DNA from: Polyodon spathula
Lineage: Eukaryota; Chordata; Actinopteri; Acipenseriformes; Polyodontidae
NCBI RefSeq assembly: GCF_017654505.1
Contig: NC_054559.1
Span: forward strand, 4,937,281 to 5,001,280
Direction of reading: 5' to 3'
DNA: 64,000 nucleotides
Below are positions 1 through 64,000 of this stretch, in pieces (positions within the stretch are counted from its first letter, which is position 1; every line of letters begins with the position of its first letter). The notes below the pieces were generated by a model, which saw only the letters and a program-made list of their open reading frames with translations, was not told the origin of the DNA and searched no databases. The translations under genes and the position numbers were made by a program.

Positions 1-775
1 CCTACTGCCAGGAGTTGTGCCATACCAGTGCATGTCAGGATTATAACTGCCTTAACATTTTATGCAACTCATTCCAAACACCAGCTGGGGATATTTCTGG
101 TATCTGTCAGTCTACCATGTTGAAATGCATTAGCCAGGTAATGGCTGCTTTGGTTAAAAGAGCAAATACATACATTGTTTTTCCTATGACCCTTGTGTAG
201 CAAATTAAGGTGCAATGTGAGATTTATGTGTTTCCGAATGTACTCGTAGCCATCGATTGCACACACGTTCATATTTGTGCACCTTTGGAGACTAAAGACA
301 TTTACTGTAATAGAAAGTGTTTTCCATGAACATGCAGCTAGTCTGTGATACAAGTTGTCTCATCGCCAATGTGGTAACAAAATATCTTGGGAACTGCACC
401 CTGGCTAACCTATTTCAAAGATAACATATGATATTGACAAGTGGTCTATTATTTACAACTAAGAAATAATTAATACTAAGAAATAATTCATATTCTAGTT
501 AGGACACAGTGGATATCTTCTGAGGCCCTAGTTAGTGACACCTGTTGGAGTTCCACGGACACCTGAAGAAAACCGGTACAATGCAGTGCACCATACAATC
601 CGAAATGTGATCAAAATAACCATTGATATATTGAAGGGCGGGTTCAGATGTCTGGACACTTCTGGTGGTGCATTGTGGTACAGCAGAGTCAAACTATGTG
701 GCATATTCCTGGCGTGTTGTGTTTTACACAACATTGCTGTAGAACTTGGAATTCAGCCTGTAGGCACAATTGCCT
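1..775 (+). pseudogene. HARBI1-like (PIF/Harbinger) transposase, broken
   Basis: Three stretches read like a Harbinger DDE nuclease. Residues encoded at 15-200 include AGDISGICQST and the ALVKRANTYIVFP helix typical of the N-terminal half. About 252-330 encodes IDCTHVHICAP, matching the family's first catalytic Asp motif (usually IDGTHV), followed by relics of the VVxKYPGxxHD strand near 370-400. From 535 to 775 a frame reads TPVGVPRTPEENRYN and FRCLDTSGG then CCVLHNIAV, the usual C-terminal core. Frameshifts and stops occur near 200-350, and the segment with the second catalytic Asp (the LGDSGYP region) is missing across about 430-530, where a short AT-rich direct repeat lies. The family normally makes a 350-400 residue nuclease that cuts and pastes its element. 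This copy cannot. Homology restarts at 2700, so the relic is split. Confident in family, not in exact boundaries. Confidence 0.8.
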
Positions 776-779
776 GAAA

Positions 780-1112
780 TTAATAACTATTTTTTGATTT
801 AAGGACATATCTGAACTAATCTGTTGGATTCATTTTTGAGTACACAGTATGCAGTGCAGCATGTGAACTATTGACTGGAAAAGCTGCCGAACCACCCTAC
901 ACAAAGGAGAGGGGGAGCCGAAGGCCAGTGGACTTTAACTGAACGCGGTACAAATGGGTTTCTAAAGGATCATGAATAGTTCGGAGCATCTGATTAGAAT
1001 TTATGGAGGAATCGAAAAGCTGGAGACAGCAGAAGGGAAGTCATAAAGAAGATCATGAGGCCATCCCATGCAGGGTGAGATCACCCATGGCCCAAAACAA
1101 TGGAAGACAGTT
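780..1112. other. Unassigned sequence inside the split HARBI1 relic
   Basis: No intact gene seen. A short plus-strand reading near 870-960 (LTGKAAEPPYTKERG) has a coding-like composition but ends in stops and matches no family I can name. It ends in a purine-rich tract, so it may be the 3' end of the internal region of an LTR element. Confidence 0.3.
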
Positions 1113-1620
1113 GAGAGGGGGAATGTATAGGTCCTATAATGTAAAAGTCCTATAAGAACTGGCAATTTGCAGCAAGAACTTTGAATTGATTTCTGAACTG
1201 GTTTCTGAGTCTAACATAGCTCCCTAAGATAAGATAAGCGTTAAGCTTTATACCTCTTGACTGCAAGAAGATTCTGTACCCTGCAATAAATGAACGTCAA
1301 AGAAAGCTCCGTGTTCAGGACTCCTGCTAATGGGAAAAAGAGATGTCTGAGAGTCAGTTTATCTACGCATCAAAAAGAACCATTCCTGGCTTGGACCCAA
1401 GCTGTGTCTGCCTACGAAGTGAAGCATTCAAGAAGAAAACACCCAGGAAGTGTGGGAAACCCCTACCTGGGTTTTGAAGATTTGAAGGTTTAAAGAAGAT
1501 TTGCAGAAACAAAGCAAAGACATAACTACAATGGAAGACTTGCTCTGCAAACTTCTGGGGTCTTCTTCAAGGAACCATTGAGTATAATTCCCTTACCTTT
1601 CCCTCGTGGAACTAGTATAA
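1113..1620 (+). repeat. Candidate LTR fragment with polypurine tract
   Basis: An 11-base purine run at 1113-1123 (GAGAGGGGGAA) is followed directly by TGTATAGG, the usual arrangement of a polypurine tract and the TG start of a retroelement LTR. An AATAAA lies at about 1284-1289. I cannot place the 3' end and no second LTR was seen, so this is a tentative call. Confidence 0.3.
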
Positions 1621-2279
1621 TTAATCTTAATTACAACACATAGAAATTGATAAAATACTTACCTTACATTGCGCTTTTAATGCGCGTATGAAAAACTTCA
1701 GAGTTTGAACCTTGTTACAAAGTAACTAAGCTGCTTAACTCATATTGTCATATGAAGTGCTTCTTTGAAAGTATACTTGTGTAATTGTTAGTAAACAATT
1801 GCAGTCCAGATGCATGTGTTTAACTAGAGTTATTTAGCCTGTGAGCACTAGTCGCAGGCCACTGTCTGTGTAGCGAGCTGAGCGAACTGTCAGCTGAGTG
1901 ACGTTATCACCTGCTAGCAGAGCCGCGCAGCCTGTACTGAGATTGAGACAGAGGAGTGACTGTACTGTGTTAGAATGAAATGCTGAAACTGTACTGAATG
2001 TTAGAAAAGCAATAGGATTCTACTTATACTGTAGTTTCATTGTGTTATTGAGAAACGACATATATAGAAGCATCTACATCCAGGAATAAGTGTTTACTGG
2101 TGCTGCATTGATATGTATGTGAATTGTTACCGCATGATGATTTTTTAAAGTTTTTCCTCTCTGTACCATTAGTATTATTATCTAATAAACTGCTATGATA
2201 TTTTAACCTACCTTGTCGTGTTGTGGTTGAGGGTGTTTTGTATGTTCATTGTAATTCCTCGATCTTATACACGCCATTA
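1621..2279. other. No gene recognised
   Basis: AT-rich sequence with a short GC-richer patch at about 1845-1935. An AATAAA-type signal near 2183 could end another inserted LTR-like element. No coding region supported. Confidence 0.3.
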
Positions 2280-2695
2280 GATAAAATTATCACGATGAGG
2301 TCTTGTAGCAAAGTGGCTGGTAAGGGGAACAGGTGTAGAGGTGATGCGGTGCAGGAGTGATGAACAGACAACAGTGATTCGGTGAATACGTGTTTATTAT
2401 TCCTTTTTCCAGGTCTGGTGACCGTCAAAAAATAAATCCCCGGCAATACACAACAATGTGTAAAACACGGGGATGAGGAAAAAAAAGGCACAGTCCTGAA
2501 CAAAAACAATGGCACGGTCATCAGTCCTGGGTGAATGCAAACATGCAGGTGCTCAGTGCAGTGGTGCTCCGGACAGTGCTTTCCTTGCAACAGCTCCGGA
2601 GGTGTGCTTTAACTGTCTATTGGTGCGACAAAGAACAGACAAATTACTGACAGACAGAACCTTATTACTTGCAGCTGCCCCTCGCAAACTAACGT
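2280..2695 (-). repeat. LTR-like repeat, family F copy 1
   Basis: On the minus strand this shares an ordered set of short motifs with the repeats at 36945-37505 and 43440-43945: TCCGGAGCTGT, then GCACCAC/GCACTGAGCAC, then an AATAAACAC polyadenylation-like region and GTTGTCTGT. It ends in CACTTTGCTACA, similar to CACTTTGCCACA at the end of the second copy. An inverted repeat (ATCCCCG at 2436-2442, CGGGGAT at 2468-2474) lies just upstream of the AATAAA, where the other copies also have hairpins. It is most likely a solo LTR or non-autonomous retroelement. Boundaries are approximate. Confidence 0.5.
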
Positions 2696-2699
2696 GATT

Positions 2700-2850
2700 A
2701 GGCCCATAAGCCAGACTTTGACATAGGGCCACATGAAATTGAAGGACAACTTAATGAGCAGAATGACAATCAAAATGAAGCTACTGTAAGTGGCAGGGAT
2801 GCTCGACTCCAGCTAATAGGAAGTGTGTTTGGACATTAGGTAATAGAAAA
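2700..2850 (+). pseudogene. HARBI1-like C-terminal tail
   Basis: The plus strand reads an acidic tail (DFDIGPHEIEGQLNEQND) followed by SGRDARLQLIGSVF. That form, an acidic linker then R-x-x-R-x-x-L-I-x-x-x-F, is the usual end of HARBI1-like transposases. The upstream relic stops at LHNIAVELGI near 770, just before this tail would be expected. I infer that about 1.9 kb of LTR-like DNA was inserted into one Harbinger copy. Confidence 0.6.
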
Positions 2851-3005
2851 AGTCACAATGATGTTTACTGTTGAAAACAGTTTAATGTTATCCACGCTGT
2901 GAAATGCAGCATGCTATATAAGTTATAAGAAAAACATAAACAGTGACCTTAGCTTGTATAGTCATATATGATAATGTTCATAATAAATGAAATAGCCTAC
3001 ACAGA

Positions 3006-3037
<32 letters not shown>

Positions 3038-3257
3038 AAAGCCTTTCCACAGTTTAACACCACCATCTGCTTGCACATTAAAAAAAGTTGGGGGAAAATG
3101 AGGACTACTGTAACCGAAACATTAGCCTATGTAGACAAAATAACCTTGCAATATTATATACAATACCTTTATTATTTAATATCAGCACCCACATATTGTT
3201 ATATCTAAGTAGTAGGGTAATGCTAATTTGCCAATATAGCCTACACACCCACCCAGA
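2851..3257. other. AT-rich spacer with AAAT microsatellite
   Basis: No gene. An (AAAT)n run lies at about 3005-3040. The sequence is probably the non-coding end of the Harbinger copy followed by unique DNA up to the start of the CR1 LINE. Confidence 0.5.
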
Positions 3258-3270
3258 GACTGTGTAGAGG

Positions 3271-3627
3271 AGTGGAAGCGACAGCGAGTGGGAGAAGTAC
3301 AGGCGTGGAAAAGTACAGAGCAGTTTCGAAGCAGAAAGGAGAAATTGCATCTTGAATTGCTTTAATCAGAAAACGGAGGACATTGGGGAAACACAGCAGC
3401 AGCTCAAAGTCAAACAGCCGCGTGTGTTTTTCTGATAACAAACAAGCTGAAACTCGGAGCAGCTGATTCAAATTCAGCGCCGTTTTGAGACACGGGCGAG
3501 GGGAGGAGCCGACAGCACAGCAGAACAACGCAGTTAAACGAGGCAGTCTTCCCAGCGACAGCGAGTGGAAGCGACAGCGAGTGGAAGAAGTACAGGCGTG
3601 GAAAAGTACAGAGCAGTTTCGAAGCAG
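3271..3627 (+). repeat. Duplicated 64-bp segment in the CR1 5' leader
   Basis: A 64-bp sequence at 3271-3334 recurs at 3564-3627 with a single difference, 293 bases apart. It starts AGTGGAAGCGACAGCGAGTG. Repeated leader units that can act as promoter monomers are known in several LINE clades. That role here is inference. Confidence 0.75.
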
Positions 3628-3695
3628 TTGGAAAGCAGGTTGACAGCTGCAGAAGAAACTAAACTTAAAAAAAAACAAAAAAAAAAAACCTCAAC

Positions 3696-4643
3696 ATGGT
3701 CTTCAAGCCTGTAATCTGTGACACCTGCTTGATGTGAGAAATCCGAGAAAACCCAGCAGAGCTAAACCAAGTGTGCCTAAAGTGCCGCGCGATCCAGGAT
3801 TTGCATAAACTAGTAAGTATGCTAGAAATGGAGCTGGAGGAAGTGAGACAGCAACAGGATCTTGAGGAACTGGCACACCCACAATTCATGGAAGTCTGCA
3901 TCACAACTAACAGACTGAAAGCCACCAGGGAGATAGAAGGTCAGAACAGCTGGGTTCAGGTAGGCAGAAGCAGGGAAAAAAAGAAACTTCGTCAAACACA
4001 ACCACCAGAAATCAAAACAACCAACAGATTTGAGTCACTTCAGAATTGTGATGAGCAGAACCAACAACAAGAGAATGAAAGGAACAACATCCAGGACCCC
4101 ATTGACAGTGGTGACCAGACAGCAAAAAGAAGGGAGGTCATGATTGTTGGGGACTCCATATTGAGAAACACAGCAAGTTCAGTTCGCAGTTTGGACCCCC
4201 TTACTACAACAGTGTGCTGCCTTCCGGGAGCCTCGGTCAAGCACATCACTGAGAACGTGGACAGGCTCCTAGAACGAACAGGAGACGACCCGGTAGTAGT
4301 CGTCCACATCGGTACAAACAACATTGGAAGAGACAGACCAAAATCCCTGCAAAACAAATTCAGAGAGCTAGGAAGGAAATTAAAAGAGAAAACCAAAACT
4401 GTGGTATTTTCTGGTATACTACCCGCACCTTGCAAAGGACCATATGGACAGCTGGAAATAATTAATCAAAACGCATGGCTGAAGACGTGGTGCACACGGG
4501 AAGGCTTCACCTATCTTGATCATTGGACCACATTCTACAACGAGGACTATCTGTATAGACGGGATGGACTGCATTTAAATAACAAGGGAACTAGTCTACT
4601 CGGAGAAAAGATCCTCGAGCAGGTTCGGAAGCATTTAAACTAG
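3696..4643 (+). pseudogene. CR1 ORF1 with SGNH-hydrolase-like esterase domain
   Basis: The frame from ATG 3696 runs to TAG 4641-4643 (316 codons), with one stop at 3735-3737 (codon 14). An intact frame is open from 3738. The N-terminus has two CxxC pairs (CDTC, and CLKC about 20 residues later), a short leucine/glutamate-rich coiled-coil-like stretch and a basic linker. From about residue 145 the esterase motifs are plain: VGDSILRN (block I, catalytic Ser), VHIGTNNIG (block III, Asn) and RRDGLHLN (block V, Asp-x-x-His). CR1 and L2 ORF1 proteins bind RNA, and the esterase is thought to aid retrotransposition. The stop replaces a position next to the first CxxC and is a TGA. It may be a mutation, or a downstream start may be used. 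Confidence 0.85.
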
Positions 4644-4720
4644 AAAGGAAGGGGGGAGAAATCAACAAAAAAACAGAAGGGAGACCGCATCAAAACAAGA
4701 ACAACAACTCAGGTAAGACA

Positions 4721-7487
4721 ACCATTAAATGTATTTATCTAAATGCTAGAAGTATCAGAAACAAAATTCTAGAACTTGAAGCTACTGCACTAACAGGTAA
4801 CTATGATGTGATAGGTGTTACAGAAACGTGGTTATCTGAGAGTGATGGGGACGAATATAATATTTGTGGGTATACACTGTATAGGAAAGACAGGCAGGAC
4901 AGAAGAGGAGGAGGGGTAGCGCTATACATAAGAAACAGTCTTGAAGCCCAGGTGTTAAACCTGGACAAAGAAAATAAAACCGAATCAATATGGGTCAGAA
5001 TAACAGACAAAAATTCAAAAGGCATAATAATAGGAGCATGCTATAGACTGCCAGATTCAGACGGTGAGCACAATAATCTGTTATACAATGACATTAGAAA
5101 TGTGTGTAGCAAAGGAGAAGCCATACTAATGGGGGATTTCAACTTCCCCCAAATAAAATGGGAAAACCCGGTGGGTAGCGCGAAGGATGAAATAGAAATG
5201 GTGGAAATGACAAATGACTGCTTCCTAACACAATTTGTGAAGGCACCCACTAGAGGGGAGGCATGCCTTGATTTAGTCTTTTCAAATAACGAAGATAGAA
5301 TAACTAAAACAGAGGTCAGAGAACCACTGGCAAACTCAGACCACAACATGGTCTCATTTGAAGTGTTTTTTAAATCCCCAAAAGTAAAGACTAAAGTTAA
5401 GGTTTACAATTTTAGAAAAGCAAACTATGAAGGTATGAAACAGAGACTAACAGAAGTAGATTGGAGTAAAATAGAGAAAACACCCACAGAAGAAGGATGG
5501 TTGTTCTTCAAAAATGTAGTACTAGAGGCGCAAAACAATTACATCCCTAAAGTAGACAAATCTAAATGTAAAACTAAATTGCCAAAATGGTTTAATAGAT
5601 CAATTAAAAAAAATATTCAGCGAAAAAAGGCACTTTACAGAGCATTAAAAAAGGACCGAAAAGAAAGTACGCAGAAAGAGTACACGGAACTGCAAACGCA
5701 AGTCAAAAAGGAAGTTAGAAAGGCCAAGAGAGAAATAGAAATGAACATTGCTAAGGGAGCTAAAACCAATTCCAAAATGTTTTTCCAATATTACAACAGC
5801 AAGAGAACATTCAAAGAGGAGATTAAATGTTTAAGAGATACAAATGGCAAAATCGTAGAGGAAGAAAAAAAAAAAGCAAATATGTTAAATGATTACTTTT
5901 CACAAGTTTTTACAAAGGAAGATACTGACAACATGCCCCACATGTCATCCAGTTCCTATCCAGTTTTAAATAACTTTAGCATAACTGAGGCAGAAGTGTT
6001 AAAGGGACTAGGAGCTCTTAAAATAAACAAATCCCCTGGGCCGGATGAGATCCTCCCAGTAGTACTCAAAGAAATGAAAGAAGTAATTTACAAACCGCTA
6101 ACCAAGATCATGCAGCAGTCTCTTGACACAGGGGTGGTACCGACAGACTGGAAAATTGCAAACGTAATACCGATCCACAAAAAGGGAAACAAAACTGAAC
6201 CAGGTAACTACAGACCAGTAAGCCTGACTTCTATTATATGCAAACTTATGGAAACTATAATAAGATCCAAAATGGAAAATTACCTATATGGTAACAGGGT
6301 ACTGGGAGACAGTCAACATGGTTTTAGGAAAGGGAGATCGTGCCTAACTAACTTGCTTGATTTTTTTGAGGATGCAACATCCATAATGGATAATTGCAAA
6401 GCATATGACATGGTTTATTTAGATTTCCAGAAAGCTTTTGACAAAGTCCCGCACAAAAGATTAATTCTCAAACTGAACACAGTTGGAATTCAAGGAAACA
6501 CATGTACATGGATTAGGGAGTGGTTAACATGTAGAAAACAGAAAGTACTGATTAGAGGAAAAACCTCAGAATGGAGTGTGGTAACCAGCGGTGTACCACA
6601 GGGATCAGTATTAGGTCCTCTGCTATTCCTAATCTACATTAATGATTTAGATTCTGGTATAGTAAGCAAACTTGTTAAATTTGCAGACGACACAAAAGTA
6701 GGAGGAGTGGCAAACACTGTTGCAGCAGCAAAAGGTCATTCAAAATGATCTAGACAAGATTCAGAACTGGGCAGACACATGGCAAATGACATTTAATAGA
6801 GAAAAGTGTAAGGTACTGCACGCAGGAAATAAAAATGTACATTATAAATATCATATGGGAGATATTGAAATTGGAGAAGGAATCTATGAAAAAGACCTAG
6901 GAGTTTTTGTTGACTCAGAAATGTCTTCATCTAGGCAATGTGGGGAAGCTATAAAAAAGGCTAACAAGATGCTCGGATACATTGTGAAAAGTGTTGAATT
7001 TAAATCAAGGGAAGTAATGTTAAAACTGTACAATGCACTTGTAAGACCTCATCTTAAATATTGTGTGCAGTTCTGGTCACCTCGCTATAAAAAAGATATT
7101 GCTGCTCTAGAAAGAGTGCAAAGAAGAGCGACCAGAATTATTCCGGGCTTAAAAGGCATGTCATATGCAGACAGGCTAAAATAATTGAATCTGTTCAGTC
7201 TTGAACAAAGAAGACGACGTGGCGACCTAATTCAAGCATTCAAAATTCTAAAAGGTATTGACAGTGTCGACCCAAGGGACTTTTTCAGCCTGAAAAAAGA
7301 AACAAGGACCAGGGGTCACAAATGGAGTTTAGAAAAAGGGGCATTCAGAACAGAAAATAGGAGACACTTTTTTACACAGAGAATTGTGAGGGTCTGGAAT
7401 CAACTCCCCAGTAATGTTGTTGAAGCTGACACCCTGGGATCCTTCAAGAAGCTGCTTGATGAGATTTTGGGATCAATAAGCTACTAA
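4721..7487 (+). pseudogene. CR1 ORF2: endonuclease and reverse transcriptase
   Basis: Homology begins at about 4721 (IYLNARSIRNK) without an obvious ATG. The first ATG in frame is downstream at 4808, so translation may begin by reinitiation after ORF1. The endonuclease shows VTETWLS, MGDFNFP and NSDHNMV. Reverse transcriptase motifs follow: PGPDEI, NYRPVSL, DFQKAFDKVPH, GVPQGSVLGP and FADDTK (the catalytic Asp pair). A frameshift near 6720-6745 moves the remaining thumb and C-terminal region into the next frame, and TAA at 7182-7184 interrupts it. The end at 7487 (SFKKLLDEILG) is the usual CR1 C-terminus. The protein nicks target DNA and primes reverse transcription from it. This copy is inactive as it stands. 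Confidence 0.9.
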
Positions 7488-7667
7488 CAACCAAACGAGC
7501 AAGATGGGCCGAATGGCCTCCTCTCGTTTGTAAACTTTCTTATGTTCTTACCAATTTGCTTCAGTTGTGGAATTAGATGGTGTTGGTTCTGTACTAGGCA
7601 TATTACTTGCAATTTGTGTTAAGCTATTATTAATACCTGCAAGTGAGCGGTCTATTCTGGTTATAAG

Positions 7668-7845
7668 ATAGAAAGCAGAGCGTTCTAATTAGAGGCCAGA
7701 CATCAAACTGGAATAAAGTAACAAGTGGGGTACCACAGGGATCAGTATTGGGACCATTGTTATTCCTAGTCTATATAAATTACCTGGACTAAAACATAAT
7801 CAGTAAGATATGCAAATTTGCAAACAACTCAAAACCGTGAGGGCT
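7668..7845 (+). pseudogene. Second CR1 fragment: RT core
   Basis: The plus strand reads TSNWNKVTSGVPQGSVLGP followed by LLFLVYINYLD, then KFANNSK in place of KFADDTK. This is the RT core of a related but older CR1 copy, with the catalytic DD changed to NN and a stop after YLD. It lies just beyond the full-length CR1 but is a separate insertion fragment. Confidence 0.75.
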
Positions 7846-8022
7846 ATCATGAACAAAATAGTATAACTTTCTCTGTGACCACAATAACACCTTTAGGAGG
7901 GTCCGTCCGTCTAGCCACAGATACCCAGCGGTTTAATTTCCCCTATTAACCTGGTTAGTGGTTTTTATTTTTCCTCTCTTGAGAGTTAACAGACAACGCT
8001 GGCACCAAAGCGAGCGAGCATT

Positions 8023-8305
8023 ATAGTTATTGCCAAAGGTTTTGCATCACCCTATATAATTAACCTATTTAGAATGAAACCTGCTGAATAATGCCATGAA
8101 GAGATATTGAATTTACTCTTTGTAGTACAGGAAATACTGCACTACTTTTATGGCTTCTGGTAGACTTTTGAGATATCATTTTGTATTTTATTTTGATTAC
8201 ATGATGTTAAATAAAAGATATAAATTATGTTCATATATAGGCTTTTTTATTATTATATCTCAATCTTAATTCTAAGTAATGCAAAACGTTTGGCAATAGC
8301 TGTAC
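8023..8305. mobile_element. Small Tc1/mariner-type MITE
   Basis: The left end at 8025-8052 (AGTTATTGCCAAAGGTTTTG...) and the right end at 8279-8303 (ATGCAAAACGTTTGGCAATA...) are inverted repeats differing at about two positions. Both are next to TA. The terminus resembles fish Tc1-like ends that begin CAGCTATTGCCAAA. The interior of about 230 bp is AT-rich and non-coding, as expected of a deletion derivative. Confidence 0.65.
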
Positions 8306-9371
8306 ATTTTATTAGACTACTAACATTACATTTTTCTACAGTGTTGTAGCAGAAAGTCAGTTGCGTGGACCATACCGCTCACGTGTGCCTGGTTGGGGAC
8401 GAGCGGTATCGCACCACAGAAATACCCAGCGGTGCCACGCTGACTGTGTGTGTTCCAGCCTTGATGTGGCAGGGTTCCAGCTTCCTGTTTGAGTTCAGTA
8501 AACTCAATCAGTGGAAAGGATTGCTATTTCAACAAAATGAACTATGGAGGGAGAGACCAGTGTGCGCTTTGGTGGTTTAACCTTACCTTGGTGTCATCTG
8601 TCCATATGAAAAGGTCCTTCCTGAGTTTGCTGTAGAATTAATGCCCAATCTACAGCCTCCCTAGTTTTTTCAGAGCAATAATATTGAGACCAGCTATTCT
8701 GCACAACTGGTTAAACTTTCATGACTGGTTATTTATACACAATATTATGGGAAATTGCAAAATCACAAATTAAGCGGCATGGTTATACTCATACCTAACA
8801 CTGCTGCCGGCAGTCATTATGACTGTTGCCTTTTAAACATCAATATTAAAATGAAAGACAAACTATCGGATACAACTGCAAAGTTTTATTCAAGCACATC
8901 ATAAACATCTGCACAGCCCAAACACCATATTTAAATTAACAATTAAACATAAAAGGGTTTCATTTCTAACTTACCCTGTATAAAGCACTACTTCAAAAAA
9001 TGAAAAACTATAATAAAATAAACATTTAAAAAGAAACTAGTCTGTAAACAGGTATATGTACACACAAAACTGTAAAAATGAAATTTAATTTAAAAAGAAA
9101 GTAACATGTTTTCTCTTGCGTGTGTCACACGGTGCAGCACTGAATCCAGGTTGAGCTGCATTTGCCTGCTGCTTTGTAGTTTTCTGATTGAAATGTATCT
9201 GCCGAAGTGTTGTGGCTAGCTTCAAGATGAAATCTCCCCTACTGATATTTTGTCAGGCTTGTATATAAAAAAATAGAATATTATAAGTTAAATTCATACA
9301 TAAAAACATGTATTGTAAAAGGCAGTCAAAATTACTGCTTTGGTGGCTAGGTGGGCGGGATTATAACTTCC
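8306..9371. other. No gene recognised
   Basis: A 71-codon plus-strand frame at 8365-8580 has no recognisable motif and no supporting context. The rest is AT-rich with many in-frame stops. Nothing supportable. Confidence 0.4.
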
Positions 9372-9816
9372 TGTGACAGTGAGGGCTGTAGTGGTGACAT
9401 CAGACCACCAAATGAAACAGAAACACTAAACATGAGAGGTAAAACTGAGGCTCTACGGTGCTCAGTGTTTTATTAAACAGAAAATAATGATTTAAACAAA
9501 AACGCACAAAAGGAAAGGGCACATTGGCCAAACAAACACTAACAAATTCCACATTTTACACAAGTCCCATGAATCGCTTACCAGTAGCTGTCAACTCCTC
9601 TTTTCTCTTAACTCCTCTACTCCTCCTTTTTATTTTATGTGGCTGGAGCCTTAATTACCCATTAAACAAACAATTACCTTATTAAGGCTCCAGCCACATT
9701 CCAACAGGCTTTATTAGGATGGGGATTTTAACCTCATCCATGCCATTAACATTTTACAGGACCGGCTTAAATAACCGATCTCAAATAATAAACAACGGCT
9801 TTCATCCATCCTCACA
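9372..9816 (-). repeat. LTR-like repeat with promoter-proximal inverted repeat
   Basis: Bounded by TGTGACAGTG at 9372 and CCTCACA ending at 9816, so on the minus strand it runs TGTGAGG...TGTCACA. It has a TATA-like box just after an inverted repeat, and an AATAAA-type signal (TTTATTAAACAG on the plus strand at about 9468-9479). No target duplication was found. Its layout matches the LTR-like repeats at 20669-21164, 46574-47182 and 63490 onward, although the sequence differs. Confidence 0.55.
9637..9699 (-). promoter_or_regulatory. 19-bp inverted repeat next to TATA-like box
   Basis: Arms 9637-9655 (ATGTGGCTGGAGCCTTAAT) and 9681-9699 are exact reverse complements with a 25-base spacer. Read on the minus strand, the hairpin runs directly into CATAAAATAAAAAGG, a TATA-like box. 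Confidence 0.75.
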
Positions 9817-10499
9817 AACGCAATTATAATACAACACTACAAATGAAAATAAAATTCTCATTTGTAGTGAAAACGTTTTTTAAATTTTAAAACCTCATTC
9901 CATCAAAATGACTGCCGTGGTGGGTCTAGTGGTAAACCATTAAAGTTGATTGGATAAATAAGATGGTTGGAACAAGTGCTGGAAATGAAAATGAAAAACT
10001 GAAAACAAGCAGAAACAGCATTTCCACGACATCATTTAGTGGTAATTGGCTTTCCAAAGCCTTCTCACATACACCCGCTCTCTCTCCACGACCTAGGAAG
10101 CACATTATCAGATAAGAAGTTTGATTGCCTTAATTACCATGAGCTGGGTTTAGGTCTTAATGATCCTCTGCCTGAAGCCTAACGAGGGGTGAAAGTGTTG
10201 CGTAGTGTTAATCTGGAGGTGCTCATCTTCTGCACACGTTTTGTGGATGGGCTTCCCCATCCATACTACCAAACAATAACAAAAGGTCATGTTTTTTTAA
10301 ATTAAATAAAACATTAATAACAAAACATAGTTGTTTTACATAAGGGATAAACCACGGTAAGTGTTGAATCGGTAAAAATCGGTAAAATAATCCACCGTTT
10401 CGAGTGCCGTTGACAATTGTTCAATAATGACAGTAATTGAACTCTAATTTGGTAATTGACATTTTTATTAATAGGCTACATTGTGCATCACTTTGCTAA
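9817..10499. other. No gene recognised
   Basis: AT-rich sequence with no coding frame of note. A short inverted motif of Tc1-like type cannot be excluded. Nothing else seen. Confidence 0.4.
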
Positions 10500-11230
10500 T
10501 GTGCCGCCATGAGTTCCGAGTCTGAACCTGAAATCCCATTGACACAGACGACACTGTTAGAAGAGAAGAGAGCAACGAGGACTTTGTTTTAGATTTAGAC
10601 CATGAAGGTGGCATTAGAAAAATAAAAAGAATGAAAAAACAAAAAGGAGAGTGTGTTAAGTAAGCACTTTGCTGCACCTAAAACAGATGAAGTTAAAATC
10701 GCTGCAAACGATCGATTTTTTAAATTACTCGCGCAAAATGTGAATGGTCTGTGAATCTATTTGAAGTTTAGTTAAATGAAATGAATTCAAAAGTTGACTT
10801 TAAAATCTGAAATACGTGTAATTAGTGGAGATTTAGTCTATACGGATAATGTTACTTTGTCATACAGCCTTAGCTGTTTTGTGATAGAAGTAAGAAAATC
10901 TAACAGAGGAGTACTGTGATAATTCACTATACAAACTTATAATTTATATACAGCATTTTCTAAGACTGCAGGGATGCACTAAGTTTGTTAAATGACCGAG
11001 AGTTTAAAAGTTTTCACAGTGTTCTTGATGGCCAAATCAGGACAAGTGACAAGCAAAAACATGAGATTTCTGAAATACTGCAGAGCAAGAAACCAAGAAG
11101 TGGATCGGTTTTTCATGGTGGGGTTACAAACATTAAATGCGTTGACATTTGTGGTGATCTTGAACCTATTGAGAAGAAATGTAAAATCAGAATTACAAAG
11201 GGGGATGTTTGTGTGGAAGTGAGTTTGTAA
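10500..11230 (+). pseudogene. Unassigned broken coding sequence
   Basis: Two plus-strand stretches look coding. About 10509-10590 reads MSSESEPEIPLTQTTLLEEK. A frame at 10985-11227 reads LLNDREFKSFHSVLDGQIRT and ends in TAA. Between them lies SKHFAAPKTDEVKIAANDR near 10660-10720 with stops on either side. The FKSFHSVLD phrase faintly resembles the segment before the DUF3504-type (Crypton-derived) domain in some fish repeat proteins, but this is too weak to assign. It could be a relic of an unrecognised transposon. Confidence 0.3.
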
Positions 11231-12039
11231 TGTGTTTTTTTTTTTTCATGCATTGTTAAGTCTGTAGCCTACGTAATTGATAGGCATAATTTATTTATTT
11301 TTCAATACTGTGCTGAAGTGGAATTTAATTGTTTAAACGGTATAAAAGTATAGCTAATTGTTATAATTACTGCTTATTAAAAGACGCACGCTTTTTTTTC
11401 TTGAATTGTTTGTGATGGTTTGTTTCAGATTTCTGTGGATTAGTAGTTCAAAGTGTGGATTTGTTAATTAACAATACATCTGCCCCGCACTCCCCTTTTC
11501 TTCAAAGCCACACTGCCACTTTAGTTAAAAGATTTGTAGATATAATCCACTGAAAGATCAAAGGGTGACGTCACAGAAATGTTTTAAATAAACACCATAC
11601 ATTTAAATCATAATACATTGTGTTTTTAAATAAACACAAAATACAGAACACCCAATATGTGCAGGGCTTTTCACACGTTTCATGACGGGTTGACCTGGAA
11701 TAAAAGTTCAGTTTGTGATGTTGCATTATACAGAAGCACATTGCTGCCATACATGCAAATATATATGATCACATGTAATTATGTGATAATTTCTTTTTTT
11801 TAATGTAAACTATTGGGTTTTCACATGTTAAAATACACAAAGCAAAACAATTAGCAGAAAAAAAAAATGCACAAACAATACAATATAAACATGTGTTTCC
11901 TTTAAAAAGGAAGAATAATAAAATAAAACAGTGGATCTTACCTACTCTACCTCAAAAGCACTTGCCCATTCCCTACTATATTAGCAAGATCATTAGGGAA
12001 GAGATTTAAGAAAGGATGCTAGGTGGATAAGAATGATTT
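11231..12039. other. No gene recognised; probably includes L1 3' end
   Basis: AT-rich, with T and A runs. The last 100 bases or so may be the 3' untranslated end of the minus-strand L1 copy that follows. No other feature seen. Confidence 0.4.
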
Positions 12040-14288
12040 CTCATCAACCTTTTAAAGCTGCACTAAGTCTTTCTAGGGGGAGAATTTTAAAAATGTCAGT
12101 ATACCATTGATTAGTAGTTGGAGGGTTATCTTTGATCGAGCTGATCAGTATACGTTTTCGGGCAATAAACAAAAATTTTGTCATCAGCTTTAACTGAATT
12201 GACGTCAGCCCTATTGTGCCAGGCGTCAGTCCCAGGAGAAAGAGCCAAGGGTCCTTCTCTAATCTGCAGTTTAACATTCCATCCAATTCCTGTTTTATCT
12301 CACTCCAGAAGTTAGCTATCAGTGGGCAAGTCCAGAATAAATGTATAGGAGTCCCAGAGTCCTTTTTACATTTGGAACAGGCAACAGAGTTTTGTGGGTC
12401 AATTCTATAAAGAACATAGAGTGTTATATGTATGCGATGCAGAATCTTGTATTGAGTCTCCCTTGCCCTATTACAAATAAAAGTGCGTCCTACAGGACAC
12501 ATAACCTCCCCCTAGGATTTTTCATCAAGGGTGCCACCTAAATCCTTTTCCCAAGAAGTAAGCACAGCATTAATATTGCATGTATTGTTTGAGTGAACTA
12601 ATGAGTAAAAAGCTGAAACTAAGTTTTTTGAACTCTTAGTTAAGAGAAAGTTGTCAACGGGAGTTGACACTGGTAGTCCTGGAGGGAATGAGAATTTAGA
12701 ATGTACAAAATGTCTTATCTGTAGGAAGCCAAAAAAAGTGTTTGTTAGGGATGTCCAATTTCATTCTGATCCAATCAGAGGACATTTAGTGATGTCTCTC
12801 CATACCCTGACAACGTTCTATACCAGTGGATTATTCTTTATTTCAAGATTGATTTTGTCCTCAATACTAGTCAACACACTAAGCAATGAGAATGATGAGG
12901 AACACCATGAATCCAGATCAACCCATGTAAGGACTCTGAGTCGTTGCAGATCCACTCTGAAATAATGCGGGCATGGCAAGCCCAGTTAAAAAATCTTAGG
13001 TTTGGTAGACCTAAACCGTCTCTCTCAGTTGGTGAACATCATCTATAATTTCTTCTTCTGACATTTCCCTACATATTCTGGCTTTATTTTTGGAAAGTAA
13101 TGGCAAGCAGATTATCCATGAAATTCTGAATTCTATGGCTGGAATTTGTGGGTTGTGAACTATATAACATTGAATAATAGTCTTTCATAATTTTATTTAT
13201 TTCCTTAGATACAAAGTATCTTTTGCCTTCCCTGTATCTGTGTATAAGTGAGGATATCAAGTTAGAGGTAGTTCTGCCTTTAACCAGGTTTGCATCAATT
13301 CTGCCTGATTTGCTACCTGATTCATAAAGTCTGTGCTTTGCAAAGAAAATTGCTGATTCAGCTTTTTGAGTTAATATCTGATCCAGAGCTGAGCAGGTGG
13401 CCTGTAACTTTGTAAACTTTTTTTTAGATGGTGTATTTTTAAATCTTGTTTCTAGATCCTGTATCCTACCTTCTAGTTATAGCCTCCCATAGGGTAGAAG
13501 GGGTAGTTTCTGCTGTGTCATTGGTACTCATATAGAGATTCCATTGATCTATTAAGTATTCCAAAAAAAGCTGGGCTGTTTAGAAGGGATGTAGTTAATC
13601 GCCACATTCATCCCTATAAGGACGAGCAATGTCAATGCTAACTGGAGCATGATCTGATATAGTGCAAAGACCAATACTACATTTTTTATCTCTATCTCAG
13701 AGCAGTCTGGAAGTAAGAAAATAATCAATTCTGAAAAATTATTGATGTGGAGGAAAGAAAAATGTGTAGTTCTGCTTGCCTGGATTCAGCTCTCTCTTCA
13801 AATGTTAGTCCCTGCACAGCTCCTTTGTAACTTTAAATTTTCTTGAGGGAAGTTTAGAGGTCAGCAGTTTTTGGTCAATCTCAGGGTTCAGAACGTAGTT
13901 ATAGTCCCCACCTATAACAAAGTAAGGTAAGGATACTGAGGATATGTTTCTTAACAGCCCAAAATAGAAGGTGGCTTCAAATGCATTAGGGGAATAGACA
14001 GAGCCAATCAAACCATGTTCTCTGTATAAAAAGCAGATAATTAAAATATAGCGACCCTCTGAGTCTTTTAGAATTGTGTCTGAAAAAAGGCAAACGTCTG
14101 TGAATCAGGGAAGAGGAGGAGTAAAAAACCTGCCCTACCCAGTCCCTTTTTAATTTTTCATGTTCAGTGTCAGTTAAATGGCTCTCCTGCAAAAGGGTGA
14201 CCTGGACATTTTCTTTAAGCGAGGAGATAATCTTTTTTCTGATTGGATGGTTTATTTCTTTAACATTCCAAGAATATATCTTCATCAC
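12040..14288 (-). pseudogene. L1-clade LINE ORF2, internally deleted
   Basis: Start ATG at about 14285 (minus) gives MKIYSWNVKEINHPIRKK and LLQESHLT, the L1 endonuclease start. VYSPNAFE and IGGDYNYVL follow in another frame (13805-14011). About 13160-13260 encodes EGKRYFVSKEINKI and KDYYSMLY, the linker before the RT. Near 13030 the frame passes from the pre-RT MSEEEI motif straight to GLGLPNLRFFNWACHARI, which lies after the RT, so the whole RT core of roughly 1.5 kb is missing. The C-terminus (12044-12502) has the FKILHR-like and CSKCKKDSGTPIHLFWTCP cysteine/histidine motif. Length is about 2.2 kb against an expected 3.7 kb. Frames are broken many times. Confidence 0.85.
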
Positions 14289-14433
14289 ACTCGTATTTAG
14301 TAACTTGTACAAATATTAATTGAGGGACAAGGGAGACTCTTATATACACCAACCACAAAGAATGACACATGACTGCCAATAATAGCATAAGCATAAATAC
14401 GTAAACAACAAAACAGAAACTCTGAGTAATAAG

Positions 14434-14760
14434 GTTATTACCATAACCCTGGTTCCCTGAAAAGAGAATGACAACCATTACCGAATGGGAAAAGCCTCTC
14501 TGACCGTCAATCACTGAGCATATATAAAAAAACTGCCCTGTCAGGGCCCTGCTCTGAGGGGGAAGTCCATCCCACCTCCTGTTGAAGAGTGACATCCTCA
14601 CAGTAGCACATTGCCATTTTCTTTCGAAAAAAGTTCAGCTGGGGACACTACCTCAAAGGATAATGGTTGTCATTCTCTTTTCAGGGAACCAGGGTTATGG
14701 TAATAACATTCCCTTTCAATTCGAATGACAACCATTACCGAATGGGAAAGCTGTACCAAA
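14434..14760. repeat. DIRS inverted terminal and internal repeats
   Basis: 14434-14480 (GGTTATTACCATAACCCTGG...) is the reverse complement of 14660-14708, giving arms of about 47 bp. In addition, 14467-14495 (GAATGACAACCATTACCGAA...) recurs in direct orientation at 14723-14752. Together these match the terminal-repeat and internal-complementary-region design of DIRS ends. Confidence 0.75.
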
Positions 14761-14829
14761 GCTGTCGTGGCTCCAGATTACAGCCCCACGGCAATAGCAA
14801 CAGAGCCCATATGACGCCCAAGGGCATGC

Positions 14830-15532
14830 CGCCTGCAAAACTCTAGAGCCCAGAGAGGGATTCGTTTGGTTTGTCACATCAAGGCGGTAAAAACACACAA
14901 ATGTCTGACTACCTGTCCATGTAGCAGCATTGCATAACTTATCCAGGGAGGCGCCATGAAGGAAAGCCCACAAAGTTACCTGGCCCCTGGCAAAATGGGC
15001 CGTAAAGTCCTCCGGTAATGGGGAATCTGTCCGTTCATACGGCAAGCATATTGCATCTGTCACCCAGTGTGCTAGACGTTGCTTCAATAGGGCCTGACTT
15101 CTAGAACGGGACCCGTAGCAGACAAACAGCAGGTTGGACTGTCTCCAGGACGCAGTCCTATCCAAATAACAGTGCAGTGCCCGAACTGGGCATAGCGTGT
15201 TGTCAATAATCCTCCTCTGACTCGTGCAGGGCAGGTCTGAAAGTTTCCAAAACCATTGATTGGTTAATATGGAATGAAAATACCACCTTTGGTAAAAAGG
15301 ATGGATTTGTTCTTAATGTTACCCGTGAGTCACTTCCAGTGAAAGCCATACATGTGTCATTGATGGACAGCGCATGAAGCTCACTTACCCGACTGGCAGA
15401 CGTAATGGCTATTAAAAATGCCACTTTTAATGACACAGGGCGCAGTTCTGCCGACGTCATGGGCTCAAATGGGGGACCCATAAGGGCCCGTAGTACCAGT
15501 TCTAGATCCCACTTGGGGACCATACTTTTCAT
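14830..15532 (-). pseudogene. DIRS tyrosine recombinase
   Basis: The N-terminal half (15203-15532) has WDLELVLRALMGPPFEP and the first catalytic Arg in SASRVSELHALS. The C-terminal half (14830-15165) has KQRLAHWVTDAI, the H-x-x-R motif in AHFARG, GASLDKLCNAATW and FYRLDV with the likely tyrosine nucleophile. A frameshift at about 15165-15203 separates the halves. The enzyme would integrate the circular DNA copy. The key residues remain readable but not in one frame. Confidence 0.85.
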
Positions 15533-16346
15533 GGGAGGACGAAGCCTCCGAGCCTCTTTAAAAATTGCACTGCCAGGAAATGTGCCCCAGGGGACACAGA
15601 GTCAATTTTGTCATAGCATCTGATATTGCTGCCAGGTATACCTTCAAAGTACATGTTGATTTGCCTGTGTCAAACAGGTGTTGAAAGAAGGTTAATATCA
15701 TCTCAAGTCGGGCATGTCACCAGATCGTGACCTTCGGCAAGGCACCAGTCTTGGAAAGCTTTCCATCTATATGAGTACTGGGCTTTAGTGCTTGGCGCCG
15801 AAGCAGACTGTAGTGTTTCTACTACTGCATCTGGCAAACCTCATCTGAATAGACTGCTCCGTTCAACGACCAGACCCAGAGTTGGAGCTGGGCTAGGGTG
15901 CCATAATAGCCCCTCCGCTTGACTCAGGTGGTCCTTGTGCAGAGGGAGCTGCCACAGCTGATCCAATGTGTCGGAGAGGAGAGCAAACCAGGGGCGTCTC
16001 GGCCATCTGGGTGCAAACAGCAAAACCTGTGCTCTCTCCACTCTGATCCTTTCTAATGTCGGGGGTAGTAATAGTAGCAGAGGGAACGCATACAATAGTA
16101 CAGGGCCCCCTGTCTCTCTTCTTGGAGAACCACAGGGGGCAATGAGTGGACTGACTGTGTCAAAGAGTTCGACACGTGCCGGTCAAAACCTCTCCTTAAT
16201 CTGTTTCACCTCAGCCTCCACTCCGAGCTGTCTGGAGCTCCCCTGGACAGGAGGTTTGCTGCCTTGTTGTCCACACCAGGGAGGTGAACTGCCCTGCTGG
16301 AATGCAAGTTTCTGTGCATCCAGGACAGGAGTCTGTGCACTGCGTG

Positions 16347-16685
16347 TTATAGGCCTGGTGAGCACAGGCCACCTTGGCGATTTATGTAGGCTACCACTGT
16401 GGTATTGTCCGTCCGGACCAGCACATACTTGTTTGCTAATTGCTGGTGAAAATGTAATAATGCCAGGCTCACTGCTTGCAGCTCTTGCGTATTTATGTGC
16501 ATTTGCTGCCAATGTCCCTTCCACTGACCTCTTATTCCTCTCCCATTCCAGACCGCTCCCCAGCCCACACTGGAGGAGTCTGTAGTAATCACTTCCCTTC
16601 TGTGAGGGGATCCGAGGGGAGATCCGAGGCGCAGATTGACGGGACGGAGCCACCACTCCAATGTCTTCCAGCATTGTCTGGACAC
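16347..16685 (-). pseudogene. DIRS RNase H domain
   Basis: A frame reads TTDSSSVGWGAVWNG (first Asp), NTQELQAVSLAL (Glu) and VRTDNTTVVAYINRQGG (Asp and the conserved NxQGG end), in the standard order. The frame breaks soon after, near 16350. Downstream pieces (15841-16095) read YAFPLLLLLPPTLERIR and APRWPRRPWF, the usual linker between RNase H and recombinase. Confidence 0.8.
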
Positions 16686-16689
16686 TCAT

Positions 16690-17415
16690 ACCAACTGGTA
16701 CTGATCTTGGACCGGGTGCACCTTGAGCGTATGCACCCAGGCTTGAAGCTGGCACATTCTCACCAGCCCTAGTGGAAGAATTCTCGAGGCGGCTGCCATC
16801 AGCCTCAACAACCTTTGATATAGTTTGACCTGTAGGAGAGCGTCCTTTCTGAGTAGGTAGAGTGTGGTCTCCAATGATCGAATCCTGTCTTCTGACAGCG
16901 AGGCAAGCATGCTCACAGAGTTCAGATTGATCCCCAGGAACACTGTGGACTGAGACGGTATGAAGTTGCTCTTCTGTTGATGTATTGAGAGCCCTAACTT
17001 TGCCACATGATCTATGACCTGTTTTCTGCGCGTGCTTTTGACTGCGCGCAAACTAACCAATCATCCAAATAGTTTAGGATCTGAATACCCTGCAGCTTGA
17101 GTAGAGCCAGTGCTGCATCCATGCTATTTGAAAATGTGTGGGGCGCCAGCCTTGAAAGACAAAGCACAGATATTTTCTGTGCGTGGGACGGATCGGGACG
17201 TGAAAATAGACATCTTGCAGGTCAATCGATGTGAACCAGTCGCCCGGTTTGATGGACTGGAGGATACGCTGTGCTGTCAACATGTTGAACTTCCTCTGTT
17301 TGAGGAACAAGTTGAGGACCCTGAGGTCCATAATTGTTCTGAAACCGCCTCCCCTTTTGGGCACCAGGAAGTCCCTGGAGTAAAAACCGCTGAGGGCATC
17401 GCTTGGACTTACCAA
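16690..17415 (-). pseudogene. DIRS reverse transcriptase
   Basis: From 17415 the minus strand reads GFYSRDFLVPKRGGGFRTI, DLRVLN and FTSIDLQDVYFHVPI. A frameshift follows near 17090. The catalytic YLDDWL is intact at 17055-17072, and LGLSIHQQKSNFIPSQ with VFLGINL (16690-17060) completes the palm and thumb. Residues before the first motif are absent because the element is truncated here. Confidence 0.85.
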
Positions 17416-18092
17416 GCATACAGCGTTCGTCCTTTGAAGGTTGGTGATCTCCTATTGAAGGATTTGAAAGAGCTGAAAGATTTGATGTCGTCATGGAAAA
17501 ACACCCTCAAAGTTGCTGGGAATAGCATCCTGAAACAAATGTTCGGATCTTTAAGTTGCCCACATATGTCGCTGAAGCTCCTTCTCTTCTGCTGCTTAGA
17601 AAAATCCTGGAAAATGAAAAGTTTGACCATCATGCAACAGCTGGCCCTTGGCTCTGGACGCTGCCAGTATTCGCTGTTTATCCTGGAAATTATGCAATTT
17701 AATGATCACTGGTCAAGGACGTACATTATTTCTAAGTAGAAGAGCCAGAGATCTGTGGGCCCAATCGATTTTTACATGACCCAGTTTTGTCTCCAATCTG
17801 AGTAATTTAGGTAACCAGGAATCGAAAAACTTTGATTTGTCCTGGACTCTAGTAGATATTAAGTCTAGTGTGCTGGAGAGCTTAGAAAACTTGTTCTCCA
17901 TCACTTCAGTGATGTTTTTTGTGATTTGCTTACTATCTGCGCAGCATCATCCTTCAACATCTCTGAGGCGCCATCATTGCTATTCTTGGCGTCTGGGCCC
18001 GGACACTGAATTTTTTTTAAACTTTCTTTTCTAGTAAATTTCAATGTAACTTCGGCCCCAGACTGGTACATTTCTTTAGACAACATGTTCAC
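17409..18092 (-). pseudogene. L1-clade ORF1
   Basis: Minus-strand pieces run from an N-terminal region at 18092 through VQDKSKFFDSWLPKLLRLE (coiled-coil end), a VHRSLA-like phrase, LHNFQDKQRILAASRAK (the RRM-type core) and LFPATLRVFF (the C-terminal domain). This order is that of L1 ORF1 RNA-binding chaperones. Several frameshifts are present. It ends where DIRS sequence begins, and ORF2 of the same strand and clade resumes at 14288, so both probably belong to one L1 copy. Confidence 0.75.
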
Positions 18093-19024
18093 AGCATACT
18101 TTCAATGGTTTAGTACAAGTTTTACATAACTTAGACTGTTTAATATTAAAAAAAGGGATGGTGGCGGTAAGAGCTCAGCTGTTCTGCTCCTTTAAGATCA
18201 GCATCATCACATGACCCCCCCCATGTGATCATTTCTAATGACATGATAATTCTTAACATATGGTACTGCAACGCTGGGTCACATGGAAGCTTTCACTGGA
18301 GCTGCTGGCAATCCTTAATAGCAAATAAATCCTAAAAAGTACACATTTTAATAAGTGAATATATTACAGTGTGACAATGTAGAATTAATGAAATCGCAAA
18401 GTGTTAGTGATTTTGTTTATTGGAGTGCCATTTGTTTGTTTCCAAATTGAACAGATTTGGTTTTGATATTTCGTTTCTGTCACATATTTGAACTTTTTAC
18501 ATAATTAGCTTTTCACAATTTCTTACTTTTATCGGGAAATTGCAATAAAATAAAACTTCAATGTTTCCGGCTACTTTTCTCAGATGTGTTGTCGGTGCCA
18601 TGTGGATTGTTAAGACATGTGGTGGAAAAAAAAAATGTCATTTTTAGGGCGACTTCCTGGCCCCACAATCTTGGGACGCTGAAACAGAACAGGATTTGAA
18701 CTTGTCCCTGAACAGAAAGAAATGAACATGTAAATTAGTTACACGTTTGCTAAAATGAATAACACTGTTGCTGAATTGCTGAGTGAAGCAAACAAGTAAT
18801 ACCTATCAGGTATCCACTGCCTCTGCTCAGACCTAGTTACTGATGAGATTAAAATTAAAGAACAAAAAATAAATAGCGATTTTTAAAATTGAAAATAATG
18901 ATACAAATAAAAATACGTAAGTATTGTATTTATTATTATTATAATTATAATTATACTGGCTGGGCATGCTATAGCACAATTATACACATGAGCAAAGGTG
19001 CAGTAGCTAATTAACATGTTTATT
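18093..19024. other. L1 5' end and unassigned AT-rich DNA
   Basis: The first tens of bases may be the L1 leader. The rest is AT-rich with no coding frame or repeat that I can name. Confidence 0.35.
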
Positions 19025-19275
19025 TCTTTCAGTTTAGAGCAAATTCAAAATCCCGTTCTGTCTGATTTCCACTACATGAGTAGATGTTAAAAATTTCATG
19101 CTGATATGAACTCGGCTCTCGCCAATATAAGCAACAACTAAGAAAAGGCTTTACAGTAAACTAATGTGATCCATCTGCATCTCCATCCATTTCATTTCTT
19201 TCCATCTGTTGATGTAGTTATCCTTCTGCCTGGTGTTGATGGCTGAAGTGTAATGCTGGCTCCAGGGATCAGCTT
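19025..19275 (-). repeat. 3' fragment of the retroelement also seen at 43964-44760
   Basis: About 220 bases match 43964-44190 closely by eye, including ATGCTGAT-TGAACTCGGCTCT, AACTAATGTGATCCATCTGC and TGGTGTTGATGGCTGAAGTG. In the second copy the same sequence lies downstream of a coding frame on the minus strand, so here I read it as a 5'-truncated copy. Confidence 0.7.
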
Positions 19276-19934
19276 AGTGTCCCGAGATTGTGGGGCAAGT
19301 GGTCACTAAAGGTAACTAATAATAAATAATGTGTTGCCACTGCAAAACACTGAAACCACCAAAATATTGAAGCAAAGCCATTTGAGAAATGTTTATTAAA
19401 AGTATTAGTATTACTTAAAATCTAAGCCTGTGTACGACGAGGAAGGACAAACTGAAGGTTAAGAAAAATGACGTAACTGTTTGTGAGACATGCACCGCCC
19501 TTGCTAAACTGGACAAAGAAAAGCAGTTCATCATGAATAACAGTGATTAACGGATTCGTTTCACACTGCAATAACAATGGATAGACACGCCTTACCCCCC
19601 CCCCCCGCCGCTTGTATTTCTATACTCTCATTATATTTATTTACTATTTCTAACCCTAGTCAGACAAAGGTGAAAGTTAACAACAAACAAAATACATTGG
19701 CATTTTTAGGTTTTTTTTTTTGTTAACGCATATTTACTTCTTAAATGTTTTTTTTTTTTTTTTTTTTTTTTTACCTTGTGAGGATGTCCTCACAAGTCTT
19801 TTTTTCAGCATTTACTATACTTGTGAGGACATTCCCAAATGTTGTTCTCACAAGTACAGAAATACCTGTACACTCACCACCACTACTGCAGCCAAAAAAT
19901 GGTAGATATTAACAGTTTTTACTTCTTATTTCTT
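19276..19934. other. Low-complexity runs, no gene
   Basis: A 13-base C run lies near 19597-19610 and a T run of about 24 bases at 19749-19772. A short palindrome (CTTGTGAGGATGTCCTCACAAG) around 19775-19797 and a related half-copy at about 19820 resemble termini of small fish transposons. Confidence 0.45.
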
Positions 19935-20668
19935 AGTATTCTCCAGGAGCAGATGGTGGCTGGAATTTTTTTAAAGGCCACGGTTTGTCTGAAGATACCA
20001 TTTAAAAAATGATCCAGGACAAGGTAAGAGAGTAGGGTGGCCAAACATGAGTTATCCTAGTATAACTGACAATCAAATGTGAAAAGAAACTGAACATGTC
20101 TGAAATCAACACAGACACAAATAGATGACTTGTTGTAATTTAATGCGCGATTATGAGAATGGCTTTTTATGTTTGTATGCTTTTTTTTTTTTTTTTTTTT
20201 TTACAGATTGACGCTAAAATAATTGGACTAATGGATGATGACAGTTTAACAAAGTATGTCCCCATCTTTGGAGACAGATTTGCTGTAAGGCATTACTGCA
20301 GTCAGATTAATCCCCAGTCAACTGAAAAAGATGCAAAGAAAGATTCTCTGCTGGATAAGCTTAGAAAGAAGATGAGGCTAGCCCGCCAGTGGGAAGGATG
20401 ATGAGGATCCACAAGAAGATTTTGTGGAGAAAAAAAAACAAAACACAAGACCTGATTAATGTGTAAACAGACTTGCTGATAAAACAACTCGTAAAACTGA
20501 ATTAGGCTGGCTGCATTGAAGAAAGCAAATTAGGAAAAGAGGTGGAGGTGGGACATGAGTGATATGGAAAATCAAAAAAGCGGAAGTGGGAATATTTCAC
20601 TCATGACATGTTAGATTTTCAGGAAATGGTCCTACATGAAGGTGTTACAGTGGGAGAAATCTACTGTA

Positions 20669-21164
20669 ACTCTCAGGTTCGTTGCCCCTTTAAAAGTCAC
20701 TTACCCAACACACAGAATTGCAGACTTAGAGCGGTTGCGCACATTTACAAAAATGAGAAAAACCAAGTGAAACAAAACAAACACCTAGCTCTATAGGCGC
20801 ACTAACTAAACAAATCAGAACCTAACTAACAACAGGACAGCTAAGATGTTTACCTGCTAACACAAAAACAAACAAAAAAACCACACAGTTTTTACAAATA
20901 ACTTTTTCAAAAGGCTAGACACAGTACCTTTCTTTCCCATACGCTTGTGTACACTCTCAAGCGGGCTCTCCACACAGCAGCAGCCCAGAACAGACTGGTT
21001 ACTTTCTTTAAATACCCTGCACCTGGCTCTAATTTACAATGATAGCCAGGTGCAGGGGATAATTACTAATAAAACAATCAAATAAAACAATTAAATCAAC
21101 AAATGTGCATTTGCACATTTTTTTTTAAGCAGGGAGGAATTAACCCTCTCCCTGCTCACACTGC
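20669..21164 (-). repeat. Solo-LTR-like insertion in the HECT pseudogene
   Basis: Flanked by the exact 6-base direct repeat ACTGTA at 20663-20668 and 21165-21170. Joining the flanks restores plausible coding sequence, which supports a real insertion. On the minus strand it begins near TGTGAGCAGGGAG and ends near GAGAGTTACA, LTR-like but with termini slightly offset from the repeat edges. It contains an inverted repeat next to a TATTTAAA box (see next entry). Confidence 0.65.
21006..21057 (-). promoter_or_regulatory. 14-bp inverted repeat next to TATA-like box
   Basis: Arms 21015-21028 (CCCTGCACCTGGCT) and 21044-21057 are exact reverse complements with a 15-base loop. On the minus strand they are followed at once by a TATTTAAA box at 21006-21013. 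Confidence 0.75.
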
Positions 21165-22902
21165 ACTGTACTAAAAATGGTAATTGTGAGATTTTTCCTT
21201 AGCACGGATGAAATTCCACAACAAACTATGCCAAATTCAAACGGCAAAACCCAAAACGGAGATCTGTCTCTGAGAGGTGAAGGTACACTCAGTAAAGAGA
21301 AAAGAAATAAAGAGTCACATGTAATCCAGAAGAGGGCTGATGTTCCTGCACATTCTTCTAGTAGTGAAATACCAGAAGTGATAAATATATCTGTACTTAC
21401 AGAGGAAGACATACTTGTAGGGTACATAGAAATATATTCCGAAGACAGTTCTGGCCTGATTCCTGTACAAGTTCTCATTGAAAATGCTACATCTGGACAG
21501 CAGAGTATATCAGCACCACCTAGTAATCTTACACAGGAATATTCTGTGACCAGCTTGGAAGAGACGAACCAAAGCTTAGTATCAAAAATCCAGTTTGGGC
21601 CATTGTTTGGAGACCCCCAATCATCTCAACTGGCAGTCCCTCTACCACTTGAAGAATCTAACCACCTTCTGAGCCAGTCGACTGAAAATGTAAGTTGTCC
21701 TTTTCCAGAGACGGTTCTGTGGGAAGAGAACCTAGAGAAGAGTATCACATGACCTATACCATGCTGTATTCAAGAGGACCCTCCCCTCCCCCCGAACACC
21801 AGCCAATGAATGCCACCATTAGGATACACAGAGTTAATCTTCTGGAAGAAATGATCGCTCAGTTTAAGAATCATGATTACGTTATTCTCCCATTAAGATT
21901 TATTTTTTTAGATGAAGTAGGAGCTGATGCAGCTGTGTTTCCAGAGATGCTTACTCTGCATTTTGGTTAGAATTTTTTGCCTGTGTAACAGAAGGGGAAG
22001 AAGTAAGGGTTCTAGCACTCATTTCTATTTGGCAGGAAGTGGAATGGAAGTCAGTAGGCAGAATCTTAGTAAAGGGGTATGCAGATGATAAGTACTTCCC
22101 ACTTCATCTTGCACCTGCATTTACTATGACACTGATTTTTGGAGAGCACTCTGTCACTTCTGATATTTTATTTGGATCTTTTCTTTTATACTTAAGCCAG
22201 TTTGAAATGGGATTTGGTGTCTACAGCACTTCAAGGGGCCCTTGAAGGAGATGAGAGGGATGACTTGCTGGATGAAATTTAAAACTATTCCAAGCCAGAA
22301 AAACCTAAAAGTTATCTTGTTACAAGGGGCCCACAAAGAAATGATCCAAAAGCCAAAGTATGCACTGGATAACATGTCATATGTCTGCTGAGCGATTTTT
22401 AGAAGACTTTTCATGAAAATATTTGCTGAAAAGAAGCCAATGACAAGAAAAGTTTTGAAGTTGCTGCAAGCATCACTGTCCACCAAGGAGAAAGATCAAA
22501 GTTTGAAATATTTGCAGCAGTACATCAGAGGTTTGGATGATGCATATTTAAGGAAGATATTACAGTTTATGACTGGCTCTGACATTACATGTGCTGAGCA
22601 AGTCAAAATTGAGTTCAGCTCCTTGGAGGGTTTGGCAAGGCGGCCTGTTCCACACACATGTGGGCCACTGCTAGAACTCCCTTCAACATACCAGGCCTAT
22701 CCTGAATATTGGGGGGAGAAATGGAGAACATATTGGCAAGCAAGGATTGTTTTATAATGGACATTGTGTAGTGCCTGATACATTTCCAGCCTAAAGGTAT
22801 AAATAAATATGAATAAAATGCAAATAAACAAAAAGGTGTAACAATACATACCAATATATGGAAAGAAATCATAGTAAAAAATACAAAAAAACCCTATATA
22901 TA

Positions 22903-24263
22903 TAATTGATTGCATAAGTATTCACCCCCTTTGCTATGACATAATTAGTTGAATGGAGTCCACCTGTGTGCAATTAAGGTGTTTCACATGATTTCAGGTT
23001 AAATACACCTGTCTCTGGGAGGTCCCACAGTTGGTTAATACATTTCCTAACAAAAACTACATCATGAAGACGAAGGAACATTCAAAGCAAATCCGGAATA
23101 AGGTTTTTCAAAAGCACCAATCAGGGGTAGGATATAAGAACATTTCCAAGGCATTGAATATCCCCTGGAGCACAGTAAAGTCCATTATTAAGAAATGGAG
23201 AGAATATGGCTCAACTGTGAATCTGTCTAGAACAGGCCGTCCTTAAAAACTGACTATCCGGGCGAGAAGGGCACTAGTCAGGAAAGCCACCAAGCGGCCT
23301 ATGGCAGGTCTAAAGGAGTTACAGTCTTCCACGGCTCAGCTGAGAGACTGTGCATATGGCAGCAATAACCTGGGTGCTTCACAAAACTGGCCTTTATGGA
23401 AGAGAGTGGAAAAAACTCAGATCAAATCTCGGCTAGAGTTTGCCAGAAGGCATGTGGGAGACTCTGAGACCGAGTGGAATAAGATTCTATGGTCTGATGA
23501 GACCAAAATAGAGCTTTTTGGCCTCAACACTAAGTTTGGCGCAAGCCTAACACTGCACATCATCCTGAGAACACCATCCCTACCGTGAAGCATGGTGGTG
23601 GCAGCATCATCATGCTATGGGGATGCTTCTCTGTGTCAGGGCCTGGAAGGCTTGTGAAGATAGAGGGCAAAATTGATGCAGCAAAGTACAGAGAAATCCT
23701 AGAGGAAAACCTATTGAAGTCTGCAAGAGACCTGGGACTTGGGAGAAGATTCACCTTCCAGCAGGACAATGACCCCATACATACAGCCAAAGCCACACTG
23801 GGGTGGCTTAAAAACAAAAAGGTCAATGTCCTGGGTGGCCCAGTCAAAGCCCGGACCTAAATCCAATTGAGAATATGTGGAAAGAATTGAAAATTGCTGT
23901 TCGCCAAAGGTCCCCATCCAACTTGATGGAGCTTGAGCAATTTTGCAAAGAAGAATGGGCAAAAATTGCAGTGTTCAGATGTGCAAAGCTGGTAGAGACT
24001 TATCCAAATAGATTCATGGCTGTAATTGCTGCCAAATGTGCCTCTACCAAATATTGACTCAAGGGGTGAATACTTATGCAATCAATTATTTTCTGTTTTC
24101 TATTTGTAATTAATTTAGAACAATTTGTAGATTTTATGTTTCACTTTGACATTATGGACTTTTTTGTGTTGATCAGTGGCAAAAACTTTTAATTAAATCC
24201 ATTTTGATTCCATGTTTTAACACAATAAAAGTCCAAGGGGGTGAATACTTTTGAGAGCCACTG
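22903..24263 (+). mobile_element. Tc1/mariner element, copy 1
   Basis: The right end (24034-24263) has an inner direct repeat GGGGTGAATACTTATGCAAT and an outer one ending TTTTGAGAGCCACTG next to TA, the IR/DR design of fish Tc1 elements. The left end starts at the inner repeat (ATTGATTGCATAAGTATTCA) and lacks the outer about 190 bases, so the element cannot be mobilised normally. Confidence 0.85.
23031..24057 (+). pseudogene. Tc1 transposase
   Basis: The N-terminal paired-like DNA-binding region reads KTKEHSKQIRNKVFQKHQSG and WSTVKSIIKKWREYG. The DDE core shows [11 protein letters not shown] (first Asp), [18 protein letters not shown] (second Asp) and, in another frame, [11 protein letters not shown] (Glu). 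Length corresponds to the usual 340 residues. A stop after RTGRP (23246) and frameshifts near 23300, 23580 and 23860 break it. The enzyme would cut at the terminal repeats and insert at TA. Confidence 0.88.
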
Positions 24264-24280
24264 TATATTATATATACATA

Positions 24281-24286
<6 letters not shown>

Positions 24287-24336
<50 letters not shown>
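24287..24336 (+). repeat. (CA)n microsatellite
   Basis: About 24 uninterrupted CA units. Confidence 0.95.
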
Positions 24337-24337
<1 letters not shown>

Positions 24338-24355
24338 CATTTTGTAAATTTTATA

Positions 24356-24419
24356 ATTAGGTAGAAAACCAGTATCCTATATATCCAAAAAACAAAGGGA
24401 TACTGGTTTTCTACCTAAT
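24356..24419. repeat. 22-bp perfect palindrome
   Basis: 24356-24377 (ATTAGGTAGAAAACCAGTAT..) and 24398-24419 are exact reverse complements with a 20-base loop. Weaker pairing (ATAATTTATA-type) extends further out on both sides. Confidence 0.85.
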
Positions 24420-24600
24420 TACAATTTATAATACTTGTGCATTGCATATATGTGTGTTTCTATATTAATCTATAGAATTATTTTATATATATATATAGTA
24501 CTATATATATAGTAAAGTTTTTTTACTATGATTTCTTTTCATATATTGATATGTACTGTTACACCCTTTTGCTTATTTGCATTTTGTTCATATTTATTTA

Positions 24601-25754
24601 TTTGTGTTGTCCTTGTTGTTGTGTTTGCTTGTTGTGTGGCACATCCTGTTTACTTTTAACAGTTTTTCTCCCATACATTAGAATTGTAGTGATTCAAAAT
24701 GGTTCTCTCTTTCCTACTTCTACCTGAAGAAGAGACCTTTGAGGTCTTGAAAGCTTATGATTAATTATTGTTTAGTTAGTCCAATATAAGACTCCTCCTC
24801 CTGTTTTATTATTATTCTCTTTTCTGACCTTTTTTGTCAAAACATCTCATACAGCTATCCACCAATTAATACGAAACTTGGAATAGTTATTGTACTGTAT
24901 CTAAAGATGTATGCTATTACTTTTGGTGCAGATAGGACTTTTTTTCAGATAGGAGATTTTGGTGTACTTGGCGTAAACCCCTAAAATTGTTTTGGCTATA
25001 ACTCGGGAACCTTGTTGCTTGGTCTTTTTCAGATTGTGCATGCTGGTACCTGTCTTCTAGCCCTATAGACTGGTTAAGTAAACTATTGAGTGAAGTTGAT
25101 GTTAAACCTTTGCACTCTTTTTTGGGGTCACAAAATGTTTGACAGCTTAAAACTCCTCCGAGAGTGCAGATAGGGTTATGTTTGCTAATTATAACAATTT
25201 TAGCCATTAAATTAAATTCTGCCACACTTTAAGGCGACCAGTTAAACACGCAAGCAGACGAAGTTTCTTCAGAACCTTCCATTTTAGTTTCAGTTAAAAT
25301 TGTTTCATGTTGCTCACACTTTTAAACAAATGTCTTTCCAGTTGTTCAAGTGTTTGTGACAATTCAATGTTAAACACATCACCCAGTGTAGACACTGAAA
25401 AGCTGTTACTACAAAAACACAAAAACTTTTTTTTTTAAATTGCTACATGAATGTAAATTGCTCTCCCTTTTCAAAACACAAGCAAACAAAAATATACATC
25501 TCATTAAAGTTCAAAATCAAACTTGTATTAAATAGTTAAGCACTGTAACAATAAAAGTAAACAAAATTACATAGAAAACTGATCTCATGCATGGCTGGTT
25601 TTAAAGCACTGCACAGGTGAACAGCATCTGTCCTAAAATATATATACCCCCTCTGTGTACTGTACAGCTAAGCTCTCACTATTTGTTTCCCCCTTAAATG
25701 TTTGACTTCACTTTACCTGTAAAATGTTTAACCATTGTTTGTCAACTATGGGCC
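24601..25754. other. Unassigned; one conserved-looking repeat segment
   Basis: 24722-24790 (CTACCTGAAGAAGAGACC...GAAAGCTTATGA...TTAGTTAGTCCAATA) resembles a dispersed fish repeat, but I cannot name its family. The segment 24830-25230 has a non-random feel (GGCTATAACTCGGGAAC) but no readable protein. No gene supported. Confidence 0.35.
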
Positions 25755-25962
25755 TGGTTTTCCAAAGTCAGTAAAACATTTACTCATGAGTAAGACCAGC
25801 AGTTTTAAAGTTTTGCATTGTTTTCAAATTATGAAAATGTATGGGAGCTTTTTACAGCCATGTTGTTTGAGTAGATAAGCTGTAAGTATGATACAGTAAC
25901 TCCAATATGCACATGTACTGCCCTTACTCATGAGTTTATCCTTTACCAGCTTTGGAAAAAAC
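25755..25962. mobile_element. Candidate MITE with about 40-bp terminal inverted repeats
   Basis: 25755-25792 (GGTTTTCCAAAGTCAGTAAA...) pairs with 25924-25962 at roughly 80 percent, both arms including CTCATGAGTAA. The 130-bp interior has no coding capacity. Target duplication not resolved. Confidence 0.5.
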
Positions 25963-27244
25963 TTAACTTTGCAATCACATTTGTCCATGCATAATGTTTA
26001 TGCTATTTAATAAATGTTGATCGTTTTAAAACAATGTTTTTGGTTGTACCATTCATTTTACGAAGAGTATACAAACAACAAGAAACAAGTACCATATGAC
26101 ACACTTGTGCCAAAAAAGGATAGTATAATTGTACTAATAATATACTAAAACCAGACTATTTTGGCACAAGTAACCTTGCAATATATAACTTTGTAAGGGA
26201 CAATATAATGGCATACTTTGTAACACACTGTCAAGTGGCTTCAAAGACCCTCATAATCACTACTTTTGGAATATCTAATCTTAATTGAGGTAAACTAATG
26301 AAGGAGTTTGCAAAACCATTCCCTTGAAAGTGTGTCTTACTATTGGAGTTTACCATAGATTCACCTAAAGTGTTTGTGAGCTTGCTGTAGCAATGGGTCC
26401 ATGGAGCAAGCAGGACCAGAAAATTAATTTTAAGCCTGTATCACTAGTAAATGGAAATGAAAGACCAGAGTCATTCTGAATACTAAATTTCACAACCCAG
26501 TTTCTCTTTTTTGGTTTGAGACTGAATGAAACAACTCACACACACACATTTTAACATACCTACAAAACTGTGCAGACTGCGCTGCGGAACTTACAAAAGT
26601 GAGATGACATTATAATAAAACTAGCTGACAGGAGGAGCTGTAGTTATCTGGAGAAAAGACCTTTACATAAAAGAAGCTTAGCAACAACTCTCCAATACCA
26701 TCTTCTACATTAATAATGACAAGGATATCACTCCAAAGTTACAAGACACTAATTTACACTATTGACAAACGTTAAAATAAATGGTTTTTTTTTCTGTTTA
26801 ATCATTTAAACTGTACATTAATGGTATTTTTATTTACATTTTTTTTCTTATCAACCTTCATTTTTGTACACTGCAGTTCAACCTTCTCTAAAAAAATATA
26901 TATAAAATTGAGAGAGAGAGAGAGATAGATATGATCAGAAAAAAAATATCATGGAACCTATAAAAAACTGTTTATTTGGGAACCATTTTAAAAATGAAAC
27001 ATAGGTATATCTCCTATTGACCACAAGGACATTCAACAGCAAGCTACTAACATACTGTGAAGGAAGTGATGCAAAAGAAAAAGGGAAGTTTCAGTGCTCC
27101 ACACCACTGAGCATTAATATACCAATACACACAGTAAAAGTAGAAATATTGGATTAATATATGGAGTAATTACATTTCAATATTTAAACAAACACTTCAG
27201 AAAAACAAATATGTTTTTATTAAGGAAGAAAGAATTGTACTGGT
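25963..27244. other. Unassigned; short inverted and simple repeats
   Basis: An inverted repeat around CACTTGTGCCAAAA (about 26100-26112) pairs with TTTTGGCACAAGT (26158-26170). A (GA)n run lies near 26912-26926. No gene. Confidence 0.4.
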
Positions 27245-27330
27245 TACATATCAAGAATTACAGTACATGTAAGAGCAAGATACAAAATACAATGACTTCA
27301 GTCCTAATAAGAGCATACCATGGTTATTTA
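27245..27330 (-). repeat. L2-type LINE 3' fragment
   Basis: AAGATACAAAATACA.TGACTTCAGTCCTAATAAGAGCA is shared with 41485-41520, which lies in the 3' untranslated part of the L2 copy at 41345-43090. Confidence 0.65.
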
Positions 27331-27824
27331 GGATTGTTTATTACTCATGTCAGCCACCCCTCAAATTCAGTTTCTGAAATTTGTTTAAAAAATTAATTGT
27401 GCATGGCAGGGAAGAATGATACCTCTCTATGTGTTCCGATCTTAAGTCTGTGGAGCTGATCTGAACACAAAACTCTACACTCATAAACCTGTTAAACACA
27501 ATCAGGTACAACAATTTTGTGTTAAAAATCAGTACAATTTGCACTTAACACAAAAAAATGTGTCAACACAAGTTTGTGGTAACAGAGCAGTCAATGTTTG
27601 AACACCAGATTGCATTATGTACACATTTTGATACCACACCAAAATTGTCTTCTTCAAATCCAGCCCTCCAGGACCAGAGTCCTGGGTTTCTTTCCAGCTG
27701 AGCTATTTATTAATTTAAGGGAAGGTTTTGAGAAAAACCACTACAAACAATGTATTTAACCCTATAATGCCCATTTCAGATGTTTAGCCAATAAACTGTG
27801 TATGGCAGGACAATTAATCTATCA

Positions 27825-27905
27825 GTCAATATTTATTTTATATAGCGTCTTTCATAGTGGACCACCATCACAAAGCGCTATACAAGATAATGAGGAACAA
27901 TGCAT
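27825..27905 (-). repeat. SINE/LINE-type 3' tail
   Basis: TATAGCGTCTTTCATAGTGG followed by ACAAAGCGCTATACAAG is a conserved 3'-end sequence of fish and other vertebrate retroposons, here in reverse. Family not resolved. Confidence 0.45.
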
Positions 27906-28448
27906 AATAAATTAATTGCAGTGAAATACATGGCATATTACATTAAATACAACAGTAAAAAACAATGCAAATACATTACATGCATATTACATTAAATAAA
28001 AGGCTAGGATGTGAATAGTAAACATTGTGGTTGTGTGTGCCAAGCAGAATTAAACAAATAAGATGGAGTGAAAAACCTGAAATAGCAATTTAGACAACAA
28101 GCGAGCGATTGGGGGAGCTGTAAGCAGAGACAAGGGAAAACAATAATCATTTTAAAAAAGTGTTTGTGCAAGAAACAGAATCAGCTATTTAAATAATAGG
28201 GTTAATAAAAAAGTGCATTGGGCACTTTAAATCATCCCTTACTGCTTTACAAAATGGATCGTGTTCAGTTTCTCAGTAATTCGTACAGTTGAGCTCTGCT
28301 TTTACCTGGCATATATGATTCTCAGAACCATACAGATGTGGCAGGTTGTATATGGTCACAGGGTGGCCATTCTGTGTTTTTTTGGTTGCGGCTTGGACAA
28401 ATTTGATGAGAGTTCCAAAGATCTGCAACTGTGTTAAGCTCATCCTGT
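27906..28448. other. No gene recognised
   Basis: A 60-codon minus frame at 28273-28455 has no recognisable motif. Otherwise AT-rich. Confidence 0.35.
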
Positions 28449-29183
28449 AAAGCATGTGTGAATGTGTGTAAGGAAATTTACAGTATAATCGTAAATCTCG
28501 AAAAACTACTCACTTCTAAATCTTTTGTAGTCATTTTTGTATTACTTTAGTATAAATACATGTTAATTTGGATTCATGTGTTGTTTTTTTCTGACTTTAT
28601 GTGAACGAAAAGACACAAAAGCTCCCATTTTCTCATTGGAAATAGTGATATTTCAAAATATCACTGTCCTGGTCACAAAAGCAAAGTCTGTGGGGAATAA
28701 TAGCCATTTTCTATACTTTTGAGGCATAAGCAATTAGGAAATAACACTTACTACCCAGGAAGAAAAAAAAAAAAAATTGTTACACGGTGTAATCCCATTA
28801 TCACAGCTATCAAAGAAATAATAACATAGGAGACATTCTAAATCATGCCATACCCCTCTCACTACAGACTAGAGCTGGTACTAGGCTAAGAATGTAGCAG
28901 CAATGGCAACACATGAGCTATAATTGCTATATGTGAATAAACACCACCACCAGTATTCACTACAGTTTGTAAACTTCACACACAAAGTAGCAGTTTCTCA
29001 AAACCCTACCGCAGCTCCTACTTCCCAGCCCGGCATCCATGCTCACACAAACTGCTCGTTATCCTGAACATCCTCCCAGCTCTGACTCATTCTTCTTAAT
29101 GAGGCTTTAAAGTATTCAGCTACAAAAAAATTGGACTAATTAATCAATTACAAGATTTCCTTACACACATTCACACATGCTTT
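28449..29183. repeat. 735-bp unit bounded by a perfect 29-bp inverted repeat
   Basis: 28449-28477 (AAAGCATGTGTGAATGTGTG...) is the exact reverse complement of 29155-29183. Inside, 28482-28762 is one arm of the foldback palindrome found at 52119-52686. The remainder, to 29154, is non-coding. It may be a composite foldback or MITE-type element. Family unknown. Confidence 0.65.
28482..28762 (+). repeat. Solo arm of the foldback element
   Basis: About 281 bases matching the right arm 52408-52686 at high identity by eye, from AGTATAATC to ACTACCCAGGAA, including GATATTTCAAAATATCACTG and GAGGCATAAGCAATTAGGAA. The complementary arm is absent here. Confidence 0.85.
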
Positions 29184-30076
29184 AAAAAAATATATAGAAT
29201 AATCAAAGTGCAATAGGAAAACGACACATCTATAAATTATAAATACAAACTGAAGTGCAAAGAAAGCTTAACCCTGTTACACTTGCCTCACGCAATTAAC
29301 GCTTGCCTGCCACAGGGCTCCCCTGGGTCTTAAACCCTGTTAGGTAAAGATAGGGATTGCAGTAACCACAGACTGTGCTTTACTTTTGCAGAAATTAAAG
29401 GTTGTCTAACATAAAGGGGTTTAACTGTAGAGTTTTGAGCAAAATATAGGAGAAAATGTGTTCCGGGAGTTGAAGGCAAAAGTGTCCAAAAAACTAAAAA
29501 GTCCCGTCAAATAAGGGAGAGTTGACAGGTCTGGAATCCTATTGAATAAAAAAAAATAATATTCCGAGATATTCTGCGGGCAACATCACTCTGCAGGCTG
29601 AATCCGGCCCTTGGGCCATAATGTAGTGGTCCTAGAACATTTTGGTACCTTATATATATATATTAATTAGGAAAGCTACCATAATTGTCTTCACCTCTTC
29701 ACAAACATTTTGAATTTTTTGGTGGGACTCACTTACATGGCATGTAGATATAGTAAAGAAGGCATACAGCAAAACCTTTTTCTGTATTTTTCAGGTGCAG
29801 TTCTTCAAATGTACATGATGGTCCCATGTCAGTTGTGTCAGCACTGCAAAAATGTTGATGTGTTTATATGTGCTAAGTGTGCAATGTAGCCTCAATATTG
29901 ATGGAAATATGTAGTTTCTGTTCTTACATAGAAACAATTAATACAGATCATAACTAATCTTATTTCATAACAGAATAATAAAAGGTAGGCAGGCTTGTAC
30001 AGATCCCTTTTGAATGATGATGTGTTGTAAAATGTGTGTATGGTTACTTGCCATATTTAACTACCACATTCTAAAA
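29184..30076. other. No gene recognised
   Basis: AT-rich. Near 29600 AATCCGGCCCTTGGGCCATA looks like an old transposon end, but no partner was found. Confidence 0.35.
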
Positions 30077-30250
30077 CTTACCACAATTCACAACCTTCTT
30101 TATTCTACAGAATATACAAGAGTGGCATTTTCTGGCCCCCAAATACAACTTGCCACAATTGAATACCTATTTTTCCGACAGAATATACAAGTGGCATTTT
30201 CTGACATCAAAATACAATTTGCCACAATTCACTACCTATTATTTTCGAAT
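30077..30250 (+). repeat. Tandem repeat of about 70 bp, 2.4 copies
   Basis: Units 30077-30148 (72 bp), 30149-30217 (69 bp) and a partial one share CCACAATT, ACAGAATATACAAG and TGGCATTTTCTG. Confidence 0.8.
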
Positions 30251-31562
30251 TGTTTCAGAAAGTCTTACCAATCGGCCTTTCCATCATACTGTAGTTGGCT
30301 GTAGTAGGCCCCTTTGTTTACGTCCTGCCGAGCTGCGTGTGTGTCCAGTGGTGACATTGCCTCCTGTTTGCTGCGCACTTACGCTCCTCCCATCTCCGTG
30401 GTGATGACGTTCCCATTGTCCCTTCTTCTCCCTCAACGATGATGATGATGCAGTGCCCATCAGCCTGCAGGGCAGTCTGCCGTCCTCCCAGCTCTGCTAT
30501 CTTGACCCCTCAATTTCCTTTGGCCGAACGGCTCTCACCTCTCCCTTACTATGTGTAATTACAAAATGTAAAATTGCTCTCTGGGTTGTAAATTAATAGC
30601 CGTGGGTTGTACTACAGCAGTTCTAGACCACATTTTTATTCAGTAAACAGCACAGTTTATGTTTTTATTTGTTTTTAAATTGGGATATTTGTGAAGATTT
30701 TCAGAGAAAACATACACAAACTGAGATTTGTGTTTGTTCTATTTTGTTATAATGCAATTGAAATACAAAGCCTACATGAACATAGGGGTGTATTTGTATT
30801 TTAGGATGATGAAATATTTAAAGCCTCTACATACCATTCCTAATGACACCAAAATGGCTTGTGATTGTATTTTCTTGTGTAACACATTTGTTTTTAGATT
30901 ATTAGTGGAACATTGTGTACTTTATCCTAGAAGTAAAACATTTTCCACATTCATAGTTTATGATTAGACATTTAATTTCTGAGACAGTGCCAAGCTAAAT
31001 TTGATTTGGTTACCATGGAAACTAACTGATACAATTACCGCCCGCCAGCACAGATATACAGCTCATTGGCCTGTTGCATAAAGCACCCTTAGTTACATTC
31101 CCACTTTGTTTTCTCCTTAATTGCTTTTTAAGTTGCAGAAATCAACTTGATACTCTTCAGTTAATGCACAAGATAAGTGAAATACTTAAGTGCTGTTCTG
31201 TATGGCGTCTATATGCTAATTGTCTATATTGTGCATTATGTGGAATTTAATAGAATCTTTAGTAATCTGATTATTTAAAAATAAAAACATGAAATGCTTT
31301 TACTTACATGGCACTGTCTTCATTTAAGAGGGGAGCTTGTTTGAGTTTGTAATTTACTACTGTCGCACCTACTACTGCTAATATTTCATAAACCATTTAA
31401 GCTGGAAACTTCATGATTTTTATTTGCGGAAACTCCTTGGACAAAATGTAACGGCACCCTTCACTTTGAACTGTGACCTAAGATGGCTGCCACATTGGGA
31501 TCATGTAACATTTTAGTCTCCGGATGATCAAGACCTAACCTTTCGAGACTTGGCTTCATATA
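30251..31562. other. No gene recognised
   Basis: 30300-30540 is GC-richer, pyrimidine-rich and has a short GAT microsatellite (30438-30451). Frames there are open only briefly. No domain seen. Confidence 0.35.
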
Positions 31563-32726
31563 CAGTGGCTCTCAAAAGTATTCACCCCCCTTGGATTTTT
31601 CCACATTTTGTTGTGTTACAACATGGAATCAAAATTGATTTAATTAGGAGTTTTTGCCACTGATCAACACAAAAAAGTCCATAATGTCAAAGTGAAAAAT
31701 AAAATTTACAAATTGTTCTAAATTAATTGCAAATACAAAACAGAAAATAATTGATTGCATAAGCATTCACCCCCTTGAGTCAATATTTGGTAGAGGCACC
31801 TTTGGCAGCAATTACAGCCATGAGTCTATTTGGATAAGTCTCTACCAGCTTTCCACATCTGGACACTGCAATTTTTGCCCATTCTTCTTTGCAAGCTCCG
31901 TCAAGTTAGTTGGGGACCTTTAGTGAACAGCAATTTTCAACTCTTTCCACATATTCTCAATTGGATTGAGGTCCGGGCTTTGACTGGGCCACCCAGGACA
32001 TTGACCTTTTTGTTTTTAAGCCACCCCAGTGTGGCTTTGGCTATATGTTTGGGGTCATTGACGTGCTGAAAGATGAATCTTCTCCCAAGTCCCAGGTCTC
32101 TTGCAGACTTCAGCAGGTTTTCCTCCAGGATTTCTCTGTACTTTGCTGCATCCATTGCCCTTTATCTTCACAAGCTTTCCAGGCTCTGACACAGAGATGC
32201 ATCCCCATAGCATGATGCTGCCACCAGCATACTTCACGGTAGGGATGGTGCTCTCAGCATAATGTGCGGTGTTAGGCTTGCGCCAAACATAACGCTTAGC
32301 ATTGAGGCCAGAAAGCTCTATTTTGGTCTCATCAGACCATAGAATCTAATTCCACTTGGTCTGGTCTCAGAGTCTCCCACATGCCTTGTGGAAAACTCTA
32401 GCCGAGGTTTGATGTGAGTTTTTTTCAACAATGGCTTGCTTTCTTCTCTGTGCTCCGGGGGATATTCAATGCCTTGGAAATGTTCTTATATCCTACCCCT
32501 GATTGGTGCTTTTGAAAAACCTTATTCCGGATTTGCTTTGAATGTTCCTTCATCTTCATGATGTAGTTTTTGTTAGGAAATGTACTAACCAACTGTAGGA
32601 CCTCCCAGAGACAGGTGTATTTAACCTGAAATCATGTGAAACACCTTAATTGCACACAGGAGGACTCCATTCAACTAATTATGTCATAGCAAAGGGGGTG
32701 AATACTTATGCAATCAATTATTTTCT
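31563..32726 (-). mobile_element. Tc1/mariner element, copy 2, with broken transposase
   Basis: Same family as copy 1: it starts at TA then CAGTGGCTCTCAAAAGTATT at 31563 and ends at 32726 with the inner repeat GAATACTTATGCAATCAATT. The outer repeat is again missing at the transposase 5' side. Minus-strand pieces read [33 protein letters not shown] and a second-Asp region [16 protein letters not shown] (usually QDNDP), followed by LNPIEN. Multiple frameshifts. Confidence 0.85.
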
Positions 32727-32752
32727 GATCTGTAGAGTCCAATATTCAGCAA

Positions 32753-33116
32753 TATGCTGCTGACAAGATATTGAGCTATATGTTGATAACATGGTACTGA
32801 GCTTTATGCTGATGGCACAGTATTGAACTTTATGCTGATAACACAGTATTGAACAATATACTGATGACACAGTATTGAACAATATGCTGATGACACAGTA
32901 TTGAGCTATTTGCTGATGACACAGTATTGAACTATATGCTGCTGGCACAGTATTGAACTTTATGCTGATGACACAGTATTGAATTATATGCTGATGATAC
33001 AGTATTGAATTATATGCTGATGATACAGTATTTAACTATATGCTGATGACACGGTATTGAGCTATATAAGGATTACACAGTATTGAACAATATGCTGATG
33101 ACACAGTATTGAGCCC
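32753..33116 (+). repeat. 26-bp minisatellite, 14 units without indels
   Basis: Unit TATGCTGATGACACAGTATT + GAACTA. Fourteen consecutive 26-base units can be laid out with substitutions only (14 x 26 = 364). It begins directly after Tc1 copy 2 and ends at an L2-like fragment. Confidence 0.92.
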
Positions 33117-33240
33117 GCTACTTTTCCACCCTTGCCCCTCATTGGTGGAATGACGTACCTACAGATTCTCAACTGCTCAGTTCTTGACCACCTTTAGGTA
33201 TCTCTTCAAGACACACCTGTTCAGAAACCTGAACCTCACA
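33117..33240 (+). pseudogene. L2-type LINE C-terminal fragment
   Basis: Reads ALL-type residues HPCPSLVE then RTYRFSTAQFLTTFRYLFK and THLFRNLNL, the usual end of L2-like ORF2 proteins (the S-x-x-T-F-R-x-x-L-K-T-H-L-F motif). Short and containing a stop, so the family call is moderate. Confidence 0.5.
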
Positions 33241-33842
33241 ACTCTTGACTATACTGGACTATACTAGACTATATGGCACCCAATTGTACCAGTATCTGCA
33301 TCAACCCCATCCATGCTGCAAAACAATTAATAAATAAAAAAACTTGTTTTTTCACACATAAGCAATACATTCAATAATAATAATACAAACCAATACAACA
33401 CACAGAGGGGTGGGGTGTACCCCATCACAGTACCCCATCCCTCTCAAAAACTTTCTGGCCAAAATTATGAATTTCAAATTAAGATTCTGGAAGGACACAT
33501 TTTACCAAGAGTAAAGTCCATTTGACAAACATATTAGCAAAACTTAAACATTTTTACATATGAGACTGTGTTTGCTGTACAGAAATCATCACTGCTTTGG
33601 GGCAGTGTTAAATTGTGTTATATTATGTAAACTACAATTCCTCTAACGAGAACATATAGGCCAGACATCTTTCATGTGCAGAACTTCTTAATTCTGAAAT
33701 ACGTTTCTATTTGATATTTGAAATGCAGCTTCACTACATAAATTAAAAAATGTGATTCATAATTATTTTATTGATCAATATGTATGTATCACCGGACTTT
33801 AATAAGTGGGGAGGTTAAATAACAGAACCTGTTTGTATTGCT
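33241..33842. other. No gene recognised
   Basis: AT-rich. A local imperfect palindrome (GAGGGGTGGGGT ... ACCCCATCCCTC) lies at about 33405-33445. Nothing else. Confidence 0.35.
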
Positions 33843-33850
33843 TATATATC

Positions 33851-36533
33851 CAGGGGTGAGATTCTTCACAAAAAAGTACAGGTACTCATATGCACAGCCG
33901 GGTGGAGCAGACCACACGTTTTCCTTCACGTAAACATTAAACAACTAAAATTAGACAATTTGAGTGACAAGGAATAAATAATTTTAAATGTATACATATC
34001 AGTAAATGATTTTGTTTTATACAAAATAAGCCACCTTAAAAAATAGCTGATAAAATGTAACCAATTCACTATAAAAAAGAAGCTGGAAATACTGAAAGCT
34101 TTGTACCCTCTACATGTGTCGCTCAGTCATGCACTGCAATATAACACTTAAGTTAAACTTTGAATAAGAAGTATTACACTATGCAGTGACTGCTGTAGAG
34201 AGGAAGTTTTGTTTAAAGATTTCATAAAAAGGGATGACGTTATAAAAAGAATGGTTTAAAGAAAAAAAAAACTATGCTATGAAAAAATGATACAAAAAGG
34301 TCTAAGAAACAACGCAGAATAGGGTCTAAAATATCCCTGTGGAAAAGTGATAATTAGTGTACATGTGTGGAGCAGGTGAAGTGGAGGTGCAGTAATCAAA
34401 TGAAATAAACAGACAACAATGTGAAAACTAAATAAACTGTGTAAAAGATAAATGTAGAACAGGGGGCATTGTACAAAGTTAAAAAAAGCTGCCCATTGTG
34501 GTTTTCGTTTATCACTATCCTCATTACAGAAAATAAGATCCCTATAAAACAAAATGTTGACACTATATGTGACATTTACAGTGGTTTGCAGAAGGATTCA
34601 CCCCCCTGCAAAGTTTTCACATTTTGTTGTCACCTCAGCATACCCCACAACGCTTTCAAATTAGACTTTACATGTAAAATCTACACATATTACTCCACAT
34701 CGAATATATATATATATAAGTAAGATTTACAGAGAAAAACAGATTAATCTCAGTTGCATAAGTATTCAATCCCTTTGCTACTGCAGCCCTAAATCAGCTC
34801 AGGTGCAAATGATTTGTTTGAAAGGTCACAAAATTAGTGAAATGGTTTTATGTGTGTACTCAAAGTGGTTTATCTTGTAGATAATTTCTCTCAGGTATAT
34901 AAAGACTTTCAAGCTGAAACTCATATAGTGATCCAACAAAGCAACCATGAAGACCAAGTAGCTTTCAATACAAATCAGGGTTAAACTGGTAGAGTGGCAA
35001 AGAGCAGGAGAAGGATACAAGAACATTTCTGCACAGTGAAGTCCATCGTTAAGTGGAAGATGCATCATACCAGCCAGACACTACCCAGATCAGGTCACCC
35101 TCCCAAACTGAGCAACCGGGCAAGCAGGAAACTGGTCGGGATGTCACTCTGATGCCAACATGACCTTAAGAGATTTGCAAAGTTCTGTGTCTGAGATGTG
35201 AGTATGTGTTCACACATCAACAATAAGCTGGTCCCTACACAAAGCTGGCCTATATGGATGGGTGGCAAGAAAGAAGCCATTTCTCAAAAAGCCTCATCTT
35301 AAAGCACATATGGAGTTTGATAAAAAGCTTGTAGATGATACTGCCGACATGTGGAAAAAAAGGTTTTTTGGTCAGACGAGAGAAAAATTAAACTTTCCAG
35401 CCTAAATTCCAAGCGTTACGTCTGGCGCAAGCCAACACTGCACATCACCCAATCAAGACCATCCCATATGTCAAGCATGGTGGTGGCAGCATCATGTTAT
35501 GGGGATGCTTCTCTTCAGCAGTGACTGGGAAGCTTTTCAGGGTAGAGGGGAGAATCGATGGTGCAAAGTACAGGTGAACATTGAGGAAAACTTGTTTCAG
35601 TCAGCCAAGACTCAGAAACTGGGGAGGAAATTCACATTTTAGCGGGAGAATGACCCGAAGCACAAAGCCAAAGCCACACTAGAGTGGTTGAACAAGAAGA
35701 GAATTAATGTTCTTGAGTGGCCCAGTCAAAGTCCTGACTTGAATCCAATCGAAAATTTAAGGCGAGGCTTGAAGATTGCAGTCCATCGACGATCCCCAAC
35801 AAACTTAATAGTACTCATCAGTAATTTTCCTGTGAAGAATGGGCAAAAATGTCACCATCCTACTGTGCAAAGCTAGTAGAGACCTATCCAAGAAGACTAT
35901 AACAGTAATTACTGCAAAAGGTGCTTCTACCAAATATTGACTTAAGGGGCTGAATACTTATGCAACCACTAAATTTCATTTTGTACATGTTCTTTGCAAG
36001 TTTTGCTGACATTTAACCTCCTCCTCATATAACAGTGTTCAGTTTAACCACTACAGCTTTGAATAAAAAAAGTTTGTTTGAAAAACTGTGCACACATTAT
36101 TTGTAATTCAACAAAATGCGACATTAATTGTAGGGGGTGAATACTTCTGCAAACCACTATACCTTGCAAGTTGATCCTGCTTTGGGAAAGTGTGAAGTAT
36201 TTTCGAGTAATGTACCTGCATCTGTATCCCCTGAGTCTGACTCATTTGTCAAATCTGAAAAAGCACTCTACTTTGTTGCTCCTGTCTCAGCCAATCAGCA
36301 TGCAGTTATTATACTGGCAGTAATGCTGTCCAATAGCAGCTAACAGAAACTGAAGCAGATGAGGAATCAGAATGCAAGCAACATGGACTGTGCTGAATGA
36401 AATCTAGATAGTGGTGCCGATTGAGATACGACAGGAGTGAAAATCAGATAAAATAAGTCCCGGTACCCAGTACTGGCATTAAAATAAGTTTCATTACTGA
36501 GTACCAGTGCGTTCCTGCAGAATTCTACCCCTG
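33851..36533. mobile_element. hAT-like non-autonomous element carrying a Tc1 insertion
   Basis: The ends CAGGGGTGAGATTCT (33851) and AGAATTCTACCCCTG (to 36533) are inverted with small differences, and CAGGGGT-type termini are typical of hAT. Flanks TATATATC (33843-33850) and TATATATT (36534-36541) fit an 8-bp target duplication with one change. Without the Tc1 copy inside, the element is about 1.1 kb and encodes no transposase. Confidence 0.6.
34579..36159 (+). mobile_element. Tc1/mariner element of a second family, both ends present
   Basis: Left end TA then CAGTGGTTTGCAGAAGGATT (34579) and right end ATACTTCTGCAAACCACTA (to 36159) then TA. Inner direct repeats (GCATAAGTATTCAATCCCTT at 34757; GGCTGAATACTTATGCAACC at 35948) complete the IR/DR structure. 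A relic of transposase reads from about 34947: GGDAS-type core SGKLF-like, [30 protein letters not shown] and [14 protein letters not shown]. Stops and frameshifts throughout. The second-Asp motif has become RENDPKH. Confidence 0.85.
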
Positions 36534-36541
36534 TATATATT

Positions 36542-36944
36542 TATAATGGAACTTTAATGAGATAATCATAGGACAAAACTGTATACTAACTTCTGTAGTT
36601 TAAAGCATGTGGCAGTGAATAGGTAAATTTTTTATGGACAACACTGGTAATTGAACTTAAGTAAGACAATAAAAGAATAGAGCTGTCTTCAGACATGCAG
36701 ACAATAGCTCTGTCTAATGCAGCTGCAACTTCAAATCTCACGTGACCTCAGTAGCAGCATGTGACAGAAATACAATGAACCTTGGTTGTAAATCTCCCTC
36801 CCAACCTTTTGGACGGGCTGGCTTGACAGTTCTTACCCCAGGTCGGGAATTCAGTCAGTCTGGAAAAAGGCGAGACTCAGTTGGAAGAACGTATCGACTT
36901 GGAAGGGAAACAATATAGCAGCCGCAGATTGTAAAGGCAGCTGC
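36542..36944. other. No gene recognised
   Basis: AT-rich then a GC-richer stretch (36780-36900) that may already be part of the next LTR-like repeat. Confidence 0.35.
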
Positions 36945-37505
36945 ATTTGTTTACCCAGGGTGTCATGCGTGACGGCATATAATGGGGACGGAGAATCATA
37001 ATCTGTTCCTCTGCATTGGTTTTGTAGTGAGTTAAAGCCAGAAAGACAGCAAAAGTGTGTGGTTATTGAAAATTGTGAGTGTTGTGTTTCTGTTTGTTTG
37101 TAATTGTCTTGTCTTGCCTTGCACGTTACCAGACAGTTAGCACAGTTCCGGAGCTGTCGCCAGGAGCCAGCACGAACCTGGACAACACTGCACCTTTGTC
37201 ACAAACAAAACTGTATTTGCACCACTAGCACTAATTCACGCACTAACAGAGCTGTGTATGTGTTTTCTGTTTTGTGTGGATGTGTATAATAAAAACAGGA
37301 TTATTATTTGGGGGGTAACACAGGGATTATAAATTAAGTAATACATGCCTCTGTATTACTTACCTCCATTATTATTTACTGTTTGTTTTGCCATCAGGCA
37401 CTGGACTTAAAAATAAATAAAACAAACCTTTTCACCTGGATTACAATTGTCTGTCTGTTCTTTAATCACCTGTACCTACACACAATCAACCACTTTGCCA
37501 CACAG
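36945..37505 (+). repeat. LTR-like repeat, family F copy 2
   Basis: Contains a CATATAATGG box, TCCGGAGCTGTCGCC, GCACCACTAGCACTAATTCA, a hairpin at 37336-37361, an AATAAA region and GTCTGTCTGTTC, and ends near CACTTTGCCACA. The motif order is shared with copies at 2280-2695 (minus) and 43440-43945 (plus). Confidence 0.55.
37336..37361 (+). promoter_or_regulatory. Hairpin before the polyadenylation region, family F copy 2
   Basis: Arms AAGTAATAC (37336-37344) and GTATTACTT (37353-37361), eight-base loop. The equivalent in copy 3 has the A-T pair at the fifth position replaced by G-C. Confidence 0.75.
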
Positions 37506-37858
37506 CATTACAAACATACTGCCATGAAATATTTATTTTTTATTGTCCGACAGCCATAATTGTTCTTGGCCTAGGGAATCGCAGATATGTTTTCCAAGTA
37601 GGAAGACAATATCTCAAAGTGTTAGGTTTATCAACCTGAAACCTTAAAGCTTGATGACTCCAATATAGAGGCCAAAGGGAAGGGTGCTGTCAGAGAATCC
37701 ATAACACTGATGTGGTCAGTACAGGAATGACAAGTGGCTTAAAAAGGTTAGAATGGTGATTTGTCAGTGTTATTTTATGATGGAATGTTTACACACTGTT
37801 TGCATGCTAATAGTGGTCTTGTCAACTCGGCACTGGGTGTGTTAAATAACTGAACGGT
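37506..37858. other. No gene recognised
   Basis: Plain AT-rich sequence with no feature seen. Confidence 0.4.
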
Positions 37859-38045
37859 TCAGAGCAGCTCATTGAAAGAGCCCACGTACAGCTCAGAGCA
37901 GCTCAGTGGAAGAGCCCACGTACAGCTCAGAGCAGCTCAGTGGAAGAGCCCACGTACAGCTCAGAGCAGCTCAGTGGAAGAGCCCACGTACAGCTCAGAG
38001 CAGCTCAGTGGAAGAGCCCACGTACAGTTCAGAGCTGCAGAGCAG
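37859..38045 (+). repeat. 34-bp minisatellite, five units
   Basis: Five head-to-tail 34-base units (37859-38028) starting TCAGAGCAGCTCAGTGGAAG, followed by a partial unit. Three are identical. The unit is not a multiple of three, so the open frames across it are not evidence of protein. Confidence 0.92.
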
Positions 38046-38944
38046 ATTTTATCTGAGTGAGTGGGAAAATTCTCGCTCTGAGCCACTCACTAATTCAACG
38101 CACCCACTATATCAGAAATTACTTGTTGGGTCAATATCTAAAAGTATAACAAATATCGTGCTTTTAGGAAAGAGTGCATAATTCCCCTTATATTTTGAGC
38201 TTAGCCATTATATGTAGTAAATTAGCACATGTTAAATGCAAGAAGAACGCCACTTGCCCTGGGCAAGCATATGGATAGCATCGGGCATTGCAGCATCTAA
38301 CATTGCCATATGACAGCAGCTAGGCAAGTGTGTTATGTTTGCAGTAACTGCATTCCAGATGTGAAAGAAGCATGCAAGGATAATCCATTTAGCTAACCAC
38401 AAACTGCAAACATGAAAGCATCCTATACTGAGGACATGGTTAGGAAATACATTGAATTGCATGGCAAGTAGGTGAGATTTTGGCACAGGAAAGACAGAAA
38501 ACATTGTATGTTATGACTCCTGGTAGAAGAAAAAATTGAAAAAATTGAAAAAATAGATGAAAATTGATAAAATACTACAACCAGCTTGTCTACCAAAAAC
38601 ATATTTCGACATCTTCCTGGGTTATATTTATGCGTAGTTTTCTTTGTAGTTGTTTTAGTTGAAAATGATCTTCAAGCATAAATTGCTTTTTAGCAGTGAA
38701 GAAATAGTTTTACAAGGGTGGCAGGGATATAATGGCATTGTCCAACATAGAGCCTACGCAGGTCCTGGGGATTTGAAATGTATTGTAGCCTGTTATTCAA
38801 CTGGATTCATTTGTCTTGCCTACATAGCGACCTGTCGTTTGCAAAAATAGCAAACATGCTGCAGCAGGGGCATTGGGGTTAATAGGGGGTGTGGGTCTCC
38901 GCTGACAGACATGAGACAGACTGGAGGTTGTCTTTGCCATGCCT
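38046..38944. other. No gene recognised
   Basis: Includes short A-rich repeats (AAAAATTG, 38528-38575). No coding region supported. Confidence 0.35.
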
Positions 38945-39720
38945 TGCAGAATTGTGCCACTGTCATGAGTGTTGTGATGAGAATTTGCAGTAATGTTATA
39001 GTCTCTGAAAATGTATCCTGGAGACTATTGTCAAGAAGCAACCGAAATAGTGCCAAAGCATCACTAGCACGATTAAATTCTGGCTTCCCATACATAACAG
39101 AAAGGTTATTGCACAATCTTTGTTAAGTATTGGTTATACTTGCTGTAACAGGGTGAGCAGCCCTGTACGGTGTATTTTTAGAACAAGTTTTCCCCATCCG
39201 CCCCAGTGTTATTTTGTGTTGTTTTTTTATTGTTTTATATTTGTAAATATGATGGGAAAGCTGCGTGGTTTGTTTGTATTATGATTTATTTATTTGTGTA
39301 TATATATATGTAGATGACGGTGAGCACCGTGTGTTTTTTATTTATTATTTATTGTATAGCATTGGTTGTGGCTTTCAAACAAGTCATTTTGAAATAACTT
39401 TGCACTCACCAGATGATTTGTGAATGCAAAGGGTTCCTTTGCATTGACAATTATTATGTCACAAATTTCTTTAGCCACTTGCTTGATTTTCTTCATTTCG
39501 GCTCTGCGTCTGGGAAACTCAGACACGGCTGGCTATTTTTAACCCAGATCGTTAATGCATTCACACACTTTGTTGTTACTCCTGACAAACTCAATAATAG
39601 CTCTCTCAACATAAACTGTGTCAATGTCTCATTTCTGGAGTTGACTGTACAACATGTCAACATGGAGCATTATACCACAAAAAAGAAAAAAGGAATTCCC
39701 TGTCTTCCAGCATCTGAATA
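38945..39720 (-). pseudogene. hAT transposase (ZMYM1-like type), broken and interrupted
   Basis: The N-terminal piece (39340-39526, minus) reads MKKIKQVAKEICDIIIVNAK and FTNHLVSAKLFQ. The C-terminal piece (38945-39126) reads LSVMYGKPEFNRASDALALF and SETITLLQILITT, then diverges at the place where the hAT dimerisation motif (TTPMTTAESERCFS-type) should continue. The two are separated by about 39130-39345, a stretch that begins near TGTAACAGGGTGAGCAGCCC and looks like an inserted LTR or MITE; ATTGGTT occurs at both edges. hAT transposases cut and paste elements with 8-bp duplications. This relic is inactive. Confidence 0.6.
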
Positions 39721-39969
39721 AACCCCCTGGCCTCACGAATATGGTTGAATTCGAAATCTCCTGAACTTTCCATTGTCTAAAGCATTCAAGGAGGTACTCT
39801 CTGTGCTTGTAGACAAAATTAACTGTCTGAATACTGAAGTTCCATTACGTTGCTGCCCCTCTTGGAAGCCTCCTGCTTATTATGGCATTCAATCCCTCAG
39901 TCCTCTTTGGAGATCATGAAAAGAATGCTGGAAAGCCAGACAAATCGCCAGAGAAAATACTAACTTGTG

Positions 39970-40185
39970 AGATTATAGATTCCCGCTTGCTCCATGAGGT
40001 GAACAGAACTGAACACAATATTCTAGATGAGGTCTTACTAATGCATTGTAAAGTTTTAACATTAATTCCCTTAATAATTCAACACTTTTCACTATACAGT
40101 ATATCCGAGCATCTTGTTGATCTTCCCCACATTGTCTAGATGAAGATATTTCTGAATCAACATATAGGTCTGCAACCTAACCTTA
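39970..40185 (-). pseudogene. CR1 ORF2 fragment
   Basis: Reverse complement matches the full-length CR1 at about 6890-7070: TATCCGAGCATCTTGTTGAT, CCACATTGTCTAGATGAAGA and AGAACTGAACACAATATTC line up with the DLGVFVD and LVRPHLKYC coding parts. An older, 5'- and 3'-truncated copy. Confidence 0.8.
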
Positions 40186-41344
40186 ATGTTACTTTAAATT
40201 ACCTTTGAAATTGAAATATATATATATATATTATATATATATATAATATTTAGATATATAATATATATATATATATTATATATACCTTCCAAGGTTGGCG
40301 ATTCGTGGGAGATTACATTCCCCTTCCTCTAATGTAAGGGGAATGGATTTGATCGATATCACTATTCCTAGTGTAAGAAAAACAGACCAGACAGGGGTGA
40401 AGTGCAAGCAGGCCAATTCACAAGAACATGGAAAGTTTATTCAGGCAAAAAAATAGAACGGATCAATGTGCAGCTATCTCGTAACAAAACTAAACCAGTT
40501 TCACTCCAAACTTTGTGTCTCTCTCTCTCTCTCTCTGACATCACCGATCAAAATCTCACTTTTCATTCTGCACAGATTCCCCACACTCAAGCAAATAACA
40601 CTAACAAGGTAATTTTAGACTAACCAGGTGAATGAGTTTCAGTGGAACGTTCTATTCATATCAAACAAACTGTCCACTAACCAAATTAAATAATGAAAAA
40701 CAAATCTCACACTAGCAATAAGAAACCAAGGGGCAGGTTCCTTGTATGAGGCTATAGCTAAAAAAGAAAGTATGAAAGTAAAAGTACTGTCCCTTATAAA
40801 GAGTTTCCATAATAAAAGCATAGCAAGGTATAGCAAGGTATGGTAAAGCATATCAGGAAACATGGCAAACCAGTGTAAACTATGGTAAATTCATAGTATA
40901 ACTATGGGAAAAACATGACACAACTGCAAAATTACCATGCAGAAACACTGTGGTAAGCTTTCAGAAGGGGCTGCTTGGAGTGCAGAGTGTGCCATGTGAG
41001 TGTGGTTAGAATCATGCAGCATGATGCACAGCCAACATACATAGTTCTACAAAGTGCAGTTTTCAGTGTGTGATTAGATTGTATTGAATGCAAGAAGGAA
41101 CCTAAATAGTGTACAGCTTAACTGTTTCAGGCTTAATTCTTTCAAACTGCTAGTACGTGATAAGTGATTGTTACTTGTGTGGAGATATCACCTTAGCAAC
41201 CATTTTACCTACTGGTTAGGTGACAATGAGCAATACAGATAACCAGATAAAAAGCATATAACAAGGAGTATTTAAACTTTATTTGTACTAAAGAAAATAT
41301 ATTGTTTTAAAAATAAAGAAATGACAGAATGCTAAAAGTTCTGG
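40186..41344. other. Low-complexity and unassigned sequence
   Basis: An (AT)n region lies at 40218-40284, a short hairpin (CATTCCCCTT / AAGGGGAATG) at about 40317-40346, a (CT)n run at 40520-40536 and a repetitive GCATAGCAAGGTATAGCAAG stretch near 40808-40930. No gene. Confidence 0.45.
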
Positions 41345-41352
41345 GTGGGCTG

Positions 41353-41416
<64 letters not shown>

Positions 41417-43090
41417 TCTTTTTAGCAGACGCCCTTACCCAGGCTGACTTACAGTTGTATACAAAAAATTACAATTAAGAGAAAGATACAAAATACAGTG
41501 ACTTCAGTCCTAATAAGAGCAAATACAAAACACAGCATGATTTGATATCGGGGCAGTTAAAGAGCAGATAAGTGTTGATAGTTACATCAGGGTTAGATAC
41601 GAGTGCAGGTGAAATACAAGATACTATAGATTGGGTTCAGTGCAGGATTAAATACAGTAAACAGGGAGCAGATAAGTGCAAGTTAAAACGCATTAAAGGC
41701 AGAGTGCTATATTGTTCAGAAGGGAAGAGTTGAGTTTTACAGGTGTTGTCTGAAGAGGTGTGTCTTGAGGAGCCGCCGGAAGGTGGTCAGAGACTGGGCA
41801 GTCCTGACATCCATAGGAAGGTCATTCCACCACTGTTGGGCAAGGAGGCAGGGGAGCGTAGAGGAGGTACAGCCAGTCTTCTAGTGCAGGCAGAGCGGAG
41901 AGGTTGGTGGGGGTTGCTTGGATTAGTTGGTGAGGAAGGGTTAGATTCATTGGATGTTGCTCAAGGAAGAATTGGCAGGTGCGTGTGAAAGTAGTGATGT
42001 GCTGGGAGTGGGAGAGGCAGGGGTCCAGGGTTACTCCGAGGTTTTTGGCTGAGGAGGAGAGAGAAGGTGTGGTAGATTTCAAATAAATGGAGATAGAGAG
42101 AACAGAGAAGGGGGAAGTTCAGGAGGTGAAGGGACAAAGGGAATCAAAGGAGGAGAAGAGGGTGGAGATAGCAGAGTCTACAGAGAGTTGGGAGAAGGAG
42201 TCGATAGGAGGGAGGTGAGAGAGAGAGGTGGAGGCAAGGACACGGGGAGAGAGTGGAGGTTATGACGGGAGGTGACAGTGGGGTTAGGTGGAGTAGGGAG
42301 ACAGGGGAGAGACAGAGAAATGGAGATAAAATAGTGATCAGAGAGGTCCAGCGGGGTGACAGAGAGGGTGGAGGGGCAGCAGGCCCTGGAGACGGTGAGG
42401 TCTAGTTGACGGACAGCTTTGTGGGTAGGAGGGGTTGGAGAGAGAAATAAGTTGAAGGAGTGAATTCGGCAGAGTGGGTGGGGTTGGAGAGATGGATATT
42501 GAAATCACTTGACAGGACAATTGAGGTAGACAGAGAGGGGAGGGAGGAGAGGAGATAATTGAGTTCATCGAGAAAGTGAGTGAGGGGTCCAGGAGGAAGT
42601 TACAGTACAATTTGCAGGAGTTGACAGGGAGAGGTTAGTTGGACAGCATGAAATTCAAAAGTGTTAACAGAGAGTGAGGACAGATGGGACAGAAAAGTGT
42701 AAAGAGGGAGAGAGGAGGAGACCAGTCCCACCCCCCATCCAGTGAGACGCGGAGTATGGGACAGGACGTAGAGAGGACAGGGCAATAGGAGTTGCAGTGT
42801 TATCAGGGGAGAGGCAGGTTTCAGTGAAATCAAGAGAGAGGTGGGAGGAAAAGGCAGAGATGAAATCAGTTTTGTTAGCAGAGGAGTGACAGTTCAAGAG
42901 AGCACGAGAGTGTGGGAGGGGAGAGAGTGGGAGGGGGGGTGGCAGAGTGATGAGGTTATAGGGGTTAGGGGAGCAGCGGCAAAGAGAGGACAGAGAACAG
43001 GAGTGAGAGGACATAGCAGTACATGTGAGATAGATAGGTACAGTAGTAGTGGGGGCAAGATCTGAGGGGGGAGGGTACAGACCTGTCTAG
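41345..43090 (-). mobile_element. L2-clade LINE lacking its RT core
   Basis: Minus strand. The endonuclease is readable from 43014: SLDFTETCLSPDN, FEFHAVQLTSPCQ, PPGPLTHFLDELN and LSSDFNIHLS. Near 42110-42090 the frame passes from the pre-RT segment (FDSLCPFTS) straight to SSAKNLGVTLDPCLSHSQHI, which lies after the YADD motif, so the RT core (roughly 1.2 kb) is missing. The C-terminal WPSYGCQDCPVSDHLPAAPQ leads to a 3' end at AGCAGACGCCCTTACCCAGG and a (TTA)n tail at 41360-41415, the TAA-type tail of L2 elements. Confidence 0.85.
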
Positions 43091-43439
43091 TAGTTGGTGT
43101 CTTCCAGAGTGCTGCTAGGTTCAGATTTTCTCCAACAGCCTCTCCTCACAGGACTCCCACAGCTAGACTCGGCTCTTTGGTAGAGAGGCTCTTTGGCTGG
43201 CTGGCGCTTCGTACTGGCGCACAAATAGGCTAGCTGTCTATTATACTAACTAGACGGACAAAAGCTGTGTGTAAACCAATCAAATTGCAAATCAACCTCA
43301 ATTCAATTTAAATTTCGAGTTGGACATCTAGAAAAGGGGCAGAGCTGCAGTACCCAAACCCAGTGACCCAGACAGGGAATGATGTGGCATCCATGGATTG
43401 GAGGAGCAGATGCGCTTGTTAACCTAAGGGTCATGGAGG
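43091..43439. other. Possible L2 5' end; unassigned
   Basis: Probably the L2 leader at first, then AT-rich DNA. No other feature. Confidence 0.35.
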
Positions 43440-43945
43440 AGGGTATATAAGGGGTCGTAATATAAGTAATCTGTTCCTTTGTAAATGGTTAGAAACAACC
43501 TAAAAGGAGACCCTGTGTACAATGAAACATGAGTGTTGTGTTTTGTTAGTTTGTCTCATTCACTGTCTCTTTGTCTGTTTTCTAAAGACTACTAACACCT
43601 ATCCGGAGCTGTCGCCGTAGGCCAGCATTAAATGCGGACACCAGCATTTCCCTTTCATGGAGAAAACTTTGCACCACAAGCACTAATTCACTCACTGTAG
43701 GAACTGTGTTTGTGTTGTGTTACGTGTCGGTGTAAAACGGGACTTTTGGTTATGGGTCAAACTCGGGAAATTAAAAAAAAAGTGATACACGCCGCTGTAT
43801 CACTTTATAACATTTAGTGTTTACAGTTGTTTGCCATAAGGCTCTGGACATTGATCAAACAATAAACACCCTTGCACCTGTAAATCGTTGTCTGTCTGCT
43901 GCATTGCCTTCACCTGCACTCACTTACCCACATGTCCACAAAGAC
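43440..43945 (+). repeat. LTR-like repeat, family F copy 3
   Basis: A GGGTATATAAGG box (about 43441-43452), TCTGTTCCT, TCCGGAGCTGTCGCC, GCACCACAAGCACTAATTCA, hairpin 43779-43806, AATAAACACC and GTTGTCTGTCTG occur in the same order as copy 2. No target duplication established. Confidence 0.55.
43779..43806 (+). promoter_or_regulatory. Hairpin before the polyadenylation region, family F copy 3
   Basis: Arms AAAGTGATAC (43779-43788) and GTATCACTTT (43797-43806), eight-base loop, upstream of AATAAACACC. Confidence 0.75.
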
Positions 43946-43963
43946 ATAAATACTACCATCCAT

Positions 43964-44760
43964 GATTTCCATTACATGAGAGTAGATATTAAAACTTCAT
44001 GCTGATTTGAACTCGGCTCTCACCAAGATAAGAACCAACTAAGACATAGCTTTACAGTAAACTAATGTGATCCATCTGCATCTCCATCCATTTGCATTTC
44101 TTTCCATCTGTTGATGTAGATATCCTTCTGCCTGGTGTTGATGGCTGAAGTGTAATGCTGGCTCCAAGGATCAGCTTATTTTGCCTCCCCAGCGCATCAG
44201 CACACACAACAGCTGCGATGCTGGCTCCAGGGATCAACCACAGTGCGGTCTGCCCAGCGCATCAGCATGATAACCATCTGGATTGAGCTAAGTAGGGTAC
44301 ATCTCTGGGGTCTTCAAGTGGGTACCTTCTATCCTCTGTGTTTCATCGACTCAAGATGGCTCGACAGTGATTCTGGTGTCCCAGCATCAGCCCCCTTCAT
44401 CCCCCACTCAAATCAGCCCAGCTTACTTACCCGTACATCTTTCCGTCTCAACCACAACCAATTGCTGCTTCTTTCTGCTGCTTCAGATAAGTTCTTCACT
44501 GTGCAACGCAAAACTTGGCCACTGAATCCGACATCTCTGAGAAACCAGGTTGTAGAGTGTGCCACAAATCCTCGACAACCCACCTCCACCGGGTAAACTC
44601 GGACTCTCCATCCTCGCTGTTCCTCTTCAGCAGCTAGTTGAGCATACCGAAGTTTCTTTCTCTCATACGCCTCATCCACAGCATCCTCCCATGGCACTGT
44701 TAACTCATATGAACAAGGCATGCTGATCTAGACCACAAAACAATGTCTGGTTGAAGGTTA
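43964..44760 (-). pseudogene. Retroelement relic with VPWE domain and 3' UTR
   Basis: From 44721 (minus) a 103-codon frame reads ELTVPWEDAVDEAYERKKL, YAQLAAEEEQRGWRVRVYPV, EVGCRGFVA and SEAAERSSNWLWL. The same sequence type recurs in many fish and amphibian repeat-borne proteins. Upstream, in another frame, PDIVLWS is readable, so PD...(E)LTVPWE suggests a PD-(D/E)XK nuclease-like fold; that is inference. Downstream to 43964 is a non-coding end shared with 19025-19275. I could not assign the host retroelement clade. Confidence 0.5.
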
Positions 44761-46568
44761 GTGGTGGTAAACTGTTAGTGGTGGAAAAAAATAAGCTGTT
44801 GACCAACATCTGCCATATATCATTATTGTATAACAATAAAAACCTAATTTTAAGAGCTCTAATCTCTACATCTGTTGTTAGCTATCCATTATCCACATTA
44901 ATCCGTGATGCATAGCCTCACTTCGTCCTATATAATAAAATAACTTCAGCCAATAAGTGCAACCAATAAAGAAAAAAATCCACTATAGAAATGTGTCACT
45001 TGTGGCATTGTGTTCAAACTGAATTTGAAATGAATGCCAGAGAAATTCATAAAACATTCAAAATGCATTCCAGAGAGGTGAAATGTGCATCTAAAGAGAA
45101 TGCTCAACTGAAAGCATTTATGATGCAAACTAAAGCCAGAAATGAATAATGCCTTATCACGGGGAGTGCTGGTGATAAATAAAAGAAGGTAGCAGCTTGA
45201 TCTTGTATTCTCTTTGTTGAGGCAAATGATGTGAAGTTCTTTTGACCTATTGTATACAGCTACACATCAGCTGAATATCATGGCAGTGTGATAGTGCCAC
45301 TGATAAATATATCGTTTTTTTGCTTCACTTGAGGAATATTACTGGGGAGCAATAAGTATTGCACAGATTGATTACACTGTAAACTACATAGAGCTAACAC
45401 AGTCATTTTTGTAATATACATTTTTGTAGGTCTCACATTTGCCAATATAAAATATGTACATGTTATAGTAAAACAGTATTTGATTTATTTTAAAACAATG
45501 TTGATAAAGTAATTCTAGCAAAAAATGCCCATAAGCCTTACTTACCAATTCTGCACATTAGCTACCTAGGTCTCAAATGTGCAATTTTGAAAAAAAAAAA
45601 CATGTTATATCAAACATGTTCCTCATTATAAAAGACATCTGGTACCGCACTAAATTTTCAGTTTGCTTGCATTGCCTTCCGTAAGTCAGTTACTGCTCTA
45701 CTTCCTTAGTCATGTCACTCCAGTAGTGTTTTCTGGGTCAAAGCACATTGATGCAATTTAGTCCCAGCGTTAGGTTCTTGTTTTAGGTTGCCTAGGTGAT
45801 GTGCTGACCCAAGTCTTACCCATCTTTTGACACCTGCCTTCGTTAGGGTTATTAAGTCAATATTTTCAATAATTAACAACTCCTTTAAGATAGAAAAGCT
45901 TACATGCGTAGACGAATTACTTCACCACAATAATTGATTTATAGGTGAGATACAAAAAAAACATTCTGAATTCATTACAGATTGGTTTGTGTTACACAGT
46001 TCTATAAATTAGTAGTAAAACAATATTTTCCATTACTTTGGTAAGCATAGTTCAATATTGAACCATAATTCATTTTCTGGACAGTTATGATGCAACTACC
46101 TCCTATAGATTTAATAGATGTATTGGCAGATTATATAATACAAAATTGCATTCAACATCCCCAACATCTCCATCAGAATCAGAAACCACTTAATTTCACA
46201 ACCTGGAAGAAAATCAAGTGCAGTTTTAATTCTTTTGATAATATCTGATTTAATTTCAACATTCAACAAGGTCATTCTCTTTTTTGAATTATCTTTCTTT
46301 CATCTGGGAATGTGTACCCTACTTGAAAGAATGTTTACTGCTTTTATCTCAATGATCTGTTTCGCTATGAAAGCTTTCCACTCACAAGATCTCTATTGAG
46401 ATGTATTAAGTGCAAATTCTCACTTTGTCTCAACACAAACATATATCTCTGTTATAATTAGTACATTCCTTCTCTGGATTAATAATTATATTGCTGTTCC
46501 AATAGTCACACCAGATGGCAGTATGTAACATGTATTGTTCACCCAGAATTGACCAATTCCCTGTGTAC
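44761..46568. other. No gene recognised
   Basis: About 1.8 kb of AT-rich DNA with no recognisable protein, repeat pair or terminal repeat. The longest empty stretch of the central window, possibly unique sequence. Confidence 0.45.
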
Positions 46569-46573
46569 CCTTG

Positions 46574-47182
46574 TGTCACAAAGACGGCTGAGTGGAGACG
46601 TCAGAACAAGGAAACGAATACACAAAGACAGAACAGATGAGGTGGAATGATGAAGACGCTTGCTTGCGCAGGTTTATTGCAAATAAAAGGTTTAAACAGA
46701 CAAAAGGCAGGACACGACACTTTACGCCAAAACAAAAAGACAAACAAAACAGACTATACTAAACAAACACGGTGAGCAGATCGACACACTAACAAACACG
46801 ATGAGTTTAAATAAACAAGTATCGCGCTGGTCTTTCTCCTCCTCTCTCTCCTGTTCCCTACTCACCAAACACCCAACAACCCCTAGTGAGTAAAACGTGC
46901 ATCTATATATATATGTTGTGCTGGGATTCAATTACCAATTAATTATTCACTTGAATCCCAGCATGTGAATTAATTATGTGCAACCTCGTGCTCACATATT
47001 AAATACTTTAAATGCACGTGAAGTGATGTACAATCCCGTGCCTAAATACAATTATACATTTTTAAACACGTGTGAAACACAGACCTGTTTATATCCCGTG
47101 TACCAATGCCTATACACCAACATTTAACACACCACACGCAACATATATAAAAAATACACACAGGGGCAGGAACTTTGTCACA
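46574..47182 (-). repeat. Solo LTR with 5-bp target duplication
   Basis: 609 bases bounded by TGTCACAAAG and CTTTGTCACA, with CCTTG on both sides (46569-46573 and 47183-47187). On the minus strand it has a hairpin, a TATATATATA box and AATAAA followed by U5-like sequence ending GTCTTTGTGACA. It is the same family as the LTR starting at 63490. No internal region is present, so it is a solo LTR. Confidence 0.8.
46903..46962 (-). promoter_or_regulatory. 12-bp inverted repeat next to TATA-like box
   Basis: Arms GCTGGGATTCAA (46920-46931) and TTGAATCCCAGC (46951-46962). On the minus strand the hairpin is followed by a TATATATATA box at 46903-46914. Confidence 0.8.
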
Positions 47183-47187
47183 CCTTG

Positions 47188-47980
47188 CTACAAAGTCTGT
47201 ACCCCTATCACTCTCTACTGATAAGGAATACCCCATCTGCAATATATTTGTTCCCCCATTACCTTTGCTGTTACAACAGCTGTGCTGTTTTTAATTCAGA
47301 ACATATCAAACAGATTTCAGCTTTCCCTTTTTCTTAACTGATGACAGGTTCATTTGTCAACAAACCAGGCAGTTGGCAAGCAACCAAAATATACTATGCA
47401 TTAGCTCAAAAGCTATTTTCAAAGCTGTATAAAACTCCCCCCTTTGGTTGCTGACACAATATGAAATACCAGAGTTGCATTGGACTGCAAAAGATTCTGA
47501 ATACATATGAAAACAAAAGCACAACACAGTCTGTGACATCACTGCTAGCACACTTAATTCAGATCACTTTGTCAAATTTATAAAGAGGAAAAACTGACAG
47601 AAAAAAGCCACATAATGTGCATGTTCAGTATGGCCACACTCATCATCAAAATAACAACCTATTTTATAAGACTAGTTAGGTAAAGCAGGAGATTCTTCAA
47701 TCACAAAATTTAAATACCCACCCCTCACCACAATTAGCTGTGGAGAATTACACACCTCTCACAATAAATAGCGGGTTTGAGTCAACCCTGCGTGTGTAGG
47801 CTACACATTCCAAAAGAAAATGAATGGCATACAAAGACCTCAGCTTGGTACTAGCCATGGTGATGAGAATGCTCAGAAATGAAAACTGAAATTTACCAAT
47901 ATGGAATTGGAGATTTCGGATGGACAGACGAAAGCTGTCCATCATTGTTATTTACAATTTCAGACCGGCGAAAAAGCCAA
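47188..47980. other. No gene recognised
   Basis: AT-rich with no feature seen. A frame from 47879 runs into the GC-rich repeat below but has no domain. Confidence 0.35.
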
Positions 47981-48520
47981 GGGATCCGCTGCCGCCGTTG
48001 CCTCCCGAGGGTCCGCTGCCGCTGTCGCTTCCGGAGGGATCTGCTGCCGCCGTCGCCTCCCGAGGGATCCGCTCCCGCAGTCGCCTCCCGAGGGTCCGCT
48101 GCCGCCGTCGCCTCCCGAGGGATCCGCTGCCGCCGTCGCCTCTCGAGGGCCCGCTGCCGCCGTCGCCTCCCGAGGGCCCGCTGCCTCCGTCGCCTCCCGA
48201 GGGCCCGCTGCCTACCGCAGCGGAGTCGCTCCCAGGCGGGAGGCAGCGGAGCAGCCTCCGTCGCCTCCCGAGGGTCGAGGGCCGTCGTCGCCTCCCGCAG
48301 GGCCCGCTGCCGGCGTCGCCTCCCGAGGGCCCGCTGCCTCCGTCGCCTCCCGAGGGTCCGCTGCCACCGTCGCCTCGCGAGGGATCCGCTGCCGAGCCGG
48401 CGCCTCGCGGTCAGGGTCGAGCTCCCCGTAGCCGACGACATCCCGAGGGTCAGCTGCCCTCCTGAGGGTCAGCTGCTGCCGTCGCCTCCCGAGGGTCTGC
48501 TGTTGCCATCGACTGGGGTA
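47981..48520 (+). repeat. GC-rich 27-bp minisatellite
   Basis: About 18 imperfect units of the type CCGCTGCCGCCGTCGCCTCC + CGAGGGT, with disturbed stretches at about 48215-48290 and 48385-48450. The unit is nine codons long and lacks stops in most frames, which explains long overlapping open frames on both strands (PLPPSPPEG or SAAAVASRG per unit). It contrasts sharply with the AT-rich surroundings. It may have expanded from a proline-rich retroelement gag. I do not call a protein. Confidence 0.85.
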
Positions 48521-49195
48521 CAGTACAGTCTGCAACAGCGATTCTTAATCCCCAGTCACTCTGTTCCTCCTGTCAGTCCCTCGGTTCCAATAAACGCCAT
48601 GCTCAAATTCAGAAGGTAGGAACGTAAATGTAATTATTTTGTTACTTTTTCCTCGAAGGGTATGATAATCGTGTTCTGGACTGCGACAAAGTTTCTGATT
48701 TGAAATCTAAGGACCCCGGTGTGTTCAAAAAACTTTTCCGGAATTTGTTTCAGCTTTATGGACCATAGATGTCTATAGAGACATCTTCTGTGATGCACAG
48801 CCAATGCACCGTCAGGAATTAGACCCTACCTCAGTATCATTACTGATTTGTCAATGAGGCAATTTGTCATAGGTAATTTTCCACTAAGGCCGCTGTAATT
48901 CTTGAGCAGTTAAATGAGTTGTTCTGGACAATAAATTATTTCGTAGAACTAAAGGTACTTTCCTGGCAGATTTGTGGCTCCGCCCAACACAGAACTTAAC
49001 CGTGCCCCTTATCAGCTTAATCCTCCCATGGATTCTCTAAGGTTTCCTCCTGTCATCTTGTGGGTGAGCAGGGGGGTTTCCTTACCTGAATGCCAGGTGG
49101 TCTAATTCTGCAAGGTGGTGGAGGCTAGGTGGCCTTGCATGCCACTTCTCCTGCCCAGCACAGGGGTGGCTAGCGAGCTCCAATGGACAAGGCCA
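48521..49195 (+). repeat. Dispersed repeat shared with 61700-61830
   Basis: The part 49010-49130 (AATCCTCCCATGGATTCTCT, AAGGTTTCCTCCTGTCATCT, GTTTCCTTACC, TCTGCAAGGTGG) aligns with the reverse complement of 61700-61830. The rest, 48521-49010, has no recognisable feature. Confidence 0.5.
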
Positions 49196-50330
49196 TGGGC
49201 CAATGTTTTTACAATTTTTACAAGCCCTTAGCCCTTGTGCCCTGTTTGTTTGTGTGCATTTCTGTTAATAAACACACGCAACAGCGCTTCAACTGCAGCT
49301 CCTGTCTCCGAGTCTCTCATTCCTGCCGGTTACACTTTCGGCTGTGATGCTATCCTGTCACACATGATGTCAGAGTTAGATAGTACCCCTGGAGACTCAA
49401 AGCACAACTGCAGTTTATGGACTCAAATAAAGCCTGGCACCAGGAGCAACGGCAGCGGGAAGCTGAAGGGCTCCATGGTGCAGAGCTTTTGGGCAGTTTG
49501 GGCACCGAGATGCTTGTCCCTTTGAAGACCCACAGTTCATGGAGGCCTTCACAAGAGATGAGGTGTAGTAGGCCAAGGAATGACTCTGCGGGAAGGTCCA
49601 ACCCTAGCCGCCCACCCGACAGCACAAGATGGGACCATCTGCATTCCAATTTCTATGGGACGGAGGATTAGACGTCCACCTTGTCTGCCTCGATGACCAA
49701 TGTTGCCACCTCTTCTGTGGCAAGTTCAGGCACTCGGTGATATGCTGCCCCCTCCAAGATCAGGAGGAGGAGCTACGTACCTGAATGCCCAAGAAGGAGG
49801 AACGACCTGCCTGAAAGAGTAGGAAGGGGACAGGTGGCAGTTCCTGGAGATGAGCAGAGGGAGAAGCCCTGCTGTCTTCAGGGAAAAAGAGAGAAGAACC
49901 ACTGTTGTCTCCAGAGTGGGAAGGGGAGGAGCCACTTCCATCTCCAGTGCTAAAGGGGAAGGGGCTGTTGCCATCTCCAGAGTAAAAGGGGGAGGGGCCA
50001 CTTCCATCTCCAGTGCCAACGGGGAGGGGCTGTTGCCATCTCCAAAGCAAAAGATGGAGGAGCCGTTGTTGTCTCCAGTGCCAGAGGAGGAGGGGCTTCT
50101 GGTAGCTCCAGAGCCAGCAGGGTAATCAACCTTGGCAGCCGCTACACCTGCTGCTTAAGGGAGCATGGCCAAAACCAGCCACAAGTCCAGAGTGCCCAGT
50201 GTCGCCACCTCTGGAATGCCCCGCGCTACTGCCAGTGTTGTTATGCCAGAATGCCCACGTCGCCACTTTCGGAGTGCCCCACACCGCTGCCAGCATCGCC
50301 ACTACTGTCAATTACTATATGAAAGTACTA
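49196..50330 (+). pseudogene. LTR retroelement end and gag-like relic
   Basis: An AATAAACAC signal (49269), a U5-like stretch ending TGTCACACA (49364) and then TGATGTCAGAGTTAG look like an LTR end and primer site; the Gmr1-like element has TGGTGTCATTGTGG at the same place. Downstream a frame from 49417 reads MDSNKAWHQEQRQREAEG. Near 49690-49760 a CCHC-like phrase (CCHLFCGKFRHSVICCP) appears, then an acidic/proline repeat at 49910-50115 (EPLPSPVLKGKGLLPSP), imperfect units of about 33-36 bases. Stops and frameshifts throughout. Family not certain. Confidence 0.45.
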
Positions 50331-51813
50331 TTTAAAATTAAGCTTGAAACATGTTACTCTACACTGTGATTCATCAATGCTGGTCAAACTGGATGTGTTC
50401 TTGTAGAGCTGTAAAACAGGGAATAATGAAGGTTAATTCAGAGCAATGCCTATGGAATAGTGGTGCCCATTGTTTTAATATTAACGGTAATTATTGAACA
50501 TTTACTAACGGTTATTCTTATGGAATTATAATAAAAGCCATATCTATTAACAGGGATTGCTTCTGTACATCACCATGCTAGATAAAAGTATTTAATTTTC
50601 AAACTTACATAGATGAAAGCATTAGCCAAACCAGGGAAATGGTTGACTTTTTATACAGTAGTTTTGCTTGTAAACTGTATCTAGCTATACACATTTTTTT
50701 GTATAAGAGGGTTTTAATGAGTGTTTTTAAGGGTTATTTATGAATCCTATAAATACAGTGCAACGTAAACTGAGAATAAACTTCTAACCCTCTGTAAAGC
50801 AATTGAAAATGTAATGTTCTACAAACAATGATTTAATTAATCAAAATGAGTTTTTAAAAACAGTATTTAAGTCCTTAAAGTTTTGTGAATATGGTCACAA
50901 GATCCATGTTATACAAGTTTAAACTGACACATAACACAGGTAAGCAACACTGACAATGACATTAGCTTGGACATGTGTGTTCTTAATTTTACTTTCACAT
51001 TTTCAGAAAGGAAGCAGAGGGTTAAACCTGGGCTTCAATGCTTCAAATGGTTTAGTTGGTTTAAACCCAGGAGTTCATTGTATCTTGTTGTATTATTCCC
51101 CAGGTTCCACAATGTCACATTGTACCCAAAAGGATTTTTTAATTTTAATTTTTAATTAAATCGGTTTAATATCTCAGTGGAATTTCATCAATTATGACAT
51201 AAGAAATCTCTCTCCTCCTCCCAGGAGATTAGTGTGAAACTGAGATCAACTGATTTATTACACTTCAGAAGTCAGAACCACACTGTTTCATCTCTTTCTA
51301 GAGATGAAACACATCTGTTTATGTAGAAATGATATAGCGATATTATTTTTGTAAGTATCCAAATCCCAGGATTATTTTTATATACTACATGGATGAAGGC
51401 TATATTTGCATCCTGAGCCATTCTAAAAAAGGTATAATACCATAGTAGTGATGTCAAAAAGTGACAATTCCTCTAGAGGAAAATATTCTTGAACTTTGAC
51501 CTATTCGACCCTGAGACCATCACTTTCAATTCAAACACAAAATGTGTTGTTTTCAATCACTCGGTAACACCCACAGTACAGAAATATTCATTAATGATCA
51601 ACAAAATGAAAATACATTAAAAAAATATATAAAAAGATGTAACACTGGTACATTTGTATCTCAGAGAAACTGGAGAAACGCACAACGACATAGAACATCT
51701 GTACAACACTGAAACACTATGTTTAGAAAAACCGAACTGTTCTGCTGAACGTCGTCTTCTTTAATATTAGCATCATATATATATATATATATAATAATCC
51801 ACGTATTATAAAA
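50331..51813. other. No gene recognised
   Basis: AT-rich DNA without recognisable protein or repeat. Possibly unique sequence. Confidence 0.4.
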
Positions 51814-51950
51814 AATAATAGATGGGCCTCTTCAGTGAGTTACAGGAAAACAATTCCATCACAGGTTTCTGTGACAGTTTATAAATTACTCGACCTAGAA
51901 ACCCTAGATGAAATAATTTCCCTGTAACTCACTGAAGCCCATTTATTATT
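51814..51950. mobile_element. Short MITE-like inverted repeat
   Basis: 51814-51846 (AATAATAGATGGGCCTCTTC...) pairs with 51920-51950 (CCCTGTAACTCACTGAAGCC...) over about 31 bases with a few mismatches. 137 bp in all, non-coding. Confidence 0.6.
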
Positions 51951-52118
51951 CTATATATAATAAAAATATTAAAGTATACATCCTGAAATCATTCTAACAG
52001 TTCAGCAAGATTTTTGATGATAACATTATAGTACATTGAATGCTTTCCACTCAATGTTCTTATGTTGGATCTTTGCCTAATAATAACACTGTGTACCAAT
52101 TATTATTATTTTTTTTTT

Positions 52119-52686
52119 GTTCCTGGGTAGTAAGTGTTATTTCCTAATTGCTTATGCCTCAAAAGTATAGAAAATGGATATTATTCCCCACAAACTTTGC
52201 TTTTGTGACCAGGACAGTGATATTTCGAAATATCACTATTTCCAATGAGAAAACGAGCAAATGTGTGTCTTTTCGTTCACATAAAGTCAGAAAAAAACAA
52301 CATATGAATCCTAATTAACATGTATTTATACTAAAGTAATACAAAAATGACTACAAAAGATTTAGAAGTGAGTAGTTTTTCGAGATTTATGATTATACTG
52401 TATTTATAGTATAATCATAAATCTCAAAAAACTACTCACTTCTAAATCTTTTGTAGTCATTTTTGTATTACTTTAGTATAAATACATGTTAATTTGGATT
52501 CATATGTTGTTTTTTTCTGACTATGTGAATGAAAAGACACACATTCACCCGTTTTCTCATTGGAAATAGTGATATTTCAAAATATCACTGTCCTGGTCAC
52601 AAAAGCAAAGTTTGTGGGGAATAATATCCATTTTCTATTCTTTTGAGGCATAAGCAATTAGGAAATAACACTCACTACCCAGGAAC
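52119..52686. repeat. Foldback palindrome with 280-bp arms
   Basis: Arms 52119-52399 and 52408-52686 are nearly exact reverse complements around an 8-base loop (52400-52407). Arm landmarks are CTGGGTAGTAAGTGTTATTT at the outside and GATTTATGATTATACT at the centre. Each arm also contains its own small palindrome (GATATTTCGAAATATCAC). No coding capacity. A solo arm lies at 28482-28762. Confidence 0.9.
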
Positions 52687-52755
52687 AAAAATTGTGTTAC
52701 ATAGCGTAATTAGTCCACAGATTTGTAATCTACTGCTACAAAATGAGAACGCTGA

Positions 52756-53110
52756 CTTAGAGAGGGGGTAGGAGTCTCAGTACTGCACACTGCACCCCTG
52801 ATAGGGTTTCTTAGAGAGGGTAGGAGTATCAGTAGTGTACATTAGACTCCTGGCAGGGTTTCTTAGAGAGGGTAGAAGTCTCAGTAGTGTACACAGGGCT
52901 CCTGAGAGGGTTTCTTAGAGATGGTAGGAGCTTCAGTAGTGTACAACTGGCTCCTGAGAGGGTTTCTCTGTGATCTCTGGCACATTTGGATGAAACGTAA
53001 AGCCGAGGTCCTATTGTAAGTGACTCTGCAGCAGCAGTTGTTGATGAAGTTCACCCACCTGTCTCTGTAAGTCACTTTGGATAAAAGTGTCTGCTAAATG
53101 ACTAATTCAT
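52756..53110 (+). repeat. L2-tailed (V-SINE-type) repeat with internal 52-bp tandem array
   Basis: Four tandem units of 54, 52, 52 and 52 bases (52756-52965) start CTTAGAGAGGGTAGGAGTCT. They are followed by GGATGAAACGTAAAGCCGAG and the 3' tail GTAAGTCACTTTGGATAAAA then GTGTCTGCTAAATG (53068-53102), the conserved L2/V-SINE end of fish retroposons. Confidence 0.75.
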
Positions 53111-55445
53111 AATAATAATCTATCCCTAAGTACACACCAGACTTTAAACAGTTACATAATGTTTTCACACTGGCACTTCAGAGCAGTGTTGTTTGCACAC
53201 TGAAGCAAGACCACCTGTTTTGTTCACACTTAATGTATCTCTGAGTGAGATTGACTAATCTACCTCCTGGTTTAAAAAATATATATAATATAAATGTATA
53301 ACAAATAGCCCAGTACTTTTGAAAATGATCATTTAAACCCATGGTATTGTCCCATACATGTATACATGTCATCTCAACATACCTTAAAAATAACCATTAA
53401 ACCGCAAACTGAGACTTACACAAAGAATTAAAGAGGCCGATCTTTTCAAAAAGCTGAATTAGTGTTTTCCCTTTCAGGTGTTTTTTTTTTTTTTGCTTTC
53501 AACCTATTGTCATTAATATTGCTGTTTGCTCTTGTCTGGCTGAGCAAAGATAATTTACAAGGTGTGTCCTTTATTACCATAGGAGCTAAACCAGGCAGGG
53601 ATCCATAGAAAATAGAGCAAGTGTGGAGCATATTAGAAAAACACGGAGCAGAGCTGTCTTCAAAATTGGCCTTTAAATTTCTGGTAGGACCAGAACAGGG
53701 AGCAAAACCTCATTAACTACTTCAGGATCAACTCCTGTATTAATTTTGCTCAACTGTGAAAAATGTAATAGTGAACTTGACCACACTGGTGTCATAAATA
53801 CATTAGTGGGGTTTGCTGTATTAAACAAAATAAACATATTAATAATCACCACATATACTTTTAACACTCAGACGTGAACCTACTGCACATTTCACATGCT
53901 ATAATAGACATTAAAATAACTTATATACATTTTTTTCATGCATATCCTATTATCACATTGAAATGACCTTGTCAGTATTTAGCTTATAAAGAGCCAAAGA
54001 ACAGCTTGATGTACAGTAGCTATCTGCTTTTAATATTTAAACTTTATGGCTGCCTAACGGCAATTATATGCATGAATAATTGATATGTTATTTGAAGGCA
54101 TTCAAATATTTCTTTGAACTGGCTCCATTCCCCTTCACATTCCCCTCCAGATAAAATTTAATTAAAAACTATTGGATTAATAGCACTGATCACAGGCCAG
54201 ATTCAGACTTTTCTGCCAAAACACCTCAATTGCGCTCTAAAGACTGTGAGCTATGAAAAGTTTAAGACAGGAAACTCTAAATACAACTACAAATATGACC
54301 ATTTGACATGGTGGTAACTATTATATTCAAGTACACCTTCAGTCAGTAACAGCTCACAATAGTAATCAAGCGAAGTACATTTAAACTCAGCTCTCCTCAC
54401 AGTCTGTACCGTGCTTTTGGGTTTACCTCCTCGTCCCCAACCGGGAGCTGGCATACTGCCTCCCTGCCTACAGTATCTCAGCATCGGCTGAGATGTCAAT
54501 CAAAATTTTAAGGCAGCATTAAATGCCCTGATAGAGCAACAAAACCAAGCAACTCAGAATGTGTCATACATGGTTTTGCAGTTTTATTAAGAATTTATAA
54601 GAGCTGTAACAAACTGTGACTGTTTGTACACGTGATCCAAGCTAGTTTCAATTCTAAACATTGAGCTAGTAAATAACTCAACTATGCCAGCAATTCTGAT
54701 ACATTAAAAAGTGTCCCCTCTAGCAGCTCTTCCCTGCAGAAGTGTGTATCACAACTCATGTGTCATAACGATACATGGATGCACTCATTTTCATATCAGA
54801 AAGTCTTATTTTTTGTCAGTGCTACATTCTAATTGAGAAAGAGCAAGATACATACAGAACAATACCCTTTGAAGGGTCAGGTTGCATTCATTTCAGTTTC
54901 CTTTGCAAAGTAAATACATTCTGCCTCTATAATACATTTTCGAAATTGTAAAAATGAATAAATCAGAAAGCCACCTGATGTTAATTTTTCTTGGACTACC
55001 TCAGTTTTTTAAATGGATAAATTGTTTACCTGGTATTAAGCTGTAAAAGGAGATTTTACATGTTTCTTCTGGTGTCTCTCATATAATTGAGCACTACTTT
55101 TATGTGACTAGCATATTGTACTGTTAAGCTGTTATGTACTGTATCAGAATTACTTTACCTTTTAGGTTTCATAATTCTCTTACCCCTGCTGGCACGTGAA
55201 GGCACAGTGCCAAAGCTTCTCTTTTAACCCGAAGCTACTAGAGTATTATGAATTGCAGTTCACTGACTGCCATCTGTTTTGCAGGGAGTGTAATGTTGGT
55301 AGCTGTATGGTGCCTCCTACAAGGTTAGGACCTGAAACGCACACTAGAGAAAAAAAAAAAAAAATCCCTGGTCCACTTATTATTTCTGCTTAGCATTTAA
55401 TCTGTACCTATTTTTTGTATTTTACTTAGTATATTTTTTTCAAAT
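53111..55445. other. No gene recognised
   Basis: About 2.3 kb of AT-rich DNA with short T and A runs (for example 53481-53494). No convincing coding frame, terminal repeat or dispersed repeat. Possibly unique sequence into which the Gmr1-like element inserted. Confidence 0.45.
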
Positions 55446-55450
55446 ACAAT

Positions 55451-56055
55451 TGTGATGAGTGAAAGGGGTTTCGGTCTGCAATTCAGCCTCCCAACAGTAG
55501 AAGGCGTCAAACCAACTCGGGACTTCCCTTACCAAGGTCTTGTGACCATGACAAAAGTCATCTTTTTGAGGGGCGGCACCTTGGTGAGGGGCGGAAGTAC
55601 GAGTATGTAAATTCCAGCCACTGGAGTCAAGTGAAGTTAAGGATACCTGTCAGTCTGGGATTGGTGATCCACTGACTACCGGGGCGGGGTTTGCATACTA
55701 AAGGGAACGTGCTACTGTGTTCGGGGTTGGTCCTGAGGAATAGAGGCGGGGAAAAAAAAGGCTGGAGGGAAGTACGTGCGGGGTTGGACTGTGTTATTTA
55801 CTTTTAATTATGGACGGAGGCCTTACTAACTTTGCTCTTTTCTGTTTTTATTCCTTTTTGTTTCATTTTGGATTGAGCAGATCACGAAGGGGATTAAGAG
55901 GCTTCTGTTCCTTTATTTTTTATTACTCCAGCACTCCCTCCCTCACATCCTTCTTTATTGTTTTTTTCTTTTCCGTGTAATATTAAATACAATTTTTATT
56001 TTTTTTACACGTAAATCGCTGTCTGGAAAATCCATTTTTACTCACACGCCTCACA
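55451..56055 (+). repeat. 5' LTR of the Gmr1-like element
   Basis: Starts TGTGATGAGTGAAAGG and ends GCCTCACA. It carries T-rich and AT-rich R/U5-like sequence with ATTAAATACAAT near its end. About a dozen differences from the 3' LTR. Confidence 0.95.
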
Positions 56056-56057
56056 CG

Positions 56058-56074
56058 TGGTGTCATTGTGGGAT
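56058..56074 (+). promoter_or_regulatory. Primer-binding site
   Basis: TGGTGTCATTGTGGGAT two bases after the 5' LTR, the normal position for tRNA priming of minus-strand DNA. Which tRNA is not determined. Confidence 0.75.
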
Positions 56075-57349
56075 ATGGATCCAGCTACAGTCTTGGCGAT
56101 ATTTAGGGAGCAGGAGGCGAAGCGAGAGGAGAGGGAAGCACGGCACCAGGAACAGCTCGCCCAGTTCTTTGGTCAGCTGGTAGAGAAAATCTCGACACCA
56201 GCGGCGGAAACAACGGTTGCCTGGATGTTTTCTTCACAACCAAAGTTACAGAAGATGACTCCGGAAGATGATCCTGAGGCGTTCTTGGTCACCTTTGAGA
56301 GAGTGGCAGAAGCAGCAGGGTGGCCAAAGGAACACTGGGCCATGAAATTGGCACCCTGTTTGACAGGAGAAGCGCAAGCAGCGTACAGAGCATTAATGGC
56401 CTCAGAGGCCGCGGATTATACAAAAGTAAAAGAAGCCATTCTCTCACGCCTCGGGATCACGGAAGAAACATACCGGCGCCGTTTCCGGGAATACCAGCTG
56501 TCCAAGGGGGTGCGGCCCCGGGTTGCGGGACAGTATCTCCTGGATCAGTGCACCCGGTGGCTGCAGCTGGAAGAACACACACCCCAAGAACTGGTGCAGA
56601 AGATCGCCATAGAGCAGTTTGCATCCATACTACTGCCAGGAAATCAGGAGTGGGTTAAAAGGAATCAACCTACCACTCTCGAGAAGGCCATCATCCTGGC
56701 GGAGGAATATAAGGATGCGAACGAAGGTGCTGCCTCTGACCCCACTCCTGCACCTAAACTAACCAGGACCAACACATCAGTGAAGCCCAGAGGAGGTAAC
56801 CAGACCTTCAGACCATGGAGGTCGAGGTTAGCCCCATCTTGGGCGAGAGAAAAACCCCCTAACCTGTCGGTCACCGACTCACAGGACAAGCAAACTCCAT
56901 TGGTGCCTTCTACCCCAGTTTGTTACCGATGCAATGAGCCCGGACATATAGCCAGGGACTGTCCGATGATGGAGGTAGACCTGGCAAGAAGATCCTGGTC
57001 AGCAGTAACAGGTAAGAACACTGGGGAATGTCGGGAGGGCCCTTATCAATTAAGAGTACAGGTCGGGGATAAGAGTACTAATGCATTTGCGGACTCTGGG
57101 TGTGCACAAACATTGATTCGACAAGCTCTTTTGGAGGGGGTAACCTGGGAGCCACAGGGTAAAGTGGCTATCTCATGTATCCATGGAGAAACTTGGGTTT
57201 ATCCCACCACTAAAGTTAGACTTACTGTTGATGATTACTCAGCTTACGTTAAAGTGGCTGTAGCGCAATGTCTACCATACCCTGTTCTCCTGGGAAGATC
57301 GTATTTTAGGTCGGGAAATGGTCTTAGTTTCTACCAGGGGACAATCTAA
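56075..57349 (+). CDS. Gag (SCAN-like capsid, zinc knuckle) and protease region
   Basis: I choose ATG 56075 (MDPATVLAIFREQEAK), which directly follows the primer site; 425 codons to TAA 57349. A glutamate/arginine-rich N-terminal helix precedes a capsid segment with DPEAFLVTFERVAEAAGWP and AIEQFASILLPGNQEWVK, close to the SCAN signature (EQF-x-x-I-L-P ... Q-x-W-V). A CCHC zinc knuckle CYRCNEPGHIARDC lies at about residues 288-301. The aspartic protease motif reads FADSGCAQTLI, with DSGC instead of DSGA. The protease end LLGRSYFRSG loses frame at about 57310, and the following pol frame overlaps. Whether the overlap was a programmed shift or is damage cannot be told from one copy. Confidence 0.88.
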   Translation: MDPATVLAIFREQEAKREEREARHQEQLAQFFGQLVEKISTPAAETTVAWMFSSQPKLQKMTPEDDPEAFLVTFERVAEAAGWPKEHWAMKLAPCLTGEAQAAYRALMASEAADYTKVKEAILSRLGITEETYRRRFREYQLSKGVRPRVAGQYLLDQCTRWLQLEEHTPQELVQKIAIEQFASILLPGNQEWVKRNQPTTLEKAIILAEEYKDANEGAASDPTPAPKLTRTNTSVKPRGGNQTFRPWRSRLAPSWAREKPPNLSVTDSQDKQTPLVPSTPVCYRCNEPGHIARDCPMMEVDLARRSWSAVTGKNTGECREGPYQLRVQVGDKSTNAFADSGCAQTLIRQALLEGVTWEPQGKVAISCIHGETWVYPTTKVRLTVDDYSAYVKVAVAQCLPYPVLLGRSYFRSGNGLSFYQGTI

Positions 57350-57512
57350 GCAACGGGAGAAAACAATTGCCGAGATTTTCCCGTTACAATCCGACCTGTT
57401 TAACCCTAAAATCCACCCGAGAAAAACAAAGAGAGAGCGCAGGGTGGAAAAATATGAGGGAACTCTGAGACGACAAGGGGAGGGGTCTGACTCAAAGGTA
57501 AACCAAAAATGA
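57318..57512 (+). pseudogene. Pol linker between protease and integrase
   Basis: A 64-codon frame (STRGQSKQREKTIAEIFPLQ) continues the polyprotein out of frame with gag and stops at 57512, where the next frame (NDPTLRYAWKQ) takes over. Basic and rich in K/R. Confidence 0.6.
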
Positions 57513-58833
57513 TCCCACGTTACGGTATGCTTGGAAACAGGTTAGATATGTTGAGGGGAAGGATATGCAGGAAGGACAACCAGTGGTATTTCCGCATTTT
57601 TCCGTATCTGGGCACTTATTATATAGAATAACCCGGGCTCCCGGGACGGGACAGCTCGTAAAACAGTTATTGGTTCCTGGGCCTTTTCAGTCGGAAGTCA
57701 TGAGACTGGCGCATGACATTCCATCTGCAGGTCATTTAGGAACTGAAAAGACCCAGGAACGAATTCTGGCCCAGTTTTTTTGGCCAGGGGTTTATGGTCT
57801 TGTGCGGAAGTATGTATCTGAGTGTCCGGAATGTCAATTAGCTGTCCCTAAGTTAGTTCGCCCCGCACCTCTGCTCTCACTGACAATTATTGGAGTACCG
57901 TTTGAGAGGATTGGTGTAGATTTAGTAGGCCCTCTGGAGGGAACAGAGTCAGGATATCGGTATATTTTGGTAGTAGTGGACTACGCAACACGATATCCAG
58001 AAGCTGTTCCCTTACGCTCTATGAGTGCAGAAGTAGTAGCAAATGAATTGGTTAAAATATTTTCTAGGGTGGGAATCCCGAAAGAAATTCTCACTGATCA
58101 GAGCACTAATTTTATGTCTGACTGTATTCAGCAATTATACAAATTATTGAAAATCCGTTCAATTCGAACCTCAGTTTTTCATCCTCAAATGGATGGGCTT
58201 GTTGAACGATTTAATCAGACTTTAAAAAGTACGTTACGCCGCTTTGTAGATCAGGAGAAATGTAATTGGGCTAAACTGCTTCCCTACTTGCTCTTTGCAG
58301 TTCATGAGGTACTACAATCCTCAACGGGGTTCTCTCCGTTTGAGCTCTAGTACGGTCGGCAGTCGCGGGGTATCTTGGATCTCATAAGAGAAGGCTGGGA
58401 AGAACAGTCAAAAGACTCTAAAAATATAGTGAAATATGTATTACAGCTATGCGATCGCTTAGAATTAGTCGGTCGATTGGCACATGACAATCTCAAAGTG
58501 GCACAGCAGAAGCAGCAGCAAAGCTACAATAAAAATGCAAGAATTAGGAACTTTCGACCTGGAGACAAAGTGTTGTTGTTGCTTCCCTCATCAGAATCTA
58601 AGTTGTTTGCTAAATGGCAGGGTCCCTTTGAGGTAATTCGAGCAATTGGAAAAGTTAATTATGAGATCCGACAGCCTGGGCGTCGGAAGGAAAATCAAAT
58701 TTATCATGTTAATCTCCTCAAACCGTGGAAAGAACGGGAGGTCCATTTTATATCTCCCGAACAGGAGGGAGAGGACTATGGACCCTCAATTGAGCCAGTA
58801 TCAGCAGCTGGGTTCCGATGGGGGAACAATTAA
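57513..58833 (+). pseudogene. Integrase, located before the RT
   Basis: The N-terminal HHCC zinc domain reads RLAHDIPSAGHLGTEKT and CPECQLAV. The DDE core shows RIGVDLVGPL (Asp), LTDQSTNFMS (Asp, usually DQGTNF) and FHPQMDGLVERFNQTLK (Glu). A stop (TAG 58348-58350) lies in FEL*YGRQ, where the family has a residue. The C-terminal part to 58833 has FRPGDKVLLLLPS and KWQGPFEVI, the GPF/Y-type module, and YHVNLLKPW. It ends in TAA, overlapping the RT frame by 16 bases. The enzyme would join the DNA copy to the host. Confidence 0.9.
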
Positions 58834-59747
58834 CTCCTGATCAACGCAAAGAGGTAAGTAATTTAATCACAATGTTTGGTGATGTGTTTTCTAACGTGCC
58901 TGGAAGAACGCATTTGATTGAATGCGCGGTTATCACCCCGCCAGGTCTGAGAGTTAGACAGAGACCGTATCGCATTCCAGACAGTCGGAGAGATTCTGTC
59001 TGGAGGAAGGTGGAGTGTATGTTGAAACTTGGGATAATTGAACCTTCCCGAAGTGAGTGGTGTAGCCCAATTGTACCAATAGACAAACCAGATGGGTCAC
59101 TACGGTTATGTATAGACTTTAGGAGGGTGAATGCTATCTCTAAGTTTGATGCATATCCCATGCCTCGGGTAGGTGAACTCTTAGACAGGCTGGGGCGAGC
59201 TCGGTTTATTTCAACTTTGGATCTGACGAAAGGATACTGGCAAATTCCATTAGCAAAAGCCTCTTGTGAGAAAACAACATTCTCAACCCCAGACGGTCTT
59301 TTTCAATTTTGTACTCTGCCATTCGGACTTCATGGAGCTCCCACAACTTTCCAGAGACTGATGGACAGGGTATTACAACCTCATCGAGATTATGCAGCTG
59401 CATATATCGATGATGTAGTCATATACAGTTCTTCCTGGAAAGAACATTTGCATAGATTAAAAGCTGTCCTACATTCTCTGAGGAAGGCGGGGCTCACAGC
59501 GAACATTGCAAAGTGCACTATTGGAAAAGAAGAAACTAAATATTTAGGTTTCATAATGGGTAAGGGTAGAGTGAAACCATTGGTTTCAAAAGTCCAGGCT
59601 TCGTTGGATTCACCGGTACCTACCACAAAAACCCAGGTGAGATCATTGTTGGGATTGGCTGGTTATTACCGTCGCTTTATTCCACACTTTTCCACTATAG
59701 CTGCCCCTCTCACTGATCTCACTAAAGAGATTAAATTAAATTATTAA
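58818..59747 (+). pseudogene. Reverse transcriptase
   Basis: Palm motifs in order: VPIDKPDGSLRLCIDFRRVN, FISTLDLTKGYWQIPL, TFSTPDGLFQFCTLPFGL and AAYIDDVVIYSS (the catalytic DD), then LGLAGYYRRFIPHFS. The frame lies one base off the integrase frame. The end LTKEIKLNY* is caused by an AT-rich expansion around 59737-59760 that also shifts the frame. Confidence 0.93.
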
Positions 59748-59760
59748 ATTAAATAAAATT

Positions 59761-60267
59761 AAGTGGAGTGCAGAGTGTCAGATGGCTTTTAAGTCTATTA
59801 AAACTAACTTGAGTCAGGCCCCAGCATTAGTAAGCCCGGATTTCAGCCGAGAGTTCATCCTTCAGACCGATGCATCGCAGACTGGTCTGGGGGCGGTTCT
59901 GTCCCAGGAAAAAAATGGTATAGAACACCTGATACTATATATTAGTCGGAAGTTACTGCCGAGAGAACAAAGGTACTCTGTGGTAGAGAAAGAATGCCTG
60001 GCAGTAAAATGGACGGTGGAGTCCTTAAAATACTATCTTCTGGGACGACCCTTTGTACTCATCACAGATCACGCCCCTTTAAAGTGGTTAGACACAGTGA
60101 AGGATTCAAATACTAGGATTATGCGGTGGTACCTGGCACTCCAACCCTTCGCCTTTCACATAAGGCATCGTGCAGGTAAGTTACATCAAAACGCTGATTT
60201 TTTTTCCCAGGAGGGAGGGGAAAAGGAGGGGTTAGAGGTTTCCGAGGTTCCTTCGGCTCCACTCTGA
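59761..60267 (+). pseudogene. RNase H
   Basis: Reads KWSAECQMAFKSIK, ILQTDASQTGLGAVLSQ (first Asp), YSVVEKECLAVKWTV (Glu) and LITDHAPLKWL (Asp), then RAGKLHQNADFFSQ, the usual HxxGxxNxxADxLSR end. Stop at 60267, followed at once by the polypurine tract and the 3' LTR. Frame differs from the RT because of the lesion upstream. Confidence 0.9.
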
Positions 60268-60278
60268 GGGGTGGGATA
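60266..60278 (+). promoter_or_regulatory. Polypurine tract
   Basis: GAGGGGTGGGATA immediately before the TG of the 3' LTR, the plus-strand primer of the element. Confidence 0.75.
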
Positions 60279-60885
60279 TGTGATGAGTGAAAGGGGTTTC
60301 GGTCTGGAATTCAGCCTCCCAACAGTAGAAGGCATCAAACCAACTCGGGACTTCCCTTACCAAGGTCTTGTGACCATGACAAAAGTCATCTTTTTGAGGG
60401 GCGGCACCTTGGTGAGGGGCGGAAGTACGAGTATGTAAATTCCAGCCACTGGAGTCAAGTGAAGTTAAGGATACCTGTCAGTCTGGGATTGGTGATCCAC
60501 TGACTACCAGGGCGGGGTTTGCATACTAAAGGGAACGTGCTACTGTGTTCGGGGTTGGTCCTGAGGAATAGAGGCGGGGAAAAAAAAGGCTGGAGGGAAG
60601 TACGTGCGGGGTTGGACGGTGTTATTTACTTTTAATTACGGACGGAGGCCTTACTAACTTTGCTCTTTTCTGTTTTTATTCCTTTTTGTTTCATTTTGGA
60701 TTGAGCAGATCACGAAGAGGATTAAGAGGCTTCTGTTCTTTATTTTTGATTACTCCAGCACTCCCTCCCTCACATCCTTCTTTATTGTTTTTTTTCTTTT
60801 CCGTGTAATATTAAATAAAATTTTTTTTTTTTTTTTACACGTAAATCACTGTCTGGAAAATCCATTTTTACTCACATGCCTCACA
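60279..60885 (+). repeat. 3' LTR of the Gmr1-like element
   Basis: TGTGATGAG to CCTCACA, nearly identical to the 5' LTR and followed by the duplicated target ACAAT. Confidence 0.95.
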
Positions 60886-60890
60886 ACAAT

Positions 60891-61699
60891 ATATTTTGAA
60901 AACTAACCAATGCTTTTTTCAGTTAGAATGGGAGGGTGTGTTTCTTCATCAAGCTTGATGTTTTTACACTCACAGTAATATGAAAGTTCTTCATTGCTGG
61001 ATTTTGTTTCAGGAGAGGCATTTTGTATTCAGCAGTGTCAAATGCATAATTACTAAATTACTATATGTATTGTACACAACAAAGTGCCAGTGGAAAGACA
61101 CATGCCTGACAGTAAGAGGCAAAGGCTTTGCTAAGGACTCAATTACTTAGCTGGTAAAATGGAGTGGTTAGTAGCAGAACAATCATTTCAGAAAGGAGAT
61201 ATCCCCTTAGTAGTAGAAAATGACAACTTATTGATTGCGAAAGATATGCCTGATGGCACGTGAACAATTGGTAAACAGTTATGCCCAACATGAACATGAT
61301 AGCCGGCAGATACATTATACATTCACATTATAATTTGGCCCATGGCCTTATCCATTGGAGCTCAATAGCTGCCCCTATGCTGGCCGAGCTAAGATGAATG
61401 CAATATAGTGATTAAGAGGACAAGTGGCACTTGGGGCCACCTTACCCCAAAATATAAGGCTGCTGCCAATTGTTTGCATAATTAACCATCACCCATGGTT
61501 TTTGAGGAATGTGGGTAATGTCCATTGATAATGTGTAAAATTAATTATACAACTGACCGATAGCCCAGTCTGACGTGATGCAAGTTAGAATGATATCTTG
61601 TTTGTAATACAGCATGCTAATTTGATTTGGTCCTTCCTGGTTCAAGGAGCTAAGACGCTGCCCAATACTGACAAGCATGATATCTATTTATGATGGATG
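60891..61699. other. No gene recognised
   Basis: AT-rich at first. From about 61440 the sequence may belong to the dispersed repeat described next. No coding region. Confidence 0.4.
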
Positions 61700-61830
61700 T
61701 GGATGCCAGTCGACCTAAGCCACCCCCACCCTGCAGATCTAAACCACTCAGCACTCTGGTAAGGAAAAACTCCCTACTCACCAGAAATAGGGGGAAACCT
61801 TAAGGAATCCATGGCAGAGGGTTACCCTTC
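61700..61830 (-). repeat. Dispersed repeat shared with 49010-49130
   Basis: On the minus strand it reads GCCATGGATTCCTTAAGGTT, GAGTAGGGAGTTTTTCCTTACC and ATCTGCAGGGTGG, matching the plus strand at 49030-49120. Family unknown. Confidence 0.5.
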
Positions 61831-61899
61831 CTCCGAGTTCTAAAATAATGACTCCAATAGTCCATAATTAGCCACATAACATTTTTTGTGCCGATAGTA

Positions 61900-63485
61900 A
61901 GTCTGACACATTTTTTCAGTTTGCTTGGATTCTAAAGTTTCCCAGCACTGAAACACAGATGAGCTTTCTCATAAGCTTCACGATTGTAGGGGAAGATGAT
62001 CTGCCCTTATTGATAATAGCTACTGTAGAGAGGTTGTCGTAATTAAATGTTATGACCTTTTTTGACCATTATGCCCTCAGATTAGGGCTGCAACAATAAT
62101 AGGATACAATTCAAACAACTCTGAAGATTGCTCTGTGGAAGGAAGGGACGAGAATTCGGGGGGCAATTCCCATAGAACCAATTGGAACCTGCAATACCAC
62201 CGAAGCCCAGAGAGGGGGCAGCATCGATATAGAGACCGAGAGAGTCTGCAGAAGTAAGTAAGTCATTGTAAAATAAAGAAATGCCATTCCAGTTGGAGAG
62301 GAGGTAGGACCATAGGTTGATATCAGCCCGGCACCCCGCATTGATGTTAACATGGTGTTGTAGTTCAACTATGGAAGATGCTAGTTTTAAAAGATAAGAA
62401 ACAAATGAACATCCTTGTCGAATTATCCTTTTAGCAAAATTAAGATGACCCAGTAGAGTGAGGAATTCATGTTTAGTACAAGGTTTTCTGTCTTGAAATG
62501 ATTTTAAGATGTCTGGAATTTGATGTCATTTGTCTTGGGAGAGACGTACTTCCATTTTCTTGGAGTCCAGTTCAGTACCGAGGAATTCCAGGCAGGTGGT
62601 AGGTGCTAAGGTTTTCTCCTCTGATAGAGGAACTCTGAGTTCAAAAAATGCAGTTTATAAAATACCAATAGAACGAGCAGGGGGCTGATCTTTAATGTCC
62701 ACTAATAGAAAGTCGTCTAATAGATGGAGCACGAATGGCAATTAGAAATTATTTAGTAGAATCTAACACAATGCTTCAGATAGTGAATTGAAGATGTGAG
62801 GACTGCTCCTACAACCAAATGTGAGGCACTGAGAAATATAACTGTTGTTTCCACTGAACTCCAAAGAGATGCCACTGGGAAGGATGACTAGGCATGACTT
62901 TGGATGCATCTGTGATATCAGCCTTGGAGAGCCAGGGCCCTTGACCTGCTGTTTTAATAAAATGGATAGCATCATTTATTCTAGTATATTGTAGAGAAAA
63001 CTGATGAGATGGAATTAGGTCGTTAATGCTGGAAACAGAACCTGAATGAGGTGAGGATTGATTGATATTAGCCTTTTCTTGCCTGAATATTTGCGACCCC
63101 CAGTGGACTAATACGGAATGACGGTAAGGAGGGGTCAGGAAATGGGCCGATCATGAAACCTTTGGAAGTTTTTTCTTGAGCAAAGTATCAACAGAATCAG
63201 GATCATTTAGAGCAGATGTCGTTAGATTGGGCTGGGTAAATGAAAAGGATTATGCGGAACCTGTGACTGCCGAGGTAAATTAACTGAAAACTGAGGTTGA
63301 AAGGAACTATGGCTTGGAACTTCTGCCAAAACGTGGGATTGCATTTGTTGGTTTAAAGTGGACTGTGCTGAAAGGGGGCAGAGGTTAGTTTTGTGAAAGC
63401 TGGAGCTGCAAACCATACAAGTAAAAATGTTCTGGCTGGCGAAGTGGCAACAAAACAGCTCATTGTCTAAATTGCCCCTGTTAAC
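61900..63485 (-). pseudogene. Ngaro/DIRS-type retrotransposon: gag knuckle, RT and RNase H
   Basis: On the minus strand from 63485 the gag end has cysteine/histidine-rich LFCCHFASQNIFTCMVCSSS and FHKTNLCP. The RT follows: SINDLIPSHQFSLQYTRIND, QGPWLSKADITDASKV, SHPSQWHLFGVQW and an intact LLDDFLLVD at 62700-62723. RNase H then reads GLYIDAAPSLGFGG (first Asp), ELYPI, and IINKGRSSSP near 62000. The LDDFLLV and KGRSSSP phrases are typical of Ngaro-like elements in the DIRS order. A recombinase should follow but was not found. Frames are broken repeatedly. The 5' end is cut by the LTR that starts at 63490. Confidence 0.8.
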
Positions 63486-63489
63486 TCTG

Positions 63490-64000
63490 TGTGACAAAGT
63501 GCCCGCCCCTGTGTGTATTTTTCTGTTATATGTTGCATGTGATGTGTTAAATGTTGGTGTATAGTCATTGGTACAGGGGATATAAACGGGTCTGTGTAAC
63601 ACAAGTGTTTAAAATGTATATTTGTATTTAGGCACGAGGATTGCACAGCACTTCACGTGCAAGTAAAAAGTAATAATATGTGAGCACGGGGAATTGCACT
63701 TTATTAATTCACGTGCAGTTGTACCGAGACTCCAACTGAATGATTGATTAGCAATCAAGTCTTGGTACAGCTGCATAAAAGCAACATGTTTTCACCCACT
63801 CGGGGTTGGGTGTTCGGTGAGTGGAGAACGGGATTGGAGGCGGAGGTATTAGATCATTGTAAATAAGAACGTAAAGTTAAATATCTGCTCACCATGTTTT
63901 GTCTGTGTAGTTCGTTTTGTTTATGTCTATTTGTTTTGGTGTAAAGTGCGGTGCCCTGTCTTTTTGTCTGTTTATACTGTTTATTTACAATAAACCGGTG
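63490..64000 (+). repeat. LTR of the 46574-47182 family, cut by the window end
   Basis: Starts TGTGACAAAGTGCC and follows the minus strand of 46574-47182 throughout: CCCCTGTGTGTATTTTT, GTTAAATGTTGGTGTATAG, TTTAGGCACG, CACTTCACGTGCA, a hairpin, GGTGAG, GCTCACC.TGTTT and finally TTTACAATAAACC. It inserted in the gag part of the Ngaro-like relic. The window stops in the R/U5 part, so solo or full-length status is unknown. Confidence 0.85.
63715..63780 (+). promoter_or_regulatory. 17-bp inverted repeat next to TATA-like box
   Basis: Arms GCAGTTGTACCGAGACT (63715-63731) and AGTCTTGGTACAGCTGC (63758-63774) pair with two mismatches, both compatible with G-T pairing. The CATAAAAG box (63773-63780) follows at once. 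Confidence 0.7.

What the first reader, a model, noticed from the sequence alone, without database searches (positions are those of the whole stretch)
63715..63780. LTRs of one family keep a promoter-side hairpin although its sequence has changed
The copies at 46574-47182 and 63490 onward are the same LTR family, yet the stem reads GGGATTCAA/TTGAATCCC in one and CCGAGACT/AGTCTTGG in the other. Both strands of the stem have changed while pairing is kept. Two unrelated-looking LTR-like repeats (9372-9816, 20669-21164) carry a different perfect stem of 19 and 14 bp at the same place, directly upstream of a TATA-like box. Four of four such repeats in 64 kb have it. This suggests that a structure at the promoter edge is selected, for example a cruciform, an RNA fold across the LTR, or a palindromic protein site.
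Basis: partly seen in the sequence, partly recalled or inferred. Interest (0 to 1): 0.8.

Follow-up and report, generated by a model that had tools for sequence, protein, structure and literature searches.

The report
Promoter-edge hairpin in paddlefish LTRs
Several families of jumping elements in a paddlefish-like genome carry a hairpin right before their start signal, and related families keep it paired although its letters differ, which points to a job for the paired shape that has yet to be tested.

Summary
The four LTRs carry stems of 13, 18 (two G.T pairs), 19 and 14 bp ending 0-5 nt before a TATA-like box. They differ at 4 of 12 pairs, all as double, pair-keeping changes; older copies often carry a T.G wobble or mixed pair states, so changes came partly step by step. 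A second family pair (E, C') shows four double changes and one break. Against a simple reading: the A-type window LTR has an upstream flank closer to B than to old A copies, so part of the contrast is a module swap; within types there is no excess covariation; B-type copies often lack one pair. Best explanation: a pairing-selected U3 stem-loop, more likely acting as RNA near the transcript's 3' end than as a cruciform or dimer site. The strand test meant to show RNA was null. Function is untested.

The parts
63490..64000 (+). B-type LTR (first 511 of 605 bp; the rest lies beyond the window end)
63714..63775 (+). B-type promoter-edge stem-loop, 18 pairs (16 Watson-Crick, 2 G.T), loop 26
63776..63781 (+). 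TATA-like box TAAAAG, gap 0 to the stem
   Evidence: motif assigned by eye
46574..47182 (-). A-type solo LTR, 5-bp target duplication CCTTG
46919..46963 (-). A-type promoter-edge stem-loop, 13 bp perfect, loop 19
46903..46913 (-). TATA-like box TATATATATAG, gap 5 to the stem
   Evidence: motif assigned by eye
9372..9816 (-). C9 LTR, TGTG...CACA ends, no target duplication seen
9637..9699 (-). C9 promoter-edge stem-loop, 19 bp perfect, loop 25
20669..21164 (-). D20 LTR-like repeat; ends uncertain by a few bases
21015..21057 (-). D20 promoter-edge stem-loop, 14 bp perfect, loop 15, directly before TATTTAAAG
55451..56055 (+). 5' LTR of Gmr1-like element G; its best stem (55526-55590, 12 Watson-Crick and 1 G.T pair) is 104 nt from the TATA-like box assumed here
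60279..60885 (+). 3' LTR of element G (97.5% identical to the 5' LTR), same stem
56018..60264 (+). Element G coding pieces: SCAN-type gag, zinc knuckle, protease-like, integrase, then reverse transcriptase and RNase H

Best explanation
The U3 part of these LTRs ends, just before the TATA box, in a stem-loop whose base pairing is kept by selection on the copies that still replicate. Shown: the stem's place, its presence in 7 of 8 family representatives, homology between types with double pair-keeping changes, wobble states in older copies, and signs that it moves as one module by recombination. Inferred: selection as the cause, and that it acts mostly as an RNA hairpin. In a transcript started at the 5' LTR the stem would lie upstream of the expected start, so it would be present only in the 3' copy of U3, a few tens of bases before the repeated R region; there it could mark the 3' end for poly(A) site choice, export, packaging or the first strand transfer of reverse transcription. 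I hold a 3'-end RNA signal as the most likely class, without choosing among those four.
For: Position: best inverted repeat of the LTR ends 0-5 nt before TATA in 7 of 8 representatives. Structure: the 90 nt before TATA fold better than shuffles in 8 of 8 (sense z -3.2 to -7.1), the 90 nt after do not (z -1.4 to +1.8); in D20, C' and E the whole U3 folds as a row of hairpins (z -7.1, -4.7, -8.4). Pair-keeping change: B against A, 12 of 12 pairs kept with 4 changes in each arm, all 4 coincident; E against C', four double changes and one broken pair, counted by hand from sequences, of which the lower 13 and upper 5 pairs were simulated. Steps: T.G is the commonest state of pair 5 in old A-like copies, 37 of 70, beside T-A 24; of the 23 of 70 with all 12 pairs standing, 9 are T.G and 1 combines T-A at pair 5 with A-T at pair 7. 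A T.G pair is also the usual state of one outer B pair, 37 of 47. Loops run 15-47 nt, in E by 8-nt steps; large loops suit RNA better than cruciforms (general knowledge). Ten open stretches of four A/B and E internals gave no Pfam match, so these look non-autonomous and would have to keep cis signals (inference).
Against: The strand test did not single out RNA: in copies G.T 48 against A.C 38; in representatives 27 against 7, but the R-U5 control of the same LTRs gave 26 against 10, so composition explains it. Antisense folds are about as extreme by z (sense more extreme in 5 of 8). No covariation above shuffles within types. Pair 7 of B is neither Watson-Crick nor G.T in 21 of 43 copies, 14 of them C.T, so active B lineages probably tolerated a broken pair. 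Most D-family arms in the listing look constant in sequence, with no compensated variant seen by eye, not counted. The tight distance to TATA also fits a promoter role. No expression data were available.
Confidence: 0.4

Rival explanations
1. DNA-level structure: the inverted repeat next to TATA works in the promoter as extrudable or boundary DNA, for example keeping nucleosomes or silent chromatin off the start site.
For: Stem ends 0-5 nt before TATA in 7 of 8 representatives; no strand bias of wobbles beyond composition; a precedent in print: an inverted repeat in Ty1 forms a chromatin boundary (PMC11258251, passages read).
Against: Loops of 15-47 nt are unfavourable for cruciforms (general knowledge); the Ty1 paper's in vivo data did not support hairpin formation in the chromosome; T.G states were common in old lineages.
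Confidence: 0.25
2. Mutational upkeep: the pairing is not selected; quasi-palindrome correction (recalled) or template switching during reverse transcription copies one arm onto the other, and recombination spreads stem-loops as modules.
For: Young A-type stem-loops lie on B-like upstream flanks (median identity to B 0.879 against 0.715 to old A in 12 copies), and the A-type window LTR leans the same way (0.832 against 0.760), so stem-loops move as units; one fully paired mixture of pair states was seen.
Against: T.G was the commonest pair-5 state in old A-like copies (37 of 70), and T.G stands in most B stems at one outer pair (37 of 47), so correction is not rapid; persistence right at the TATA edge is not explained.
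Confidence: 0.17
3. Two inverted protein sites (a dyad) beside the TATA box, for example E-box-like halves such as CACCTG and CAGCTG.
For: D arms hold CACCTGG/CCAGGTG in most rows listed (by eye); E and C' arms share TGGCTGG/CCAGCCA; Sireviruses carry palindromic motifs upstream of TATA (PMC2829016, passages read).
Against: Arms are complementary over 12-19 bp; the half sites of A and B changed at the same 4 of 12 positions; loop length in E is 39 nt in 13, 47 in 3, 31 in 1 and 23 in 1 of 18, which turns the halves round the helix.
Confidence: 0.12
4. Plain inheritance: an old inverted repeat carried along neutrally, noticed because paired examples were picked.
For: Within-type decay looks neutral; the stems were chosen for being paired; the families are partly related (by eye).
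Against: With the same number of changes per arm, 12 of 12 pairs would stay paired by chance about 1 time in 7,500 (not corrected for the choice of stems); 7 of 8 representatives have the stem at one place.
Confidence: 0.06

Closest known systems
Sirevirus palindromic repeated motifs upstream of TATA in the LTR (PMC2829016, passages read)
   Same: dyad-symmetric elements in the LTR upstream of the TATA box, thought to act in cis
   Different: there: many copies of short palindromes (those seen in the passage 11-17 bp), mostly with a CGG-CCG core, in plant Ty1/copia elements; here: one long-armed stem with a large AT-rich loop right at TATA, and no core seen in all families
Ty1 GAGsi inverted repeat acting as chromatin boundary (PMC11258251, passages read)
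   Same: an inverted repeat in an LTR element that can fold and separates promoter chromatin from what follows
   Different: lies in gag of a yeast element and is perfectly conserved in 28 of 32 copies; no compensatory change mentioned in the passages read
Structured U3-R RNA elements of retroviruses, such as the Rex response element of HTLV-1 (recalled, not looked up)
   Same: RNA structure in the 3' LTR near the U3/R border
   Different: much longer folds bound by a viral protein; no relation shown here
Gmr1-like Ty3/gypsy elements with SCAN-type gag (names recalled; domains)
   Same: element G of the window has integrase before reverse transcriptase and a TGGTGTC sequence after its LTR; two A/B internals start with the same TGGTGTC
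   Different: A/B and E internals tested gave no Pfam match; the stem at TATA is clear in A-E, weaker in F, absent at that place in G
General LTR models of Benachenhou et al. (PMC3601003, passages read)
   Same: TG...CA ends, TATA, AATAAA
   Different: the passages read list no stem-loop directly before TATA among conserved LTR features

Membership tests
LTR of an LTR retrotransposon (A46, B63) | TG...CA ends, 4-6 bp target duplication, TATA-like box, AATAAA downstream | tested here: met
   A46: TGTGAC...GTGACA, CCTTG on both sides, AATAAA at LTR position 505; B63: ends and AATAAA (position 500) met, duplication not seen
LTR of an LTR retrotransposon (A46, B63) | occurs as same-strand pairs with primer-binding and polypurine sequences | tested here: inconclusive
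   same-strand loop pairs about 3 kb apart in the listing; L143 and L144 begin with an LTR end plus TGGTGTC and end purine-rich (by eye); match to a tRNA not tested
Gmr1-like Ty3/gypsy (element G) | integrase upstream of reverse transcriptase | tested here: met
   integrase domains in 57505-58830, RVT_1 in 58797-59744, RNase H in 59743-60264
Gmr1-like Ty3/gypsy (element G) | place in a pol tree with Gmr1 | not tested
   no tree was built; Gmr1 itself was not fetched
Gmr1-like Ty3/gypsy (A/B and E families) | pol of that type in the element | tested here: not met
   10 open stretches from L143, L144, L146, L147 gave no Pfam family; only a few copies were read, so longer copies with pol are not excluded
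Conserved RNA structure by covariation | more compensatory pairs than expected on a family alignment | tested here: inconclusive
   met between homologous types, not met within types
Conserved RNA structure by covariation | sense-strand bias to G.U over A.C | tested here: not met
   48 against 38 in copies; U3 of representatives no different from the R-U5 control
Palindromic dimer protein site | fixed spacing of half sites | tested here: not met
   loops 15-47 nt; E loops 23, 31, 39, 47
Cruciform | extrusion in supercoiled DNA | not testable with these tools
   needs nuclease or permanganate probing

The most novel reading that the evidence does not exclude
U3 of a whole group of vertebrate Ty3/gypsy-type LTRs is a modular row of one to three stem-loops whose last member is locked to the TATA box; elements exchange these stem-loops by recombination and evolve them under pairing selection, so the U3/R border is an RNA device shared by autonomous and non-autonomous families.
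Probability: 0.25. Interest if true: 0.72.

Novelty: new variant of a known kind. Interest (0 to 1): 0.5.

Why it matters
U3 is usually treated as a set of protein-binding sites on DNA. A stem kept by paired changes at its promoter edge, in very numerous elements (13,680 A/B-type loop matches with up to one mismatch and 11,710 E/C'-type hairpin matches with up to three, against 47 and 8 for reversed patterns), would add a structural signal to LTR anatomy, give a new handle for finding solo LTRs, and offer an easily mutated test of whether RNA or DNA shape acts at the U3/R border.

Tried and rejected
Chance hairpins: rejected. Strand asymmetry of wobbles as proof of RNA: looked strong in representatives (27 against 7) but fell away against the R-U5 control (26 against 10). 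Within-type covariation: three tests, all null (A and B, old A). In one search one B-like copy (L051) was filed as A by its loop; it was refiled. The flank tree had 45 of 76 inner branches open and served only to suggest module exchange, which was then checked by flank identity. My note says 7 perfect repeats of 12 or more; the table shows 8, used here. Window inverted repeats at 24354, 52382 and 19784 were looked at and are not LTR stems (by eye). Of 8 repeat pairs listed, 5 were looked at (F, G, an A/B pair, a LINE-like pair and one without LTR ends, by eye); three of 147-196 bp were not. Prior art was sought (listings); passages were read of PMC2829016, PMC3601003, PMC8042750 and PMC11258251. 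Nothing seen there describes this stem; most subscription papers and repeat libraries were not searchable. C' copies: 93 places counted, control 0, sequences not read.

Full report
Where we are. The window is G000:C26:4937281-5001280 of a genome of 1,541,705,134 bases. Contig 26 has 20,904,809 and contig 1 has 110,695,931 bases; the American paddlefish paper gives Chr26 20.87 Mb, Chr1 110.67 Mb and 1.54 Gb in all (PMC8042750, passages read). I take the organism to be Polyodon spathula; this is an inference from sizes.

The four stems. Coordinates are given under parts. The B-type stem at 63714-63775 has 18 pairs, 16 Watson-Crick and 2 G.T; A-type 13, C9 19, D20 14 pairs, all perfect. A first-order Markov null gave 0.2 repeats of arm 12 or more per 64 kb over 5 replicates; 8 were observed, 3 in these LTRs.

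More families. In the 283,802 bases held at that point (window plus L001-L022) the scan found further stems before TATA-like boxes: E (TCAGGTGGCTGGG arms, CATAAAAGG after) and C' (ATGTGGCTGGAGC arms, TATAAAAAGG after), besides further D copies. LTR-pair detection in a 272,720-bp stretch listed 8 repeat pairs; of the 5 looked at two are LTR elements outside A/B: F (positions 121647-127025 of that stretch) and G (window 55451-60885). Over 8 representatives the best inverted repeat of the LTR ended 0-5 nt before the TATA-like box in 7; F only equalled the shuffle maximum; G's stem lies 104 nt from the box I assumed. RNA folding of the 90 nt before TATA: sense z -3.2 to -7.1 in 8 of 8; after TATA -1.4 to +1.8. 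U3 of D20, C' and E folds into a row of hairpins.

What the elements are. G has SCAN-type gag, zinc knuckle, a protease-like match below its cut-off, integrase, then reverse transcriptase and RNase H, the pol order that I recall for Gmr1-like Ty3/gypsy elements. F shows reverse transcriptase and RNase H pieces and, by eye, an integrase-like piece before them, for which Pfam gave no match. A/B-type loops occur in same-strand pairs about 3 kb apart. Of six stretches read between such pairs (L143-L148), five show GC-rich tandem repeats; L145 looks unlike the others and may not be an internal (by eye). Ten open stretches from L143, L144, L146 and L147 gave no Pfam family. So the A/B and E copies read look non-autonomous.

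Copies of A/B elsewhere. The loop pattern, chosen to be blind to the arms, gave 13,680 matches with up to one mismatch, against 47 for the reversed pattern. Of the 100 listed places I read 80: the first 60 in order, then 20 of the last 40, favouring non-B loops; the 20 unread have B-type loops. A further 20 places came from the 100 listed, chosen mostly for rarer loops. Of these 100 copies, 10 with five or more broken pairs were dropped before the pair counts; of the rest, 12 of 12 pairs stand (G.T counted) in 22 of 47 A-like and 10 of 43 B-like copies, and at least 10 of 12 in 42 and 35.

Type A against type B. The two 12-bp cores align without gaps beside a homologous loop. Four pairs differ and all four differ on both sides, A-T/G-C or C-G/T-A. 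Placing the same number of changes at random left 6.0 of 12 pairs on average and reached 12 with P about 1.3e-4. The stems were picked because both are paired, so this P is optimistic. Old A-like copies show intermediate states: pair 5 is T.G in 37 of 70, T-A in 24, C-G in 1; pair 7 is G-C in 54, G.T in 6, A-T in 3 (71 places among the 100 rows after merging alternative ends, one dropped; some are the same places as loci among L029-L142). Of the 23 with all 12 pairs standing, 9 are T.G/G-C, 9 T-A/G-C, 3 T-A/G.T, 1 T.G/G.T and 1 T-A/A-T at pairs 5/7. L136 has the B state at pairs 5 and 7 and the A state at 3 and 10, with pair 4 broken. So pairs changed one by one, at least partly through wobbles.

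Young A-type copies carry B-like upstream flanks: median identity 0.879 to B and 0.715 to old A in 12 copies, 0.811 and 0.741 in 7 others, B to B 0.860. The window copy at 46574-47182 itself is at 0.832 to B and 0.760 to old A upstream, 0.630 and 0.654 downstream. Its contrast with the copy at 63490 is therefore in part a swap of a stem-loop module. The paired changes happened earlier, between the stem types.

Second comparison. E and C' arms align over 20 positions: four double changes, one broken pair near the base, and a one-base bulge in a different place (by hand). For the lower 13 pairs P is about 1.8e-3; for the upper five 0.10. The E/C' hairpin pattern gave 11,710 matches with up to three mismatches, control 8; of the first 20 of 100 listed places, 18 are E and 2 are C'; 14 of 18 E stems are perfect over 13 bp; loops are 39 nt in 13, 47 in 3, 31 in 1, 23 in 1. 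D: 910 pattern matches, control 1; most of the 100 rows listed have the same arms, by eye, not counted. The pattern used for D did not fix the arms but fixed the loop and TATA, so copies that lost these are not seen; the same holds for A/B.

Results against the reading. Shuffling the partner arm among copies gives no covariation: A P 0.53 (n 29), B P 0.81 (n 42), old A P 0.46 (n 70). Pair 7 of B is neither Watson-Crick nor G.T in 21 of 43. G.T and A.C are 48 and 38 in copies; in representatives 27 and 7 in U3, 26 and 10 in R-U5, so no strand signal. Within-type neutrality is expected for dead copies, but it means that the case rests on a few between-type comparisons.

Mechanism. I rank a 3'-end RNA signal first because of large and variable loops, common wobbles, hairpin rows filling U3, and the need of non-autonomous elements for cis signals; all of this is inference. 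A promoter or boundary role of the DNA repeat is next, with the Ty1 boundary as precedent. Mutational upkeep and dyad protein sites remain open at lower weight.

Noticed in passing
window 55451-60885: A Gmr1-like element (LTRs 97.5% identical) with SCAN-type gag and integrase before reverse transcriptase; not part of the finding given.
   Followed up: partly
L143, L144, L146, L147, L148: Internals of A/B- and E-type elements consist largely of GC-rich tandem repeats with long open stretches in many frames (one of 844 codons in L144, minus strand); ten plus-strand stretches gave no Pfam family.
   Followed up: partly
window 47974-50115: GC-rich 27/28- and 33-bp tandem repeats of similar style; BLAST found no match there to the internals read.
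   Followed up: partly
window 52322-52485: A long, nearly perfect palindrome with arms of about 80 nt, in a repeat whose partner copy lies at 28476-28767.
   Followed up: no
window 24354-24421: Perfect 24-bp hairpin just beyond a Tc1-like repeat (name by eye); not an LTR.
   Followed up: no
L103-L122: E-family loops change length in 8-nt steps (23, 31, 39, 47) while most arms stay constant.
   Followed up: yes
L057, L058: Two A-type LTRs 2.9 kb apart, identical in the flank columns compared, in a clade of near-identical A copies, which suggests recent activity.
   Followed up: no
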